Positions 1-64,000 of a stretch of 64,000 nucleotides of DNA are shown piece by piece; the stretch's first letter is position 1; every line of letters starts with the position of its first letter. Position numbers and translations under genes: made by a program. The notes under the pieces were generated by a model. That model did no database searches. It saw nothing but the letters and a program-made list of their open reading frames with translations, and was not told the origin of the DNA. The DNA is from an uncultured Clostridia bacterium (GTDB lineage: Bacteria; Bacillota; Clostridia; Christensenellales; CAG-314): positions 29,105-93,104 of the forward strand of contig CANQPI010000004.1 of assembly GCA_947625725.1 (NCBI GenBank), given 5' to 3'.

Positions 1-866
1 TTTCTTTCGTCGCCCCAATAGCAAACGAACACTGTCCCGGGACCGCAGTGCGAGGCTATTACGGGACCTATGTCAAACAGGCGTATGTCCGCTTTGGGGT
101 AGGCGAGTTTGAGTTTTGCCGCCACGTTGTTGGCCGCGCTGATGTAGTCGCTGTGCCCCAGCCACAGTTTGCCGTCGTAGTCTGCGCCGTCGCGCACCGT
201 TTGCGCAATTTTGTCCAACAGTTTGCCGACGGCTTTTGTTTCGCTCATACAGCGGGCGACGGGCACTATCTTGCCGTTAATGTCGGTGTTCATCACGGGA
301 CAGATGTGCAACAAATTGCCCACAAGCGCGGTAGCCGCCCCGACCCGTCCGCTTCGACGAAAATACGTCAACGTCGTCGAGTAAAATATGTGGTGTACTT
401 TGCCGCGGTTGAGCAACGCCCATTGATACACTTCGTCAATGTTTTTGCCGCTGTCGCGCAGGTCTGCCAAGCAATCCGCAAACATTCCCAGACCAACGCA
501 CGCGCAGGTGGAGTCGAGTATGTATATCTTGCGGTCTGGGTACTCCTCGCGCAATTGCTCGGCGGCGTTGAGCGCGTTTACGACCGAGTTGGACAACGCC
601 GAACTGAAAACGACGTGGAGCAGATCGCCTTTGTCCAATAGCGGACGGAAAAAATCTTTGTAACGTTCTACGTTTATCAACGAGGTGTGGGAGTTTTTGC
701 CCGCGGCGAGTTTGTTGTAGAACAACGCCAAGCCGTTTCCCGAACGCATATCGTCAACGTACTCCTGTCCGTCGATGGTGTAGGTGTAGGCTATCGTGGG
801 TATTTGCCGATTGTTCATGTGTTGTAGGTCAAGGTCAACCGTCGATTCGCAACTTATCGTGTACAT
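1..866 (-). CDS. DegV family fatty-acid-binding protein (C-terminus beyond left window edge)
   Basis: Not in the ORF track because it is open at the edge. Reverse complement from ATG at 866 reads MYTISCESTVDLDLQHMNNRQIPTIAYTYTIDGQEYVDDM...IGPVIASHCGPGTVFVCYWGDE, typical of DegV. Confidence 0.88.
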   Translation of the reverse strand, partial: MYTISCESTVDLDLQHMNNRQIPTIAYTYTIDGQEYVDDMRSGNGLALFYNKLAAGKNSHTSLINVERYKDFFRPLLDKGDLLHVVFSSALSNSVVNALNAAEQLREEYPDRKIYILDSTCACVGLGMFADCLADLRDSGKNIDEVYQWALLNRGKVHHIFYSTTLTYFRRSGRVGAATALVGNLLHICPVMNTDINGKIVPVARCMSETKAVGKLLDKIAQTVRDGADYDGKLWLGHSDYISAANNVAAKLKLAYPKADIRLFDIGPVIASHCGPGTVFVCYWGDER

Positions 867-1152
867 TTTGTTCTCCGTATTGTTTGTTTTTTTGTTTTGC
901 TATTGGGGTATGCGTTGCTCGCAACGCCGTCGCGATCAGCCGAGCGTGGCTCTGCGGCGTTTGCGTTTGGGCAACAGTGCGCCCCTTACTGTTTTTATTA
1001 TAGCCTGTATTTGGCAAAAGTCCCCCTACTGTTGCCTTGCGCAACTCTATTGTGGCAAAATCGTTTGGTAGAGTCGGGTTCGAGCCACTCTACCGACAGT
1101 AGAATACTCTCAAAAACTTGCATATATTGCGGTACGGTGGTATAATAACAAT

Positions 1153-1797
1153 ATGGACGAACTCAAAATGACAATTGCCGCCAACTTGGCGGAGTACCGC
1201 AAGCAGGCGCACCTCACGCAACAACAACTCGCGGAAAAAATCAACTACTCCGACAAAACGGTGAGCAAGTGGGAGCGCGGCGAGGGCGTCCCCGACGTGC
1301 TTGTACTCAAACAAATAGCCGACATCTACGGCATCACCGTCAACGACTTTTTGTATGCGCATGCGGACAAACCCAAGAAACTTCGCCTCAAAGACTTTTG
1401 GGCAAAGCGGTGGTTGATAACCTTGCTCAGCGCGGGGTTGGCGTTTTTGGTGGCGACGATAGTTACAGTCATTTGGTGGATGATCGTGCCCGACGACGGC
1501 GCGACCGTCGCCAAGTTTGCCTACCTCACGGCAATACCCGTCGCGCTCATAGTGACGTTGGTGTTCAGTTGTCTGTGGGGCAAGTTGTGGATGCGTTGTA
1601 TCGTGGTGTCCGCGCTCATTTGGACGCTGTGCTTGTTGTTGCACCTTGTTATCAACATAGTGCAGGATAGTTACGCTTGGATGATCTACTTGATCGGCGC
1701 GGCATTGCAAGTATTGGTGGTGCTTTGGTTTGTGCTGGCGTATTTTGTCAAGCGCGGCAAGAGCAAAGAACCGTCGGACAAAACTCCCGAAGAGTAG
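1153..1797 (+). CDS. XRE-family HTH regulator with C-terminal transmembrane segments
   Basis: N-terminal HTH (LAEYRKQAHLTQQQLAEKINYSDKTVSKWERGEGVPDVLVLKQIADIYGITVNDFL) followed by several hydrophobic helices. Confidence 0.85.
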   Translation: MDELKMTIAANLAEYRKQAHLTQQQLAEKINYSDKTVSKWERGEGVPDVLVLKQIADIYGITVNDFLYAHADKPKKLRLKDFWAKRWLITLLSAGLAFLVATIVTVIWWMIVPDDGATVAKFAYLTAIPVALIVTLVFSCLWGKLWMRCIVVSALIWTLCLLLHLVINIVQDSYAWMIYLIGAALQVLVVLWFVLAYFVKRGKSKEPSDKTPEE

Positions 1798-1968
1798 TTT
1801 GATACGTGTTTTGTCACGGTTTGTCACGGCTTGGCGTTTCCGCCGTTTTGAGCGGGTTGCGGGTTTGAAAATCGGCGCGTAGCAGTCGAATTCGCCCCCT
1901 GTATGGGCAAAAAGCGCGAAAAAACAGAAAATATTGAAAAATAAAAAGAACAATTTTTTGTTTAACTG

Positions 1969-1997
1969 TTGACATAATCGCGTTTCGATTATATAAT
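1969..1997 (+). promoter_or_regulatory. Consensus sigma-A promoter with an inverted repeat in the spacer
   Basis: TTGACA (1969-1974), 17-bp spacer TAATCGCGTTTCGATTA, TATAAT (1992-1997). Spacer is an inverted repeat TAATCG/CGATTA. Confidence 0.85.
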
Positions 1998-2045
1998 CAT
2001 ATTATAGCGTAAAAGTTAGCGCAAAATAAAAGGAGGAAACATCTT

Positions 2046-2444
2046 ATGAAATATTGTTCGGGTTGTGGCGCTGAAAATGCAGACAACGCCACCAATTGCG
2101 AAAAGTGCGGCAAGCCTTTTGAACAACCGCAGGTTCAATATCAACCTCAACCGCAATATCAACCCCAACCTCAACCGCAGACTGTCTATGTGCAACCGCG
2201 TGGTAACAACGGTCTGTGCGTGGCCGGCTTTGTTCTTGCATTGCTTGGCTTCAACTTTATTGCCTTCATTCTGTCCCTTGTGGGCGTAATCAAAGGCAAA
2301 AAGAACGGCGACAAACTCGGTTTGGGCATTGCGGGTATCGTGCTCAGCAGTTTGTGGGTTGTGGCATTGCTCATCATCATTATAGTTTTTGCTGGTGGTG
2401 TTGCTTCGCAAATGGCAGTTCCCACATTGTTTACACTTCTGTAA
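2046..2444 (+). CDS. Zinc-ribbon protein with Q/P-rich linker and two TM helices (DUF4190-like)
   Basis: MKYCSGCGAENADNATNCEKCGKPF zinc ribbon, PQVQYQPQPQYQPQPQPQ linker, then two hydrophobic segments; RBS aaaggagg upstream. Confidence 0.8.
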   Translation: MKYCSGCGAENADNATNCEKCGKPFEQPQVQYQPQPQYQPQPQPQTVYVQPRGNNGLCVAGFVLALLGFNFIAFILSLVGVIKGKKNGDKLGLGIAGIVLSSLWVVALLIIIIVFAGGVASQMAVPTLFTLL

Positions 2445-2460
2445 GAAACTCACAAAAAGA

Positions 2461-2490
2461 AAAATCCGAGCGGGATCGTTCGGATTTTTT
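2461..2490 (+). terminator. Rho-independent terminator
   Basis: AAAATCCGAGCGGGATCGTTCGGATTTTTT hairpin plus T-run. Confidence 0.85.
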
Positions 2491-2574
2491 CTTTTTTATT
2501 TGACGGCAAGCGTATAGCGGTGGTACAATATTTTAGGTTTGTTTGCGCCGACGCGCAGACCGTTACAGGAGAGT

Positions 2575-2958
2575 ATGATGTTAGAAGTTGTTGCCGCGCT
2601 TATCTGGCGCGACGGAAAATTTCTTATATGCCAACGTCCCGCCGACAAAAAACGCGCCCTTTTGTGGGAATTTGTGGGCGGCAAACGTGAGTCGGGCGAA
2701 ACTCTTGCGCAAGCGCTTCGGCGGGAATGTCGCGAGGAACTTGCAATAGACGTGCAAGTGCACGACGTGTTTTGTCAAGTTACGCACGCCTATCCCGACG
2801 TTACGGTCCATTTGACGCTTTTCAACGCCACCACAAACGACGTGCCCGTCATGTTGGAACACAACGATATGCGTTGGATAACTCCCGACCAAATCGACGA
2901 ATTTGAGTTTTGTCCTGCCGACGCCGACATACTTCTTCAAATAAAACAACTCCGCTGA
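2575..2958 (+). CDS. NUDIX hydrolase, MutT/8-oxo-dGTP diphosphatase-like
   Basis: MMLEVVAALIWRDGKFLICQRPADKKRALLWEFVGGKRESGETLAQALRRECREELAIDV contains the Nudix box. Start set at 2575 rather than the ORF-track 2539. Confidence 0.88.
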   Translation: MMLEVVAALIWRDGKFLICQRPADKKRALLWEFVGGKRESGETLAQALRRECREELAIDVQVHDVFCQVTHAYPDVTVHLTLFNATTNDVPVMLEHNDMRWITPDQIDEFEFCPADADILLQIKQLR

Positions 2959-3054
2959 ACGCCCTTTTTCGCTTTCCGTCATGAGCGTTTCAAAGTTTTG
3001 TTTGCGTGCGGCAAATGCTTTCACGGCGCACGCGACCGCCCGCAAAAATATTGC

Positions 3055-3083
3055 AAAAAAAAGAGCGTTGCGGGCTCTTTTTT
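3055..3083. terminator. Likely bidirectional terminator
   Basis: AAAAAAGAGCGTTGCGGGCTCTTTTTT, immediately downstream of the minus-strand ORF ending at 3088. Confidence 0.7.
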
Positions 3084-3087
3084 GTTT

Positions 3088-4485
3088 TTAGTTTGTTTTG
3101 TCGTTTATCAACTGTTTCTGTTTTTTCATTTCGCGGAATTTGATAACTATTTGGAAGCCGATCGCCACAATGAACAACAGCGTGAGGACAATGGGTATGG
3201 GCAAAAATTTAGGTTCTTGCCACACTGTGACGTCGAACAAGTCCTCAACTATTTTGCAACAACTGTTGAACATTGTCACCGAGCCTATCAATTGCGTTAT
3301 TACAAACACCCAAAACAACATTTTTGTCTGTCTGTAATCGCGGTAAACTCTCAATTTTTCTTTGTGCGTTGACAAAACATCTCCGATCGCTTTGGTTTTT
3401 TCCTCAAATTCCTTTTCGAACGATTGCAAATTTTGCGTTTCTTCCGTATAGCGAAAGTAGGCGTTCAGGTGATCCATTGACGACGGGCAGTTGAAACAGC
3501 ACCTGGTGCGGTACAGTTTTGCCTTTACCAACAGGTCGGATAGGTATGAGTCGTCGCGTTTCAGTTCCGTTTCGCTTTGGTAAACTTTGGGATTTACTTC
3601 GGACATTTCCGCAATGCGGCGCAACATAGAAAATTTGCGATTGAGCGTCAACAAAAACAGGTAAAAGTAATTGTTTTTTGCCGCGACGGGGAATTGGTTG
3701 ACAAAGAAATCGTTTGTTTTGGTGTCGTCCACCAAATTGGATACGTTTATCATTGCCATGTCCGTTCCGCACCAGCGGCTGTTTTCAAATGGTTCAAAAG
3801 GCTTTTGAGCCGCAGTTTGGTAGGATTGTTTGAAGTTGTGACTTGCAAGCCGCACCAACTTGTCACATTCGTCGTCGGTCCCGTCCAAGACCACGGCAGA
3901 GTAGAGTATCGGTTTGAGGTCGTAGAAACTCAGTTGTTTGTTGCGATCGAAGCCGAACGCTTGCGGCAGGTTGGATAGTACCGCCTCTGCCGCTTGGGCA
4001 ACGGTAATTTCGCGGTAGGTATCTTTGCCTGTGGGTATTTGCAACACGTTCGCTTGCGATTTGAGTTCGGCGAGGAAGTAGTTTGCGTTGATGTAGTCGT
4101 CCGCGTCGTCCGAGCGGTACTCCCACTCGAATTCCAGAAAGCCTATTTGCGTTTCGAACAAATGCAACGCCACCTCGCGCAATTTGATGGCTAACGGACG
4201 CCCGCTTTGATTTGCGCGCACCGACAAGTTGACCGACGTGTTTGCGTTGGGCAATCCGAATTGCGCGCGCGAGCCGTTTGCCAGATACAAACTGCGCAGT
4301 ATCGCCTGTTGCGAGTTGCCTTGCTTGGCGATTATGTAGTCAAACAGGTGGTTTGTGGCAAAGTTTTTTTCTTCCCAAACGTGCTTGCCGTTTGCGTCGA
4401 GCAATGCCGTCAGTTGTTGCGGCGCGTCGGCTCGGCAAACGAACGGTATCAACAGTTTGCTGAATTGTTTCAATATCTTAGACAT
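3088..4485 (-). CDS. Uncharacterised membrane protein with soluble N-terminus and two C-terminal TM helices (possibly CorA-like architecture)
   Basis: 465 aa; two hydrophobic helices near the C-terminus (MLFWVFVITQLIGSVTMF; FLPIPIVLTLLFIVAIGFQIVI). Start overlaps the stop of the upstream STAND gene by 8 nt. Confidence 0.75.
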   Translation of the reverse strand: MSKILKQFSKLLIPFVCRADAPQQLTALLDANGKHVWEEKNFATNHLFDYIIAKQGNSQQAILRSLYLANGSRAQFGLPNANTSVNLSVRANQSGRPLAIKLREVALHLFETQIGFLEFEWEYRSDDADDYINANYFLAELKSQANVLQIPTGKDTYREITVAQAAEAVLSNLPQAFGFDRNKQLSFYDLKPILYSAVVLDGTDDECDKLVRLASHNFKQSYQTAAQKPFEPFENSRWCGTDMAMINVSNLVDDTKTNDFFVNQFPVAAKNNYFYLFLLTLNRKFSMLRRIAEMSEVNPKVYQSETELKRDDSYLSDLLVKAKLYRTRCCFNCPSSMDHLNAYFRYTEETQNLQSFEKEFEEKTKAIGDVLSTHKEKLRVYRDYRQTKMLFWVFVITQLIGSVTMFNSCCKIVEDLFDVTVWQEPKFLPIPIVLTLLFIVAIGFQIVIKFREMKKQKQLINDKTN

Positions 4486-7400
4486 TGCTAACTCCTTTGG
4501 ATTTCAGTTCCTCTATGCGGTCGTCTATCGTTTTGCGCGCCTTTTTGCCTGTTGTGGTGTTTTTTTGATATTCGTTGAGGCGGTCGAAAATTTCCACGCT
4601 CTTTTTGTGGTAGGCAATGCAATTTTCATAGTCCTCCGCAAACAAGTACAATCCCGCAAGGTCTTGGTAGGCGTAGACTATGAACACTTTGTTTGCAAGC
4701 AAGTCTTCTCTCTCCTTTTGTTCGAGAAATTCCAACCCTTTGCGGTATTCCTCCGCCGCTTTGTCCGTTTGACCGGACATGCGGTACATATTTGCCAAGC
4801 GACGGTAACTGTACCAAATTTCTTTGATGTATCTGATGTAATCGGAGTTGACGCACTCGTCCAACAGTTTGCGAGCCTCGGTGTAGTACTTCAAAGCCTC
4901 GTCGAAATGTCCGCTTTGCGAATGACTCTTTCCCAAATTCGATATTGCCGCTGCGTGCGTCCATTTTTGCGACAGGGTGGTGTAGTCGGCGGTGTACTTT
5001 ACTGCCTTTTCGAAATAAGGAATGGACTTTTCCCATTGCTTTGTCGCGTGGTAGTAGTAGCCTCGCACGGTTTGGTGATAACAGCGACTTTCGGGCGAAA
5101 ACGGATAATTTTTGTTTTCCAACTCATTCCATATTTTGTCCGCCCAATCGGCGTAGACCGTTATTTCTTCGGGAGTGCCGCAGTCGTCCAGCAAAAATAT
5201 AAAGTTGGGCTCGTAGGAGAAGTACATTTCGAACTTCTCGTCGTCGGTCAAATGGAAATTTTTGAGCAATTCGTACGCCTTGCGGAATTCCTCCAAGCAG
5301 GGCGCGCCGTCGCGTTGAGCGAACAAAAACCCCGCGCAATCTATGTGACTGCGCGCCAAGGCAAGCGCGTCGCGTTTGCTCCCGTCGCCGTGCATTTCCG
5401 CAAATTGTTGTAGCGAATGTTGGTAGTGAATGTTTCTGTCCAACAAAATGTCGCTGTAATAATCGGCGGTTTCGTAGATGGGTTGCGTTTCAAACAGGTC
5501 GCGCGCAATGTTCAACGCCTCGCGGTAGAGTTCTTCGTCGCCGAAATCGTGGAACGCGCGCGCAATGTTTACAAAGTAGGGCATGAAAGTCATGTCGAAT
5601 TTGTCGTGTATTTCCACGCCCTTGTCGGCGAGCAACAACTTGATTTTTTGAAACAGCGTGTCCGCCATTTCCAAAATTTCGCTCCCCATGTTGTTTCGAA
5701 TGTAGTTTACGTTTTCGAGGTGGGAGATTTTGTAACTGTTGCCGTGGTTGTTGCGCTTGACGGACAGGAACATGCGTATCGTGTTGATAAAGCCCACAAA
5801 CGCCAACGAAATACTTCCGTTTACCACCATGTAGGACAGATCTTCTATCGACAGATAGTCGTCTACCAACGCGAACGTTACCATTATTTGTACAAACTGT
5901 CGGTAATATTTGCCCCCGTAATTGCTTTGCAGCGAAGCAAAGTATTCGTCCAACAGGGGTTTGTCGCCGTTGCTCAACACTTCGTTCCCGTCCAGACGCT
6001 TTGCGCCCTTGTCAAGCAACGCGGCGGCTTTGATTTGAGCGAGTTCTTTGAGTTGGCGCAGGTAGAGCATGCTATCTCCGCTGATTTTGTTTACAAGTTG
6101 TACGTTTGCCGTTTCGTCGTACACAAATTCCGCCTTTTTTCGTTTGCACATTGCTCTGAGAGGCGCCAAAACGTGGTCGTTGAGATATTTTATTTTGGTC
6201 GCGGCGTAACGCTCGTCGTCGAGTTTGAGCGACAGAGTGGGTACGCGCAGGCTTTCCAAAAAGTTTTTTACGGAAAAAGTCAACTCGTCCTCCTCCGCGA
6301 GAGTGCGCGACGTGAGCATTACAAACACGCCCTCGTCCAGCATGTCGGCGGTGGGAATGAACTCCGTCAAATTGACTTTTTCCTGCATGTTTATCTCGTC
6401 TAACCCGTCTATAACAAACAAAAGGTTGTCTTGTCTGTTGAATTGCGGCATGCGCTTTGCGCGATTGAGCGCGTCGGCAAGTTCTCTCCTACGGTCGTTC
6501 GCGTCGGCGTGCAAGTAGTGGTAATCGCCGTTGAATTGCTCCATATTGTCGTTGTGGGACAGTTGGCGAAATACTTCGCTTGCAAAGTTCGAGAATTTAC
6601 TTCCGAAAGTGGGGTTGACGTAGTAGGTGCGCACGCAAGTTTCTTCTAACTTTATCTTGTTGATGAGAAAAGGATCCAACGCGCGCACGTAAGTGGATTT
6701 GCCCATGCCTTTTTGCATTTGCAACAAAAACACTCTGTCGTCGTTTTCTATGCGTTCGGCGATCCATTCCGTTACGAACTTTGGTTCTACAAAGTCCGAT
6801 ACGTTCAATACGCTGTCGGAAATTTCGATTTCCGTTTTGGAAATAACGTCGTCGTAGACGTTTGAGCCGAAGTTGTAGCCGTTGCAAAGGTCGTCAAACA
6901 CGTGCGTTTGGCGAATGTCGCGGTTTCCGCGAGGATATTCCACTATGTCCAAATAGGATTTTTTTGAATAGTAGTTGTCGTAGAAGTAAAATCCGTCGTC
7001 CACTATGTAGAAGAACGGACTCAACGGAAATACCGTTCCGTTCACGTCCGCAAGCAGTTCGCCCTGTTCTTTGGCAAAAGCGTTTTCTCTGCCGTTTAGC
7101 AGTATGCGTTTGTCGCCGTTTTGCAGGTAAATGCGAATTTGTTCGTAGGTGGGTTGAAGTTTGTGAAGCAATTCCGTTATGCTTGCAATGCGTTCAAACA
7201 GATCTCCGTACAAATTGCCGTCGTCCATTGTCTTGACCGCGCCGTGTCCTATGTTGCTGTTTCGCCAATGTACCACGTCGTTGGCGATACAAAAGTCCGC
7301 CGTTTGACACACGACGTTGTAGAGCGGAAGCAATTCGCTTCGCTGTTTTATGCGTTTTTTGACCGTCTGCAAGTGATCGAGCCAATTGCCCATCGAGTTT

Positions 7401-7735
7401 TTTTGATTTACCAACGCCACCAAAAATGTGCGTTCGGCCTCTGTGCCGTTGCAACCGAAAAAGTAACTTGCGGCAAGTAACACGGGCAATTTCATCAGCA
7501 CTTCGTAAATATCCTTTATCTGCAACAGCGCGCCGTAGACCTGTTTGTCCTTGATGAAAGAACGCAATTTGTGATATTCGTAGGCAAACAAAGCGTTGTA
7601 TTTGGGTTCGATCGTTTCGTCGAAGCAATCCGTATCGGCAAGCAACAATTCGTTCCAAACCTTGCCGCACTCGGGACAGCGCAATTCGCCCTCGCAGTAA
7701 ACCAGCGGCTGCTCGCAATTTTTGCAAACCACCAT
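4478..7735 (-). CDS. Zinc-ribbon / STAND-type P-loop NTPase / TPR-repeat protein
   Basis: 1085 aa: CKNCEQPLVYCEGELRCPECGK zinc ribbon; Walker A QKGMGKST; Walker B LLFVIDGLDEI; C-terminal TPR-like helical repeats (SIPYFEKAVKY..., EALKYYTEARKLL...). Confidence 0.85.
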   Translation of the reverse strand: MVVCKNCEQPLVYCEGELRCPECGKVWNELLLADTDCFDETIEPKYNALFAYEYHKLRSFIKDKQVYGALLQIKDIYEVLMKLPVLLAASYFFGCNGTEAERTFLVALVNQKNSMGNWLDHLQTVKKRIKQRSELLPLYNVVCQTADFCIANDVVHWRNSNIGHGAVKTMDDGNLYGDLFERIASITELLHKLQPTYEQIRIYLQNGDKRILLNGRENAFAKEQGELLADVNGTVFPLSPFFYIVDDGFYFYDNYYSKKSYLDIVEYPRGNRDIRQTHVFDDLCNGYNFGSNVYDDVISKTEIEISDSVLNVSDFVEPKFVTEWIAERIENDDRVFLLQMQKGMGKSTYVRALDPFLINKIKLEETCVRTYYVNPTFGSKFSNFASEVFRQLSHNDNMEQFNGDYHYLHADANDRRRELADALNRAKRMPQFNRQDNLLFVIDGLDEINMQEKVNLTEFIPTADMLDEGVFVMLTSRTLAEEDELTFSVKNFLESLRVPTLSLKLDDERYAATKIKYLNDHVLAPLRAMCKRKKAEFVYDETANVQLVNKISGDSMLYLRQLKELAQIKAAALLDKGAKRLDGNEVLSNGDKPLLDEYFASLQSNYGGKYYRQFVQIMVTFALVDDYLSIEDLSYMVVNGSISLAFVGFINTIRMFLSVKRNNHGNSYKISHLENVNYIRNNMGSEILEMADTLFQKIKLLLADKGVEIHDKFDMTFMPYFVNIARAFHDFGDEELYREALNIARDLFETQPIYETADYYSDILLDRNIHYQHSLQQFAEMHGDGSKRDALALARSHIDCAGFLFAQRDGAPCLEEFRKAYELLKNFHLTDDEKFEMYFSYEPNFIFLLDDCGTPEEITVYADWADKIWNELENKNYPFSPESRCYHQTVRGYYYHATKQWEKSIPYFEKAVKYTADYTTLSQKWTHAAAISNLGKSHSQSGHFDEALKYYTEARKLLDECVNSDYIRYIKEIWYSYRRLANMYRMSGQTDKAAEEYRKGLEFLEQKEREDLLANKVFIVYAYQDLAGLYLFAEDYENCIAYHKKSVEIFDRLNEYQKNTTTGKKARKTIDDRIEELKSKGVSNV

Positions 7736-8079
7736 AGATCTCTCCTCGCTTTTCTTTTGATTATTTTATTTTAGCACACATTCCGTCCCAAAGCAATATT
7801 CGTATGTAATATTGTTTAGTCAAACATTGTGCAAAATTATTGCAAGCAAAAAGCCCGCCCCAAAAGGGCGCGCAGATAGGACCTTTGAAGATCGGCAATC
7901 GGTCATTTTTATTGTTGAAGAAAGTCGAGATGTTTTTCTTCGTTGCAAAACGGGCGAGCGCAACGGACGAGTCTGTCATAGTTGGCGCAGTTGCGCAATT
8001 GGAATGTTTCTTGTTTACAAATATGAGCGCAACTTAATAAGAAAATTTTTACAATTACGCAAAAATTCTCAATAGACGC

Positions 8080-8108
8080 TTGACGACGTGGTCGATTTTT
8101 GTTATAAT
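8080..8108 (+). promoter_or_regulatory. Promoter of the DUF4143-type ATPase gene
   Basis: TTGACG, 17 bp, TATAAT. Confidence 0.75.
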
Positions 8109-8132
8109 GAACAAAAATGCAGTGGGGTTGCT

Positions 8133-9392
8133 ATGGAGATCGCAAGAGATTTTTACTTACAAAAACTCATTGACCACAAAAATAACGGTTTGGTCAAGAT
8201 CATAACCGGTGTTCGTCGGTGCGGAAAATCTTATTTGCTGTTTACGTTGTTTTACAAACATCTTTTGAAAGAGGGCGTTCCCGAAGATCACATTATCAGA
8301 ATTTCGTTGGAAGATTACGGCAACAAAGATTTGCGAGATCCCGACGAACTCTATGCTTTTGTCAAGGCGCAAATAAAGAATGGCGCTCGACATTACATTC
8401 TATTGGACGAGATACAACTTGTGCCTGATTTCGAGAGCGTGGTCAACGGTTTTTTGCATATTGAAAATGCCGATGTCTACGTTACGGGTAGCAACTCCAA
8501 ATTTCTGTCTAGCGACATAATCACCGAATTCCGCGGGCGTGGGGACGAAATTCGCGTTTTTCCGCTTTGCTTTGCGGAATTTTATTCCGCGCTTGGATCA
8601 AATACGCCTTTTGGTCGTGCTTGGCTACAATACGCGACCTATGGCGGAATGCCCTTGTGTCTTGCAATGAAATCTGACGCCGACAAGGCAAAATATTTGC
8701 AAGACCTGTTTGCAACTACATATCTTGCAGACATTATCAATCGTTACAATCTGCGCGGAAATGCCGAGATCAATGAATTGACGGATATTCTCGCTTCGTC
8801 GATAGGTTCACTTACAAATCCGTTAAAATTGTCCAATGTATTTAACTCGCAAAAGAGTTTGAAACTATCCGCAAATACGATCACGGCATATCTCGATTAC
8901 TTGCAAGACTCTTTCCTTATTGAACGAGCCGTTCGCTACGATATCAAGGGCAAAAAATATATCAACACGCCGTCCAAGTATTATTTTGTGGATATGGGGT
9001 TGCGAAATGCGCGACTTTCTTTCCGTCAGCAGGAATACAATCACATTATGGAAAACGTCGTCTACAACGAGTTGAAACTACGCGGTTACTCTGTTGACGT
9101 CGGCGTTGTGGAAACCAATTTGAAAGTGGACGGCGTATCACAGAGAAAGCAACTCGAAGTGGATTTTGTCGCCAACATGGGAAACCGAAGATATTACATT
9201 CAGTGTGCCTATCGCATGTCCGACGAAGAAAAACGCAAACAGGAACAGGCTTCTCTTCTCGGTATCAACGACGCATTCAAGAAAATTGTTATTGTGGGTG
9301 ACGAGGCGTTGACGGGCTATAACGAGCAGGGCATACTTGTCGCATCGTTGTCCGATTTCTTGATCGACCCCGAAAAAACATTGAATTGGTAA
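8133..9392 (+). CDS. AAA_14/DUF4143 family ATP-binding protein
   Basis: KIITGVRRCGKSYLLFTLF P-loop, ILLDEIQLVPDFESVVNGFL, VYVTGSNSKFLSSDIITEFRGRGDEIRVFPLCFAEFY and a C-terminal DUF4143-like region. Start 8133 follows the promoter. Confidence 0.88.
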   Translation: MEIARDFYLQKLIDHKNNGLVKIITGVRRCGKSYLLFTLFYKHLLKEGVPEDHIIRISLEDYGNKDLRDPDELYAFVKAQIKNGARHYILLDEIQLVPDFESVVNGFLHIENADVYVTGSNSKFLSSDIITEFRGRGDEIRVFPLCFAEFYSALGSNTPFGRAWLQYATYGGMPLCLAMKSDADKAKYLQDLFATTYLADIINRYNLRGNAEINELTDILASSIGSLTNPLKLSNVFNSQKSLKLSANTITAYLDYLQDSFLIERAVRYDIKGKKYINTPSKYYFVDMGLRNARLSFRQQEYNHIMENVVYNELKLRGYSVDVGVVETNLKVDGVSQRKQLEVDFVANMGNRRYYIQCAYRMSDEEKRKQEQASLLGINDAFKKIVIVGDEALTGYNEQGILVASLSDFLIDPEKTLNW

Positions 9393-9513
9393 CAAAAATA
9401 ATCGAAAATTCGGTGTCGGCATGTTGTTCATTTCAAATAAGGGTTTGGGAAAAAACAAAACAGTTGTGTTGAACGTTTTTTCAAACATGATTGAGGCAAT
9501 AGATTTGTAAAAA

Positions 9514-9546
9514 AAATCCGTGAGTTGGTAACTCGCGGATTTTTTG
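9514..9546 (+). terminator. Rho-independent terminator
   Basis: AAATCCGTGAGTTGGTAACTCGCGGATTTTTTG. Confidence 0.85.
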
Positions 9547-9633
9547 TAATTTGTTCCAAAATGTTTTTTGTTATCTATTATACAATAAATAATTTTTGTT
9601 TTTCTTTTCAAAGGGCGGGCGTAATTATACGGT

Positions 9634-11055
9634 TCAGTTTTCTTCGATTTTGCTTACTTTGATGAGGTTTGTTCCGCAACTCGTGCCCAACGGCACGCCC
9701 GCGGTTATGACAATGTTGTCGCCCGCGTCGGCAATGCCCAACCTGCGCACCGTTTCCTCGGCGTTGATGAACATATCGTCGGTGTTGTCGAATCTTTGGC
9801 AAATGGTGGGCAACACACCCCAACTTGTGGACAGTTGGTGATAAACCCTGTCGTTGTTTGCCATGGCTATTATCACCGCTCCCGGGCGAAAACGGCTTAC
9901 CATGCGCGCCGAAATGCCGCTCTCGGTGTAAACGACTATGGCTTTGGCGTTGATGTCAAACGCGGTGTTGACCGCCGCGTGCGATATGGCGTCGGTGTTG
10001 TCCATCAGCGTAAACGGACTGGAACGGTACATTGCGTTGTAGTCTACGTTGCGTTCCGCTTCCTCGGCTATGCGCGCCATGGTGGAGATGGTGTTGGGAG
10101 GGTTGACGCCCACTGCGCTCTCTGCCGACAGCATAACGCAACTGCTGCCGTCGTACACGGCGTTTGCCACGTCTACGATTTCCGCGCGGGTCGGGCGCAG
10201 TTTCGTCACCATGCTTTCCAGCATTTCGGTGGCGGTTATTACAAATTTGCCGCGCATGCGGCTCTTTGTTATGAGCATTTTTTGAATGGCGGGCAACTTC
10301 TCGTAGGGCATTTCCACGCCCAGATCTCCGCGCGCGACCATTATGCCGTCGGAAACGTCTATTATCTCGTCGATATTATTCACTCCGCTTTGACTTTCTA
10401 TTTTGGCGATTATGCACACGTCTTTTGCGCCGTGAGAGAGCAAATATTGCCGTATTTCCGTTACGCTTGCCGCGTCCTGAACAAAACTTGCCGCGTATAG
10501 TTCGGCGTTGTTTTTGATGCCGAAGTCAAGGTCTTTTTTGTCCTGCTCGGACAGGAAGGGCATGTTGATTTTGACGTTGGGTACAAACAACCCCTTGCGA
10601 TTGGACAAAATTCCGCCGTTTTGCGCCACGGCATGAATCGTTTCGCCCTCGATACCGACGATTTTGAATTCCAACAGTCCGTCGTTTAGCAATAGTTGAC
10701 AGCCTGCGGCTACGTCCTTGTACAGATCTTTGTAGGTTACGGAAACTTTTGTTTCGTCGCCCACGCTGTCGTCGTTCACAAAGTCGAAGGGCATTCCTTC
10801 GCGCACTTCGATTTGACCGTTTTCGAATGTGCCTATGCGAATTTCCGGTCCTTTGGTATCGATCATGATCGGCAACGGCATGCCCAGGCTTCTGCGCACC
10901 TTTTTTACGTTGTCGATTTTTGCCTGATGTTCTTCATATAGCCCGTGACTCATGTTGATACGAGCCACATTCATTCCTGCCAAAGCCATTTTTTTGATTT
11001 GGTCGTAAGTGGAACTTGCGGGTCCAAGGGTACACACAATTTTTGTTTTTCTCAT
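9634..11055 (-). CDS. pyk: Pyruvate kinase
   Basis: MRKTKIVCTLGPASSTYDQIKKMALAGMNVARINMSHG..., MIDTKGPEIRIG, ITATEMLESM. Confidence 0.97.
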   Translation of the reverse strand: MRKTKIVCTLGPASSTYDQIKKMALAGMNVARINMSHGLYEEHQAKIDNVKKVRRSLGMPLPIMIDTKGPEIRIGTFENGQIEVREGMPFDFVNDDSVGDETKVSVTYKDLYKDVAAGCQLLLNDGLLEFKIVGIEGETIHAVAQNGGILSNRKGLFVPNVKINMPFLSEQDKKDLDFGIKNNAELYAASFVQDAASVTEIRQYLLSHGAKDVCIIAKIESQSGVNNIDEIIDVSDGIMVARGDLGVEMPYEKLPAIQKMLITKSRMRGKFVITATEMLESMVTKLRPTRAEIVDVANAVYDGSSCVMLSAESAVGVNPPNTISTMARIAEEAERNVDYNAMYRSSPFTLMDNTDAISHAAVNTAFDINAKAIVVYTESGISARMVSRFRPGAVIIAMANNDRVYHQLSTSWGVLPTICQRFDNTDDMFINAEETVRRLGIADAGDNIVITAGVPLGTSCGTNLIKVSKIEEN

Positions 11056-11258
11056 ATATACCTCCCATTACAATATGCCGTTTTTCTCCGAACAGCCATA
11101 TTTTGCATTATAATTAGTATAATACACAAGTCAAATTTTGTAAATATTCTCAAACCAAATTTACGCGCGAGTTGACATTTTGCAATTGACAATGCGAGCG
11201 TTCAATGAGATAATATGTTTATCTTGTATAAAAAGCAAATTTTTTTGCGGAGAGTAAC

Positions 11259-12185
11259 ATGAAAAGTTATTTTTGCGTATCCGAACGCGTCGCGGGGGCA
11301 ATTGCCGACAACAAACCGGTAGTCGCGTTGGAATCGACCATTATTTCGCACGGAATGCCCTACCCCCAAAACGTTCAAACCGCCCTCGAAGTGGAGCGGA
11401 TCGTGCGCGCAGAGGGTTGCACTCCTGCAACCGTCGCGGTGATAAACGGCGTGCTGACCGTTGGTTGCGAACCCGACCAAATAGAACTGTTGGGCAAAAT
11501 GGGCACGTCGGCAGTCAAAGTATCCCGACGGGATCTGCCTATCGTGGCGGCGCAGGGCAAAATGGGCGCGACTACGGTTGCGGGCACAATGTATGCGTGC
11601 GGTTTGGCGGGCGTAGACGTGTTTGCGACGGGCGGTATCGGCGGCGCGCACCGCAACAGTCAATACACAATGGATATTTCCGCCGATTTGGACGAACTTC
11701 AACAAACAAACGTGGCGGTAGTGTGCGCGGGGGCAAAGTCCATTTTGGATATTGGTCTGACGTTGGAGTGCCTTGAAACTCGCGGCGTACCCGTTGTGGG
11801 TTATCAAACGGACGAAATGCCCGCGTTTTACACGCGGTCGAGCGGCTACAAAGTTGATTATCGAATGGATAGCGCGCGCCAGATAGCGCAAGCGATCCTC
11901 GCGCAAAAAGTTCTCAAAACAAAGGGCGGCATGCTGATAGTCGATCCCATACCGCAACAGTACTCTATGGATCCCGACTACATCAACGCCGTTATCGAGC
12001 GCGAAGTAAAAAGGGCGGATGAGTCGGGCATTACAGGCAAGGCGTTGACGCCTCATTTGCTTGCGGCGATCGAACGCGCGACCGAGGGCAAGAGTTTGGC
12101 GGCGAACATTCAATTGGTATTTAACAATGTGCGACTTGCATGTCAAATCGCCCGCGAACTGTGCGCGTTGAGAGGTGAACAATGA
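11259..12185 (+). CDS. psuG: Pseudouridine-5'-phosphate glycosidase
   Basis: VALESTIISHGMPYPQNVQTALEVERIVRAEG..., FATGGIGGAHR; full-length PsuG-like. Confidence 0.95.
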   Translation: MKSYFCVSERVAGAIADNKPVVALESTIISHGMPYPQNVQTALEVERIVRAEGCTPATVAVINGVLTVGCEPDQIELLGKMGTSAVKVSRRDLPIVAAQGKMGATTVAGTMYACGLAGVDVFATGGIGGAHRNSQYTMDISADLDELQQTNVAVVCAGAKSILDIGLTLECLETRGVPVVGYQTDEMPAFYTRSSGYKVDYRMDSARQIAQAILAQKVLKTKGGMLIVDPIPQQYSMDPDYINAVIEREVKRADESGITGKALTPHLLAAIERATEGKSLAANIQLVFNNVRLACQIARELCALRGEQ

Positions 12186-12865
12186 TTTTCGGCGGGTTGC
12201 AAAAGTTGACTTTGTTGGACTATCCCAAACATGTGGCGTGTACGGTATTTACCGTCGGGTGCAATTTCCGTTGTCCGTTTTGTCACAACGCTTCGCTTGT
12301 GGACGGTTACGGCGACGAGTGGACGGAGTCGGAGGTGCTGACCTTTCTTGCCAAGCGCAAAAACGTGTTGGAGGGCGTGTGTCTGACGGGAGGCGAACCG
12401 CTGTTGCAACGTGACGCGGCGGATTTTTTGCGCAAGGTCAAAGATCTCGGTTATTCGGTCAAATTGGATACAAACGGCAGTTTTCCCGACAGACTGTCCG
12501 AATTGATCGATCTGGGGTTGGTGGACTACGTTGCAATGGACGTCAAGAACAGTCGCGAAATGTATTCCGCTACCGCAGGCGTCAACGTCGATTTGTCCGC
12601 CGTGGAGAGGTCTGTGGAGTACTTGCTTCAAGGCAAAACGGAGTTTGAATTTCGCACAACGGTGACTCGAACTTTTCACACGGAGCGGAGTATCGTCGAT
12701 ATGGCAAAGTGGCTTGCCAAAGCGCCGAGGTGGTACTTGCAGCAGTTTGTGCGCGGCAACGATCTTATCGACGACGCCGTTAGCGGTTACGGCGACGACG
12801 ATCTGCGATTGCTTGCCGAGATCGCGCGCCCCTATTGCCCCAACGTTCAGACGCGCGGCATTTGA
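12182..12865 (+). CDS. Anaerobic ribonucleoside-triphosphate reductase activating protein (radical SAM)
   Basis: GLQKLTLLDYPKHVACTVFTVGCNFRCPFCHNASLV with CxxxCxxC motif; overlaps psuG by 4 nt. Confidence 0.9.
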   Translation: MIFGGLQKLTLLDYPKHVACTVFTVGCNFRCPFCHNASLVDGYGDEWTESEVLTFLAKRKNVLEGVCLTGGEPLLQRDAADFLRKVKDLGYSVKLDTNGSFPDRLSELIDLGLVDYVAMDVKNSREMYSATAGVNVDLSAVERSVEYLLQGKTEFEFRTTVTRTFHTERSIVDMAKWLAKAPRWYLQQFVRGNDLIDDAVSGYGDDDLRLLAEIARPYCPNVQTRGI

Positions 12866-12914
12866 CCGCAAAAACGCAAAATTGCGCACATGGGTAGTGC
12901 TTTTTGAAACTTTC

Positions 12915-12966
12915 GAAAAAATTGCTCCAAGTCTTATCCGACAGGCGTCGGAATGGGTTGGAGCAA
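12915..12966 (-). terminator. Terminator of the dUTPase gene (minus strand)
   Basis: TTGCTCCAA (12922-12930) pairs with TTGGAGCAA (12958-12966), inner TCCGAC/GTCGGA; on the minus strand it is followed by a T-run. Confidence 0.75.
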
Positions 12967-13031
12967 ATTGTAACTTTATTCATTTGACAATCGGTCGGAT
13001 AATCGTCCCGCCGATTTTTCTATACCGATTT

Positions 13032-13511
13032 TCAGCGACGGGGCGTGGTGGACCCCAAGCCACCGTTGCGCTGTTCCGTCACGTCGTCGTCCTCGGTCAG
13101 CAAATACCGCACAAAAATTCCCTGCGCAAATGCCTGTCCCGCGTCGATATGCAAAGGCGTGTCGCTTTCGTTCGACAAGCGGACGTAAATGTGTCCTTCG
13201 TTGTCGCTGTCGCTGTAATCGGCGTCTATTATGCCCACCGTGTTGTTGAGGCGCAGACGGTACTTGAATCCCAAGCCGCTACGCGGAAATATCATCAAAC
13301 AACTGTCGTTCGGCATCAACGCGCGAACGCCCGTAGCCACGGTAACGGTTTCGTGCGGGGCAAAGTTCAGGTCTTTCGGGGCGAAAAAATCGTAACCGGC
13401 ACTTTTTGCAGTGGCGCGGCGCGGCAGTTTGATACCGTCGTAGATCTCGCGTGAGCCGTCGGGCGCGTAAACTTTGTAACTTACTTTTTCGAATTTTGCC
13501 GCTGTTCTCAA
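13032..13511 (-). CDS. dut: dUTP diphosphatase
   Basis: KLPRRATAKSAGYDFFAPKD, IFPRSGLGFKYRLRLNNTVGIIDADYSD, QAFAQGIFVRYL; trimeric dUTPase motifs. Confidence 0.88.
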   Translation of the reverse strand: MRTAAKFEKVSYKVYAPDGSREIYDGIKLPRRATAKSAGYDFFAPKDLNFAPHETVTVATGVRALMPNDSCLMIFPRSGLGFKYRLRLNNTVGIIDADYSDSDNEGHIYVRLSNESDTPLHIDAGQAFAQGIFVRYLLTEDDDVTEQRNGGLGSTTPRR

Positions 13512-13683
13512 AGTTCTGTACTCCTTTTTGCGGATTTTTACTCATTGTAGCACAGTTCGACAAAAAATTCAACCGCGAATCTACCTCTTGTCGCGTTGCT
13601 ATCAAATTTTTACCATTGTTACAACAAAACGGCTTGTTGAAAGCGAAATCTAAGAATTATATTTTCATTTTTCGTTCTTTTAC

Positions 13684-13713
13684 TTGACAGAACCTTAGGG
13701 GGGGGGGTATTCT
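13684..13713 (+). promoter_or_regulatory. Putative promoter with G10 tract between -35 and -10
   Basis: TTGACA (13684-13689), 18-nt spacer GAACCTTAGGGGGGGGGG (G10 at 13698-13707), TATTCT (13708-13713). Confidence 0.7.
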
Positions 13714-13820
13714 TTACTTAGCACGATGTGTTTCCCCAAAAAACGTTTTCACTTATTGTTAATCGTGAAGTGACACCCCAAAAACAAACACTCGAAGCAA
13801 TCTATCAAGGAGGAACGGTT

Positions 13821-16058
13821 ATGTTCAAAAAACAAGCACTTGTATGGTTGAGTGTTATACTTTTTGTATGCCTCATTTTCACTTTTGCGGCGTGCGACGC
13901 AGATACTCACACAGTAACTTACGACAAAGGCAACAATGCCGCAACGGGTACCGCGCCCGAAACAAAGAAATACGGTGAGGGTGACAAGGTAACGGTGGCG
14001 GACAATCCGTATTCATTGGACGGATACGTGTTCGACGGTTGGAAATTGGAGGGTAGCGACAAAGTATATCAGCTTCAAGATCAATTCGACATGCCGGCAG
14101 GCGACGTCAAACTTGTTGCCCAATGGGCAAAAGCATGGGAGGGACACAAACTCGTCTCTGTTGCCGACGTGCTCGCGCAGATCCCCGATGAAGCCACGGA
14201 CGAGATTGATTACAAATACTGTATCGACGGCACCGTAAAGAGTATCGACAATGCTACTTTCGGACAAATGACGTTGGAGGATGAAACCGGTGCGATATCT
14301 GTTTACGGTACGCAAAGCGCCGACGGTTCTTTGCGCTACGACGCAATGGACGAAAAGCCTGTTGCGGGCGACTACGTGGTGCTGTTTATTCAGAATATCA
14401 AAAATCACTTGGGCAAAACCAAGGAGATCAACAACGCGTGGATAGTTCATTTTGAAAAACCCGCCGCGCCGTCCTTTGACATCAACGACTACACCGAAGT
14501 GAATGTCAGCACGGCTCGTGGCAAGAGTGTGGGCGACAAGGTTCTTGTAGAGGGTGTTGTGGCGCGTATTACCTATGCCAACGGAAAGAAACCCAACGGA
14601 TTTTTCCTTGTGGACAACACCGAAAGTATCTACGTATTCGACAGTCAAATTGCGCCGCAAGTAAATATCGGTGACCGCGTCAAGATCGCGGGCGCACGCG
14701 ACAACTGGATACTCGATACTGAAAAGACCAACGCCGCCAAGTTTGGCTACACGGGTTGTATTCAACTTACCGACGCGCATTTGGTGGAAAAAGTATCCAC
14801 CGGTCAGGCTGTGGATTACACTTGGGTCACGGAGACTACCGTCAAAGAGATAATGGACACTCCCGCATCCGAGAACATCACAACCACGATCTACAAAGTA
14901 AACGCGCTTGTCAAAAAGGTCGAGGGAACGGGCTTTATCAATTACTACTTCGACGACATCGACGGCAAAACGGGTAGTTACGCCTACACGCAGTGCAACG
15001 GTAGCGACTTCGATTGGCTGGATGAATTTGATGGCAAAATATGCACCGTGTATTTGTCGGCTATCAATGCCAAGTCGTCTGCAACGGGATGTTTGTGGAG
15101 ATTTGTCCCCATTCAGGTCGCTTACGAGAGTTACTCATTCAATGAGGAAAATGCTCCGCAATTTGCATTGGACTACTATGCCGTGGATCAGTTCGAAACG
15201 GTTTACCGTTCCGACCCCGCTCTCGAAGTGATAACAAGCGTCGGCAGTGAACTACTGGGTTTTGAAAACGTCACTCTCAGTTATGCCTCCGACAATGAGG
15301 CTTCCGTGAGATTCGATACAGCCGACGGCAAAACGGTCATGCACACAGGCGAGGCAGGCAGTGCCCAAATCACTATCACAGCAGAGTACAAAACATATCG
15401 CGCAACGGAAAAAGTCACCGTCACGGTAGAAGAAAAGCCCGAGTACAATGCAGTTACCGTTGCCGAGGCGATAGCGTCCACGGTGGATACCGAAGTTACC
15501 GTCAAGGGAATTGTGGGACCGTCTCTTGTCAATAAAGTTGGTTTCTATCTCATAGACGACACCGGAGTGATCGCTGTGGAAACAACTGCGGAGGAAATGG
15601 CAACGGTTTCTATCGGAGACGAAGTGACTATCAAGGGTACTCGCACAAATAACAACGCAACGCAAATCTGTTTGTTGGACAGCACCGTTTTGCTCAATGA
15701 GTACGGCGAGCATGAGTATTCGACGGCAACTTTCATCGAGGGAAAAACTCTTGCGGAAGTAGTTGCGTTGGGACAAACGGTGGATTGCACAACAAAGGTC
15801 TACGTCGTGGAAGTGGAGATCAAACTTGTTGAATCGAAATACTATGCCAATATTTACGTAACGGACGGAGATACCGAGTTGCGTTTGTATTGCAGTGGCG
15901 CCGGTCAGTACGGTTTCCTCAAACCGTATGACGGTCAAAGAGTCACGGTGGAACTTGTGATGTGCAACTGGAACGGCAAAAACTATGTGGGCGCCGTGCT
16001 CTCCGTGACGGATTCCGACGAACAAAAAACGGTCAATCAACTCAACTTCAACAAATAG
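13821..16058 (+). CDS. Secreted lipoprotein with InlB/Listeria-Bacteroides-type repeat and several OB-fold modules
   Basis: Signal peptide and lipobox (FVCLIFTFAACDADT); YDKGNNAATGTAPE...GYVFDGWKLEGSDKVY...; repeated VGDKVLVEGVVARI/..VTVKGIVGPSL.. blocks. RBS aaggagg, ATG 13821. Confidence 0.82.
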   Translation: MFKKQALVWLSVILFVCLIFTFAACDADTHTVTYDKGNNAATGTAPETKKYGEGDKVTVADNPYSLDGYVFDGWKLEGSDKVYQLQDQFDMPAGDVKLVAQWAKAWEGHKLVSVADVLAQIPDEATDEIDYKYCIDGTVKSIDNATFGQMTLEDETGAISVYGTQSADGSLRYDAMDEKPVAGDYVVLFIQNIKNHLGKTKEINNAWIVHFEKPAAPSFDINDYTEVNVSTARGKSVGDKVLVEGVVARITYANGKKPNGFFLVDNTESIYVFDSQIAPQVNIGDRVKIAGARDNWILDTEKTNAAKFGYTGCIQLTDAHLVEKVSTGQAVDYTWVTETTVKEIMDTPASENITTTIYKVNALVKKVEGTGFINYYFDDIDGKTGSYAYTQCNGSDFDWLDEFDGKICTVYLSAINAKSSATGCLWRFVPIQVAYESYSFNEENAPQFALDYYAVDQFETVYRSDPALEVITSVGSELLGFENVTLSYASDNEASVRFDTADGKTVMHTGEAGSAQITITAEYKTYRATEKVTVTVEEKPEYNAVTVAEAIASTVDTEVTVKGIVGPSLVNKVGFYLIDDTGVIAVETTAEEMATVSIGDEVTIKGTRTNNNATQICLLDSTVLLNEYGEHEYSTATFIEGKTLAEVVALGQTVDCTTKVYVVEVEIKLVESKYYANIYVTDGDTELRLYCSGAGQYGFLKPYDGQRVTVELVMCNWNGKNYVGAVLSVTDSDEQKTVNQLNFNK

Positions 16059-16071
16059 TCAAACCAAACGC

Positions 16072-16110
16072 AAGGCGTCTCCCCAACAGTCGGGAAACGC
16101 CTTTTTTTGT
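16072..16110 (+). terminator. Rho-independent terminator
   Basis: AGGCGTCTCCCCAACAGTCGGGAAACGCCTTTTTTT. Confidence 0.85.
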
Positions 16111-16316
16111 TTGGGCAACGTGTTGGTATATTTCTGTTCGTGTAGTCGTTTTTTGTCCGAGTTGCAATCACTTTTTCACTGTATAGCCGTCAATCGGATT
16201 TTTGTGAAATACATAAATATTCTTTTCAAAAAACAATTCGCAAGTTTTGGTCGGTGTTGTTTACAACAAAAGTATTTTATGCTAAAATATTGTTGTATAA
16301 AGGAGAGTGTTTGCCT

Positions 16317-18125
16317 ATGTCATTGCGCAACTTACTGACGAATTGGGGCAAAAATGTAGACGCCAAACCGTGGCAGGAATATCCGCGCCCGCAATTTGTG
16401 CGCAAAAGTTATTTCAACCTCAACGGATGGTGGGACTTTGCCATTACCGTCAAAGATATGATCCCCGAAGATTTCCATGGCAAAATTTTGGTGCCCTTTT
16501 CGCCCGAGTGCGTGCTTTCGGGAGTTAACAGAGTGTTGCAACCCAAGGAGTTTTTGTTTTACCGCCGCCGCTTTACCCTGCCCAAAACGTTCGTCAAAGA
16601 CTTGGTACTGCTCAATTTCGGGGCGGTGGACAACATTTGCGACGTGTACCTCAACAACGTTCACGTATGCCATCACGAGGGGGGCTACAATTCCTTTTCG
16701 GTGGACGTCACCAAGGCGTTGAAAGAGGAAAACGACATTATCGTCAAAGTGCGCGACTTTACCGACGCAGGATATCAAACTCGCGGCAAACAGTCCTCCA
16801 AACGCGGAGGAATGTGGTACATGCCTCAAAGCGGCATTTGGCAAACGGTGTGGATGGAGAGCGTACCCGCGCAATACATACAGTCCGTCAAGATCACGCC
16901 CGACTTTGACCGCGCGCAGGTAACTGTGGAGACAACGTGCAATTTCGACGAGCCGATAACGGCGATAATCACCGACGGCGACGTCGAGATCGCCAAGAAC
17001 GACGGCAAGGGCGCGGTCACATTACATTTCCCCGATGGCAAATTCGTGCCTTGGTCGCCGCAAAATCCGCATTTGTACGGACTCAAACTCATATCCCGCC
17101 GCGATCGTGTGGAAAGTTACTTCGGTATGCGCAAATTCAGCGTGGAAGTCGCCGGCAAATATCCTCGGTTGATGCTCAACAACAAGCCCTACTTCCACAA
17201 CGGACTGTTAGATCAAGGCTATTGGAGCGACGGATTGTACACTGCGCCGAGCGACGAGGCGCTTGTATACGACATTCAAACCGCAAAGGATCTGGGTTTC
17301 AACATGCTGCGCAAGCACATCAAAGTAGAGCCCGCCCGTTGGTATTACCATTGCGACAGGTTGGGAATGCTCGTTTGGCAGGATATGCCCAGCGGCGGCA
17401 CCAAATACAGCAAGTGGATCACGGCATACGCGCCTTTTGCGGACATTGACAAAATAAAAGACAACAACTATTCGCGATTCGGCCGCAAAAAGCAAGAAAG
17501 TCGCGATCTGTATGTGCGCGAGTACTCCGAAATGATCCGACAGTTGTACAATTGCGTGTGCATTGCCATGTGGGTACCTTTCAACGAGGGTTGGGGACAG
17601 TTCGACGCCAACAAGATTGCGGCGTTGACCAAACAACTAGACCCCACGCGCACGGTGGATCATGCCAGCGGTTGGCACGACCAAGGCGGCGGCGACGTCA
17701 AAAGTCTGCACGTTTATTACAAAAAATTCCGCATGCCCAACGACAAAAAGCGCGCCGTTTGCCTGACGGAATTCGGCGGGTACAGTTTCAAGGACGAGGC
17801 ACACAGCATCAATTTGGAAAGCACTTACGGCTACAAACAGTTTGAAAATCTGCGCGATTACAACGCGGGCGTGACGGAACTATACGAAAGAGATGTCATT
17901 CCCTGGATCAATCGCGGTCTGTCGGCGGCGGTTTATACCCAACTGTCGGATGTCGAGGACGAGGTCAACGGTCTGCTCACCTACGACCGCAAAGTACTCA
18001 AAATCAACCCCGACGTCATGCGCGACATCAACCGTCGCGTCAATCTTTACAAATTGGCGGAACTGTTGGAACAGGGCAAATACAAACAGCAAGAACACAT
18101 ACCCATCTACGAGGAAACCACATGA
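16317..18125 (+). CDS. Glycoside hydrolase family 2 (beta-galactosidase/beta-glucuronidase-like)
   Basis: NLNGWWDFAI, sandwich domain, RKHIKVEPARWYYHCDRLGMLVWQDMPSGG, WVPFNEGWGQF (NE acid/base). RBS aaaggagag. Confidence 0.92.
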   Translation: MSLRNLLTNWGKNVDAKPWQEYPRPQFVRKSYFNLNGWWDFAITVKDMIPEDFHGKILVPFSPECVLSGVNRVLQPKEFLFYRRRFTLPKTFVKDLVLLNFGAVDNICDVYLNNVHVCHHEGGYNSFSVDVTKALKEENDIIVKVRDFTDAGYQTRGKQSSKRGGMWYMPQSGIWQTVWMESVPAQYIQSVKITPDFDRAQVTVETTCNFDEPITAIITDGDVEIAKNDGKGAVTLHFPDGKFVPWSPQNPHLYGLKLISRRDRVESYFGMRKFSVEVAGKYPRLMLNNKPYFHNGLLDQGYWSDGLYTAPSDEALVYDIQTAKDLGFNMLRKHIKVEPARWYYHCDRLGMLVWQDMPSGGTKYSKWITAYAPFADIDKIKDNNYSRFGRKKQESRDLYVREYSEMIRQLYNCVCIAMWVPFNEGWGQFDANKIAALTKQLDPTRTVDHASGWHDQGGGDVKSLHVYYKKFRMPNDKKRAVCLTEFGGYSFKDEAHSINLESTYGYKQFENLRDYNAGVTELYERDVIPWINRGLSAAVYTQLSDVEDEVNGLLTYDRKVLKINPDVMRDINRRVNLYKLAELLEQGKYKQQEHIPIYEETT

Positions 18126-18574
18126 ACCAAGAGGAACGCTACATGCGTCTTGCGCTGAAACAGGCGGCGGTTTCGCTCAAACGGGACGAAGTTCCCATTG
18201 GCGCGGTCGTCGTCAAAGACGGCAAAGTGATTTCGCGCGCGCACAACACGCGCAACGCTTCCCGCGACGCAACGGACCATGCCGAACTTGTTGCGATCAA
18301 ACGCGCCTGCGCCAAACTTGGCGATTGGCGGCTTGCGGGTTGCGATCTGTATGTAACGTTGGAACCTTGCATTATGTGTTTGGGCGCATGTTTTAACGCG
18401 CGTTTGCGCAACGTCTACTTCGGCGCGTTCGATTTGAGCGGCAAGGGCTGTATCGCCTTGGCGGAGTCCGTCGGACGCACATTGAACCACGAACTTCAAC
18501 TAAAAGGCGGCATTTTGGAAAAAGAGTGTTCCCTTTTGCTCACCGATTACTTCAAGTCCAAACGCGGCGTTTGA
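18122..18574 (+). CDS. tadA: tRNA-specific adenosine deaminase
   Basis: MRLALKQAAVSLKRDEVPIGAVVVKDGKVISRAHNTRN...DHAELVAIKRA...LEPCIMCLGA. Confidence 0.95.
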   Translation: MNQEERYMRLALKQAAVSLKRDEVPIGAVVVKDGKVISRAHNTRNASRDATDHAELVAIKRACAKLGDWRLAGCDLYVTLEPCIMCLGACFNARLRNVYFGAFDLSGKGCIALAESVGRTLNHELQLKGGILEKECSLLLTDYFKSKRGV

Positions 18575-18606
18575 CAAACTTGACGAAAAACGTATATAAT
18601 TGACTT

Positions 18607-19971
18607 ATGCTGAAAATCAATCAAATTTGGAACAATATCTTGCTGGAAGCCGAGGCAAAAACGACTACATTGGCTTACGACCTTTATATCAACTCTTTGT
18701 CGCCCGTGGGGATCTATCACGACAGGTTGATACTTCTGGCGGAAACGCGCGCGATCAAAAATATCGTCGAGCATAACTACAAAGAAATTCTCAAAAAATG
18801 TACCAACGTGGTGTTTCCGTCCATTGTTGACGTGGAGATCATCATCGAGGACGAACTGCCCAATGTCGGCAATGTGGAAAAGGAAGTTGACATACCCGTT
18901 TCGCCCAACTATGTCAACGACACGGAGGAAAAAGTCAGTTTTGTTTCGCAGTACACTTTTGATAACTTTGTCGTCGGCAAATCCAACGAATACGCCCATG
19001 CCGTGGCGCGCGCCGTTGCGGACAACCCCGGCACAAAGTACAATCCCGTGTTCATTTGGGGCGGCGTAGGGCTGGGCAAAACGCACCTTATGCACGCTAT
19101 CGGCAACAGTTTGCAACGCAACTTTCCCGAAAAAAAGATAATGTACGTCACCTGCGATCAATTCGTCAACGAGTTTATCGAGTCCATTCACGATACATCC
19201 AACCCCAACGCGCCGCGCAACTTCCGCGACAAGTATCGCAAATTGGATGTGCTTATGATGGACGACGTGCAGTTTTTGGCAAACAAGGAAGGCACTCAGG
19301 AGGAGATGTTCCACACCTTCAACGAACTGTTCCTTGCGGACAAACAAATAATTTTGAGCAGTGACAGACCGCCCAAAGAGATCAAGATAGAGGAACGGCT
19401 CAAAACGCGGTTTGCAACGGGAGTGATCGCCGACATTCAGCCGCCTAACCTCGAAACGCGCATAGCCATTCTGCAAAAGAAGTGCAGCAACAAGGGGTAT
19501 TCGCTCAATATCAAGATACTTACGCTCATTGCGGAAAAGATCACAAACAACATTCGCGAAATGGAGGGTATGCTCAACCGCATAATCAGTTATTCCACAT
19601 TGGTGGGCGGCGATCCCAACGACATGAACATTGTGCAGGACGCGCTCAAAGACTATGCCGACGCTTCCAGCGACATTATAACGATCGACCACGTCGTCAA
19701 CGCCACTTGCGAATACTTCCGAGTCAAGCGCGAAGATCTTATCGGCAAAAAGAAGAACAAGGAAATCGTCGTCCCTCGCCAGATATGTATTTATTTGATT
19801 TGCGATATTTTGGGACAAAGCGTTCCGCTTGCCAGCATAGGCGAGTATTTCGGCGGGCGCGATCACACAACGGTAATGCACGCGCGCGACAAAATCAGCG
19901 AGGAAATCAAAACAAGCGATATTGTTGCGGCGCAGGTCAAGGACATACGCGACAAAATTTACAATCGCTGA
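18607..19971 (+). CDS. dnaA: Chromosomal replication initiator protein DnaA
   Basis: NPVFIWGGVGLGKTHLMHAIGNSL, LMMDDVQFLANKEGTQEEMFHTFNELF, C-terminal GGRDHTTVMHARDKI. Confidence 0.97.
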   Translation: MLKINQIWNNILLEAEAKTTTLAYDLYINSLSPVGIYHDRLILLAETRAIKNIVEHNYKEILKKCTNVVFPSIVDVEIIIEDELPNVGNVEKEVDIPVSPNYVNDTEEKVSFVSQYTFDNFVVGKSNEYAHAVARAVADNPGTKYNPVFIWGGVGLGKTHLMHAIGNSLQRNFPEKKIMYVTCDQFVNEFIESIHDTSNPNAPRNFRDKYRKLDVLMMDDVQFLANKEGTQEEMFHTFNELFLADKQIILSSDRPPKEIKIEERLKTRFATGVIADIQPPNLETRIAILQKKCSNKGYSLNIKILTLIAEKITNNIREMEGMLNRIISYSTLVGGDPNDMNIVQDALKDYADASSDIITIDHVVNATCEYFRVKREDLIGKKKNKEIVVPRQICIYLICDILGQSVPLASIGEYFGGRDHTTVMHARDKISEEIKTSDIVAAQVKDIRDKIYNR

Positions 19972-20131
19972 CGGCGGCGCGCACCAAATGCGGCGCAAAA
20001 TTGGACAAAAAGAAGTTTTTGCGGACGTTTTTTGCGCCTACGCACAAAATTTCAGCGGATTTGTAACAGGTACTTGACATATTGTTATTTTAATCATAAA
20101 ATAAATACGATAAAAGTTAGGAGCAACGTCT

Positions 20132-20755
20132 ATGAGTAGATATGTAAAAAAGAGTCTGACCGAGGGCGAAGAAATAATTATCAAAGCCAAGAAAAGTTGG
20201 TGGTTCATCACTTGGCCCATCATTTGTTTTGTGGGCGCGGTGGTGGCGTTGATTTTTGCAATACCGCCCATTGTGGATCTTGCAGAAACAGTCACCAGCG
20301 ACATACCCTTTTTGGCGACGTTTTTGTCCGTGCTGTTCAAGTACATTTTGCCCATCTTGTTGGGCTTGATACTCGGTTTGAGTACCTTTATTCCCGCTTG
20401 CAAACACCTCATCACGGCGTTGACGTTGCAAGTGGTGCTTACCAACAAGCGTTTGATAAGTCGTGTGGGTCTGTTCCGTACGCGTGCCTTGGATATTCCG
20501 ATTGACAAAATCGACCACGTTGAGGTGCGCGCGTCGTTGTTCGGCAATTGGTTCCACGACTACGAAGTGGAGATCGCCAGCGTAAGCGGCACCGACGGCG
20601 TGATCGCAGGCAGACGCAAGAGCATACGCACGTTTTGCGGCATTTCCAACGCAAAGAAATTGCGCGAAAGCGTTATCGAAACGTTGGAACAACACGCGGA
20701 TGTGTCGCGCAGAATGCAAGCCAAGGAAATTGCTTTTGCATTGAACGAACACTGA
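20132..20755 (+). CDS. Bacterial PH-domain membrane protein
   Basis: Two TM segments then TNKRLISRVGLFRTRALDIPIDKIDHVEVRASLFGNWFHDYEVEIASVSGTDG (bPH_2-like). Confidence 0.8.
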   Translation: MSRYVKKSLTEGEEIIIKAKKSWWFITWPIICFVGAVVALIFAIPPIVDLAETVTSDIPFLATFLSVLFKYILPILLGLILGLSTFIPACKHLITALTLQVVLTNKRLISRVGLFRTRALDIPIDKIDHVEVRASLFGNWFHDYEVEIASVSGTDGVIAGRRKSIRTFCGISNAKKLRESVIETLEQHADVSRRMQAKEIAFALNEH

Positions 20756-20790
20756 CAAACACCTTGTCACAATACAATTTGTCACAAACA

Positions 20791-20822
20791 AACTCCCCGC
20801 GAACGTTCGCAGGGAGTTTTGC
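20791..20822. terminator. Terminator (convergent)
   Basis: AACTCCCCGCGAACGTTCGCAGGGAGTTTT between convergent genes. Confidence 0.8.
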
Positions 20823-20831
20823 ATTGGTTGT

Positions 20832-21743
20832 TTATTCGACTATTTCGTTGTTGGCATTGGCTGCCGCAATACGCTTTTCCGCCTCGTCAAAGTAGGTTTT
20901 GTAGGCGTTGGTGAGCAACTTGTTGTAATGTTGACGTTCCTCGTCGTTTTTCGGTTCGGCAAATGTGTAAGGACCATTTACCTTCCATTTGTTGAACAAG
21001 CCGATACGTATGGCGTTTTTGGGGCAAAGGTGCGCGCAACGCATACACATTAGGCAATTCCCGCCAAAGCGGAACTTGCCCTTTTTGGTAATGCGTATGT
21101 TGTGCGTGGGGCAGTCGTTTACGCATTTGCCGCAATGAACGCAGTCCTTGCTTACGCGATACATGCGCCCGTTCAGTTGCCCGCCCCATTGTTGGCAACG
21201 CATTACCCAGGCGACGGTGCCTCCGAAACGCACTTTTTCCAACAGGTGTTTTGCGCCGCCCATCATTTCCGACGCGTCCAGCGGTATCAACTTTTGCGCT
21301 GTTTCCCACATTTTGTGCGCCATTTCGTCCGAGTGGCGGAACATGATGTTGTAGGGCATGCAGTAGTGGTACTCGTTGGTCACGTCAAACTTGCGCCTGC
21401 GCAGGTATCCGTACAGTTTGATAGAGGAAATGTTGTTCAGTTTGAGCGGCTCGCCCGAGGTGTTGAACACAAACGTTCGCTTGCTTTTGGCAAGATGGGG
21501 TAGTTTTTTTGCAAATTGCAACGCTATCGGCGGCGCGTTGAAAGCGTACACGGGATAGCCTAGTCCAAACAGATCGCAAGTTTCTATTTGTTGCGCAAGT
21601 TCGTCGGGAAGTTTTTTTTGCAGTGTGAGCAGGTCGATGCTGTGTACGACGACCTCGCCGTATCGGGCAAGTTGTTCGGCAAATTTTTCCGCAACCTTTT
21701 GGGTGTTGCCCGTACCGGAAAAATAACAAATCACGGTTTTCAT
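20832..21743 (-). CDS. EFR1-type flavodoxin/ferredoxin fusion protein
   Basis: FSGTGNTQKVAEKFAEQL flavodoxin N-terminus; two 4Fe-4S motifs (CVHCGKCVNDCP, CLMCMRCAHLCP). Confidence 0.9.
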   Translation of the reverse strand: MKTVICYFSGTGNTQKVAEKFAEQLARYGEVVVHSIDLLTLQKKLPDELAQQIETCDLFGLGYPVYAFNAPPIALQFAKKLPHLAKSKRTFVFNTSGEPLKLNNISSIKLYGYLRRRKFDVTNEYHYCMPYNIMFRHSDEMAHKMWETAQKLIPLDASEMMGGAKHLLEKVRFGGTVAWVMRCQQWGGQLNGRMYRVSKDCVHCGKCVNDCPTHNIRITKKGKFRFGGNCLMCMRCAHLCPKNAIRIGLFNKWKVNGPYTFAEPKNDEERQHYNKLLTNAYKTYFDEAEKRIAAANANNEIVE

Positions 21744-23275
21744 TTTATTTTACTGTACTTTGCCTCAAATTTGTCGTTAAAGAAGTAGAAGTTGTTTTCG
21801 TTTTCGTCGTGGCTGTCGTACCATACTTGCGCGTAGATCTTGTCCTTTTTGGCAAGACGGTCAAAGTCCCAACAGTAACTGCGGTAACTGGGATTCCACC
21901 AGTGTCCCGCCGCCACGGTGTAACCTTTCATTTTGAAACGTTCGCCGTCGCTGTTTTCCCACTCCAACGTGTCGTACAGACCGCCGTGTTGAGATAGCAG
22001 CCTGCCTCCGTGCAAAGTTGCTATTTGTCTGAGTTCGCGGTAGCCTATTTCGCGCGTGGGATCAAATCCGATATTTATCAGAGGCGCGTTGTCGCGATCC
22101 AACAGTTGTTTGTAGTCGAGGGGGTTGCCCCATTCGTCTTTGCCCTCAAAGAGCAAGGGGAATTTGTTCCAATCTTTGCCCAGCGCGTCGTAATTTCCGT
22201 CGCCGCCGAAGTAGGCTAGCATGCGAGCGGTGTCGCGGTGCTTTTTCCAATACCGAGGGCTGTTGGGGCTTTTGAACAGACGTTCGATGGCAAGTTTTTT
22301 TATCAGTTTTTTGGGTACTATCTTGCCCATTTTGAGTATGCCGTGTTCGCGTTTGAACTGTTCCCAAAAGTCTTTGGTGCTTTGTCTTTGGTAGTGGAAC
22401 AGGTCGTCCAACTCGTTGCTGTCGTAAAACCACACTCCGTGAAAGTTTCGCAGCGAGTTAAAGTTGGGCTCGAAAAAGTTTTTTACGCTGCCGCCGATGA
22501 TCTCAAAACCGTCGTTCAGCACGTCGTAACCGGTAACGCAGTTTACCAAACCGCCGCCTATATCGAAAACTCTGTTCCAAAAACGGCGTTTGAGTTCGAC
22601 GGCGTTTTCCATATCCGCCTTGATGATGTTGGCTATCAACAAACCGCTGTCCTCTGCCGTTACCCACTCTAACGGCGCGTTGAAACAGGTGTGGAACATC
22701 AGTCCGTCGCTCATGTTGTCGGATAGCATATTGTTGTGCAACATGGCCGTTTGGCGAAGCACCGTTTTGTAACGTATGTTGCTCTCCAGCACGCGAAATT
22801 CTCCCCGCATCTTGGTGAGAGAGTAGATGTCGAACGGAGATATCAACAGCGGGTCGCCCACGCGAGCCCACATGTGTTTGCTGTTGCGGTTGCCGTACAG
22901 CGCAACGGTGCTGATGTGTATCAATTTGGGCTGATCGTGAAGCGATTCTATTGCCGTACACAGACAGTCCGCACCTTTTTCGTTGCAAGAGATTGCGTAT
23001 TGCGGCACCTGATCGCTGTGCGGCGGAATTACCGACGCCATGTTCACAACGTAGTCTACGCCGTTTACCAATTCGTCGCACACGTCGGGATGATTTATGC
23101 TTCCGTAAACAAACTGTATGCGGTTCATTTGCCCTTTGCATATTTTTTTGATTTTTGCAATGCGCTTTTCTTTGGCAAAGACAAGCAGTTTCAGTTCCAC
23201 GTCGGGAATTTTGATCAATTCTTTGAGGGCTTGCAGACCCATGTTTCCCGTAACGCCCGTCAACGCAACTTTCAT
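21740..23275 (-). CDS. NAD(P)-dependent epimerase/dehydratase-type (extended SDR) protein
   Basis: MKVALTGVTGNMGLQALKELIKIPDVELKLLV Rossmann start; 4-nt overlap with the EFR1 gene. Confidence 0.82.
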   Translation of the reverse strand: MKVALTGVTGNMGLQALKELIKIPDVELKLLVFAKEKRIAKIKKICKGQMNRIQFVYGSINHPDVCDELVNGVDYVVNMASVIPPHSDQVPQYAISCNEKGADCLCTAIESLHDQPKLIHISTVALYGNRNSKHMWARVGDPLLISPFDIYSLTKMRGEFRVLESNIRYKTVLRQTAMLHNNMLSDNMSDGLMFHTCFNAPLEWVTAEDSGLLIANIIKADMENAVELKRRFWNRVFDIGGGLVNCVTGYDVLNDGFEIIGGSVKNFFEPNFNSLRNFHGVWFYDSNELDDLFHYQRQSTKDFWEQFKREHGILKMGKIVPKKLIKKLAIERLFKSPNSPRYWKKHRDTARMLAYFGGDGNYDALGKDWNKFPLLFEGKDEWGNPLDYKQLLDRDNAPLINIGFDPTREIGYRELRQIATLHGGRLLSQHGGLYDTLEWENSDGERFKMKGYTVAAGHWWNPSYRSYCWDFDRLAKKDKIYAQVWYDSHDENENNFYFFNDKFEAKYSKIK

Positions 23276-23429
23276 TGTTACACTCCTCGGTAGTTGATTG
23301 TATGGGCAAATCGCCCACCGTAACTAATATATTATACAGGACTTTTGGAACAAAATCAAGACAAAACACCTACATTTCGACAATTTTCTCTATCGCCGTT
23401 GCGGCGGACTGTTTCTTTTTGTATAATAT

Positions 23430-23458
23430 TGACATCTCTTTTTTGTTGTTGTAAAATG
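23430..23458 (+). promoter_or_regulatory. Putative promoter of the DUF262 cassette
   Basis: TTGACA, about 17 bp, TAAAAT; leaves a long 5' UTR before ATG 23681. Confidence 0.6.
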
Positions 23459-23680
23459 ATTAAAATAAAGAGATACGCATAAAAGCAAAACGCTTTCAGA
23501 GAACACTTGGTATAAGAACATCCTGTTTTTTATGAGGACAAATACTACATTGTTATCTAGAAGGCATTGCAGTAATGTGGTGCTTAACTATTATTTAAAA
23601 AACTGTAAAATTAAAACTGTTTGGAATATTGGCGTTTGACGGTTGACAACATGAGCGAAAAAAACGGAGGAAAATTTGAA

Positions 23681-25768
23681 ATGAAAGCAGAGCCGGAAAA
23701 ACTTATAGATTTGATGTTTGATAATAAAAGACAATACCAAATTCCAGTTTATCAAAGAAATTATGATTGGAAAAAAGACAACTGCCTGGAACTTTTTAAT
23801 GATGCCGTTGCCGCATACGATAACGAAAGAACACATTTTTTGGGGACAGTGGTTCAAGTGCAAAAGGACGAGGAAGGTGGTCTTAAACATTTTATTATTG
23901 TTGACGGACAACAAAGAATGACATCAATCTATCTTTTGCTGAAAGCGATGTATGATAATGCTGGCGACGCAAATAAAAAAGAGTTAGAAGGATTATTGTT
24001 TAATAGTTCTTCCTCGCATGACTTTGATAAGAGCGAAAAAAACAAACTCAAATTAAAACCAATAAAAAGTGACAATGAGCAATTTTTGCTGTTAATGAGC
24101 GATAAGTATGACCAAATGGACAAAACGTCTAATATAACTGTTAACTATGGTTATTTTTGTGAGTTAGTAAAAGCAAAAATAGACGAAGGATATTCGATAA
24201 ATAATATACTAAGCGGTTTGAAAAAACTTGAAATAGTAATGATTAGCCTAAAAGAACCGAATGATGATCCGCAAGTCATTTTTGAAAGGATAAATTCTAC
24301 TGGAGAAGATCTAAAACTTGCAGACTTGATAAGAAACTATCTTCTTATGACCGATGCCAATATGGATTATTTGTTTGAAGAGTATTGGCTACCGATGGAA
24401 ACCGCCCTAGGTAAAAGCGAAATAAACAAATATTTTTTGATGTATATCACATTTAAAATCGGTGAAGTAAAAGAAAGTAAGGCATATCAGGTATATAAAA
24501 AATGGGCGGATTCGGAAAACTTATCGCATGAACTTTTAATTAAAGATTTAAAATACTACTCTAAGTTTTATCAAGCGTTTGTGGGATTTTCCAATAATTA
24601 CTCCAAAGAAATAAATAGTTATTTAACCGCATTTCATGGCCTAAATCAAACAACGATTTACCCGTTTTTGTTTTCGGTTTTTAATGACTATGAAGAAAAT
24701 AAAATTGATGAAGAAATTTTGTTGCAGGTACTCCAATTTTATTTAAATTACACATTACGAAGAATGGTAATCGGTGTTCCGTCAAATTCTTTGAGGGGAC
24801 TATATCGCTCATTATACAGAAGAATATTTAAGACAGATGAAAGCAAACATGACTATTTACGCTCTATTTACAATTTTATGGCAAAAGAACTTGCTTATAC
24901 CAAAGACGCTGTTCCTAACGATACGTCATTTAAAGAAAGATTGATGAGTGAAAATCTATACAAAAATAGAAGTTTGTGCAGGTATATCCTGTCTATATTG
25001 GAAAATGGAATTAACACTATACGTGAAAGCGTAGTTATTGATAGTGATATTTCCATAGAACACATTATGCCGCAAAACAAAGACAATGTGTGGTGGAGAG
25101 CAGAAATAGGGAACAACTATGAAATAGTATATGACAGATATTTGCACACATTAGGCAATCTTTCCTTGACGGGATATAACAGCGAACTGTCCGATTTGGA
25201 TTTTCCTAGCAAGGTAAGCAAGATAAAGGAAAAGTCCAAGTTTGAGTTCCTAAATCGTGATGTTATAGACAAACAGCATTGGAATGAAAAAACAATAAAT
25301 GCGCGAGCAGAAAGACTCAGCAGTAAACTTATAAGCGATTTGATGCTTCCGGAAAATTTTGGTAAAAATATAGTTCAATATAGTGAAAACAGTCACCATT
25401 TGGATGATATTTGTGATTATACGGGACTTAAAGCAGTAAGTTTTATTTTCTTGGGTGAAAACAGAGAGGTTGATTCTGTTAAAGAAATGTTGGTTAAATT
25501 TGTCGAATTGCTATACGCATTGGATTCCGACAAACTTCAAATTATGGCCAATGCTGACTGGAAGAGTGCAAATGCAAGTGTGCCACTGCTTACTTGTGAT
25601 GCCAGCAAATTAAGGTCGGCGAGCGAAATTGACAATACCGGCATTTTTGTAGAAACCAACAGAAGTTTTAATGATATTGTGAGGTCTATCAAGTATCTTA
25701 TGATAGCCTATGATTTGAGCATGGATGATTTTGTATTCTATACAACTTCCAAAGAACAGAGTGAATAA
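23681..25768 (+). CDS. DUF262 + DUF1524 (HNH-like) protein, GmrSD-type restriction-like
   Basis: RQYQIPVYQRNYDWKKDNC...HFIIVDGQQRMTSIYLLLKA (DUF262) and IEHIMPQNKDNVW...LHTLGNLSLTGYNSELSDLDF (DUF1524). RBS ggagg before ATG 23681. AT-rich versus flanks. Confidence 0.9.
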   Translation: MKAEPEKLIDLMFDNKRQYQIPVYQRNYDWKKDNCLELFNDAVAAYDNERTHFLGTVVQVQKDEEGGLKHFIIVDGQQRMTSIYLLLKAMYDNAGDANKKELEGLLFNSSSSHDFDKSEKNKLKLKPIKSDNEQFLLLMSDKYDQMDKTSNITVNYGYFCELVKAKIDEGYSINNILSGLKKLEIVMISLKEPNDDPQVIFERINSTGEDLKLADLIRNYLLMTDANMDYLFEEYWLPMETALGKSEINKYFLMYITFKIGEVKESKAYQVYKKWADSENLSHELLIKDLKYYSKFYQAFVGFSNNYSKEINSYLTAFHGLNQTTIYPFLFSVFNDYEENKIDEEILLQVLQFYLNYTLRRMVIGVPSNSLRGLYRSLYRRIFKTDESKHDYLRSIYNFMAKELAYTKDAVPNDTSFKERLMSENLYKNRSLCRYILSILENGINTIRESVVIDSDISIEHIMPQNKDNVWWRAEIGNNYEIVYDRYLHTLGNLSLTGYNSELSDLDFPSKVSKIKEKSKFEFLNRDVIDKQHWNEKTINARAERLSSKLISDLMLPENFGKNIVQYSENSHHLDDICDYTGLKAVSFIFLGENREVDSVKEMLVKFVELLYALDSDKLQIMANADWKSANASVPLLTCDASKLRSASEIDNTGIFVETNRSFNDIVRSIKYLMIAYDLSMDDFVFYTTSKEQSE

Positions 25769-25904
25769 AAAGCGTTATAATTGTATGCTAAACAATCAGT
25801 CCTTCTCAATAGGAAGGTGGAACGAAGGAATATGATGATGTAATAGGAGTATTATTGTTTGGGTTTACTCTTTGTTTTACAAGGGTTTTAAACGGAGGCA
25901 AAGT

Positions 25905-26189
25905 ATGCGAGAACAAGAAAAAGTTGAAAAAATTATTCGAGCGAAGGAAGATATAAAAACATTAGAAAACTTGTTGGATAAATTCGATTTGCAAAGAGCA
26001 AATAATGCTGTTTCAAAAATAATGTCAAATATAGACTACGCACAACACATTGTAGCAAGTAGAATTGCCAATAATGTCCCCGTCGGTCGTCTGCCATTTG
26101 GAAGTTTAGATTTTACAGAGAAAATGCGTGTAATAAATATGCTTTTGGCGGCAGTCAAAAGTGCACTGGTGGACTTTATATCTCAATAA
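25905..26189 (+). CDS. Small helical hypothetical protein, possible partner of the DUF262 protein
   Basis: 95 aa MREQEKVEKIIRAKEDIKTLENLLDKFDLQRANNAVSKIMSN...; RBS aacggaggcaaagt. Confidence 0.65.
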   Translation: MREQEKVEKIIRAKEDIKTLENLLDKFDLQRANNAVSKIMSNIDYAQHIVASRIANNVPVGRLPFGSLDFTEKMRVINMLLAAVKSALVDFISQ

Positions 26190-26534
26190 GTGTCAAATAA
26201 TATGTTCTAGTTATTAATTTTGTAAATCAAATCTTTTCATAAACTAATTGGAGATCTACCAGTTTAGCAGAAAAAAATGAATAAAATTTTTATAGAAATA
26301 TACCCAGCCAAACCCTTGCGGGTTCGACTGGGCACTGTATGGCGGGGAGTACAGGGCTTGTCCCAAGCGAAGCGCAGGGTAAGAGGAGCGACACGCAGTG
26401 TTGTGGAGCGCTACATCATTTCGAACTGTCCCGTCACGCAGACCCTGGCAGGCACGCGCCAAAGAAGCGACGAAAAAAGGACACAAGCAATTGTGTCCTA
26501 TTTCGTTGCGACTCAATGGGCGTCGCTCGCCGAA

Positions 26535-26610
26535 TGGTCGAAGTGGCGGGGCTCGAACCCACGACCTCTTGGTCCCGAACCAAGCGCGCTACCAACTGCG
26601 CTACACCTCG
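26535..26610 (-). tRNA. tRNA-Pro(CGG), encoded CCA
   Basis: Reverse complement CGAGGTGTAGCGCAGTTGGTAGCGCGCTTGGTTCGGGACCAAGAGGTCGTGGGTTCGAGCCCCGCCACTTCGACCA; anticodon loop TTCGGGA. Confidence 0.93.
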
Positions 26611-26851
26611 ATATGATTTTATTTTTTTGTATATTATAATCTGCCTGATAGCAGTTGGTAGCGCCCTCGTCGGCGTTCTCCCTTGCCAACACCAACCGCA
26701 AACGTGCGGTCGGTTTTTGGGCGGTCGGCGCCTCCTCTCCCACGCGGTGCAATGCACCTTGCGGGTACCCACCAACATTCCGCACTTCGAGCAGCGCTCT
26801 CGTGGGTGTCAACTACAAACACCACACCGTGGTGTTTGCTTAACGCACACC

Positions 26852-26870
26852 CCAACTGCGCTACACCTCG
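26852..26870 (-). repeat. Duplicated 5' fragment of tRNA-Pro
   Basis: ccaactgcgctacacctcg is identical to 26592-26610 (tRNA-Pro 5' end); a further degenerate piece lies at 26890-26904. Confidence 0.85.
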
Positions 26871-27112
26871 TAAAATCGATTGCGGCATTTCGCCACACCT
26901 CGATTGCCATATTATTATACAAGATTACAAATATTTTTGCAACCGATTGAAACATTCTTTGTGGCGCACTTGCGCAAAAACTTGACTTTGCGCGGCGAAA
27001 AGCGGACGTTTGTTTATTTGGTGGCAACTACTTTGCTCAAACGCTTGAAAAAACGGCGGCGTAGTGTTATACTGTGGTCGAAAACAAAAATATTTTACAA
27101 AAAGGAGAAATT

Positions 27113-27736
27113 ATGAAGAAATTTTTTGGCGAATTCAAAAAATTTATCACACGCGGCAATGTGATAGACATGGCTGTCGGCGTTATCATCGGCGGCGCGT
27201 TCAGCGCAATCGTCAACGCCCTCACCAATCAAATTTTGATGCCTTTGATCAATTGGTTTCTTGCCGTCGTTACCAACGGCGAGGGTATGGAGGGCGCAGT
27301 CACAATGCTTCGACCGGCATATATGTTGGACGCAAAAGGACAACAAGTCGTCGATTTGGCAAACTCTATCTATATCGATTGGGGCGCATTTATCACGGCT
27401 ATAATCAACTTCTTGCTGATTGCGCTTGTGTTGTTCCTTATCATCAAGGCTATCAACGCCGTGCATGACGGGATCAACAAGCAAAAGGGCAAGTACGCTC
27501 CTCTCACAAAGGACGAAGTGAGGGCTCTCCGCGCACAAGGCAAGTCCGGAGATCAAATCCTTGCCGCCGCCGCGGACAAAAAAGCCGCCGAGGAAGAAGC
27601 CGCCAGAATCGCCGCCGAAGAAGCCGCCAAGAACGCTCCCAAGACGGAACAAGAGTTGCTTTGCGAGATCGTGGAACTGCTTAAAAAACAGACTCCCGAC
27701 GACGCGACCGAACAGCAAGAGCAACAACAAGAGTAA
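27113..27736 (+). CDS. mscL: Large-conductance mechanosensitive channel
   Basis: MKKFFGEFKKFITRGNVIDMAVGVIIGGAFSAIVNALTNQILMPLINW; upstream TTGAAA-17-TATACT. Confidence 0.96.
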   Translation: MKKFFGEFKKFITRGNVIDMAVGVIIGGAFSAIVNALTNQILMPLINWFLAVVTNGEGMEGAVTMLRPAYMLDAKGQQVVDLANSIYIDWGAFITAIINFLLIALVLFLIIKAINAVHDGINKQKGKYAPLTKDEVRALRAQGKSGDQILAAAADKKAAEEEAARIAAEEAAKNAPKTEQELLCEIVELLKKQTPDDATEQQEQQQE

Positions 27737-27754
27737 CAAGTCTTTGCAAAATCA

Positions 27755-27787
27755 AAATGCGACGGATTTTCCGCCGCATTTTTTGTT
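27755..27787 (+). terminator. Rho-independent terminator
   Basis: AAAATGCGACGGATTTTCCGCCGCATTTTTTG. Confidence 0.8.
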
Positions 27788-27867
27788 TTGTTGATTGAGG
27801 TGACGCGTTTGGTTTGACGTCGTTGGCAAGCCTGCTCTCGGCTTTTTACGCAAAGCGCGAACGCGTT

Positions 27868-28515
27868 TTACCAAACAAACTTGGCGCGCGCGCTTTCGCC
27901 GTTGTCTATCAGTATATCCTGCGCCGTCATTGATTTGTTTATCACGGTCACAAAGTATGCCCATTCGGCAATTTCCTCGGCAGAAGCCCACTTTTTGAGC
28001 GGCGTTTCCTCCATGATTTGCGCCCACAGCGCGGGGTCGCTCATTACGTGTTCGTTCAATGCGGTGGCGACTCCTCCAGGAGAAAGGCTGTTGCACGTCG
28101 CGCCAAGCGGCGCAAGCCGCAACGCGACGTTTTTCATGTAACTGACCAAGCCGCCTTTCGACGCCGCGTATTCGGGAAATTCCGACCCCGTACTCGCGCT
28201 TGTGGAGGCTATGAACAACACGCTTTTTATGCCTTGGCGCACTCCGTATCGCTCGGTAACGCGCATCGATCCTTTCAGATTGACGTCTATGTCGTTGCCG
28301 CTGTTTTGCACGCCCGCGTTGTTTATCAATATGTCCACGCCGTCGATGGGCGGCAAATCGGCAAACGCTATGTCCGCAACAAAATGGACGTAGTGCGGGT
28401 GAATCACCGTCGCGGGCAAAATATCCAGCCCCGCAACGTCGTATCCGCAATCGAGAAATTTTTGCGCTATGGCTTTGCCTATCCCGTTTGCCGTTCCCGT
28501 AACAAGTATTTTCAT
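27868..28515 (-). CDS. SDR-family oxidoreductase
   Basis: MKILVTGTANGIGKAIAQKFLDCGYDVAGLD...ILINNAG...YAASKGGLVSYMKNVALRLAPLG. Confidence 0.88.
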   Translation of the reverse strand: MKILVTGTANGIGKAIAQKFLDCGYDVAGLDILPATVIHPHYVHFVADIAFADLPPIDGVDILINNAGVQNSGNDIDVNLKGSMRVTERYGVRQGIKSVLFIASTSASTGSEFPEYAASKGGLVSYMKNVALRLAPLGATCNSLSPGGVATALNEHVMSDPALWAQIMEETPLKKWASAEEIAEWAYFVTVINKSMTAQDILIDNGESARAKFVW

Positions 28516-29282
28516 TTGGTCGCCTCCGCGTGTTTGACGGCTCGTATGCCGTTTATATATTCAAAGTAATCTTTGCCCACGTTATCCTTTTGCCAACGAC
28601 GGCACACGGCAAAGCCCAACGGACTGAATAGCGCCTCGCACAACAGTTCCGCCAACATTCCCGTCGCCGCGCAAGTCAGGCATTGAACGACGCTCCAATC
28701 GAAAAAGAAATGACTCACTATGAGGGCAAATATCAAGTTGTCGGCAAATTGCGCAACGGCGGTGGACAGGTACGTGCGGCAAACGTATGCGCCGAAGCCG
28801 TCGGGTTTTTTGACAAAAATTTTGCCTATTCCCCAATTCGCAAAATTGTTTATTACCGCCGACGCAACAAACGCCACCGTGCTTCCCAGCAAAACGTACC
28901 AAGTCCCGCCGAAAGTGGCGTTGAGCGAGTCGTTTATCACGACCTGCTCGCCGAAGTCGAAAAACGCACCCCATGTGCCCGGAATCAAACTTGCAACGTA
29001 CATAATCAGACAGGCGAGCAAATTCAAAACTATTGCAAATAGGGATATTTGCGTTGCGGCGCGAGGCCCGAAATGTTTGGTAAGCACGTCCATGCACAAA
29101 AACGCCACCCACGAAACGACGATACCGCAGTCCAGCGCAAGCCAACTTACGTTGAGATCTATGCTCTTGTTGGCGAGCAAATTCATTGAAAAAACCGACA
29201 AAACAAACAAGCAAACGACCGCGGACGGTACGGATCTTAGCAAAATTCGCCATTCGGCAAAAAATCTTTTGAATTTTTCCAT
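28512..29282 (-). CDS. VUT family (YhhQ-type) putative queuosine-precursor transporter
   Basis: ANKSIDLNVSWLALDCGIVVSWVAFLCMDVLTKHFGPRAATQISLFAIVLNLLACLIMY...NNFANWGIGKIF. Confidence 0.82.
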   Translation of the reverse strand: MEKFKRFFAEWRILLRSVPSAVVCLFVLSVFSMNLLANKSIDLNVSWLALDCGIVVSWVAFLCMDVLTKHFGPRAATQISLFAIVLNLLACLIMYVASLIPGTWGAFFDFGEQVVINDSLNATFGGTWYVLLGSTVAFVASAVINNFANWGIGKIFVKKPDGFGAYVCRTYLSTAVAQFADNLIFALIVSHFFFDWSVVQCLTCAATGMLAELLCEALFSPLGFAVCRRWQKDNVGKDYFEYINGIRAVKHAEATK

Positions 29283-29373
29283 AAAAAAACTCCTTGTTTT
29301 TTAGTACCCGAGGGTCAACGCGCATAGCACGCGCCGCAACAAGATGGTTAGCGCAAGGACAACATCTTTTGCA
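29283..29373 (-). ncRNA. Candidate preQ1-like riboswitch leader (pseudoknot over the SD)
   Basis: Minus strand: AAGATG (29368-29363) pairs with CATCTT (29346-29341); hairpin loop UCCUUG (complement of 29354-29359) is complementary to the SD CAAGGA (complement of 29291-29296); GC-rich hairpin between them. Confidence 0.55.
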
Positions 29374-29380
29374 TAAGACG

Positions 29381-29409
29381 ATTATATTACAGTTGTCGTT
29401 TGTTGTCAA
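29381..29409 (-). promoter_or_regulatory. Promoter for the VUT transporter operon
   Basis: Minus strand TTGACA, 17 bp, TATAAT (exact consensus). Confidence 0.85.
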
Positions 29410-29491
29410 AAGATTTTTGTACAACGGCACAAAAAACGTGAGTTTTTGCACCGATAATGGTATTTTGCCGCAAAAAAGTGGCGTCATTTGC

Positions 29492-29520
29492 TTGACTTTG
29501 GCAAAATGCGCTGTTACAAT
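29492..29520 (+). promoter_or_regulatory. Promoter of the metNIQ leader
   Basis: TTGACT, 17 bp, TACAAT. Confidence 0.75.
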
Positions 29521-29565
29521 AATAACATAAAATCGAAACCGATCGTTCGGCGGAGAGAGGTAGCA

Positions 29566-29637
29566 ATGAAAAAGGTAACGCTAAAAATGGTCATGTGCAT
29601 GTGCAAACCCGGGCTAGGCGCGGGTATTTGCTCATGA
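29566..29637 (+). CDS. Met/Cys-rich leader peptide MKKVTLKMVMCMCKPGLGAGICS
   Basis: ATG 29566 to TGA 29635-29637; SD ggagagagg about 5 nt upstream; MVMCMC codon run; followed by competing hairpins and a terminator before metN. Below the ORF-track length cutoff. Confidence 0.8.
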   Translation: MKKVTLKMVMCMCKPGLGAGICS

Positions 29638-29664
29638 CTTTTTGCAGCAAATACCTATCTCTCG

Positions 29665-29692
29665 GCTCGGGAAACTTGCCCGGGCTTTTTTT
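29665..29692 (+). terminator. Attenuator terminator upstream of metNIQ
   Basis: GCTCGGG-AAACTTG-CCCGGGC followed by TTTTTTT. Confidence 0.85.
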
Positions 29693-29772
29693 GTGCCTTT
29701 TGGCAAAACAATGCTCTACGGACGGACGTAACGGAACATAACGCAAAGGAGAATTCGATAATTTCAACCGAT

Positions 29773-30768
29773 ATGTCAAACATTTCCAAAATTCAATTGA
29801 TAAATCTGACCAAAACCTATCCGTCGCCCGCGGGGGACGTCACCGCGTTGGAAAACATCGATCTCACCATTCCCGACGGATCTGTTTTCGGCATTATCGG
29901 CTTGTCGGGCGCGGGCAAAAGCACGCTTGTGCGCTGTATCAATTTGTTGGAGCGACCCACAAGCGGTCAAGTTCTGATCGACGGCGAGGACATCACCAAG
30001 TTGCCCAAGAAAAAATTGCTTCGCTTGCGCCGCAATATCGGAATGATCTTTCAGGGGTTCAACCTGTTGGAGCAACGCACGGTGGAAGCGAACGTTCGGT
30101 TTCCGCTGGAATTGGACCGTATCCCGCGCGACAAGGCAAACGCGCGGGTGGCGGAACTGCTGGAAATGGTCGGTCTGTCGGACAAGGCAAAGTCCTATCC
30201 CTCGCAGTTGTCGGGCGGGCAAAAACAGCGCGTGGCTATTGCGCGCGCGCTCGCAACCAATCCCAAGTACGTACTGTGCGACGAGGCAACCAGCGCGTTG
30301 GATCCCACCACAACGGAGTCCATTTTGGGTTTGATAAAGGACATCAACAAAAAGTTAGGCGTAACGGTAGTGGTCATCACGCACGAAATGCGCGTTGTTG
30401 AGAGCATTTGCACCCACGTTGCCGTCATCGACAACAGCCGCATTGCCGAGGTGGGTTTGGTGAGCGAGGTGTTCAGTTTTCCGCAGTCGGAGATCGCCAA
30501 ACAACTCATTATTCCCAACCTCATTCGCTCGCTATCCGGCGGCGAGGGTACAAAATTGAGATTGGTGTTTAACGGCGAGGGTACAGACGAACCGATCATT
30601 TCCGCCTTGGCAATGGAGTGTCGCGTTGCCGCAAATATTTTGTATGCCGACACCAAAAACATCGACGGCAAAACTTTCGGACACATGGTGATCACCGTTC
30701 CCGAGGAAACGACCGCCAAAGTCAAGGAATTTTTGGACGCGCACAACGTGTCCTACAAGGAGGAATAA
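29773..30768 (+). CDS. metN: Methionine ABC transporter ATP-binding protein
   Basis: GLSGAGKSTLVRCINLLERPTSGQVLIDG, LSGGQKQRVAIARAL, C-terminal NIL-like domain. The RBS aaaggag sits about 22 nt upstream of the ATG, so an ATA/ATT start is also possible. Confidence 0.93.
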   Translation: MSNISKIQLINLTKTYPSPAGDVTALENIDLTIPDGSVFGIIGLSGAGKSTLVRCINLLERPTSGQVLIDGEDITKLPKKKLLRLRRNIGMIFQGFNLLEQRTVEANVRFPLELDRIPRDKANARVAELLEMVGLSDKAKSYPSQLSGGQKQRVAIARALATNPKYVLCDEATSALDPTTTESILGLIKDINKKLGVTVVVITHEMRVVESICTHVAVIDNSRIAEVGLVSEVFSFPQSEIAKQLIIPNLIRSLSGGEGTKLRLVFNGEGTDEPIISALAMECRVAANILYADTKNIDGKTFGHMVITVPEETTAKVKEFLDAHNVSYKEE

Positions 30769-30771
30769 ACC

Positions 30772-31554
30772 GTGAGTACACTATTTACGCAGTTGTGGCA
30801 AAACGGAGGATTTTGGGTGGGCGTAGGCGAAACGCTTTACATGACGGTAGCGTCCGCTCTGTTGGCGTACGTCATAGGTTTGCCGCTCGGGGTCATTTTG
30901 GTGATCACCGACAGCGACGGACTTACGCCCGTGGTGTGGCTGAACAAAATTTTGAGTATTTTGGTCAATATTTTGCGCAGTATCCCTTTCATTATTCTGA
31001 TGGTTGCGCTCATACCCTTTTCCCGCGCCATTCTCGGCACAAGCATAGGTAACGGCGCAATGATATTGATGTTGGTGGTGGCAAGCGCGCCCTACGTGGC
31101 TCGCATGGTGGAGTCCTCTCTCAAAGAGGTGGACAAGGGCATTGTGGAAGCCGCGCGCTCAATGGGCGCAAATACTTTTCAAATCATTTGGAAAGTTTAC
31201 CTGCCGGAGGCAAAGCCGTCGTTGATAGTGGGCGCGGTCATATCCACCGTTACGATACTAGGCTATTCGGCAATGTCTGGTACGATAGCCGGCGGAGGGC
31301 TTGGCTCGATAGCCGTAACTCAGGCGCGCCCCTCCAATGCGCAGGACGTCATTTGGCTGTGCGTGGCTTTGATGGTAGTGATCGTGCAGATCATTCAGGA
31401 AGTGGGAATGTTCGTCGCTCGCAAGGTGGACAAACGCCGCCGTACAAACAAAAAAATCAAACAAAGCAAAAACAACAATTCCGATTCTAACGGCAATGCG
31501 GAAACGACCGACGACAACGGAAAAAACTCGGCGAATAACGCCGCAACTATATAA
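30772..31554 (+). CDS. metI: Methionine ABC transporter permease
   Basis: MetI-like permease; EVDKGIVEAARSMGANTFQIIWKVYLPEAKPSLI EAA motif. Confidence 0.93.
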   Translation: MSTLFTQLWQNGGFWVGVGETLYMTVASALLAYVIGLPLGVILVITDSDGLTPVVWLNKILSILVNILRSIPFIILMVALIPFSRAILGTSIGNGAMILMLVVASAPYVARMVESSLKEVDKGIVEAARSMGANTFQIIWKVYLPEAKPSLIVGAVISTVTILGYSAMSGTIAGGGLGSIAVTQARPSNAQDVIWLCVALMVVIVQIIQEVGMFVARKVDKRRRTNKKIKQSKNNNSDSNGNAETTDDNGKNSANNAATI

Positions 31555-31581
31555 ATAAAAAACAAAAAAAGGAGAAATATT

Positions 31582-32427
31582 ATGAAAAAATTCGTTACAA
31601 TATTTTTGATCGCTCTGTTGACGCTTTGCGTTGCGTTTGCGCTCGTCGCGTGCGACAATTCAAAGACGATCACCGTGGGTGCAAGTAAAACTCCGCATGC
31701 GGAAATTCTCAATGTAGTCAAAGAAAAACTCGCCCAAGAAGGTTGGAAGTTGAAAATCAAGGTTTTCGACGATTATACAACTCCCAACACCGCACTCGAC
31801 GAGGGCAGTTTGGACGCAAACTATTTCCAGCACACACCGTATCTTGACGAATTCAACAAAAATTACAACACCAACTTGGTGGGAGTGGGCAAGGTCCACT
31901 ACGAGCTGTTCGGACTGTATGGCAAAAATGTGACCGCCGAGCAGTACAAGGCGAGCGAATTTTCCAAAACGGGCAAAACAATACTTATACCCAACGACGG
32001 AAGCAACCTCACGCGCGCGTTGTTCGTGTTGCAGGACGAGGGATTCATCACACTGCGCGACGGAGTGAGCGCTACCGATACGCTGACCGTCAACGATATC
32101 GCCGATAAAAAAGGCAACACGATCCACGACGTGGAAGCCATAACCATAACTGCGCTTTTGGCAGAATCCGATTCGGGAACGCTTGCTATCATCAACGGCA
32201 ACTATGCTTTGCAGGCGGGGCTAAATGCCTCTGACGACGCCCTTGCGGTGGAAAATGCCAACGGCGACGCCGCGCAACTGTATGCCAATATCATTGCGGT
32301 AAAGGTCGGTAACGAAAACAGCCCCAAAACAAAAGCGTTGCTTGCCGCCATTTTCAGCCAAGAAGTGATCGACTATATAAACGCCCAATATGGCGGAAAC
32401 GTTTTGCCGGCATTCACGGTAGAATAA
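31582..32427 (+). CDS. metQ: MetQ/NlpA-family substrate-binding lipoprotein
   Basis: Lipobox ALVACDNS; TITVGASKTPHAEILNVVKEKLAQEGWKLKIKVFDDYTTPNTALDEGSLDANYFQHTPYLDEFN. Confidence 0.95.
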   Translation: MKKFVTIFLIALLTLCVAFALVACDNSKTITVGASKTPHAEILNVVKEKLAQEGWKLKIKVFDDYTTPNTALDEGSLDANYFQHTPYLDEFNKNYNTNLVGVGKVHYELFGLYGKNVTAEQYKASEFSKTGKTILIPNDGSNLTRALFVLQDEGFITLRDGVSATDTLTVNDIADKKGNTIHDVEAITITALLAESDSGTLAIINGNYALQAGLNASDDALAVENANGDAAQLYANIIAVKVGNENSPKTKALLAAIFSQEVIDYINAQYGGNVLPAFTVE

Positions 32428-32451
32428 GTTTGCAGAAAAAGCCGATGTTTA

Positions 32452-32482
32452 ACAAAGCCGTTCTCGATTTGTCGAGAGCGGC
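32452..32482 (+). terminator. Rho-independent terminator of the metNIQ operon
   Basis: AAAGCCGTTCTCGATTTGTCGAGAGCGGCTTTTTG. Confidence 0.85.
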
Positions 32483-32743
32483 TTTTTGCGCAAAACGCGC
32501 ACCCGGGGTGGAAATTTTTTGTTGTTGCGGCGTTGCAAACCGAAACAATACGTCGTTTTCGGCAGGAGTCGGGCGCTCGACGGCGATACTGCTCAAACAG
32601 TTGAAAAAAAAACTTTTTTTTGGTATAATATAAAATACACGATTATTACGTGCAAAAAGCGGGTTTTCAACAGAAGCAAATCTATTGCATGCGGAGCGGT
32701 CGCTTGCGGCGTTACGGCTGCGGCGAAGTGTATCGGAGTTAGT

Positions 32744-34585
32744 ATGAGCGACAAAAAAATAAAAGGCGGGTCGAACCGCGAAAAAATAAAATCCGTTCGC
32801 AAGACAAAAATAGGCGGGCAAGCCGTGCTGGAAGGCGTCATGATGCGCGGAAACAGCAGTATGGCGCTTGCCTGTCGCGACGAAACGGGCAACATTCGTC
32901 TGGATACCACGCGTCTGTCGGCAAAAAAGCCCTGGTATCGCAAAGTTCCCTTTATCCGCGGCGTGGTAAATCTGGTCGTATCCATGATCTCCGGCACCAA
33001 AATAATCGGCAAATCCGCCGAGGTAATGGTGGAGGACGTGGATACCAAGGGCGACGGCGGCGGTATGGGCTGGATGATGTTTTTCTCCACGCTGTTGGGC
33101 ATTGCATTGGCGTTGGCGTTGTTTATCGTGATACCCACCTACGCCACCAAGGGCATATTTGCGTTGGCGCAACTCGATTACGAAAACGTCGAATCGCAGT
33201 GGGTGTGGCTCAAATCGCTGCTCGAAGGCGTGTTCAAATTGTTGGTGTTGGTGGTTTACATGTCGGTCATCTCCTGTATGAAAGAGATCAAACGCGTGTT
33301 TATGTACCACGGCGCCGAACACAAAACCATCGCTTGCTACGAGGCGGGGTTGGATCTGACTGTGGAAAACGTCAAAAAGTGCAGTCGCTATCACGACAGG
33401 TGCGGCACAAGTTTCATTGTGTTTGTGGTGGTGCTGTCCGTTTTGCTTATGATGGCTTTTGACGTGATCTTTGCATTGTGTCCCGTTTCGCAAACGTTCA
33501 CCGATTTGTGGGAAAAGGGTTGGTTTCGCGTGCTGTTCAAATTGGCTTTGCTGCCCGTTACTGCGGGTATCAGTTACGAAATGCTAATGCTGTTGGCGTG
33601 CAGCAATTTCTTTTTGTTTGTTCCTCTCAAATGGTTGGGCAAACAGTTTCAAAAACTCACCACGCGCGAGCCGGACGAAAGCATGTGCGAGGTGGCGATA
33701 GCCTCGTTCAACGCCGTTTTGCAAATGGACGCCGATCCGACGATCCCCGAACGGCATTTTCCCGAGCCTGTCGGCTTGGAACAGTTCCGCAAAGAACTTG
33801 CCGACAAACACCCCGATTTGACGGCTTGCGTCAAGGGCGATATAGATTGGCTGTTGTGCGCAATACTCAACATCAAGCGGGAGGATCTTGCCAATCCCAA
33901 AGTAAAAATTCCTTTCGGTTGGTTGATACGATTGGACAAAATGTCCGAGCGTATTGCCGCGGGCGAGCCCTGGCAGTACGTTGTCGGCGCGACCGAATTT
34001 ATGGATCGGACTTTCAAACTCGACAATAACGTGCTTATTCCGCGTATGGAAACGGAACTTGTGTGCGAGCGTATGCTCAAATACGTCGGCAAAGATACCG
34101 AACTGCTGGATATGTGTTGCGGCAGCGGAATTCTCGGCATTACCGCCGCATGCGAAAGGGATTGCAATGTTACCCTTGCCGACATCAGCGACGGCGCGTT
34201 GAAAATCGCCAAACTAAACGCCAAACTCAACAAAGCCAAAGTCAAGACGGTGCAGACCGATATGTTTGACAAGGTGAGCGGCAAGTACGACGTGATAGTC
34301 TGCAACCCGCCTTATATCGAGAGCGCGACGATCGACTCGTTGGACGACAGCGTGCGTAATTACGAGCCGCATATCGCCTTGGACGGCGGCAAAGACGGTT
34401 TGGACTTCTATCGCACGTTGGCAAAGGACGCCCCGACGCATCTCAAAGCGCAGGGAATGATGATCCTCGAAATAGGCTACGATCAGGGCGAGGCGGTGCG
34501 CGGACTGCTTGCAGACCGTTTCGAAACGGAAGTTGTCAACGACTACTCCGACAACAATCGTATCGTCATTGCAAAATTGAAGTAA
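32744..34585 (+). CDS. Fusion protein: DUF1385 membrane domain + PrmC (release-factor glutamine methyltransferase)
   Basis: N-terminal KIGGQAVLEGVMMRG...; C-terminal LLDMCCGSGILGITAACERDCNVTLADIS...VCNPPYIES (NPPY motif); one uninterrupted frame. Confidence 0.9.
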   Translation: MSDKKIKGGSNREKIKSVRKTKIGGQAVLEGVMMRGNSSMALACRDETGNIRLDTTRLSAKKPWYRKVPFIRGVVNLVVSMISGTKIIGKSAEVMVEDVDTKGDGGGMGWMMFFSTLLGIALALALFIVIPTYATKGIFALAQLDYENVESQWVWLKSLLEGVFKLLVLVVYMSVISCMKEIKRVFMYHGAEHKTIACYEAGLDLTVENVKKCSRYHDRCGTSFIVFVVVLSVLLMMAFDVIFALCPVSQTFTDLWEKGWFRVLFKLALLPVTAGISYEMLMLLACSNFFLFVPLKWLGKQFQKLTTREPDESMCEVAIASFNAVLQMDADPTIPERHFPEPVGLEQFRKELADKHPDLTACVKGDIDWLLCAILNIKREDLANPKVKIPFGWLIRLDKMSERIAAGEPWQYVVGATEFMDRTFKLDNNVLIPRMETELVCERMLKYVGKDTELLDMCCGSGILGITAACERDCNVTLADISDGALKIAKLNAKLNKAKVKTVQTDMFDKVSGKYDVIVCNPPYIESATIDSLDDSVRNYEPHIALDGGKDGLDFYRTLAKDAPTHLKAQGMMILEIGYDQGEAVRGLLADRFETEVVNDYSDNNRIVIAKLK

Positions 34586-34608
34586 CTATCCCCAATAACG
34601 GAGAATTT

Positions 34609-35676
34609 ATGTTGGAAAAATTGGAAAAAATCGTTGCCCGCTACAACTTTTTGACGGAGGAAATCGCCAAACCGTCGGTTATTGCGGACAACAATACCTG
34701 GAAAAAACTCGTCAAGGAACACAGCAATCTGACGTCTATTGTGGAGTGCTACAACGAGTACCGCAAAGCGTATGACGCATTGAACGCCAACCTCGAACTT
34801 GTCGGCACGGAAACGGACAAGGAAATGCTTGCCCTGCTCCACGAGGACATCGCTCTGCAAAAAAAGAATCTCGCCGATTTGGAGGAACGCCTCAAAGTTC
34901 TGCTTTTGCCCAAAGATCCCAACGACGACAAAAACGTCATTGTGGAAATTCGCGCGGGCGCGGGCGGCGAGGAAGCGGCGTTGTTCGCCAACGAGATCCG
35001 CCGCATGTACTATATGTTTGCGGAAAAAAACCGTTGGAAGATCGAAGAAATCGACATTGAGGAAAACGAACTCGGCGGACTCAAAGAAGGCAGTTTTATG
35101 GTCGTGGGCGATGGCGCATACAGCAAATTCAAGTTTGAAAGCGGCGTTCACCGCGTTCAGCGCGTGCCCGACACCGAGAGTCAAGGGCGTATCCACACCA
35201 GCACGATCACGGTGGCTGTTTTGCCGGAAGCCCCCGACGTGGAGTTGGACATACAGGACAAGGACCTCAAAATCGACACCTACCGCAGTAGCGGCGCGGG
35301 CGGACAGCACGTCAACAAGACGGAAAGCGCCATTCGCATAACGCACCTGCCCACGGGCATTGTCGTCAACTGTCAGGATGAGCGCAGTCAAATCAAAAAC
35401 CGCGAGCGCGCCATGAACATTCTCAAAAGCAAACTCTACGATTACTACCAATCGCAGGCAAACGCGGAGTATGCGGCGGAGCGCAAGTCGCAAGTAGGCA
35501 CGGGAGATCGCAGCGAGCGTATACGTACTTACAATTTTCCGCAAGGTCGGGTAACGGATCACCGTATCGGGCTCACTATGTACAGTATCGACGCGTTTAT
35601 GAACGGCGACATAGGAGAGATGGTGGAAGCGTTGCGGCTTGCGGATCAAACCAAAAAGTTGCAATCTGCCGACTGA
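34609..35676 (+). CDS. prfA: Peptide chain release factor 1
   Basis: EIRAGAGGEEAALFANEIRRMY; RSSGAGGQHVNKTESAIRITHLPTGIVV (GGQ motif). Confidence 0.97.
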   Translation: MLEKLEKIVARYNFLTEEIAKPSVIADNNTWKKLVKEHSNLTSIVECYNEYRKAYDALNANLELVGTETDKEMLALLHEDIALQKKNLADLEERLKVLLLPKDPNDDKNVIVEIRAGAGGEEAALFANEIRRMYYMFAEKNRWKIEEIDIEENELGGLKEGSFMVVGDGAYSKFKFESGVHRVQRVPDTESQGRIHTSTITVAVLPEAPDVELDIQDKDLKIDTYRSSGAGGQHVNKTESAIRITHLPTGIVVNCQDERSQIKNRERAMNILKSKLYDYYQSQANAEYAAERKSQVGTGDRSERIRTYNFPQGRVTDHRIGLTMYSIDAFMNGDIGEMVEALRLADQTKKLQSAD

Positions 35677-35839
35677 TTTGCCCGTCACGCACTGCTAATT
35701 GCGTTTGCAACGCGACTACGTTTTGACCGCGAGTTGCGCGAACAGCGCCGTTTGGCAAATTTTGGTAATCACCGAAATATTTTCTTTGAGAGCGCGAGCA
35801 AACCGTCTGTCGGTTGCCTCGCCCGAAAGAGGTAAACTT

Positions 35840-36838
35840 ATGAAAAAAATCATTTCTGCCATCACAACACTGATAGTCATTGTCGCTTGCTTGTGCGCGC
35901 TTGTCGCATGCGACGGCGGCTTGCAACTATACATTCCCGACGGAGTTGAGGTTTTGTCCGTTGCCAACATCATCAACGACGGCAGGATCGGTGGGGCAAA
36001 GCGCGTCAGTACGCACATCACCGAAAAGGAAGACGACGCAATTGCCAAGTGCAACAGCGGCGAGGCGGATCTGGCGATATTGCCCACAAATGCGGCTGTA
36101 AAGATTTGTTCGACAAGCGACCGATACGTTATGTTTTCCGTCAATGTTTACGGGTCGTTGTACATTGTAGGCACACGTCAAATCGAAAGTCTGAAAGATT
36201 TGCAGGGAGAGCGGCTGTTTAGTATCGGCAAGGGCGACTTCCCCGAAACCGTCCTCAAAAAGATCTGTTCCGCGCAGAACGTCGGTTATCGCGAGTACGA
36301 TGGCGATGACACCCTCTTCGGTTACATTATGGTCAAATATTTCGACAAAGCCTCGACAGTAATCGAGCGCGTTTTGCAAGGAGAGGCGGACTTCGCTCTT
36401 TTGGAAGAACCGTACGCAAGTCGGTTGGTGGGCGAACTTTTGGAAAGCGGAAAAACCGCCTACAATCTGTTCGATATGCAAACGCTGTGGCAAGCCTCTT
36501 TCGAAAGCGAACAAAGCGGTTATCCTCAGGCGAGTTTGGTCGTAAAGAAAGATTTGTTGACGGGCGATTTCGGCAAAAGATTGGAAAACGCTCTTGCGGG
36601 CAACGCCGAATTTTTGAAACAGAACGTTGACAAACTCGGCGACATTCTCCAAAAAGCAGGCAGCGCGCTGACGGTAAAATTTACCCAAGAATTTGTGGAC
36701 CGTTGCAATACAAGATTTATCCCCGCCGCGGACGCTCGCGCCGATTTGGAAAAATATATCGAGGCGCTCGGCGGCATGGATGGATTGCTCCCGCTCAAAG
36801 AGGACATTTTCTACGGCGGCACGACTCCCGCCGAATAA
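35840..36838 (+). CDS. SsuA/THI5-like substrate-binding lipoprotein
   Basis: MKKIISAITTLIVIVACLCALVACDGG lipobox; periplasmic-binding-protein-like; no permease or ATPase beside it. Confidence 0.75.
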   Translation: MKKIISAITTLIVIVACLCALVACDGGLQLYIPDGVEVLSVANIINDGRIGGAKRVSTHITEKEDDAIAKCNSGEADLAILPTNAAVKICSTSDRYVMFSVNVYGSLYIVGTRQIESLKDLQGERLFSIGKGDFPETVLKKICSAQNVGYREYDGDDTLFGYIMVKYFDKASTVIERVLQGEADFALLEEPYASRLVGELLESGKTAYNLFDMQTLWQASFESEQSGYPQASLVVKKDLLTGDFGKRLENALAGNAEFLKQNVDKLGDILQKAGSALTVKFTQEFVDRCNTRFIPAADARADLEKYIEALGGMDGLLPLKEDIFYGGTTPAE

Positions 36839-37081
36839 CCGCAATCGGACAAAACAGCCCTTGTTAGGCGTTTTGTCGTGCATAGCGGCAAGGTCGCGGG
36901 CGGACCGCCGCGCGCTCGGTTGTTTGCCCGACCCAAATTGTCAAATACCAACTTTGCAAAGGTTCGACTCGGCGTTGGACCTTTTGTTTTGTCTGTCGCC
37001 GCGCAAAGTGTATGCAAAACATTGACAAAGTTACAAAAATGAACTAAAATATAACAAAATTATCATTACAAAGGAAACCAA

Positions 37082-38425
37082 ATGGATCTACAAGACAAAG
37101 TCAGCGCCGAGGAAAAACTGAACGTTTGCCGACGTCTGCTATGCGTAGCCCAAACCGCCAATTGCTATACCGAGGACAAAAAGACTTTGAAAAAGTTGGT
37201 CGCCGTGGTAAAGCGCGAGCGCAAGGCGCATGCAAAAACAAGTTATCCGCTGACTGAGGAACACAGCAGTCAGATAGAAGAATTGATATTGATGTTGTTT
37301 CGCTCCGTCAAGAGGCTTCGCAAAGCGCGCACCATGTTGGACTATCGCGAGGGTATGCAAACGCTCGCCGACACGTTGCGGCTTCTCGAAGAACAAATTC
37401 AAGCCGACTCGGACGAACTGCTGAACTACGCTCGCGAACAGGATTCCGCACAAGAGGGCGAATCGCAAAAAAAAAACGGTAGACGCCAACTCAAAATAGG
37501 CATTGTCTACTCCGGCGCGGTAAGCAAATCGGCGTATCAGATAGGTTTTACAAAATCTTTGCTCAAATACGTAGACAGGAGCGAGATCAAACTTATCAGC
37601 GGCGCGTCTATGGGTATGCTTGTGGGATATGCGTTGGCGGCAAACAAGTTGGATATGTTCGAAAGCCTGTTTCGCAACATCAAAACGGGCAAGATGGCAA
37701 CGCTGTTGTGGAAAGTTGTCACAGAACATTTGTTTGACAAAGGCTTCAAGGCGTTTGCTAGACCGCAAGATGAACTTGATATTCCCCTAACTTTTCCCGT
37801 TTGTTACATTCCGTTGCTTTCGGTGCGGTACTATTGGATAGTGGGGCAGCACAACCCCGTTTGGAACAGATATATTTATGCCGGAACAAATTTGCCTTTT
37901 GTCACGTTGCACCCGTCCTTTTTGAGGGGACGTTTGGCGATAGACGGCGGCGCGGCGGACAATATTCCCCTGTATCCGTTGCTTGCTCGTCACAAGGAGT
38001 ATGTTGCCGACGGTCTGGACTTGATAATAGTAATGCACTTCGACGCGCGTTACGACTATCGGCGAGATTTCGTCACGGACGTGCCGATATTGGAATTGGA
38101 CTTGGCAATTTGCAACGGGTTCAGCAAACATCACTACAATTTTTCCGCCGATTACGTGGACGAAATGATACTTGCCGCAATGGAGTACGGCGACAAGATT
38201 TGCGACAGATTGTTTTCGACCGATTGCAGCCCGTCGGAGTTGAGGCGCGTGATCAACGAAATTTTTCTCGAAGAACACGAGTCAAGACAGCAAAACATTT
38301 CCGTAGACAGGTTGGTAACAATGCTCAACACGATTGCCAAAGCGTTGCGCAACGACTCAAAATGCAACAAAGATCTGTATTTGACTGTCAATTCGGACAA
38401 AAAACGGCGCAAACGTCGCAACTGA
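37082..38425 (+). CDS. Patatin-like phospholipase with N-terminal helical extension
   Basis: Nucleophile elbow ISGASMGMLVGYAL (GxSxG) and DGGAADNIP (catalytic Asp). Confidence 0.82.
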   Translation: MDLQDKVSAEEKLNVCRRLLCVAQTANCYTEDKKTLKKLVAVVKRERKAHAKTSYPLTEEHSSQIEELILMLFRSVKRLRKARTMLDYREGMQTLADTLRLLEEQIQADSDELLNYAREQDSAQEGESQKKNGRRQLKIGIVYSGAVSKSAYQIGFTKSLLKYVDRSEIKLISGASMGMLVGYALAANKLDMFESLFRNIKTGKMATLLWKVVTEHLFDKGFKAFARPQDELDIPLTFPVCYIPLLSVRYYWIVGQHNPVWNRYIYAGTNLPFVTLHPSFLRGRLAIDGGAADNIPLYPLLARHKEYVADGLDLIIVMHFDARYDYRRDFVTDVPILELDLAICNGFSKHHYNFSADYVDEMILAAMEYGDKICDRLFSTDCSPSELRRVINEIFLEEHESRQQNISVDRLVTMLNTIAKALRNDSKCNKDLYLTVNSDKKRRKRRN

Positions 38426-38588
38426 ACGAACAAATTCCCAAGTTTAGCCGACTTGGGTTTTTTGTCGGCGAGATAGCAAACAATTATTGGGATATTTTTC
38501 AAAAGGTGTTGAATTTTGCCGCCAAATAAGTTACAATATTGGTAGGCAAAATTTGTTTTTGCCAAAACAAACACGGAGGATTTTTCAA

Positions 38589-38999
38589 TTGATACAAGTT
38601 ATTTACGGCGCAAAAGGCACTGGCAAAACAAAAATTATCGTAGAGCAAGCCAACGACTTTGCAAAAACCGCCAAAGGCGTGGTTGTGTATATGGATCGCA
38701 GCAATCACCGTCTGCACGATCTGCACCGCAACATTCGCTTGGTGGATGCGTCTGCCTACGATTTGCACAGCCAACACGACATACTTTCCTTTATCAAGGG
38801 AATGTTAGCCGCTAACTTTGACATAGAACAGATTTTTATGGACGGCGTCACCCGTTTGCTGGATTGCAACATAAGCGAACTCAAAGAACTTTACGAGGGA
38901 TTGGAGGTGATCTCTCGCGAACACAACGTCAATTTCTGCATTACCGCAAGCGGTTCGCGCGAGGATCTTCCCGACTTTATAGCCAAGCACGTCGAGTAA
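38589..38999 (+). CDS. Small P-loop ATPase (TTG start)
   Basis: (M)IQVIYGAKGTGKTKIIVEQANDFAK Walker A; RBS ggagg before TTG 38589. Confidence 0.75.
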   Translation: MIQVIYGAKGTGKTKIIVEQANDFAKTAKGVVVYMDRSNHRLHDLHRNIRLVDASAYDLHSQHDILSFIKGMLAANFDIEQIFMDGVTRLLDCNISELKELYEGLEVISREHNVNFCITASGSREDLPDFIAKHVE

Positions 39000-39015
39000 A
39001 ACTATGCACAAAATT

Positions 39016-39059
39016 TCACCCCATATACCGTTTTTGCGTATATGGGGTGTTTTTTTTGC
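39016..39059. terminator. Terminator (convergent genes)
   Basis: ACCCCATATACCGTTTTTGCGTATATGGGGTGTTTTTTTT. Confidence 0.88.
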
Positions 39060-39072
39060 AAATTTTGCGTTG

Positions 39073-40128
39073 TCAAGCGGGCAAGGGACGTCCGCCTCCC
39101 ACGACGGATACGGATTGCCAAGTCAACGGACCGACAATTCCGTCGGCGTCCAGACCCGTTTCTCGCTGAAAAGCCACAACCGCGTCCCGCGTGGCGTTGC
39201 CGAATATGCCGTCTATGTTGCCCAACGGATACAGTTTGCTTGTGAGTTTTTGTTGCAGGTATCGCACGTACACGCTTCTGTTGCCTTGGCGCAAAGTCGG
39301 TCTTGGCGGCAACACAAGCAACGTGCGCCAGGTGTTGTTTCCCGCAATGCCGTCCGCAGTCAACCCGTTGCTTTGCTGAAACTCCGTTACCGCACGCAGT
39401 GTGTTTGTGCCGAAAATACCGTCCACCGTCAGGTTGAAACCGTTTTGCAACAGTATGTATTGCAACAGGTACACAAAATTGCCCGTACTGCCGCTGCGCA
39501 AAACGGGGTAATTGCCCAAATTGTTGCGCTCGACAAAACGTTCGCCCAAGTAGTTGCACACGCCGCGGCAACTTTCTTCGGCGACTTCCGTTTGAAAGTC
39601 GGGATCTAACATTAGTTTTGCCTCGTCAAAGTTTGTCATGTACCCCGGCTCGGCCAATGCGGACGGACAGTTTACGCTTTGCAACACGCCCACGTCCTGC
39701 AAATCCGTTACTCCCCGCCCCGGTTGTTGCGTACCGTTTACGAGTTGCTCGTAAATTTCTTCCGCCAATGCGCGGCTTCGCGCCGCTTGCGGGTTTTGCC
39801 GCGAAAAGAACAGCGAAATCCCCCTTGCGCTGTTGAACGAATTGCCCGATCCGAATGCGTTGTAACCGAACGTTACCAATAGCGTGAGGTTTTGCGCGTT
39901 TATTCTGCGCACGCGAGTTGTGATCGACGTGTCTGTCAGTTCGGGCTTCACGTCGTAGACGGCAAAACCGTTTCTCAGACATGCTTCGAGAAATTTAATT
40001 TTAGTCGGGCGGTTGAACTGATTTTCGTAAAAAGGCACTCCGAGGTAGGGCATCACGGGCGTGCGTTTGCCCGCCGTGAAGGGATTTTGCCCGTGTTCGT
40101 CATTTGCGCCTATGTAGTAGGTTGCCAA
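39073..40128 (-). CDS. N-acetylmuramoyl-L-alanine amidase with two C-terminal peptidoglycan-binding domains
   Basis: Amidase_3-like N-terminal region; two PG_binding_1-like repeats (VYLLQYILLQNGFNLTVDGIFGTNTLRAVTEFQQSNGLTADGIAG; VRYLQQKLTSKLYPLGNIDGIFGNATRDAVVAFQRETGLDADGIVG). Confidence 0.85.
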   Translation of the reverse strand: MATYYIGANDEHGQNPFTAGKRTPVMPYLGVPFYENQFNRPTKIKFLEACLRNGFAVYDVKPELTDTSITTRVRRINAQNLTLLVTFGYNAFGSGNSFNSARGISLFFSRQNPQAARSRALAEEIYEQLVNGTQQPGRGVTDLQDVGVLQSVNCPSALAEPGYMTNFDEAKLMLDPDFQTEVAEESCRGVCNYLGERFVERNNLGNYPVLRSGSTGNFVYLLQYILLQNGFNLTVDGIFGTNTLRAVTEFQQSNGLTADGIAGNNTWRTLLVLPPRPTLRQGNRSVYVRYLQQKLTSKLYPLGNIDGIFGNATRDAVVAFQRETGLDADGIVGPLTWQSVSVVGGGRPLPA

Positions 40129-40140
40129 TATCGCGCTCCT

Positions 40141-40365
40141 TTATTTTGTTTTTGTCAACATTGTATGCCGCGCCGCCGCAAAGTGTCCCGCCATTGCCGA
40201 TTGCATAACGCTTGTATTTTCTCGTCCGTTCACCGCAACAGTGACGGTATATTTGTCTGTGTTCATATCCAAGAAGTTAAATGTGACAAACTCCTCGCCA
40301 TCGAACAGACGATACTCACTGTTGTACGGTGGCATTGCTTGTTGAGTTACATTTGCTTTTTTCAT
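40141..40365 (-). CDS. Small hypothetical protein
   Basis: 74 aa MKKANVTQQAMPPYNSEYRLFDGEEFVTFNFLDMN...; RBS aggta-type upstream, just upstream of the amidase. Confidence 0.55.
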   Translation of the reverse strand: MKKANVTQQAMPPYNSEYRLFDGEEFVTFNFLDMNTDKYTVTVAVNGRENTSVMQSAMAGHFAAARHTMLTKTK

Positions 40366-40453
40366 TTCCTATACCTCCGTATATTTTTTCTTGCCTTTCG
40401 GCAGGAACGGAGTAGCACAGGACGATTTGTTTCGTGAGTAATAGTGTAGTGAA

Positions 40454-40579
40454 GTAAAGGTCAATGGAAAAAAAAGAAAAATTTTTACGGCAACACAATG
40501 TAAAATTAGTAAAAATATGTGGCACATTCTATGCCAGACATAATTAAAAAGTAAAAATTTTTCGCCCGTTGACCTTTAC
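40454..40579. repeat. Inverted-repeat element, about 30-bp arms (MITE-like or large hairpin)
   Basis: Left arm GTAAAGGTCAATGG...GAAAAATTTTTAC (40454-40488) versus reverse complement of right arm GTAAAGGTCAACGGGCGAAAAATTTTTAC (40551-40579). Confidence 0.7.
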
Positions 40580-40669
40580 GAGGAATGTGCTAAAACGGGA
40601 CGAAGAAAGGCAAAAAAATACGGAATATAGGGCAAAAAATGAAAAAAACAAGCAAATTTGAGTAAAATG

Positions 40670-40708
40670 AAATCTCAACCGAACCGACAAGCGGTTCAGT
40701 TGAGATTA
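40670..40708. terminator. Long hairpin, terminator-like
   Basis: AATCTCAACCGAACCGACAAGCGGTTCAGTTGAGATT. Confidence 0.75.
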
Positions 40709-40712
40709 CAAA

Positions 40713-40733
40713 TGGTTGCGGGGGCGAGATTTG
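40713..40733 (-). repeat. Duplicated 3' end of tRNA-fMet
   Basis: tggttgcgggggcgagatttg versus tggttgcgggggcgggatttg at 40896-40916 (20/21). Confidence 0.88.
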
Positions 40734-40895
40734 TCCCGAGCGGAGCGAAGGGTAAGCAAAACGAAGTGGAGCGCTACGTTATTTCAAACTGTCCCTGCCT
40801 TAAAAACGCAAGGCAGCGCGCCTCAACGGAGCAATAGAAAAACGAGCGATTGTTCACTCGTTTTCTGTTGCGACTAATACGGCGTCGCTGCCGAT

Positions 40896-40973
40896 TGGTT
40901 GCGGGGGCGGGATTTGAACCACACGACCTTCGGGTTATGAGCCCGATGAGCTACCGGACTGCTCTACCCCGCG
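40896..40973 (-). tRNA. Initiator tRNA-Met(CAT), encoded CCA
   Basis: CGCGGGGTAGAGCAGTCCGGTAGCTCATCGGGCTCATAACCCGAAGGTCG...CCCCCGCAACCA; GGG/CCC in the anticodon stem and C1-A72 mismatch mark it as initiator. Confidence 0.93.
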
Positions 40974-41053
40974 ATATAAAGACTAGACTGTTTTGGCTTG
41001 CGCCGCGCACAAAGACGGGCTCGGCGTTCGCTACGCTCGGCTGAGGAGCCTCA

Positions 41054-41086
41054 ATGAGCTACCGGACTGCTCTACCCCGCGATATA
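41054..41086 (-). repeat. Duplicated 5' part of tRNA-fMet fused to a GC-rich repeat
   Basis: atgagctaccggactgctctaccccgcgatata identical to 40946-40978; adjoining ggcgttcgctacgctcggctgagg resembles the tRNA-Arg-linked repeats near 62.4 and 63.9 kb. Confidence 0.9.
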
Positions 41087-41290
41087 CAGTCACATTCGGG
41101 CGACAAACTAGTCTATCACTCGGATGCTTGTTTATGATAGCGCATTTCCAAAAGTTTGTCAAGGCTTTTTCGATACAATGTTTACAAAAAAGGGGATTGC
41201 GCAAATCTTATTTTTGTTATATACTGAAATAGTACCGACTTTATTTGGTGCAAGCGCAATATTTTTGAAGTTGCGCCGAAGGAGGGTAAT

Positions 41291-43198
41291 GTGAAAAAAA
41301 CAATTTGTTTGGCGATCGCGCTGATATTCGTTGCGGCGCTGTTTGCGGGGTGCAATGTGGCGCACATTCATCAATACAGCAAGCAGTGGAGCATAAGCGC
41401 GACGGAGCATTGGCACCAAGCCGCCTGCGAGCATAGCGATCTGGTCCGCGACAAAGCCGAGCATACCTTTGTGGACGGCAAATGTTCGGTTTGCGGCTAC
41501 GTTCAAGGAACGCACGTACACACTTTCAGCGAACTTTGGTCGCAGAGTGCGACGGAACATTGGCATCAAGCCACATGCGATCACAGCGAGTTGGTCAGCA
41601 ACCGCGGTACGCACCGCTTTGACGGCAACAGATGTGTCGTTTGCGGATATGTTATCAGCGAACCCGAGCCCGGTCCTGCGCCCACGCCTACCGAGTACGA
41701 GTTTGGCGACGCGCAAAGTTATCAAAACGACGCTTTTTACAAGGATTATCCCGCCGAAGAAAAGGAACTGTACTACACTTTGTGGAAAGAAACCACGACC
41801 GTCAAGGTAGAAATAGACATTTCCGCTCACGAGTTGCAAAAACTCAACGAGGCTTACGTTTACTTAAAAAATCACAACGGCAGCACCTTGTTGGCGGACG
41901 TTTATCGCAAGTGCAACCTCACTATTTACGTCAACGGACGGTCCTACTACTACGAGGAAGTGGGCATACGCATGCGCGGCAACACGTCGCGAGCGGAGTT
42001 TGTCAACAACAACGGCGAAATCTACAATCTTGTGCATTTTCGTTTTAACCTCAGCGAAACTTTCGACGGCGAGGACTACGAGGGCGACGCTTGGGCAAAC
42101 GAACTGCATCACGATTGGGGCGATACGGACGAGGGCAAAGCCGCGCGCAAACTTCGCAAAGACCGTACTTTCGCCACAATGGAGAAGTTCTTTTACAAGT
42201 GGAACAAAAACTACGATCAAACGTACATTCGCGAGATTTACACCAACCGAATGTTCCAAGCGTACGGAATTTTGGCACCCCATATCACGCTTTCGCAATT
42301 TTGCGTCAAACAGGGCGGCGCAATGCAGAGCATAGGCGTAGGCGGATTGTACGAGTTGATCGACAAACAATTTATCAAACGCAACTTCGACAAAGCGCAC
42401 AAGGGCGGCGATTTGTACAAATGCACCTATTCTGCCAAAGGCCCTGCCGATTTTACCAATGTCAACAGCCGCACCTGCGGTATAGAAAGCGCAACCGAGC
42501 CGTTCAGTTACGACCTCAAAACAAACGACGATCCTACCGAACCGGAGTGGAGCAATCACAGTTATCTCTATGAGTTTGCGGACATGCTTGCCGCCGACAA
42601 AAATTCGTCGAATTTCAAAACAAATTTGGAATCGATGGTGGATATGGACTACTTTGTGCGATTCGAAGCGGTCAACTATCTTGCGGGCAACCCCGATTGT
42701 ATTCGCAATCATGCAAACAATTTCTACATCTATTTTACTCCGAAAGACGACAACGGCAACTTTAAGGCATATCTCATTCCCTACGACTACGACAGATGTT
42801 TGGGCATTACGCGCGATTGGAATCCGTGGAACGGCATGACGGAAAACTCTCCGTACACGACTCGCGGAACGGATATGAATTGCGTCAATCCGCTGTACAC
42901 CAAGACGATTTTGGACGGCGGTATCGACGCGTACCGCAACAAGTACACGGCGGCTCTGAAAAATGTGTTGGACGGCGAGTGGTTTACGACAGCCAACTTT
43001 ACCGCCATGTACAACGCTTACAGCGCCAATTATTCGTCTTTGGCAAGACCGTCGTTCAATATCGCCAATGTTAGCATGGACCAATTCCGTTTCAGTTTGG
43101 ACGGGTCGCAGAACGTGGGCGATACGCGCCAAAACATTGCGCTCAATTTGTATATGCAACTCAAACGTCAAACCGCGTTGAACGGTCTGGACAAGTAA
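41291..43198 (+). CDS. CotH-family lipoprotein with two N-terminal His/Cys repeats (GTG start)
   Basis: Lipobox FAGC; CotH-like core (VGIRMRGNTSRAEF...; YDYDRCLGITRDWNPWNGM); two tandem WSxSATEHWHQAxCxHSxLV...HxFxxxxCxVCGYV repeats. GTG start after ggaggg. Confidence 0.85.
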   Translation: MKKTICLAIALIFVAALFAGCNVAHIHQYSKQWSISATEHWHQAACEHSDLVRDKAEHTFVDGKCSVCGYVQGTHVHTFSELWSQSATEHWHQATCDHSELVSNRGTHRFDGNRCVVCGYVISEPEPGPAPTPTEYEFGDAQSYQNDAFYKDYPAEEKELYYTLWKETTTVKVEIDISAHELQKLNEAYVYLKNHNGSTLLADVYRKCNLTIYVNGRSYYYEEVGIRMRGNTSRAEFVNNNGEIYNLVHFRFNLSETFDGEDYEGDAWANELHHDWGDTDEGKAARKLRKDRTFATMEKFFYKWNKNYDQTYIREIYTNRMFQAYGILAPHITLSQFCVKQGGAMQSIGVGGLYELIDKQFIKRNFDKAHKGGDLYKCTYSAKGPADFTNVNSRTCGIESATEPFSYDLKTNDDPTEPEWSNHSYLYEFADMLAADKNSSNFKTNLESMVDMDYFVRFEAVNYLAGNPDCIRNHANNFYIYFTPKDDNGNFKAYLIPYDYDRCLGITRDWNPWNGMTENSPYTTRGTDMNCVNPLYTKTILDGGIDAYRNKYTAALKNVLDGEWFTTANFTAMYNAYSANYSSLARPSFNIANVSMDQFRFSLDGSQNVGDTRQNIALNLYMQLKRQTALNGLDK

Positions 43199-43215
43199 AT
43201 ATTTTTATCGTTTAG

Positions 43216-43268
43216 GCGGTTCGGATCCCGATTGACAAAGTTCGCGGGAATCGAACCGCTTTTTTTGT
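43216..43268 (+). terminator. Rho-independent terminator
   Basis: GCGGTTCGGATCCCG...CGGGAATCGAACCGCTTTTTTT. Confidence 0.75.
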
Positions 43269-43343
43269 CGAAACAACAAAATTGACGGCTCAAAACACAC
43301 AACAAATTGACAAATATAATTTCATAGTATATTATTTTATCTG

Positions 43344-44369
43344 ATGAAATCAAACAAAACGATATTGCTTGGAATAGAAAGTTCCTGCGACGAAACAGCC
43401 GCCGCGGTCGTGGCGGACGAAAGAGAAATATTGTCCAACGTTGTGCTTTCGCAAATAGACATTCACCGTCTTTACGGGGGAGTAGTTCCCGAAATTGCCA
43501 GCCGCAACCATGTGGAAGCGGTGGACAAAGTGGTAAAAACCGCCCTTGCGCAAGCAGACGTTTCTTTGCGGGAGTTGGACGCCATTGCCGTCACCTACGG
43601 TGCGGGATTGGTGGGCGCGTTGCTTGTGGGGGTATCCTATGCCAAGGGTCTTGCGCAGGCGACGGGCAAACCCCTTGTCGCCGTCAATCATATAGAGGGG
43701 CACATCTGCGCAAATTATCTTACCTATCCCGATTTGCAGCCGCCCTACACCTGTCTGCTCACCAGCGGAGGACACACTGCGATAGTAAACGTTTTGGACT
43801 ACAACAACTATGACGTTGTGTGTTCTACCGTTGACGACGCCGTCGGCGAGGCGTTTGACAAGGTCGCTCGCGTGTTGGGGCTGCCCTACCCCGGCGGTCC
43901 GCAGATAGACAAACTTGCCGAACAGGGCAACGCCGTCTATCCGTTCCATTCCGTCGTTACCGTCAACGGCAATTTCAGTTACAGCGGTCTGAAAACGGCT
44001 GTGATCAATTTGTTGCACAACGCCGAGCAAAAGGGCGAAACGCTTTCGAAAGCCGACGTTGCGGCGAGTTTTACCAAGGCGGCGATAGACGGGCTAATAG
44101 AAAGACTGTCCGAAGAACTTCGTCGTAACGGCGCGCATACGGTAGCCGTTGCGGGAGGCGTCGGCGCAAACACCTATCTCCGCGCCCGCCTCAGAGAATT
44201 CGAGTCCCGCGGGCTCAGGGTGTGCTTGCCCAAGTTGTCCTTGTGCGGGGACAATGCGGCGATGATCGCTTCTCGCGGTTATCGCAAGTATCTCAACGGC
44301 GAATTTGCCGATCTCACGCTTAATGCCTGTCCTACGCTCAAATTGCGCGGGCAGAAGCCTCATTGTTGA
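43344..44369 (+). CDS. tsaD: tRNA N6-adenosine threonylcarbamoyltransferase TsaD
   Basis: LLGIESSCDETAAAVV...GVVPEIASRNHVEAV...VNHIEGHI. Confidence 0.97.
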   Translation: MKSNKTILLGIESSCDETAAAVVADEREILSNVVLSQIDIHRLYGGVVPEIASRNHVEAVDKVVKTALAQADVSLRELDAIAVTYGAGLVGALLVGVSYAKGLAQATGKPLVAVNHIEGHICANYLTYPDLQPPYTCLLTSGGHTAIVNVLDYNNYDVVCSTVDDAVGEAFDKVARVLGLPYPGGPQIDKLAEQGNAVYPFHSVVTVNGNFSYSGLKTAVINLLHNAEQKGETLSKADVAASFTKAAIDGLIERLSEELRRNGAHTVAVAGGVGANTYLRARLREFESRGLRVCLPKLSLCGDNAAMIASRGYRKYLNGEFADLTLNACPTLKLRGQKPHC

Positions 44370-44378
44370 AGGAGCGTT

Positions 44379-47006
44379 ATGAAAAAAAATCAAGGCACGC
44401 TGATCCGCTACACGCCCGACGTCAACGAGGGTCTGACCGATATGGACGTCAACTTGCGCAAGCAAGCCAAACTCGTCAACCGAACAAAAAAACGCGTCGG
44501 CAAGAGTTATTTGCAAATTTTCGTTTCCAACATTTTTACCTTTTTCAATTTGTTGGGTTTTATAATTTTTATTTTGATGTTGCTGTGCGGCAGCGTTTCC
44601 AACATGATGTTTATTGTCATAATCGTTGCCAACACCGCAATAGGCGTCATTCAGGAAATTCGCAGCAAACTCGCGGTGGAAAAGTTGTCGATAGTTTCCG
44701 AGCCAACTGCGGATGTGGTCCGCAACGGCGAAAAGGTGACTATTGCCACTCGAGATATTGTGGCGGACGACATAATAATGTACGGCGCGGGCAAACAAAT
44801 TTGCTGTGACGGAGAGTTGCTTATCGGCGAAATCGAAGTAAACGAATCTATGTTGACGGGCGAGAGCGAACCCGTCAAAAAACGGCAAGGCGACGCGCTG
44901 TTCAGCGGAAGTTACGTCGTGAGCGGCAATTGTACCGCCCGTTGCGACAAGGTAGGGCGCGACAACTATGTCGAACAACTTGCCTCTCGCGTCAAAAAAG
45001 CCAAAACTCCCGATAGCGAGTTGATGAAAGGCATCAGGAGAATAATCAAATTTATATCGATAATAATTTTTCCGCTTGGTATTGCCACGTTTTTTTGCAG
45101 CGATCAAGTTCGCGCGCTGTTGGGCAACAACGTCAATATGTGGAATGCGCTTTGGAACAACGACGTCGTCACTTATCTCGGCAAAGAGATGACCGTCAAG
45201 GAAATGATACATGAAGCCATCAAAGCAATGAGCGGAAGCATGATAGGCATGGTCCCAAGCGGAATGGTGCTTTTGACAAGCGTCGCGCTTGCCGTCGCCG
45301 CTTTGAAACTCGCCCGCAAAAAAGTGCTTGTGCGCGAATTGCCCTGTATCGAAATGCTCGCGCGCGTAGACACGCTGTGCCTTGACAAAACGGGAACGAT
45401 CACCGACGGCAGTATGACGGTGCAGAGCATTGTGCCTCTCGACAAAACGCCCGTCGGCGAGTTGGAGCGCATGATAGCGGGCGTAATTTCCGCAACGGGC
45501 GACGACAACATGACGGCGCAGGCGTTGAAACGCTATTTGAAAAACGTCGATCCGTCAGACGGAACGGACGCAATCCCCTTTTCCTCCGCGCGAAAGTTCA
45601 GCGCGGCAAATATCCGCGGCAAGGGCGCAATCGCTCTGGGTGCGGCGGAGTTTATGTTCAAAAAGACTTCCAAGTCGTTTGCCGAAAAGTGCAACGGCTT
45701 TTTGGCGCAGGGTTTGCGGGTGCTTGCCGTGGGCAGAAGTTCCAAACCTATTGCCAACGGCGAAATCGACTCTTTGGAGCCGATCGCATTGATCGTTTTG
45801 CAGGATACGGTGCGTTCGGACGCGCCGGAAATAATCAAGTGGTTTTGCGACAACGACGTAGACGTCAAGATAATTTCGGGAGATAATCCCCTGTCCGTTT
45901 CGGTGATCGCCGCAGCGGTGGGCGTGCCGAACGCCGACAAATTCGTGTCGTTGGAGGGAATGACGGACGAACAGGTGGCGGAAGCCGCAACGCGTTACAC
46001 CGTGTTCGGGCGCGTCAGTCCCGAGCAAAAGGCGACTTTGGTGCGCGCTCTCAAAAAGGCGGGCCGCACAGTGGGAATGACGGGCGACGGCGTAAACGAC
46101 ATTCTCGCCATGCGCGAAAGCGATTGCGCCATATCCGTCGGTTGCGGTACCGACGCAGCCAAGATGGTTGCAAATCTGGTGCTTATGGACAACAAATTCA
46201 GTTCGTTGCCGGGCGTCGTTGCGGAGGGACGTCAGGTGGTCAACAACATTCAAAACAGTTCGTCGCTGTTTTTGATGAAAACTTCCATGACCGTTCTCGC
46301 AACGATTTTGTGTTTGTGCATATCGCAAACTTATCCGTTCGAGCCGCAAAACCTGTACGCAATGGAGTTTTTCGTAATAGGAATTTGCTCTTTCTTGCTT
46401 GCGCTAAAACCCAATCATGAACTGATTCGAGGTAAATTTATACCCAACACGCTCAAACGCACTCTGCCTAGCGGCGTGGCTATGTTTTTGTCCGTTGCCA
46501 TGACCTACGCATTCAAAGACCTGTTGCGACTTACTTCCGAACAAATAACGACCGTGGCAATGTTCTCCATGACCGCAACGGGCGTGGTGGCGTTGTGGAT
46601 ATTGCTTTTCCCCTACAATTGGTACAACCTTGTCGTGGGCGCGATCGGCACGATCGGCACGGTTGCGTGTTATTTGATGTTCCCGTGGGCTTTGGGATTG
46701 GTCAACAGTTGGTTCGGCGGATTGGATCAAAAGCCCATGTACGTGGACATTGACAAATATTCTATCCTGTTCATCGCGATCAACGCGGTGGTAATGGGTT
46801 CGATTATCGTAGGGCTCAAATTTATTGTGCCCGCGGTGGAACGCCGCGTCGCCAAGCGCAAAAAGATTGCCGCTGTTGCCGACGGCAACGTTTCGCCCCA
46901 AGACGATTTCGGCGCGCAGCAAACGACGGACGACGGGCGGGAGATTTCCGCGGAGCAAACCGAAAAAGACGACGTCCGAGCCGACGAAGAGAGGAATTCG
47001 AAATGA
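44379..47006 (+). CDS. Cation-translocating P-type ATPase
   Basis: NESMLTGESEPVKK, LCLDKTGTITDGSM, MTGDGVNDILAMRESDCAISV. Confidence 0.93.
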   Translation: MKKNQGTLIRYTPDVNEGLTDMDVNLRKQAKLVNRTKKRVGKSYLQIFVSNIFTFFNLLGFIIFILMLLCGSVSNMMFIVIIVANTAIGVIQEIRSKLAVEKLSIVSEPTADVVRNGEKVTIATRDIVADDIIMYGAGKQICCDGELLIGEIEVNESMLTGESEPVKKRQGDALFSGSYVVSGNCTARCDKVGRDNYVEQLASRVKKAKTPDSELMKGIRRIIKFISIIIFPLGIATFFCSDQVRALLGNNVNMWNALWNNDVVTYLGKEMTVKEMIHEAIKAMSGSMIGMVPSGMVLLTSVALAVAALKLARKKVLVRELPCIEMLARVDTLCLDKTGTITDGSMTVQSIVPLDKTPVGELERMIAGVISATGDDNMTAQALKRYLKNVDPSDGTDAIPFSSARKFSAANIRGKGAIALGAAEFMFKKTSKSFAEKCNGFLAQGLRVLAVGRSSKPIANGEIDSLEPIALIVLQDTVRSDAPEIIKWFCDNDVDVKIISGDNPLSVSVIAAAVGVPNADKFVSLEGMTDEQVAEAATRYTVFGRVSPEQKATLVRALKKAGRTVGMTGDGVNDILAMRESDCAISVGCGTDAAKMVANLVLMDNKFSSLPGVVAEGRQVVNNIQNSSSLFLMKTSMTVLATILCLCISQTYPFEPQNLYAMEFFVIGICSFLLALKPNHELIRGKFIPNTLKRTLPSGVAMFLSVAMTYAFKDLLRLTSEQITTVAMFSMTATGVVALWILLFPYNWYNLVVGAIGTIGTVACYLMFPWALGLVNSWFGGLDQKPMYVDIDKYSILFIAINAVVMGSIIVGLKFIVPAVERRVAKRKKIAAVADGNVSPQDDFGAQQTTDDGREISAEQTEKDDVRADEERNSK

Positions 47007-48490
47007 AAAAAGAAACGGAATTTTATTTGGAACAACGCAAAAAGATATTGGCGTTTCGTTACGTAAATTTTCTCACCGAATGGGACGCGCAAACGGACGC
47101 CGCTCCCGGCAGTATTGCGGCGGACAGCGCGTATCAAGCGACGCTTTCGGAAATGGAGTACCGTTTGACGACAGATCCTGCCTTCGAACGCGCCGTGGAC
47201 TCGTTGTTCGAGCGTCGCTCCGAACTAGACGACGTGCTTGCGCACGAAATCGAGGTCATGCACAAGTCGGTACACGACACAAAAAAGATCCCTATGGACG
47301 AATACGTTGCGTACAACGAACTTGTTGCAAAAGCCTATCCCATCTATGTCGAGGCAAAAAGAACAAACAATTTTGGTTTGTTTTGTCCCTACTTGGAAAA
47401 AATTGTCGAATATTGTCGAAAATTGACCGTTTGGTTGGCGACGGATACCGTCAAGGGCTACGACGTGTTGCTGGATAGTTACGAACCTCATTATACGCAG
47501 GCAAAGTACGATTTGTTTTTCAACGTGTTGCGCGCCAAACTTGTACCCTTTGTCAAGGACAAAACGGCGCGTCCCGCACCGATACCCGATTGGACAAAAC
47601 AGCGTTTCGCCGTGGAAAAACAGCGCGAGTTTTGCGAGTACATTCGCGACGTTATGTGCTTTGACCGCAATTTCGGCATTATGAAGGAGAGCGAACATCC
47701 CTTTACGAGCGGCATGGGCACAGACGACGTGCGCATTACCACTCATTACTACCAAGACGACCTTGTTTCGTCCGTATTTTCGGTAATTCACGAAACGGGT
47801 CACGCCATCTATGAACGTCAGTGCGACAAGGCTCTCAATCAAACGCTGTGCGGAGGCGGCGCAAGTTTGGGTCTGCACGAAAGTCAATCGCGTTTTTACG
47901 AAAACATTATCGGGCGCAGTTCCGCTTTCTGGAAAGTTCACTTTCCCAAGTTGCAACAGACTTTTGCGCCGCAGTTGGACGGCGTTACCGCACAGGACTT
48001 TATTTCGTATATCAACCGCACGCAAGCAAGTTTTGTGCGGACGGAGGCGGACGAACTCACCTATCCTTTGCACATCATGCTGCGCTACGAGATTGAGCAA
48101 AAACTCATTGACGGCGACTTGCAGGTCAAAGATCTGCCTCGCTATTGGAACGCCAAATTTACCGAATATTTCGGCATAACTCCTCCCAACGACGCAATGG
48201 GCGTGTTGCAGGACGTGCATTGGGCGTACGGCAATTTCGGATATTTCCCCACTTACGCATTGGGCAGTGCCATTGCCGCGCAGTTGTATCGGCGCATGAA
48301 CAAGGATTTCGACGTCGCGGCAAGTTTGAGCGGCGGAACTACCGAACAGATCAACGGGTGGCTGCGCGAACATGTTCACAAATACGGTGCGAGCAAATAT
48401 CCCGACGAAATATTGCGCTTGGCTACCGGTGAGGACTTCAACCCCGATTACTACGTGGATTACCTGATAGAAAAGTATTCAAAATTGTAA
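47003..48490 (+). CDS. Carboxypeptidase M32 family metallopeptidase
   Basis: SVIHETGHAIYERQ (HExxH), LHESQSRFYENIIGRS. Confidence 0.94.
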   Translation: MKKETEFYLEQRKKILAFRYVNFLTEWDAQTDAAPGSIAADSAYQATLSEMEYRLTTDPAFERAVDSLFERRSELDDVLAHEIEVMHKSVHDTKKIPMDEYVAYNELVAKAYPIYVEAKRTNNFGLFCPYLEKIVEYCRKLTVWLATDTVKGYDVLLDSYEPHYTQAKYDLFFNVLRAKLVPFVKDKTARPAPIPDWTKQRFAVEKQREFCEYIRDVMCFDRNFGIMKESEHPFTSGMGTDDVRITTHYYQDDLVSSVFSVIHETGHAIYERQCDKALNQTLCGGGASLGLHESQSRFYENIIGRSSAFWKVHFPKLQQTFAPQLDGVTAQDFISYINRTQASFVRTEADELTYPLHIMLRYEIEQKLIDGDLQVKDLPRYWNAKFTEYFGITPPNDAMGVLQDVHWAYGNFGYFPTYALGSAIAAQLYRRMNKDFDVAASLSGGTTEQINGWLREHVHKYGASKYPDEILRLATGEDFNPDYYVDYLIEKYSKL

Positions 48491-48666
48491 TATGGGTGCG
48501 AAAAACGGGCAAAAATCGTCGTCCGTTTGCAAGAGTTTTGAAAACCGCGTTGACAAAAAAGGCGCGTTGCGCATATTCGTCAAATATCGCTTCGTTATGA
48601 GCAAATCGGCGTTTGTTTTGTCTTTTGTTGGGTTACAATAAAAGAAAACGAATAGTGGAGGAAGTT

Positions 48667-48852
48667 ATGAAAACTTTTGTAAAAAAGAGCGATTGTATCG
48701 GTTGCGGAATGTGCGTGGACGTTTGCCCCGAAGTGTTTGAGATCGGTTCGGACGGATTTTCCGACGCGGTGGGCGATCCCGAAAATCACCCCGACAAGGT
48801 GTACGAGGCCGCCGAGATATGTCCTACCAACGCAATCGAGGTTCAGCGTTGA
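48667..48852 (+). CDS. Ferredoxin (4Fe-4S)
   Basis: MKTFVKKSDCIGCGMCVDVCPEVFEIGSDGFSD...AAEICPTNAIEV. Confidence 0.92.
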   Translation: MKTFVKKSDCIGCGMCVDVCPEVFEIGSDGFSDAVGDPENHPDKVYEAAEICPTNAIEVQR

Positions 48853-48892
48853 ATGGTGAAAAAATAGTGTTGCAAATTCGCTACACAGAGTA

Positions 48893-48921
48893 TTGACATT
48901 GCCTCTTTTCGGTGATATACT
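48893..48921 (+). promoter_or_regulatory. Promoter of the candidate sRNA
   Basis: TTGACA, 17 bp, TATACT with no CDS of convincing length following. Confidence 0.8.
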
Positions 48922-48924
48922 TTG

Positions 48925-49037
48925 TGAGGTTAAAGAAAGCGAAAGGTTTTTTTGTGAAAGAAAGAACCCACTACGATATGTTTTTTTAACCAAAACCCTC
49001 CTCACGGATAGACGACTTGCGTCGTCTATCTTTTTTT
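48925..49037 (+). ncRNA. Candidate structured small RNA of about 110 nt
   Basis: Strong promoter to terminator GATAGACGAC-TTGC-GTCGTCTATCTTTTTTT (49007-49037); GUGA/UCAC plus GGUUAAA/UUUAACC outer pairing and GGUUUUUU/AAAGAACC inner hairpin. Confidence 0.65.
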
Positions 49038-49102
49038 GTGGGGAAAAGCGCGTTTTTGCAAAAAAATTCTCCCCTTGCGGGGAGAAATCGCTTGGAATCA
49101 AA

Positions 49103-49651
49103 TTACAGCACATGCCACTCGGCAAGCAGCGTATCAACGTCGGTTATCCTTGCGCCGTAGGTGTCCGCAAGATATTTGATGCCGTAGTCGTAGTCCTGTT
49201 GAGTAAAACTGTCCGTGGCGTCTTTGGCGACGATCACGTCGTAACCCAATTGGTATGCGTCAGCCGAGGTGTGGCGTACGCACATGTGCGCGTGCAAACC
49301 GCAAACTATCACCGCGTCTACGCCGAGTTCGCGTAGTAGCAGATCCAAGTCGGTGTGGAAAAACCCGCTGTAACGGCGTTTGGGAACAACGTAGTCGCTG
49401 TCGCACAAACCCAATTCGGGTATGACTTCCGCACCTTTGGTGCCGGCAATGGCGTGATCTCCCCACAGTTTCAATTCGTGGTCTATGCCTTTTAAGTGGG
49501 CGTCGTTGCAAAAGATCACGGGCACGCCCGCCTTACGCGCGCCGCGCAAAAGTTTTGCGGTTTGCGGTACTATGGCAAGTCCTCTGTCGCACTTCAACGC
49601 GCCCGTAACAAAGTCGTTCAGCATATCTACAACAAGAATTGCTTGTTTCAT
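49103..49651 (-). CDS. Isochorismatase-family cysteine hydrolase
   Basis: MKQAILVVDMLNDFVTGAL...VPKRRYSGFFHTDLDLLLRELGVDAVIVCGLHAHMCVRHTSADA. Confidence 0.9.
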   Translation of the reverse strand: MKQAILVVDMLNDFVTGALKCDRGLAIVPQTAKLLRGARKAGVPVIFCNDAHLKGIDHELKLWGDHAIAGTKGAEVIPELGLCDSDYVVPKRRYSGFFHTDLDLLLRELGVDAVIVCGLHAHMCVRHTSADAYQLGYDVIVAKDATDSFTQQDYDYGIKYLADTYGARITDVDTLLAEWHVL

Positions 49652-49841
49652 AACTCTAACCTCGCTTTCCGTTATTTTTTTCATATTATACGCTTATCCG
49701 CGACGATTGTCAACACAGTCCGCGCCTGTGACAAAAACTTGTATTTTGTGCAAGAAAATGGGATACAATGCAATCAAATAGTATTGAAAATACGCGCGTT
49801 GCGTGCTATAATATACAAAAAAATAAAAAAAGGAGTGTACT

Positions 49842-50399
49842 ATGCGTAAAAATTTCGGCAAAAAGACGTGGCTTTTTCCCTGCCCCGTACTGATCATTGC
49901 AACCTACAACAGCGACGGTTCCGCAAACGCCATGAATGCGGCGTGGGGCGGAATTTACGACACCAATCAAATTATGCTCTGTTTGAGCGACGATCACGTC
50001 ACCACTAAAAATATTTTGCGCGACGGCGCATTTACCGTGAGTTTTGCGGACGCGGCGCACGTGACGGAAGCGGACTATGTGGGGATCGTTTCCGGCAACG
50101 ACGTGCCCGACAAATTGGCGCATGCCGGTCTGCACACGGACAAAGCCGCGCGCGTTCACGCTCCGCTTATCACGGAGTTTCCCGTTGCGTTGGAGTGTAA
50201 ACTAAATCACGTAAACGAGGACGGCATTATTGTCGGAGATATAGTCAACGTCAGCGCGGACGAAAGCGTGTTGGATAGCGAGGGCAATCTCGATATCGGC
50301 AAGGCAAACATTATCAGTTACAACTCTGCCGCGCATGACTACCGCGTGTTGGGCGACAAGGTCGGCAACGCTTTCACCGACGGCAAAAAAATCGACTGA
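49842..50399 (+). CDS. Flavin reductase-like FMN-binding protein
   Basis: FPCPVLIIATYNSDGSANAMNAAWGGIYDTNQIMLCLSDDHVTTKNIL. Confidence 0.88.
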   Translation: MRKNFGKKTWLFPCPVLIIATYNSDGSANAMNAAWGGIYDTNQIMLCLSDDHVTTKNILRDGAFTVSFADAAHVTEADYVGIVSGNDVPDKLAHAGLHTDKAARVHAPLITEFPVALECKLNHVNEDGIIVGDIVNVSADESVLDSEGNLDIGKANIISYNSAAHDYRVLGDKVGNAFTDGKKID

Positions 50400-50518
50400 A
50401 TTTGCCCTTTTGACTGCCGACGTTCCAACGAACGACAAACGACAATAATTGTTATATGGGGTAACAAAAAACGGCTTGCACACAAATGCAAGCCATTTTT
50501 TTGTGGCTCTGTGCGACG

Positions 50519-51055
50519 TCAGAATTTTGTTATCAAAGACATTATCAGCGCGGTTATTTCTTCGGGCGATTCGCGCATGCCTGCGGATACCCACTTGGCG
50601 GCAATGCTGTTTATCAAACTCAACTTGCCGTGAATGACGTACATTTCTTTCGTCGAATTGGCAACAAACGTGCTTTCCAACCGAGTTACTTTTTCCGCCA
50701 CGCGCAGTATTATCAATCCGCGGTTACTGTTGGGGCGTTGTTCCATCATTTTGAGCGAAATTCCGAACTCGCTACTCGCCCGTTGAAAGATGCAAACCGT
50801 TTCGAACACAAACTCGCGCCACTTTCGCTCGGTGTTTTGCTCTATGACGGGGCGCACAAAGGAGTAAAAATTGTAAAACATATCGTTTGCAATGTCGTCC
50901 AAAACGTCGTCCGTCGTTTGAAAATTGCGGTAAAAGGACATTCGCGAAACTCCCGCGCTTTCCGTCAACTCGGATACGGATATGCTTGTGAAGTCTTTTT
51001 CCGCAAGCAATTTGAGTAACGCGCGTTTTATCGAATTTTTAACTGTGGTTTTCAT
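50519..51055 (-). CDS. TetR/AcrR-family regulator
   Basis: KRALLKLLAEKDFTSISVSELTESAGVSRMSFYRNFQTTDDVLDDIAND HTH. Confidence 0.88.
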   Translation of the reverse strand: MKTTVKNSIKRALLKLLAEKDFTSISVSELTESAGVSRMSFYRNFQTTDDVLDDIANDMFYNFYSFVRPVIEQNTERKWREFVFETVCIFQRASSEFGISLKMMEQRPNSNRGLIILRVAEKVTRLESTFVANSTKEMYVIHGKLSLINSIAAKWVSAGMRESPEEITALIMSLITKF

Positions 51056-51128
51056 GTGACAAATTCGCCTCCCGTTGTATCATAACTCTATTTTGTTGTT
51101 GACAGCGTTTTGCCGTGGTACTACAATG

Positions 51129-51140
51129 TGTAATGTTACA
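51129..51140. promoter_or_regulatory. Candidate TetR operator palindrome
   Basis: TGTAA-TG-TTACA in the divergent TetR/degV intergenic region. Confidence 0.5.
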
Positions 51141-51208
51141 AATGTATCATTTTGAATATAATAGTAACATACAAAAACAAAGATGTCAACATTGACAAGG
51201 TGCACTAA

Positions 51209-52075
51209 ATGAAAAAAATAGTTATCAGTACCGAATCGACTTGCGATTTGTCCGCGGAGTTGATAGCGCAGTACAATGTAAAGGTCATTCCCTACCGCAT
51301 ACAGATCGGCGACAGAAGTTTTTGCGACGGCGAAATTTCCACGGAAGAATTGTTCGACATCGCCGACAAAAACGACGTTTTGCCCAAAACGTCCGCGATC
51401 AACGAGCAGGAGTTTTTGGACTATTTTACCGATTTGCGCCGCGAGTACGACGCGGTGGTGCATATATCTCTTTCCGGCGGCATAACCACCGCAACGGAAA
51501 ACGCCAAGCGTGCCGCCGCGCAACTCGACAACGTGTACGTGGTAGACAGCCTTTCTCTTTCTACGGGCATGGGTTTGCTTGTGCGTTATGCTCATCAATT
51601 GTCGGAGCAAGGCGTGACCGCGCCTGTGATCGCCGAGTTGTTGACAAAGCGCGCGTCCAAGTTGCAGGTCAGTTTTGTGATAGAGCGGTTGGATTACCTT
51701 TACAAGGGCGGCAGATGCAGCAGTTTGCAGTATCTGGGGGCTAATTTGCTCAAATTGCGCCCGCGTATAGTAATGAAGGACGGCAAAATGTCCGCGGACA
51801 AAAAGTATCTCGGCAGTATGGGCAGAGTGGTATCCAAGTACTGCGACGACGTGTTGGATGAGTTCGGCACGCCCGACCTTGACTGCGTGTTCATCACCTA
51901 CACGACAGCCACGCCCGAAATGATCGCCGCCGCGCGAGAGGCGTGCGCCGAAGCGGGCTTTGTCAACATCTTCGAAACGCATGCCGGCGGAACGATCGCA
52001 AGTCACTGCGGCGCGCACACGCTGGGCATACTGTATTTCAACGACGGCAACAGCGTCGAATCGGCGGAATTTTAG
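51209..52075 (+). CDS. DegV family protein
   Basis: MKKIVISTESTCDLSAELIAQYNVKVIPYRIQIGDRSFCDG...GGTIASHCGAHTLGILYF. Confidence 0.94.
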   Translation: MKKIVISTESTCDLSAELIAQYNVKVIPYRIQIGDRSFCDGEISTEELFDIADKNDVLPKTSAINEQEFLDYFTDLRREYDAVVHISLSGGITTATENAKRAAAQLDNVYVVDSLSLSTGMGLLVRYAHQLSEQGVTAPVIAELLTKRASKLQVSFVIERLDYLYKGGRCSSLQYLGANLLKLRPRIVMKDGKMSADKKYLGSMGRVVSKYCDDVLDEFGTPDLDCVFITYTTATPEMIAAAREACAEAGFVNIFETHAGGTIASHCGAHTLGILYFNDGNSVESAEF

Positions 52076-52148
52076 CCGCAAACGGTTTGCGCCGAGGCGG
52101 GGTTCTTTCGTTCCTCCTTTTTTTAACGTTCTCCCCGCACCTATAACA

Positions 52149-52183
52149 AAAGCGACTCGGGTTTGTCCGAGTCGCTTTTTTGC
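52149..52183 (+). terminator. Rho-independent terminator
   Basis: AAAAGCGACTCGGGTTTGTCCGAGTCGCTTTTTT. Confidence 0.9.
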
Positions 52184-52228
52184 GCGTGTTTGGCAATTAT
52201 GTCGTTCGTGACATGCCGATGGGCAAAG

Positions 52229-53161
52229 TTATTTTTCACAATTGTCGTAGTTTTTTATTTTTGATTTTCGAAACGCAATGACTATCATAAAAACGCCTAT
52301 CAGCGCGGTCAGAGCGCATACAACGCCTCCCGTTGTCGCGTTCATGACGGCGACGTTGACGTAATCGCCCGTTGCGTCAAACTCTCTGAACATTGCTGTC
52401 TGCAAGGCGAGGATAGAAACCATCGCGTCGGCGAGGTTGATGTTTTTTGCCGCTCGCACCGTCATCTCGTTCGAACGCCTTGTCTTGACAAAATTGTAAA
52501 TCGAGGCGGTAATTTTGTAAAAGGCATAGATGGCGTAGACGTAAATGGTAACGCCCTTGTGGACGAAGGAATCGTTTGCTCGTACCATCTGCAAAATGGC
52601 AAAGGAAAGCGCAATGGGGAGCAACAGCAACACACTTCCGCAAATGCCGTATATTCGCGCGTCTTTCAAATAGGTAATGTTTTCCGTTTGTCCCGCCTTG
52701 ACGGCTTTTCTGCGAAAAACATGGTAGACAAGGACCATTCCGCGTAGTACGATCAACAAAATGTAATACGTCGCAAGCGCGCCGAACCAAATCGAGCGCA
52801 TAACAATGGCGACCGAGCCGTTATAGACGGCAAAAGCAATGTTTATCGCAAACGATCCGACGGAAAACAAGATTGTGCGGAAGCCGTATTCGGTGAAAAG
52901 TCTGTTCCAAAACGGCTTGTTCTCCGACCACTTCAACACTCGTTCGTTCCAATCGGGAAATTTCTTGATAACGCCGAAAATGCAGTAGCCGACAGTCACG
53001 CCCATCACGCCGAGCAAGACGTACCCCCATATCACATAGGGGAACAATTTGTCCTGCGTGAGAATGAGCGTTCCTCCCACCGTTGCGCCCATTCCGACAA
53101 CGGCAAGTATGAGCAAAAACCACAGCGGCGGCTTTTTGAAAAATTCGAGAAGTTTCTTCAT
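52229..53161 (-). CDS. Multi-pass membrane protein of unknown function
   Basis: 310 aa, multiple hydrophobic helices; co-directional with and 6 nt downstream of a TetR gene. Confidence 0.75.
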   Translation of the reverse strand: MKKLLEFFKKPPLWFLLILAVVGMGATVGGTLILTQDKLFPYVIWGYVLLGVMGVTVGYCIFGVIKKFPDWNERVLKWSENKPFWNRLFTEYGFRTILFSVGSFAINIAFAVYNGSVAIVMRSIWFGALATYYILLIVLRGMVLVYHVFRRKAVKAGQTENITYLKDARIYGICGSVLLLLPIALSFAILQMVRANDSFVHKGVTIYVYAIYAFYKITASIYNFVKTRRSNEMTVRAAKNINLADAMVSILALQTAMFREFDATGDYVNVAVMNATTGGVVCALTALIGVFMIVIAFRKSKIKNYDNCEK

Positions 53162-53167
53162 TTTCTT

Positions 53168-53761
53168 TTAATTCACAGATACTTTCATCGAGGGGCGCAC
53201 GCAAATGGAAATGACTTCGCAGATGAACATAATATCGTCCTCGCATCCGCGCTTGACCCATTCCATTGTAATGGCGGTCACGCCACTGATAAAGTAGTGG
53301 GACATATATTCCACTACAAGCCTGTCCGTCACGCCGTTTTTCGCATAGATTGGTACAAAAATGTTTTCGATGAGTTGTTTGTCCATTTCTCCGATTTGAA
53401 ACGCGCCCGAATTGTTGTACACTTCATAAAGTCGTCTGTTCTTTTTGATGAACGTCAAATACGGCACGAGGTACTGCGGGGAGATAAAGATAAGTTCGTC
53501 CGCCGACATTTTGGAAATATCGGCAATATTAACGGTAGAGTGGAGCGTTTCGAAAAATTCCGTTACGGCGCGTTCCTGCGTTTCTTTGAGCAAATCGTAC
53601 AAATTTTCGTAGTGCGCGTAAAAGGTGGAACGGTTTACGCCAGCCTCTTGACATATATCAATTATGGAAATATCCGCAAAATCTTTTTGTTCGAGCAGGA
53701 CGACGAGCGCGTCGTCCATTTTTACGGCGGTGTTGTGGAATTTTGCTTCTGACTTGTTCAT
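53168..53761 (-). CDS. TetR/AcrR-family regulator
   Basis: ALVVLLEQKDFADISIIDICQEAGVNRSTFYAHYENLYDLLKETQE HTH. Confidence 0.9.
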   Translation of the reverse strand: MNKSEAKFHNTAVKMDDALVVLLEQKDFADISIIDICQEAGVNRSTFYAHYENLYDLLKETQERAVTEFFETLHSTVNIADISKMSADELIFISPQYLVPYLTFIKKNRRLYEVYNNSGAFQIGEMDKQLIENIFVPIYAKNGVTDRLVVEYMSHYFISGVTAITMEWVKRGCEDDIMFICEVISICVRPSMKVSVN

Positions 53762-53842
53762 AGTTCACTCCTTTTTTCGATTGTAGCATATTCTCCCGCA
53801 AAACACAAACATAAAATCGACTTTGTGCGTTTTTACCTAAAA

Positions 53843-53930
53843 AACTTTTTACAAACCGACACTTTTCGGAATTTATGTTGTGGTGTTTGCCGCTCGCAAG
53901 ATTTATAATCGAGGTATCAAACAAGGAGGC
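53843..53930 (+). promoter_or_regulatory. Duplicated promoter/leader block, copy A
   Basis: aactttttacaaaccgacacttttcggaatttatgttgtggtgtttgccgctcgcaagatttataatcgaggtatcaaacaaggaggcg; matches copy B at 56687-56777. Confidence 0.75.
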
Positions 53931-53933
53931 GAC

Positions 53934-54539
53934 ATGAAAGATGAAGATGAAGCGTTTGTCATAGACGATCTGAACGAATTTCTGTCGGCAAAGACCTACG
54001 CGGAGCAATTAGAGATACTCCTAAAACACTCTCAAAAAAATCAAAAAATCATAGAAATAAGGAGAAAGAAAATGGAAAACTACAATGCGAACTATGCAGT
54101 CAGTCAGGAAGAAATCACCAAACAATTCGAGGAATTTTGCCACACCAAAGGCATCGTCGCAAAATTCAGTGTGGCGTTCGAGCAAATGGGCGAAAACGCC
54201 CGCCGCCAACGCGCGCAGGACAAGGCAAACATCGAAGCCGTGAAAAATTCCGAGGAAAACAAAGAGTTCAAAGAGTTTTTGCACACCAAGGGCTTCAAGG
54301 CGAAATGCCGCCTCGTCATCGAAAATATCAAGCGCGGCGCGGCAAATGCGAACGCGGACACCGCAAGAAAACTCGACGAACTTCACGCAAAGACGCAAGC
54401 GAATATCCGTGCGCACAGCGTAACCCACGGCGCAAAACCCGCCGAATACTCCGCCGATCGGCTTGCCGCCGAGTTCAACACCTTTTTGAAGGAGCGCGGA
54501 CTTGACGAAAAGTACGCCGTCCAGATAGTGGAGGAATGA
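53934..54539 (+). CDS. Small protein with DDLNEFLSAKTYAEQ N-terminal motif and three degenerate FxxFLHTKGFxAK repeats
   Basis: ATG 53934 after the aaggagg box; alternative internal start 54072 with its own RBS aaggag. Repeats at FEEFCHTKGIVAKF, FKEFLHTKGFKAKC, FNTFLKERGLDEKY. Confidence 0.7.
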   Translation: MKDEDEAFVIDDLNEFLSAKTYAEQLEILLKHSQKNQKIIEIRRKKMENYNANYAVSQEEITKQFEEFCHTKGIVAKFSVAFEQMGENARRQRAQDKANIEAVKNSEENKEFKEFLHTKGFKAKCRLVIENIKRGAANANADTARKLDELHAKTQANIRAHSVTHGAKPAEYSADRLAAEFNTFLKERGLDEKYAVQIVEE

Positions 54540-54541
54540 GT

Positions 54542-55099
54542 ATGACCGAACTTGAAAAGGCGCTTTCGGGCGAGCAATTCGACCGCAGGGACAAAGAAGT
54601 TTTTCTTTTTCAAAGCAAAGTCAAGGATATGCTCCATGAGTTTCACTCCCTCAAACCGTCCGATCCCAAACGGACTGAGATCATCAAGGAACTCGTGACG
54701 GGCTATAACCAATACGTCTTTATCGAGGACGGGTTTCGGTGCAGTTTCGGCAAGAATATACGCTTTCACGGAATGGCAATGATCAATTACGATTGCACCC
54801 TCCTCGACACCAATTTTATCGACATCGGGAGTTGCGCTCTGATAGGTCCCGATTGCAAACTTATTTGCACCAACCATTCCATTGACCCCGCCGAGCGGCT
54901 GAAAGGCGTATTCAACGACAAACCCATCAAAATCGGAAACAACGTTTGGCTGGGCGCGAATGTGACCGTTTTGCCGGGCGTAACTATCGGCGACAATGCC
55001 GTGATTGGAGCGGGCTCGGTCGTCACGAAGGATATTCCTGCAAACGTCGTGGCGGTCGGAAATCCCTGCCATGTAGTAAAGGAAATTTCCAAGAAATAA
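54542..55099 (+). CDS. Maltose/galactoside O-acetyltransferase-like (hexapeptide repeat)
   Basis: DCTLLDTNFIDIGSCALIGPDCKLICTNHSIDPAERLKG...IGNNVWLGANVTVLPGVTIGDNAVIGAGSVVTKDIPANVVAVGNPCHVVK. Confidence 0.92.
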   Translation: MTELEKALSGEQFDRRDKEVFLFQSKVKDMLHEFHSLKPSDPKRTEIIKELVTGYNQYVFIEDGFRCSFGKNIRFHGMAMINYDCTLLDTNFIDIGSCALIGPDCKLICTNHSIDPAERLKGVFNDKPIKIGNNVWLGANVTVLPGVTIGDNAVIGAGSVVTKDIPANVVAVGNPCHVVKEISKK

Positions 55100-55105
55100 T
55101 TCAAA

Positions 55106-56683
55106 TTGGGGAATAAGACTTTGAAAAAGACGATCGAAGTCATGGAGAACGGAGTAAAAAAGGAGAGGGTCGTATCCTATATTCCTCTCCGTTATATCTT
55201 GAACATTCTCCTTATATTCTTTGAAATCGCCGCCGTGATCGCGGTACTCAGCCTTATCACGATCTATGTTCCCTACTTTTATTTTGCCGTCGTCGCAACG
55301 CAAGTGGGCGTTGCCGTGAGCATTATCGCACGAAACGATAACCCCGATTATAAACTCCCGTGGTTGTTTTTCGTATTGCTTATCCCAATTATCGGGTTCA
55401 TGCTCTACTTTATGTTTTACAGCCGAAAACTCAACCGCAAACAGCAAAAAAACGTGGAAAGGGCAAAATCGGAAAGGACGGGGAAAGACGATTCGGCAGA
55501 ACTTCTCTCCTTAAAGCAGCGGGACGAACTAGTGTATTCACAAGCGGTTTCTCTCACAAACCTCTCCTCGTCCCACCTGTACTTCGGGGCGGCGATTAAA
55601 TATTTCCACCTCGGCGACGAACTGTTCCCCGCGCTTATCAAAGATTTGAAGAAAGCCGAAAAGTTTATCTTTATGGAATACTTCATTATCGAGGGCGGGC
55701 TGTTTTGGGATTCCATTCTTTATGTCTTGAAAGAAAAGGCAAAGATGGGCGTGGAAGTACGCGTCGTCTACGACGATATAGGGTGCATGATGACTCTCCC
55801 CGGCAACTATTATAAACAACTTACAAAGGCGGGAATAAAATGCGTTCCGTTCTCCAAACTCGGCGGACAGGCGAATAACAAATTTAACAACCGAAGCCAC
55901 CGAAAAATCACCGTCATAGACGGGAACGTGGGCTACACGGGCGGCGTCAACCTTGCAGACGAGTATATCAACCGCATTGTAAAGCACGGACATTGGAAGG
56001 ACGTAGGTATTCGTTTGGAGGGCGAAGCGGTCAACGAACTTACGCGACTGTTCCTTATAGACTACAATCAGAACGTCAAAAATCCGACGGACAATTTTTT
56101 CGACTATTACATAACGTCCGAAACGCAAGCCGAGTGCTACTGCATCCCGTTCGGCGATGGTCCCAAGCCCATTTACGACAGGCAGGTTTCAAAAACTGCG
56201 ATCATGAATTTATTATACGGCGCAAAAAAGTATGTGTATATCACGACTCCCTATCTTATTATCGACAACGAACTGACCGCGGCAATCGAAAATACCGCGC
56301 TCCGCGGCGTGGACGTTCGGATCATTACGCCGCATATTCCCGACAAAAAACTTATCTTTTTGATGACAAGGAGTTACTATCCGCGCCTTATGGAGGCAGG
56401 CGTAAAGATTTTCGAGTATGAGAAGGGCTTTATTCACGCTAAAACCTATTCTGCGGACGGCGAGGCGGCAATCGTCGGTACGGTCAATCTCGACTATCGT
56501 TCGCTCGTCCACCATTTTGAAAACGGTGTTTGGATGTACAAATGTGCGGCAATCGCAGACATGGAAAAGGACTTCCTCTCTACGCAGGAACAGTCAATCG
56601 AATATCACAGCGAAATGTTCAAACAGAACCTTTGGCAGCGTTTTATTCGCGCATTCGTCAAAATCTTCGCCCCGCTTCTATAA
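55106..56683 (+). CDS. cls: Cardiolipin synthase (phospholipase D family)
   Basis: Two HKD motifs (NRSHRKITVIDGNVGYTGGVNLADEY; GFIHAKTYSADGEAAIVGTVNLDYRSL) and N-terminal TM. Exact start uncertain (TTG 55106/55121 or ATG 55142). Confidence 0.9.
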   Translation: MGNKTLKKTIEVMENGVKKERVVSYIPLRYILNILLIFFEIAAVIAVLSLITIYVPYFYFAVVATQVGVAVSIIARNDNPDYKLPWLFFVLLIPIIGFMLYFMFYSRKLNRKQQKNVERAKSERTGKDDSAELLSLKQRDELVYSQAVSLTNLSSSHLYFGAAIKYFHLGDELFPALIKDLKKAEKFIFMEYFIIEGGLFWDSILYVLKEKAKMGVEVRVVYDDIGCMMTLPGNYYKQLTKAGIKCVPFSKLGGQANNKFNNRSHRKITVIDGNVGYTGGVNLADEYINRIVKHGHWKDVGIRLEGEAVNELTRLFLIDYNQNVKNPTDNFFDYYITSETQAECYCIPFGDGPKPIYDRQVSKTAIMNLLYGAKKYVYITTPYLIIDNELTAAIENTALRGVDVRIITPHIPDKKLIFLMTRSYYPRLMEAGVKIFEYEKGFIHAKTYSADGEAAIVGTVNLDYRSLVHHFENGVWMYKCAAIADMEKDFLSTQEQSIEYHSEMFKQNLWQRFIRAFVKIFAPLL

Positions 56684-56686
56684 GGA

Positions 56687-56777
56687 ACTTTTCTTAAACC
56701 AACATTTTTTGGGATTTATGTTGTGGTGATTTTCCCCCGAAAGTTTTATCATTGAAGTATCAAAACAAGGAGGCGGC
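56687..56777 (+). promoter_or_regulatory. Duplicated promoter/leader block, copy B
   Basis: aacttttcttaaaccaacattttttgggatttatgttgtggtgattttcccccgaaagttttatcattgaagtatcaaaacaaggaggcgg. Confidence 0.75.
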
Positions 56778-56778
56778 T

Positions 56779-57678
56779 ATGAACGCAATCGAAATCAGAA
56801 ATTTGACAAAGAGTTTCCGCGGAATGTACGCGCTCGACGGGCTGAATATGACCGTGCCGCAAGGGGCTATCTACGGCTTTATCGGAGAGAACGGCAGCGG
56901 CAAATCGACCACCGAAAAGTGTATCTGCGGACATCTCGTGCCGGACAAGGGCAATATCACGCTGTTCGGAAAACCCTATACCGACGCGGGCGTTAGAGTG
57001 CGAGTGGGCGCGCTAATTGAAAATGCGGGGTGTTTCCCCTCGTCGAGCGTCTACGCCAACCTTATGATGCAGGCGATCAATTTGGGGCTGAAAGACAGGG
57101 CGGGCGAAATTCAGCGTGTATTGAAAATCGTCCGCATGGAAGATAACGCGAAATTGCAATTCAAGAAGTGTTCGCTCGGCATGAAACAGCGTATCGGCAT
57201 TGCAATGGCTTTGCTCGGTGATCCCGCGCTGCTCATTCTCGACGAGCCTATCAACGGCTTGGATACCGACGGTATGCGACTCATGCGTGAGATACTTGTG
57301 GATATTACCAATAACTACGGCTGTACCGTTCTCATTTCCTCGCATATCCTCGGCGAGTTAGAAAAAATCGCCACCCATTACGGCATTATTCGTCAAGGAA
57401 AGATGATAAAGGAGATTGCCGCTTCGCAAATGGACAGCCGTTCGCAAGTGTATATTTCTCTCAAAACGAGCAACTTGCAAGCAACGGCAAATCTTTTGCG
57501 GAACGCCAACTGCAACGTCAAGTTCGAGGAGGGGGTGCTTCGGGTTTACGACGTGAACGACGCGGCAAGGCTCTCGGCTTACCTTATGCAAAACGGCTTT
57601 GCTCCGAGCGTACTCACAAAGCACAAGATCGGGCTGGAAGAATACTATGTTTCTCTGATGAGCGGGGAGGTCGTTTGA
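56779..57678 (+). CDS. ABC transporter ATP-binding protein (BcrA/lantibiotic-protection type), copy 1
   Basis: MNAIEIRNLTKSFRGMYALDGLNMTVPQGAIYGFIGENGSGKSTTEKCICG...CSLGMKQRIGIAMALLGDPALLILDEPINGLD. Confidence 0.93.
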   Translation: MNAIEIRNLTKSFRGMYALDGLNMTVPQGAIYGFIGENGSGKSTTEKCICGHLVPDKGNITLFGKPYTDAGVRVRVGALIENAGCFPSSSVYANLMMQAINLGLKDRAGEIQRVLKIVRMEDNAKLQFKKCSLGMKQRIGIAMALLGDPALLILDEPINGLDTDGMRLMREILVDITNNYGCTVLISSHILGELEKIATHYGIIRQGKMIKEIAASQMDSRSQVYISLKTSNLQATANLLRNANCNVKFEEGVLRVYDVNDAARLSAYLMQNGFAPSVLTKHKIGLEEYYVSLMSGEVV

Positions 57679-57679
57679 T

Positions 57680-58501
57680 ATGGAAAATACAAAAATATTG
57701 CAATTTGAAAAGCCGAGTTTTTTCAAAAGATTGAAAGGAATGTTGGGCGTGGACTTTTACCGTCTGTTTCATACGCCGTTGTTCTACATATTTATCGTCA
57801 TTGCTGCGCTCATTCCCGCGTTGGTATCAATGGGAGCAATGGGCGGCGAGGGCGAAACGGCGGGAATGTTCTCCAACGCTTGGCAGATAATCGCCGCAGA
57901 CAGACCTCTGTATGTGATACACGACATGGGCGAGTACGCCAATATGAACATGGTCTTTATCTTCGGCGGCATAATGGTGTCCATCTTTATCGGGCACGAT
58001 TATCGTAGCGGGTACGTAAAGCAACTGTTTACCACCCACGCCAAGAAAGAGGACTACATGCTCAGCAAAACCCTTGTTTCCGCGTTTTCCATGGTGTGTA
58101 TGTGCGTTACATACCTCATCGGCGGTATGATAGCGGGAGCGGCGACGGGACTTCCGTTCACAATCAATGCGGGCTCTCTCCTTTGCGCGATCCTCGGCAA
58201 AATTATCATGAGTCTGGGTTGGGCAAGCCTGTACACCTTTATCAACGTCATCTTCCGCAGAAAATTCGGCATTTCCATTGCCCTTTGCTTTGTACTCGGC
58301 ACGGGCATACCCGTCATTGGCGCGGCGGCGCTTGTAGGCAACACGCCCGCGCTCAACATCTTCCTTTACGGTTCGTCGGTGTACGCTTGCCTTTCGGCAG
58401 ACTTTCTGTCCGTCCTTGTGTGCCTTGCTTGCTCTCTCGTTTGGGCAATCGTCTACAACGTTCTCGGCTCGGTCATCTTGTACCGTAGGGACGTTTATTA
58501 A
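57680..58501 (+). CDS. ABC-2 type permease, copy 1
   Basis: Six-TM-like permease following the ATPase; FIGHDYRSGYVKQLFTTHAKKEDYMLSKTLV. Confidence 0.88.
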   Translation: MENTKILQFEKPSFFKRLKGMLGVDFYRLFHTPLFYIFIVIAALIPALVSMGAMGGEGETAGMFSNAWQIIAADRPLYVIHDMGEYANMNMVFIFGGIMVSIFIGHDYRSGYVKQLFTTHAKKEDYMLSKTLVSAFSMVCMCVTYLIGGMIAGAATGLPFTINAGSLLCAILGKIIMSLGWASLYTFINVIFRRKFGISIALCFVLGTGIPVIGAAALVGNTPALNIFLYGSSVYACLSADFLSVLVCLACSLVWAIVYNVLGSVILYRRDVY

Positions 58502-58513
58502 GGAGAAACGATT

Positions 58514-59416
58514 ATGAACGCAATCGAAATCAGAAATTTAACTAAAACATTCGGCGAAAAACGCGCGGTGGACGGCTTGAATATGACCGTGCCGCAGGGC
58601 GCGATCTATGGCTTTATCGGCGAGAACGGCAGTGGCAAATCGACGACGGAAAAACTCATTTGCGGACTTATTCAACCGAGCGGCGGCGAAATCAAACTTT
58701 GGGGCAAAGACTATCGGGATCAGACCGTTCGCTCGCAAATCGGCGTTCTTATCGAAGCCCCCGGCTGTTACCCCAATTACAGCGTTTGGAACAATATGAA
58801 ACTGCAAGCCGCCAACCTCGGTATCGAAAACGAGGATCAAGAAATTCGGCGCGTTTTGCACCTCGTGCGTATGGACGGCGCGGCGAGCAACAAGTTCAAA
58901 AACTGCTCGCTCGGTATGAAACAGCGGATAGGAATAGCGTTTGCGCTTCTCGGAAACCCCGCGCTTCTCGTACTCGACGAGCCGATCAACGGGTTGGACG
59001 CCGACGGAATGCGCATTATGCGGGAAATGCTGACCAACCTTTCCCGCCGCGGCACGACCGTTCTCATTTCCTCTCATATTTTGGGCGAGTTGGAAAAAAT
59101 CGCCACACATTACGGCATTATTCGCGGCGGCAAAATGCTTCGTGAAATGACCGCCGAGGAGTTGAACGCAAACTGCCCGACATTCGTTGCCCTCAAAACG
59201 GACGATATGCAAAAGGCGCGGGCGATTTTGGAACGGGCTTTCGGACGGGTAGAATACGACGAAGATCACGGGGAGTTGCGCGTTTTCGGCAAAACTACGG
59301 CAGAAGATGTCGCAAAGTACTTGTTCGAAAACTTCGGGATTGCCGTGAGCGAAATCCGAACGGCAAAAATCAACCTTGAAGAATACTATATCGATCTTAT
59401 GCAGGAGGGCAGATAG
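58514..59416 (+). CDS. ABC transporter ATP-binding protein, copy 2
   Basis: MNAIEIRNLTKTFGEKRAVDGLNMTVPQGAIYGFIGENGSGKSTTEKLICG; clear paralog of copy 1. Confidence 0.93.
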   Translation: MNAIEIRNLTKTFGEKRAVDGLNMTVPQGAIYGFIGENGSGKSTTEKLICGLIQPSGGEIKLWGKDYRDQTVRSQIGVLIEAPGCYPNYSVWNNMKLQAANLGIENEDQEIRRVLHLVRMDGAASNKFKNCSLGMKQRIGIAFALLGNPALLVLDEPINGLDADGMRIMREMLTNLSRRGTTVLISSHILGELEKIATHYGIIRGGKMLREMTAEELNANCPTFVALKTDDMQKARAILERAFGRVEYDEDHGELRVFGKTTAEDVAKYLFENFGIAVSEIRTAKINLEEYYIDLMQEGR

Positions 59417-59417
59417 C

Positions 59418-60215
59418 ATGAACGCGAAACTACAAAACAACAACTTCTCAAAACGCCTCAAAACCATGCTCAAAGTGGACTTCCGCAGAATGTTCACTAT
59501 GCCCACCGTTTGGATCATGCTCGGCGTATCTCTTGCGCTTCCCATTCTTATCCTCGTGATGACTTCCTTTATGGGCGGGACGACTGTGAACCCGCAAACA
59601 GGCGTGGAAGAAACGGTTGAAACATTTACCAACGTCTGGCAGGCAATCGGCTCTGCGGGCGGCGCAATGGCTATGGATCTCACAAGCATGTGCAACATCA
59701 ATCTCCTGTACTTCCTTGCGGCAATCTTCGTGTGCCTGTTCGTGGGCGAGGACTTTCGTAGCGGCTATGTCAAAAACCTGTTCACGGTGCGCTCGAAGAA
59801 ACTCGATTACGTCCTTTCCAAAACAATCGTGCTGTTTGTAGCGGCTGTCGGGATGTTTGTTCTCTATTTCGTGGGAGCAATGATCGGCGGCGGGATCGCG
59901 GGGCTTTCCTTTGACGTCGCTGCGGTGGGCGCAACTGCGGGAGGAATCGTCGCCTGTATGATAAGCAAAGTGTTCTTTGCGCTCGTATTTGTGTCGATTG
60001 CTTTGACGCTCGCAGTTGTTGGCAAACAAAGACTTTGGCTCTCCATTCTCGGCTCGCTTGCCGCAGGAATGTTGCTGTTCACCATGATCCCCATGATGAC
60101 GCCGCTGAATTCCGGCGCGTTCAATGTCGTGCTATGCGTCCTCGGCGGTCCCTTGTTCGCCGTGGGGCTTGGGGCGGTCAGCAATGTCATTCTCAACAAG
60201 ACGAGTTTGGTTTAA
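59418..60215 (+). CDS. ABC-2 type permease, copy 2
   Basis: FVGEDFRSGYVKNLFTVRSKKLDYVLSKTIVLF parallels copy 1. Start set at ATG 59418. Confidence 0.88.
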   Translation: MNAKLQNNNFSKRLKTMLKVDFRRMFTMPTVWIMLGVSLALPILILVMTSFMGGTTVNPQTGVEETVETFTNVWQAIGSAGGAMAMDLTSMCNINLLYFLAAIFVCLFVGEDFRSGYVKNLFTVRSKKLDYVLSKTIVLFVAAVGMFVLYFVGAMIGGGIAGLSFDVAAVGATAGGIVACMISKVFFALVFVSIALTLAVVGKQRLWLSILGSLAAGMLLFTMIPMMTPLNSGAFNVVLCVLGGPLFAVGLGAVSNVILNKTSLV

Positions 60216-60225
60216 GGGGAATCGT

Positions 60226-60396
60226 ATGAAAGACGAAAAAGAATTGCTTACCTTAGACGATTTGAACGAATTTCTTTCGGCAAAGACCTACGCGGAGCAA
60301 TTTGAGATACTCCTAAAACACTCTCAAAAAAATCAAAAGGCAGTAGAACTAAGGACGGGTAACAAACACCCTCACAATGTAAACAAAAAGAGTTAA
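60226..60396 (+). CDS. Short paralog of the 53934 ORF N-terminus
   Basis: MKDEKELLTLDDLNEFLSAKTYAEQFEILLKHSQKNQKAVELRTGNKHPHNVNKKS; near-identical 55-nt block to about 53985-54046. Confidence 0.75.
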   Translation: MKDEKELLTLDDLNEFLSAKTYAEQFEILLKHSQKNQKAVELRTGNKHPHNVNKKS

Positions 60397-60562
60397 AAGA
60401 AAATGAGTATACGGTTGATACGCATTTTTTTCTGTCGTTTTAAGTAAAATTACGCCATCCGAAAACTTTTGGGTTTGTCGGACGTTTGTTGCTTGCAGAA
60501 AAAAGGTTCGGATTTGACGACGGAGTTGGCTTGGATAAAAAAATCCGTCGGGCGGGCTCGAT

Positions 60563-60751
60563 CTATCGTTCGGATTTGGAGTCCTCTTTGCGTTTGTAGT
60601 GTTCGCAACAGCCGTGCGGGTCAATGTCTTTGGGCGTGTAAGGCAATTGGTAAAAGCAGAGGTGGTGTTGCGGTATAAGATAGTGGTCGTGCCAATATTC
60701 TTCGCTCACGCCATAGTATTCGCACGTCATGCAATTTTTTTCGTCGGTCAT
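60563..60751 (-). CDS. Small Cys/His-rich hypothetical protein
   Basis: MTDEKNCMTCEYYGVSEEYWHDHYLIPQHHLCFYQLPYTPKDIDPHGCCEHYKRKEDSKSER. Confidence 0.6.
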   Translation of the reverse strand: MTDEKNCMTCEYYGVSEEYWHDHYLIPQHHLCFYQLPYTPKDIDPHGCCEHYKRKEDSKSER

Positions 60752-60895
60752 AGCGTCTTTCTCCCTCAAAAATTTTCGATCTTCGTTTATTATAACATAT
60801 ATTAGCAAAAAAGCAAATGCGGAGATGTCCGAAAGTTAGTTGCATAATATTTTGTTTTGACGTAAAAAAAGAGCGGCAGATCCGCTCATATCAAT

Positions 60896-61090
60896 TTACA
60901 ATTCGGTCAACAAGTCGTCAACGCTCACGCCGAAATATCTCGCAATCGTCAACAGATTGTCAAGATTCGGCTCGCGGCTACCGCCTTCCCAAAAACTGAT
61001 GGTTTGATTGCACACACTCAAAATGTTTCCCAACGACAAAACGGACCGCGGCATTACGCCTCGGTTCTTTTTGTTTTTTTGATGGAGCAA
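60896..61090 (-). pseudogene. Truncated/degenerate XRE-family HTH
   Basis: Recognisable C-terminal half only: CNQTISFWEGGSREPNLDNLLTIARYFGVSVDDLLTEL; no convincing N-terminal helices or start. Confidence 0.5.
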
Positions 61091-61229
61091 TCGCGCGACC
61101 GATAACGCACCTCGACGAGTTTTGCATTGTACGAGGAGATGTTTGTGAGGAAATACACGTCGTCGGCTACCGAAAAAACATAAGTTTGTATTTTCGTAGT
61201 GTTACGCACGTTTTTTCCTTTCCGTGCAA

Positions 61230-62063
61230 TTATAATTCCATCACGTATTCCAACATTCTCAGTTCCCGCTCGACTTGCTTGTAATATTCGCTTTGAAAAT
61301 ACGGCGGAGCGAATTTTTCTCTGCCACCGCTCGCTTCGTTCGACGTCTTTGGTATGGGAAGAGGTTGCAGGTCGGCAAAATCGTTCAGCGGAACGAGAAC
61401 AGAATACGTATCTTCGGTCAAATAGTTTTTTGCAATCTGCCGAAACTTCGGGAAGTCACAAGGCTGTGAGGGCACCATATAGAAATAGTAGTGTACCGCT
61501 TCGTCGACATAACAACAAAGGTTGTGGAGAATACTAATTTCTTTTTTCAGATCGGCTTTTGCCTTGTTTTTCATGCCTGACGCAATTTTTTGCATTTGTC
61601 CGTAGAGGGGCATCTGTTTTAGGGTATCGTTAACGGCAGACAATACCGTATCTTTGAGTTCGTCGTCCACTTCCGCCATGTGATACAGCGAAAAAACCTC
61701 GTGCGAAACGCAGGAGAAAAGACGCTTTTCCCCTTGAAACAAAGCCAAATTTTCAAGCAAGGGCGGTTCGCCCCCGAACATACAGGTAAGGCTCTCGTCG
61801 AGAATATGTTTTTTGAGCGGTTCGGTCAGTCGAAAGCGGAACAGAGTTCCCCTCATTCCGTTGTTGTTTTCTTCATGACGGCAATGCAGAAAGGCGGGAA
61901 TGATATCTTCATATTGTGTGCCGTACAAATCGTAAATATTTTTCAGTCCGTAAATATCGCTACCCAAAAATTCGGCGGTGTCACAGACGGACAGCACTGT
62001 TTTCGTAACGATTTGTTCTACTTCCTCGAACTGCGTATAACAAGGTATATCTTCAAAATACAT
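61230..62063 (-). CDS. Hypothetical protein
   Basis: 277-aa ORF, MYFEDIPCYTQFEEVEQIVTKTVLSVCDTAEFLGSDIYGLKNIYDLYG...; no recognised family. Confidence 0.6.
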   Translation of the reverse strand: MYFEDIPCYTQFEEVEQIVTKTVLSVCDTAEFLGSDIYGLKNIYDLYGTQYEDIIPAFLHCRHEENNNGMRGTLFRFRLTEPLKKHILDESLTCMFGGEPPLLENLALFQGEKRLFSCVSHEVFSLYHMAEVDDELKDTVLSAVNDTLKQMPLYGQMQKIASGMKNKAKADLKKEISILHNLCCYVDEAVHYYFYMVPSQPCDFPKFRQIAKNYLTEDTYSVLVPLNDFADLQPLPIPKTSNEASGGREKFAPPYFQSEYYKQVERELRMLEYVMEL

Positions 62064-62324
62064 AATCTCTTAGCCCAACTCCTGTTTGTCGCGGTTATTA
62101 TACCACAAGCCCCCACTAAAATCAAGGCGGGTATCACGCCAAAGATTTCATTATACAGCCCGCCGAGAGGGAGAACGGAGCGGCGGCTTGCCACCAAGGG
62201 CACAACGCGTTAAGCGAAAGTGCATGTGGCACTTTCGTAGCCAAAGCGGCACGCGATTTAGAATCGCGGGCGGGGGTGGGTTGGCAGATTTTCTTTACTT
62301 GTACTCTGCTACGGACACAAATCT

Positions 62325-62417
62325 TTTGGTTCCGTAGACCAACGCTCTATCCAATTTCGCTAATACTCGCTACCGCTCGTGGCGTTCGCAACTTCGTTGC
62401 TCGGCTGAGGGCGCATA
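62325..62417 (-). repeat. Chimeric tRNA-Arg fragment repeat, copy 1
   Basis: tttggttccgtagaccaacgctctatccaatttcgctaatactcgctaccgctcgtggcgttcgc...gctcggctgagggcgcata; tRNA-Arg 5' half interrupted by a GC-rich insert. Confidence 0.85.
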
Positions 62418-62492
62418 TTTTATTCGAGCATGAAAAAGCGACCTCGTTTCTGAGGGGGGGGGGCGCCTTTCGAGTAAACACTATTGATACTC

Positions 62493-62954
62493 TTACTTTT
62501 TTTTAAAAAAACAAAACAATATGATACTACAAGTTATTGCTCCGCCCAAAATCGCTATATACCATATAACTGATTTCCCCATTATAATTGTAGATGACGC
62601 TTCGTCGCCTTTTGCTGTTGCCAAACAAATAATGCCCACAATTATTAAGAGAAAAGAAATAATCAAAGACACAATCATTATAGTTAATCTTATGCTACTT
62701 CTTTTTTTCGATTGAGGTTTCTTTGTATCACTTTCTCTACCCAAAAGCAATTCGTCCATACTAATATCGTAAATGCGAGATATCTCTGTGGCTTTTACTA
62801 CATCTAATTTTACTTTATCGTTTTCCCAGTTTGAAATTGTTTGACGAGAAACATTGAGTTTCTCTGCCAATTCATCTTGCGACAAATTGTGGTTTTCCCG
62901 TAAAATGTATAGCCGTTCGCCCAAAGTATTTGCTTCTTCGAGTTTTTTGTTCAT
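62493..62954 (-). CDS. XRE-family HTH regulator with two C-terminal TM helices
   Basis: LGERLYILRENHNLSQDELAEKLNVSRQTISNWENDKVKLDVVKATEISRIYDISMDELL then two hydrophobic segments. Confidence 0.88.
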   Translation of the reverse strand: MNKKLEEANTLGERLYILRENHNLSQDELAEKLNVSRQTISNWENDKVKLDVVKATEISRIYDISMDELLLGRESDTKKPQSKKRSSIRLTIMIVSLIISFLLIIVGIICLATAKGDEASSTIIMGKSVIWYIAILGGAITCSIILFCFFKKK

Positions 62955-63005
62955 GATTAAATTATAGCATAATTACCGAGCAAAAACAAGTATTGCTGTT
63001 GATTA

Positions 63006-63224
63006 CTATTTGTTACTATTTGCTTTTCGTTTCATAACTGCCCACACGATCAAACACAGGACGCTACAAATCGAATACGGAATTAAGATCAATAACGATA
63101 CTGTCGCAGGGAAACTCGTATATTGATTATTGAATATCGTCATATATCTGATTATCGTGTGTACAACTCCTGCCACCTCAACCAAAATAGCGATCAATAA
63201 TACCATCCATTTTTTATTTTTCAT
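63006..63224 (-). CDS. Small two-TM membrane protein
   Basis: 72 aa MKNKKWMVLLIAILVEVAGVVHTIIRYMTIFNNQYTSFPATVSLLILIPYSICSVLCLIVWAVMKRKANSNK. Confidence 0.6.
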   Translation of the reverse strand: MKNKKWMVLLIAILVEVAGVVHTIIRYMTIFNNQYTSFPATVSLLILIPYSICSVLCLIVWAVMKRKANSNK

Positions 63225-63559
63225 GTTTATTGCACTCCCATTTCACACAATGTAATATATTCATCGTATGTAAAACTCGTTGCCCAATTTGTCAACCCTT
63301 TTACTCCAAAAGCATTATTCGAAACAAAGGTGTTTCCGCTATAATAACCTACTCTATATTCGACAGAATAATTTTATCAAGTCCGCAAGCCAAATTCAAT
63401 CAAATATATTTGTCAATCTAATAAATATATTTGTCAATTTGTAAATAAGACTTTTTCGCTCGACTTCCTTTGGTATGTCACAACTAAATTTATTAGTTGT
63501 TCGGCTGAGGACGCATATCACATAGAAAAAACGACTCGAAAATATTCAAGTCGTTTTGT

Positions 63560-63570
63560 TGGCGCGCCAT
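63560..63570 (-). repeat. Duplicated 3' end of tRNA-Arg
   Basis: tggcgcgccat identical to 63705-63715, similarity extending into ggagcgcg/ggagctcg. Confidence 0.8.
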
Positions 63571-63704
63571 TGGAGCGCGCGGACGGAGCGTGGCGGAGTC
63601 CCCAGGGATTGTTACACGCAGTGTCAATCCCGTTATATATTTCAGTATCTCCTTGTGGCGCGCTATTCGAAAAAAGACACCTTGACGAAGCAAGGTGCCT
63701 TTCG

Positions 63705-63781
63705 TGGCGCGCCATAAGGAGCTCGAATCCCTAACCTTTGGTTCCGTAGACCAACGCTCTATCCAATTGAGCTAATGGCGC
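63705..63781 (-). tRNA. tRNA-Arg(ACG), encoded CCA
   Basis: GCGCCATTAGCTCAATTGGATAGAGCGTTGGTCTACGGAACCAAAGGTTAGGGATTCGAGCTCCTTATGGCGCGCCA; anticodon loop CTACGGA. Confidence 0.94.
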
Positions 63782-63805
63782 ATATTTAATTTGTGACAAT
63801 TTGAC

Positions 63806-63902
63806 TTTGGTTCCGTAGACCAACGCTCTATCCAATTTCGCTAATACTCGCTACCGCTCGTGACGTTCGCTTCACTGCGTTTCGCTCGGTTGAGGGCGCA
63901 TA
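63806..63902 (-). repeat. Chimeric tRNA-Arg fragment repeat, copy 2
   Basis: tttggttccgtagaccaacgctctatccaatttcgctaatactcgctaccgctcgtgacgttcgcttcactgcgtttcgctcggttgagggcgcata. Confidence 0.88.
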
Positions 63903-63923
63903 TTAAACTTTGCGATTATTTTA

Positions 63924-64000
63924 CAACGCTCTATCCAATTTCGCTAATACTCGCTACCGCTCGTGACGTTCGCTTCACTGCGTTTCGCTCGGTTGAGGGC
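63924..64000 (-). repeat. Chimeric tRNA-Arg fragment repeat, copy 3 (runs off the window)
   Basis: Identical to the corresponding part of copy 2 from caacgctctatcc to ggttgagggc. Confidence 0.88.

Follow-up and report, generated by a model that had tools for sequence, protein, structure and literature searches.

The short, dispersed palindromic repeats of bacterial genomes include the GTAG- and CGTC-tagged REPs and the REPINs with their RAYT transposases, which are non-coding, are built as hairpins or hairpin pairs and can sit inside other palindromes; the CGTC REPs lack a dedicated transposase, and one family of them sits in palindromes (PMC3733652). Rickettsia palindromic elements (RPE) are inserted inside genes, and those described in the same work sit in-frame in open reading frames (PMC3733652). 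IS200/IS605 elements and their non-autonomous derivatives have two terminal hairpins and insert exactly beside a short sequence, without target-site duplication. In mitochondria, small GC-rich double-hairpin or repetitive hairpin elements, regarded as mobile, have been found inserted in genes; no tRNA specificity is stated in the description that we consulted, and in sponges the substitutions fall in loops rather than stems (PMC2800124). In eukaryotes, Dada transposons, a superfamily of DNA transposons, target multicopy small RNA genes (PMC3706591). Here we describe a double-hairpin element of about 47 bp that interrupts extra copies of an arginine tRNA gene in a gut Clostridia genome and, across related bacteria, copies of many different tRNA genes, which would make it a tRNA-preferring relative of known bacterial palindromic repeats.

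Interrupted copies of tRNA-Arg beside an intact gene

The window analysed is a 64,000-nt stretch of an uncultured Clostridia bacterium (GCA_947625725.1, contig CANQPI010000004.1, positions 29,105 to 93,104; genome G000, contig C4). Below, genomes are designated by G, contigs by C and fetched loci by L, each with a number. A sequence-only reading of this DNA had reported several tRNA-Arg copies that carry the same GC-rich insert, and that observation is confirmed: three copies and a relic are present (Table 1), and the 24-mer CACGAGCGGTAGCGAGTATTAGCG, which spans the 3' junction of the insert, occurs three times in the window against 0.00 expected from shuffled sequences. As also stated there, copies 2 and 3 are identical where they overlap (77 nt); copy 1 differs in hairpin 1. 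Some details required correction. The tRNA part that precedes the insert is nt 1-5 (GCGCC), not nt 1-7, and the tRNA resumes at nt 6 after an insert of 45-49 nt. Copies 1 and 2 run through the anticodon arm, whereas copy 3 leaves the tRNA sequence after about nt 30 (TAGAGCGTTG then TAAAATAATC). The relic is longer than reported, and an intact tRNA-Arg(ACG), not mentioned in that reading, lies among the copies. The proposed link to an fMet-linked repeat is also real, because a half-length version of the insert sits in a partial fMet tRNA copy.

Table 1. Features of the array and of related sites in the window
Position	Strand	Feature	Basis
63705-63781	-	Intact tRNA-Arg(ACG), the parent of the broken copies	ARAGORN; Rfam RF00005, 61.4 bits
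62325-62414	-	Broken copy 1: tRNA nt 1-5 (62410-62414) and nt 6-45 (62325-62364) around an R1 insert	Sequence; gap-0 junction with the intact tRNA
62365-62409	-	R1 element in copy 1: CTCAGCCGA-GCAACGAAGTTGC-GAACGCCAC-GAGCGGTAGCGAG-T	Model R1, 55.8 bits, E 2.1e-16
63805-63899	-	Broken copy 2: tRNA nt 1-5 (63895-63899) and nt 6-46 (63805-63845) around an R1 insert	Sequence; repeat comparison; tRNA junction score
63846-63894	-	R1 element in copy 2, CTCAACCGA...GAACGTCAC form (G-C to A-T change on both sides of one pair)	Model R1, 48.2 bits; pair counted in the covariation analysis
63924-64000	-	Broken copy 3, cut by the contig end	Identity to copy 2; contig end
63949-63997	-	R1 element in copy 3	Model R1, 48.2 bits
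63477-63518	-	Decayed relic: tRNA nt 1-5 (GCGTC), CTCAGCCGA (the first nine bases of the insert), an AT-rich hairpin ACAACTAA/TTTAGTTGT in place of hairpin 1, then lost	Sequence; repeat families D3 and D4
63670-63699	-	Terminator-like hairpin just after the intact tRNA (GGCACCTTG/CAAGGTGTC, then T6)	Read by eye; not listed by a pattern scan
62160-62213	-	GC-rich stretch CCCTTGGTGGCAAGCCGCCGC, about 120 nt after copy 1	
62493-62954	-	Small HTH regulator gene with a C-terminal hydrophobic stretch, between copy 1 and the intact tRNA	
41023-41081	-	Partial tRNA-fMet copy (limits approximate) interrupted at the anticodon loop by a half-length R1 (41023-41045), between a promoter-like site and the intact tRNA-fMet	Model R1, 21.5 bits at 40980-41045
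40897-40974		Intact tRNA-fMet	ARAGORN

The copies have lost the ability to fold as tRNA. ARAGORN finds three tRNAs in the window, none of them a copy, and Rfam calls only the intact gene, with copy 2 reaching 14.8 bits, below the cut-off of 29. In R1 loci and in this window, Rfam searches returned only tRNA, one THF riboswitch and sub-threshold hits, and the insert matches no Rfam family. The GC-rich stretch downstream of copy 1 resembles a third insert found in the T-arm of Arg copies of other species and is probably a decayed remnant of the 3' half of copy 1.

The window ends at a contig end, and contig C3 of the same genome opens with the same repeat and carries a perfect TTGACA-17-TATAAT promoter (12/12 consensus positions) that points into the array. 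C3 and C4 are therefore very probably neighbours, the array very probably continues in C3, and the operon reads promoter, broken copies, intact tRNA. The sequence-only reading had named in advance, as signs of an assembly artefact that would count against it, collapse of the array on long-read assembly or absence of the copies from relatives. This objection fails: copies are present in relatives, and equivalent arrays are resolved inside long contigs of several independent assemblies, with species-specific hairpins, for example in G022 (contig C2, 288 kb, six insert copies around one intact tRNA) and in G021 (contig C8). Although the window ends in the repeat and many copies in other genomes lie near contig ends, an assembly artefact is refuted for the family, and only the copy number in this genome stays open.

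A double-hairpin family in duplicated tRNA genes

Comparison of 25 genomes of the genus gave a common form of the insert, here named R1, which reads CTCAGCCGA-[hairpin 1]-GAACGCCAC-[hairpin 2]-GAGT. A covariance model was built from 36 distinct copies, mostly 40-58 nt in the alignment. The joints are nearly invariant, while both hairpins vary freely in sequence and length. The stem pairs covary: 85.8% of cells were paired against 66.4% in shuffles, and 63 cells were changed on both sides against 21.2 in shuffles (0 of 500), whereas slid controls fell to 15-36%. For example, the pair G5-C35 is A-T in the CAACC...GTC form carried by copies 2 and 3. Predicted folding energies of single elements as DNA are unremarkable (z -0.2 to -1.8), and the structural claim thus rests on covariation only. 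Most loops are GNA triloops or four-base G..A loops. Such loops are unusually stable in DNA, which, together with insertion in both orientations, suggests, without proving, that the folded state that matters is DNA.

The model finds R1 in 25 of 25 genus genomes, with 1 to 23 copies each. Of 132 copies examined in fetched loci, 102 have flanks that join to a tRNA sequence (score >=12; random junctions have a median of 8 and a 95th percentile of 10.5, and the single high random value, 46, probably fell inside a tRNA). Most junctions against intact tRNAs are gap 0, that is, nothing is lost and nothing is duplicated, and the base after the insert is A followed by T or C. We distinguished 17 site classes in at least nine tRNA species and in both orientations, including Arg(ACG) 5/6, the Leu D-loop (antisense), the T-loops of Gly(CCC, TCC), Thr(CGT) and Arg(CCT), the Thr(CGT) anticodon arm (antisense), the fMet anticodon loop, and position 8 of Ala(CGC) and Thr(GGT) (antisense). 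The counts include tandem copies within arrays (24 Arg copies from 10 genomes), so that the number of independent insertions is smaller. The window's own genome also has R1-interrupted copies beside intact Thr(CGT), Gly(CCC) and Leu(CAA) tRNAs (contigs C30, C33 and C10; loci L286, L284 and L298), and many affected tRNA species in the genus have C at position 34. One fMet copy in G008 holds two R1 elements, at GTAGCTC^ATC and GGGCTC^ATA (L350, 758-857).

In 78 of the 102 copies, an intact tRNA of the same amino acid lies in the fetched locus, in 78 of 78 cases on the same strand, at a median distance of 115 bp, with 54 of the copies downstream and 24 upstream of it; most of the other 24 copies lie close to contig or locus ends. 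Both alternatives offered by the sequence-only reading, interrupted pseudo-tRNAs and a repeat family that parasitises tRNA genes, are supported and hold together. Its word "decoy", however, is not supported by anything found here.

A second hairpin family, E2 (GTAAGGAGC-[hp]-GCGACGGAATA...), often sits in the T-loop of similar copies of fMet, Leu, Ser, Thr and other tRNAs, at GGATT(C/T)^GAACC on the antisense strand (L355, L475, L477, L480, L481, L496 and others); 16 of 27 E2 left flanks score >=11 for tRNA against a null 95th percentile of 9.5. No E2 was found by exact pattern in G000. Arg copies of several species carry a third sequence (GAGCAGTCGCT...GGTGGCAAAGCCACCGC) in the T-arm, and at least one R1 copy scored as non-tRNA (L274) lies directly in the 3' part of an E2 element.

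Some copies with two inserts are otherwise complete tRNAs to CCA (fMet in G014, Arg in G022). These, and the exact, scarless positions in tRNA loops, might suggest that R1 and E2 are introns and that the interrupted tRNAs mature by splicing, like the multi-intron tRNAs of some archaea. This is very unlikely, given that elements with orientation-fixed joints occur in both orientations, that an intact cognate lies next door, that R1 also lies in IS200 copies and intergenic palindromes, and that many copies are truncated. It is also unlikely that the copies are footprints of integrative elements that used tRNA genes as attachment sites, with R1 as part of the attachment region. Partial tRNA duplication is what tRNA-targeting integrases leave behind, and an HTH gene lies within the array (Table 1), but the insertion points vary (positions 5, 8, 16, 27, 36, 39, 55-57, 70) and run in both orientations, several copies are full length to CCA, and the intact tRNA is typically very close.

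Mobility, age and the missing enzyme

One sequence at many unrelated sites in both orientations, with clean empty sites, means that R1 is or was mobile. Beyond tRNAs, an IS200 copy in G019 reads ACACG-ATTTCGTGT, while related IS200 copies in G016, G014 and G021 carry an R1, with a very short hairpin 2, at that point. At the order level, 39 of 297 sampled genomes have R1, mostly in this genus and in one other family that includes Pumilibacter intestinalis (G207). An exact pattern alone had suggested that the element is absent outside the genus within its family, but the covariance model found it in two other genera of the family and in several other families of the order, and this restriction does not hold. 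A broader exact-pattern scan of genome contigs gave mostly chance matches in GC-rich genomes and was informative only for Clostridia such as Pumilibacter; among viral contigs, one and two exact matches were found, the contexts of which were not examined. In G207, near-identical R1 copies sit inside dispersed palindromes at GTC^ATTGCGAG, which points to more recent spread. Two such palindromes, GTCATTGCGAG...GCAATC and GTCATTTCGA...GAAATC, are abundant in Pumilibacteraceae-like genomes and are used as insertion sites by R1 (L419-L438; G207, G255 and G131).

In the present genus, there is no sign of recent spread. Hairpins at the same tRNA site in different genomes are closer (0.298) than hairpins at different sites in one genome (0.408), which equal those between genomes (0.411). 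Recent amplification, as inferred in the sequence-only reading, thus holds only for the near-identical local copies, whereas the Arg-site insertion itself is old and shared by 10 species (10 genomes). The GlpA gene beside it is 72% identical at the nucleotide level between G000 and G015, and the HTH gene on the other side is 82% identical in protein between G000 and G022, where it also lies beside the array. The joints have hardly changed over that span, while spacers and hairpins have, which passive junk would not explain. This might reflect selection on the element in place, or repeated replacement at the same site, but the search itself depends on the joints, so that decayed copies are under-counted.

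No mobilising enzyme was found. An IS200-type Y1 transposase gene is present in only 14 of 41 family genomes, and R1 was found beside only a few of these genes, as an insertion inside the IS; in the flanks of nine Y1 genes inspected, R1 ends are absent as IS ends. The IS200 transposase is thus not a good candidate, although movement as single-stranded DNA by a Y1 enzyme was not assayed. R1 lacks the GTAG or CGTC tag that REPs carry at one end of a 20-40 bp palindrome, as its ends are CTCAG and GAGT. In contrast to REPs, its stem sequences are free while its single-stranded joints are fixed, it is present in 1-23 copies per genome, and its main sites are tRNA genes. It lacks the 15-30 bp terminal inverted repeats of classical MITEs, with only CTC/GAG (3 bp) at the ends, and it lacks their target-site duplication. 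Unlike the Rickettsia elements, it sits in duplicated tRNA genes and breaks them. R1 works like a small palindromic non-autonomous element, but we do not assign it to any named family.

Possible domestication and the favoured interpretation

ALTERNATIVES. A possible but doubtful alternative is that the R1-bearing copies have been domesticated and are kept by selection as structured leader or decoy elements of tRNA operons, acting in processing, RNase P competition, attenuation or sponging of tRNA-binding proteins. In support of this, Arg copies persist at one site with shared neighbours, and copies lie between promoter and tRNA for Arg and, in 6 of 25 genomes, for fMet, where they are probably transcribed with the gene. 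The fMet leader copy of G010 has a diverged D-arm and a rebuilt anticodon-side stem (TCGA/TCGA), as if its base pairing had been kept (L085, 1440-1530; L459), and hairpins change while joints do not. However, R1 lies antisense to the tRNA in Leu, Ala and Thr copies, most copies lie downstream of the intact tRNA, and the two Arg copies folded as RNA are no more stable than shuffles (z +0.84 and +0.86), all of which speaks against a general RNA role; presence at fMet is sporadic, and some copies are decaying, such as the relic in the window. A sponge of anticodon nucleases is unlikely for G022, whose copies mostly lack the anticodon arm. A more specific version, which the data do not exclude but which we consider improbable, is that the copies in the Arg leaders and some fMet leaders are conserved, co-transcribed tRNA mimics whose hairpin inserts are kept by selection, for example, to tune tRNA processing or to absorb tRNA-attacking enzymes.

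We favour, with moderate confidence, the interpretation that R1 is a very small (about 38-60 bp) non-autonomous mobile DNA element, made of two hairpins with conserved joints, whose preferred sites are redundant tRNA copies. In this view, tandem duplication creates a spare tRNA copy; R1, as a folded strand, is cut and joined into a loop of the spare copy by an enzyme that recognises the hairpins and joints; the element survives where the tRNA is present in a spare tandem copy, so that each interrupted copy would lie next to an intact one; and the dead copy tolerates further hairpin insertions and then multiplies or erodes by unequal homologous exchange, giving the arrays seen here. The common element, its dispersal to many sites in both orientations, the exact junctions, the adjacency to intact tRNAs, the covarying stems, the filled and empty IS200 sites, the growth of arrays and the vertical inheritance of some insertions are demonstrated by our data, whereas the use of folded single-stranded DNA, the strand involved, a structure-recognising nuclease/ligase not yet identified, the order of duplication and insertion, and the role of spare tRNA copies mainly as a tolerated haven are inferences.

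What appears new is the strong preference for tRNA genes. We know of no bacterial REP-like or MITE-like element that prefers tRNA genes, and the papers found describe none, although the search covered only an open-access library and earlier description elsewhere cannot be excluded. Tandem pseudo-tRNAs of this kind can break metagenome assemblies and confuse tRNA annotation. This family offers dozens of exact filled/empty junctions, a fixed pair of joints with freely varying stems, and parallel insertions at homologous tRNA loops, so that its insertion specificity and the missing enzyme become directly testable.
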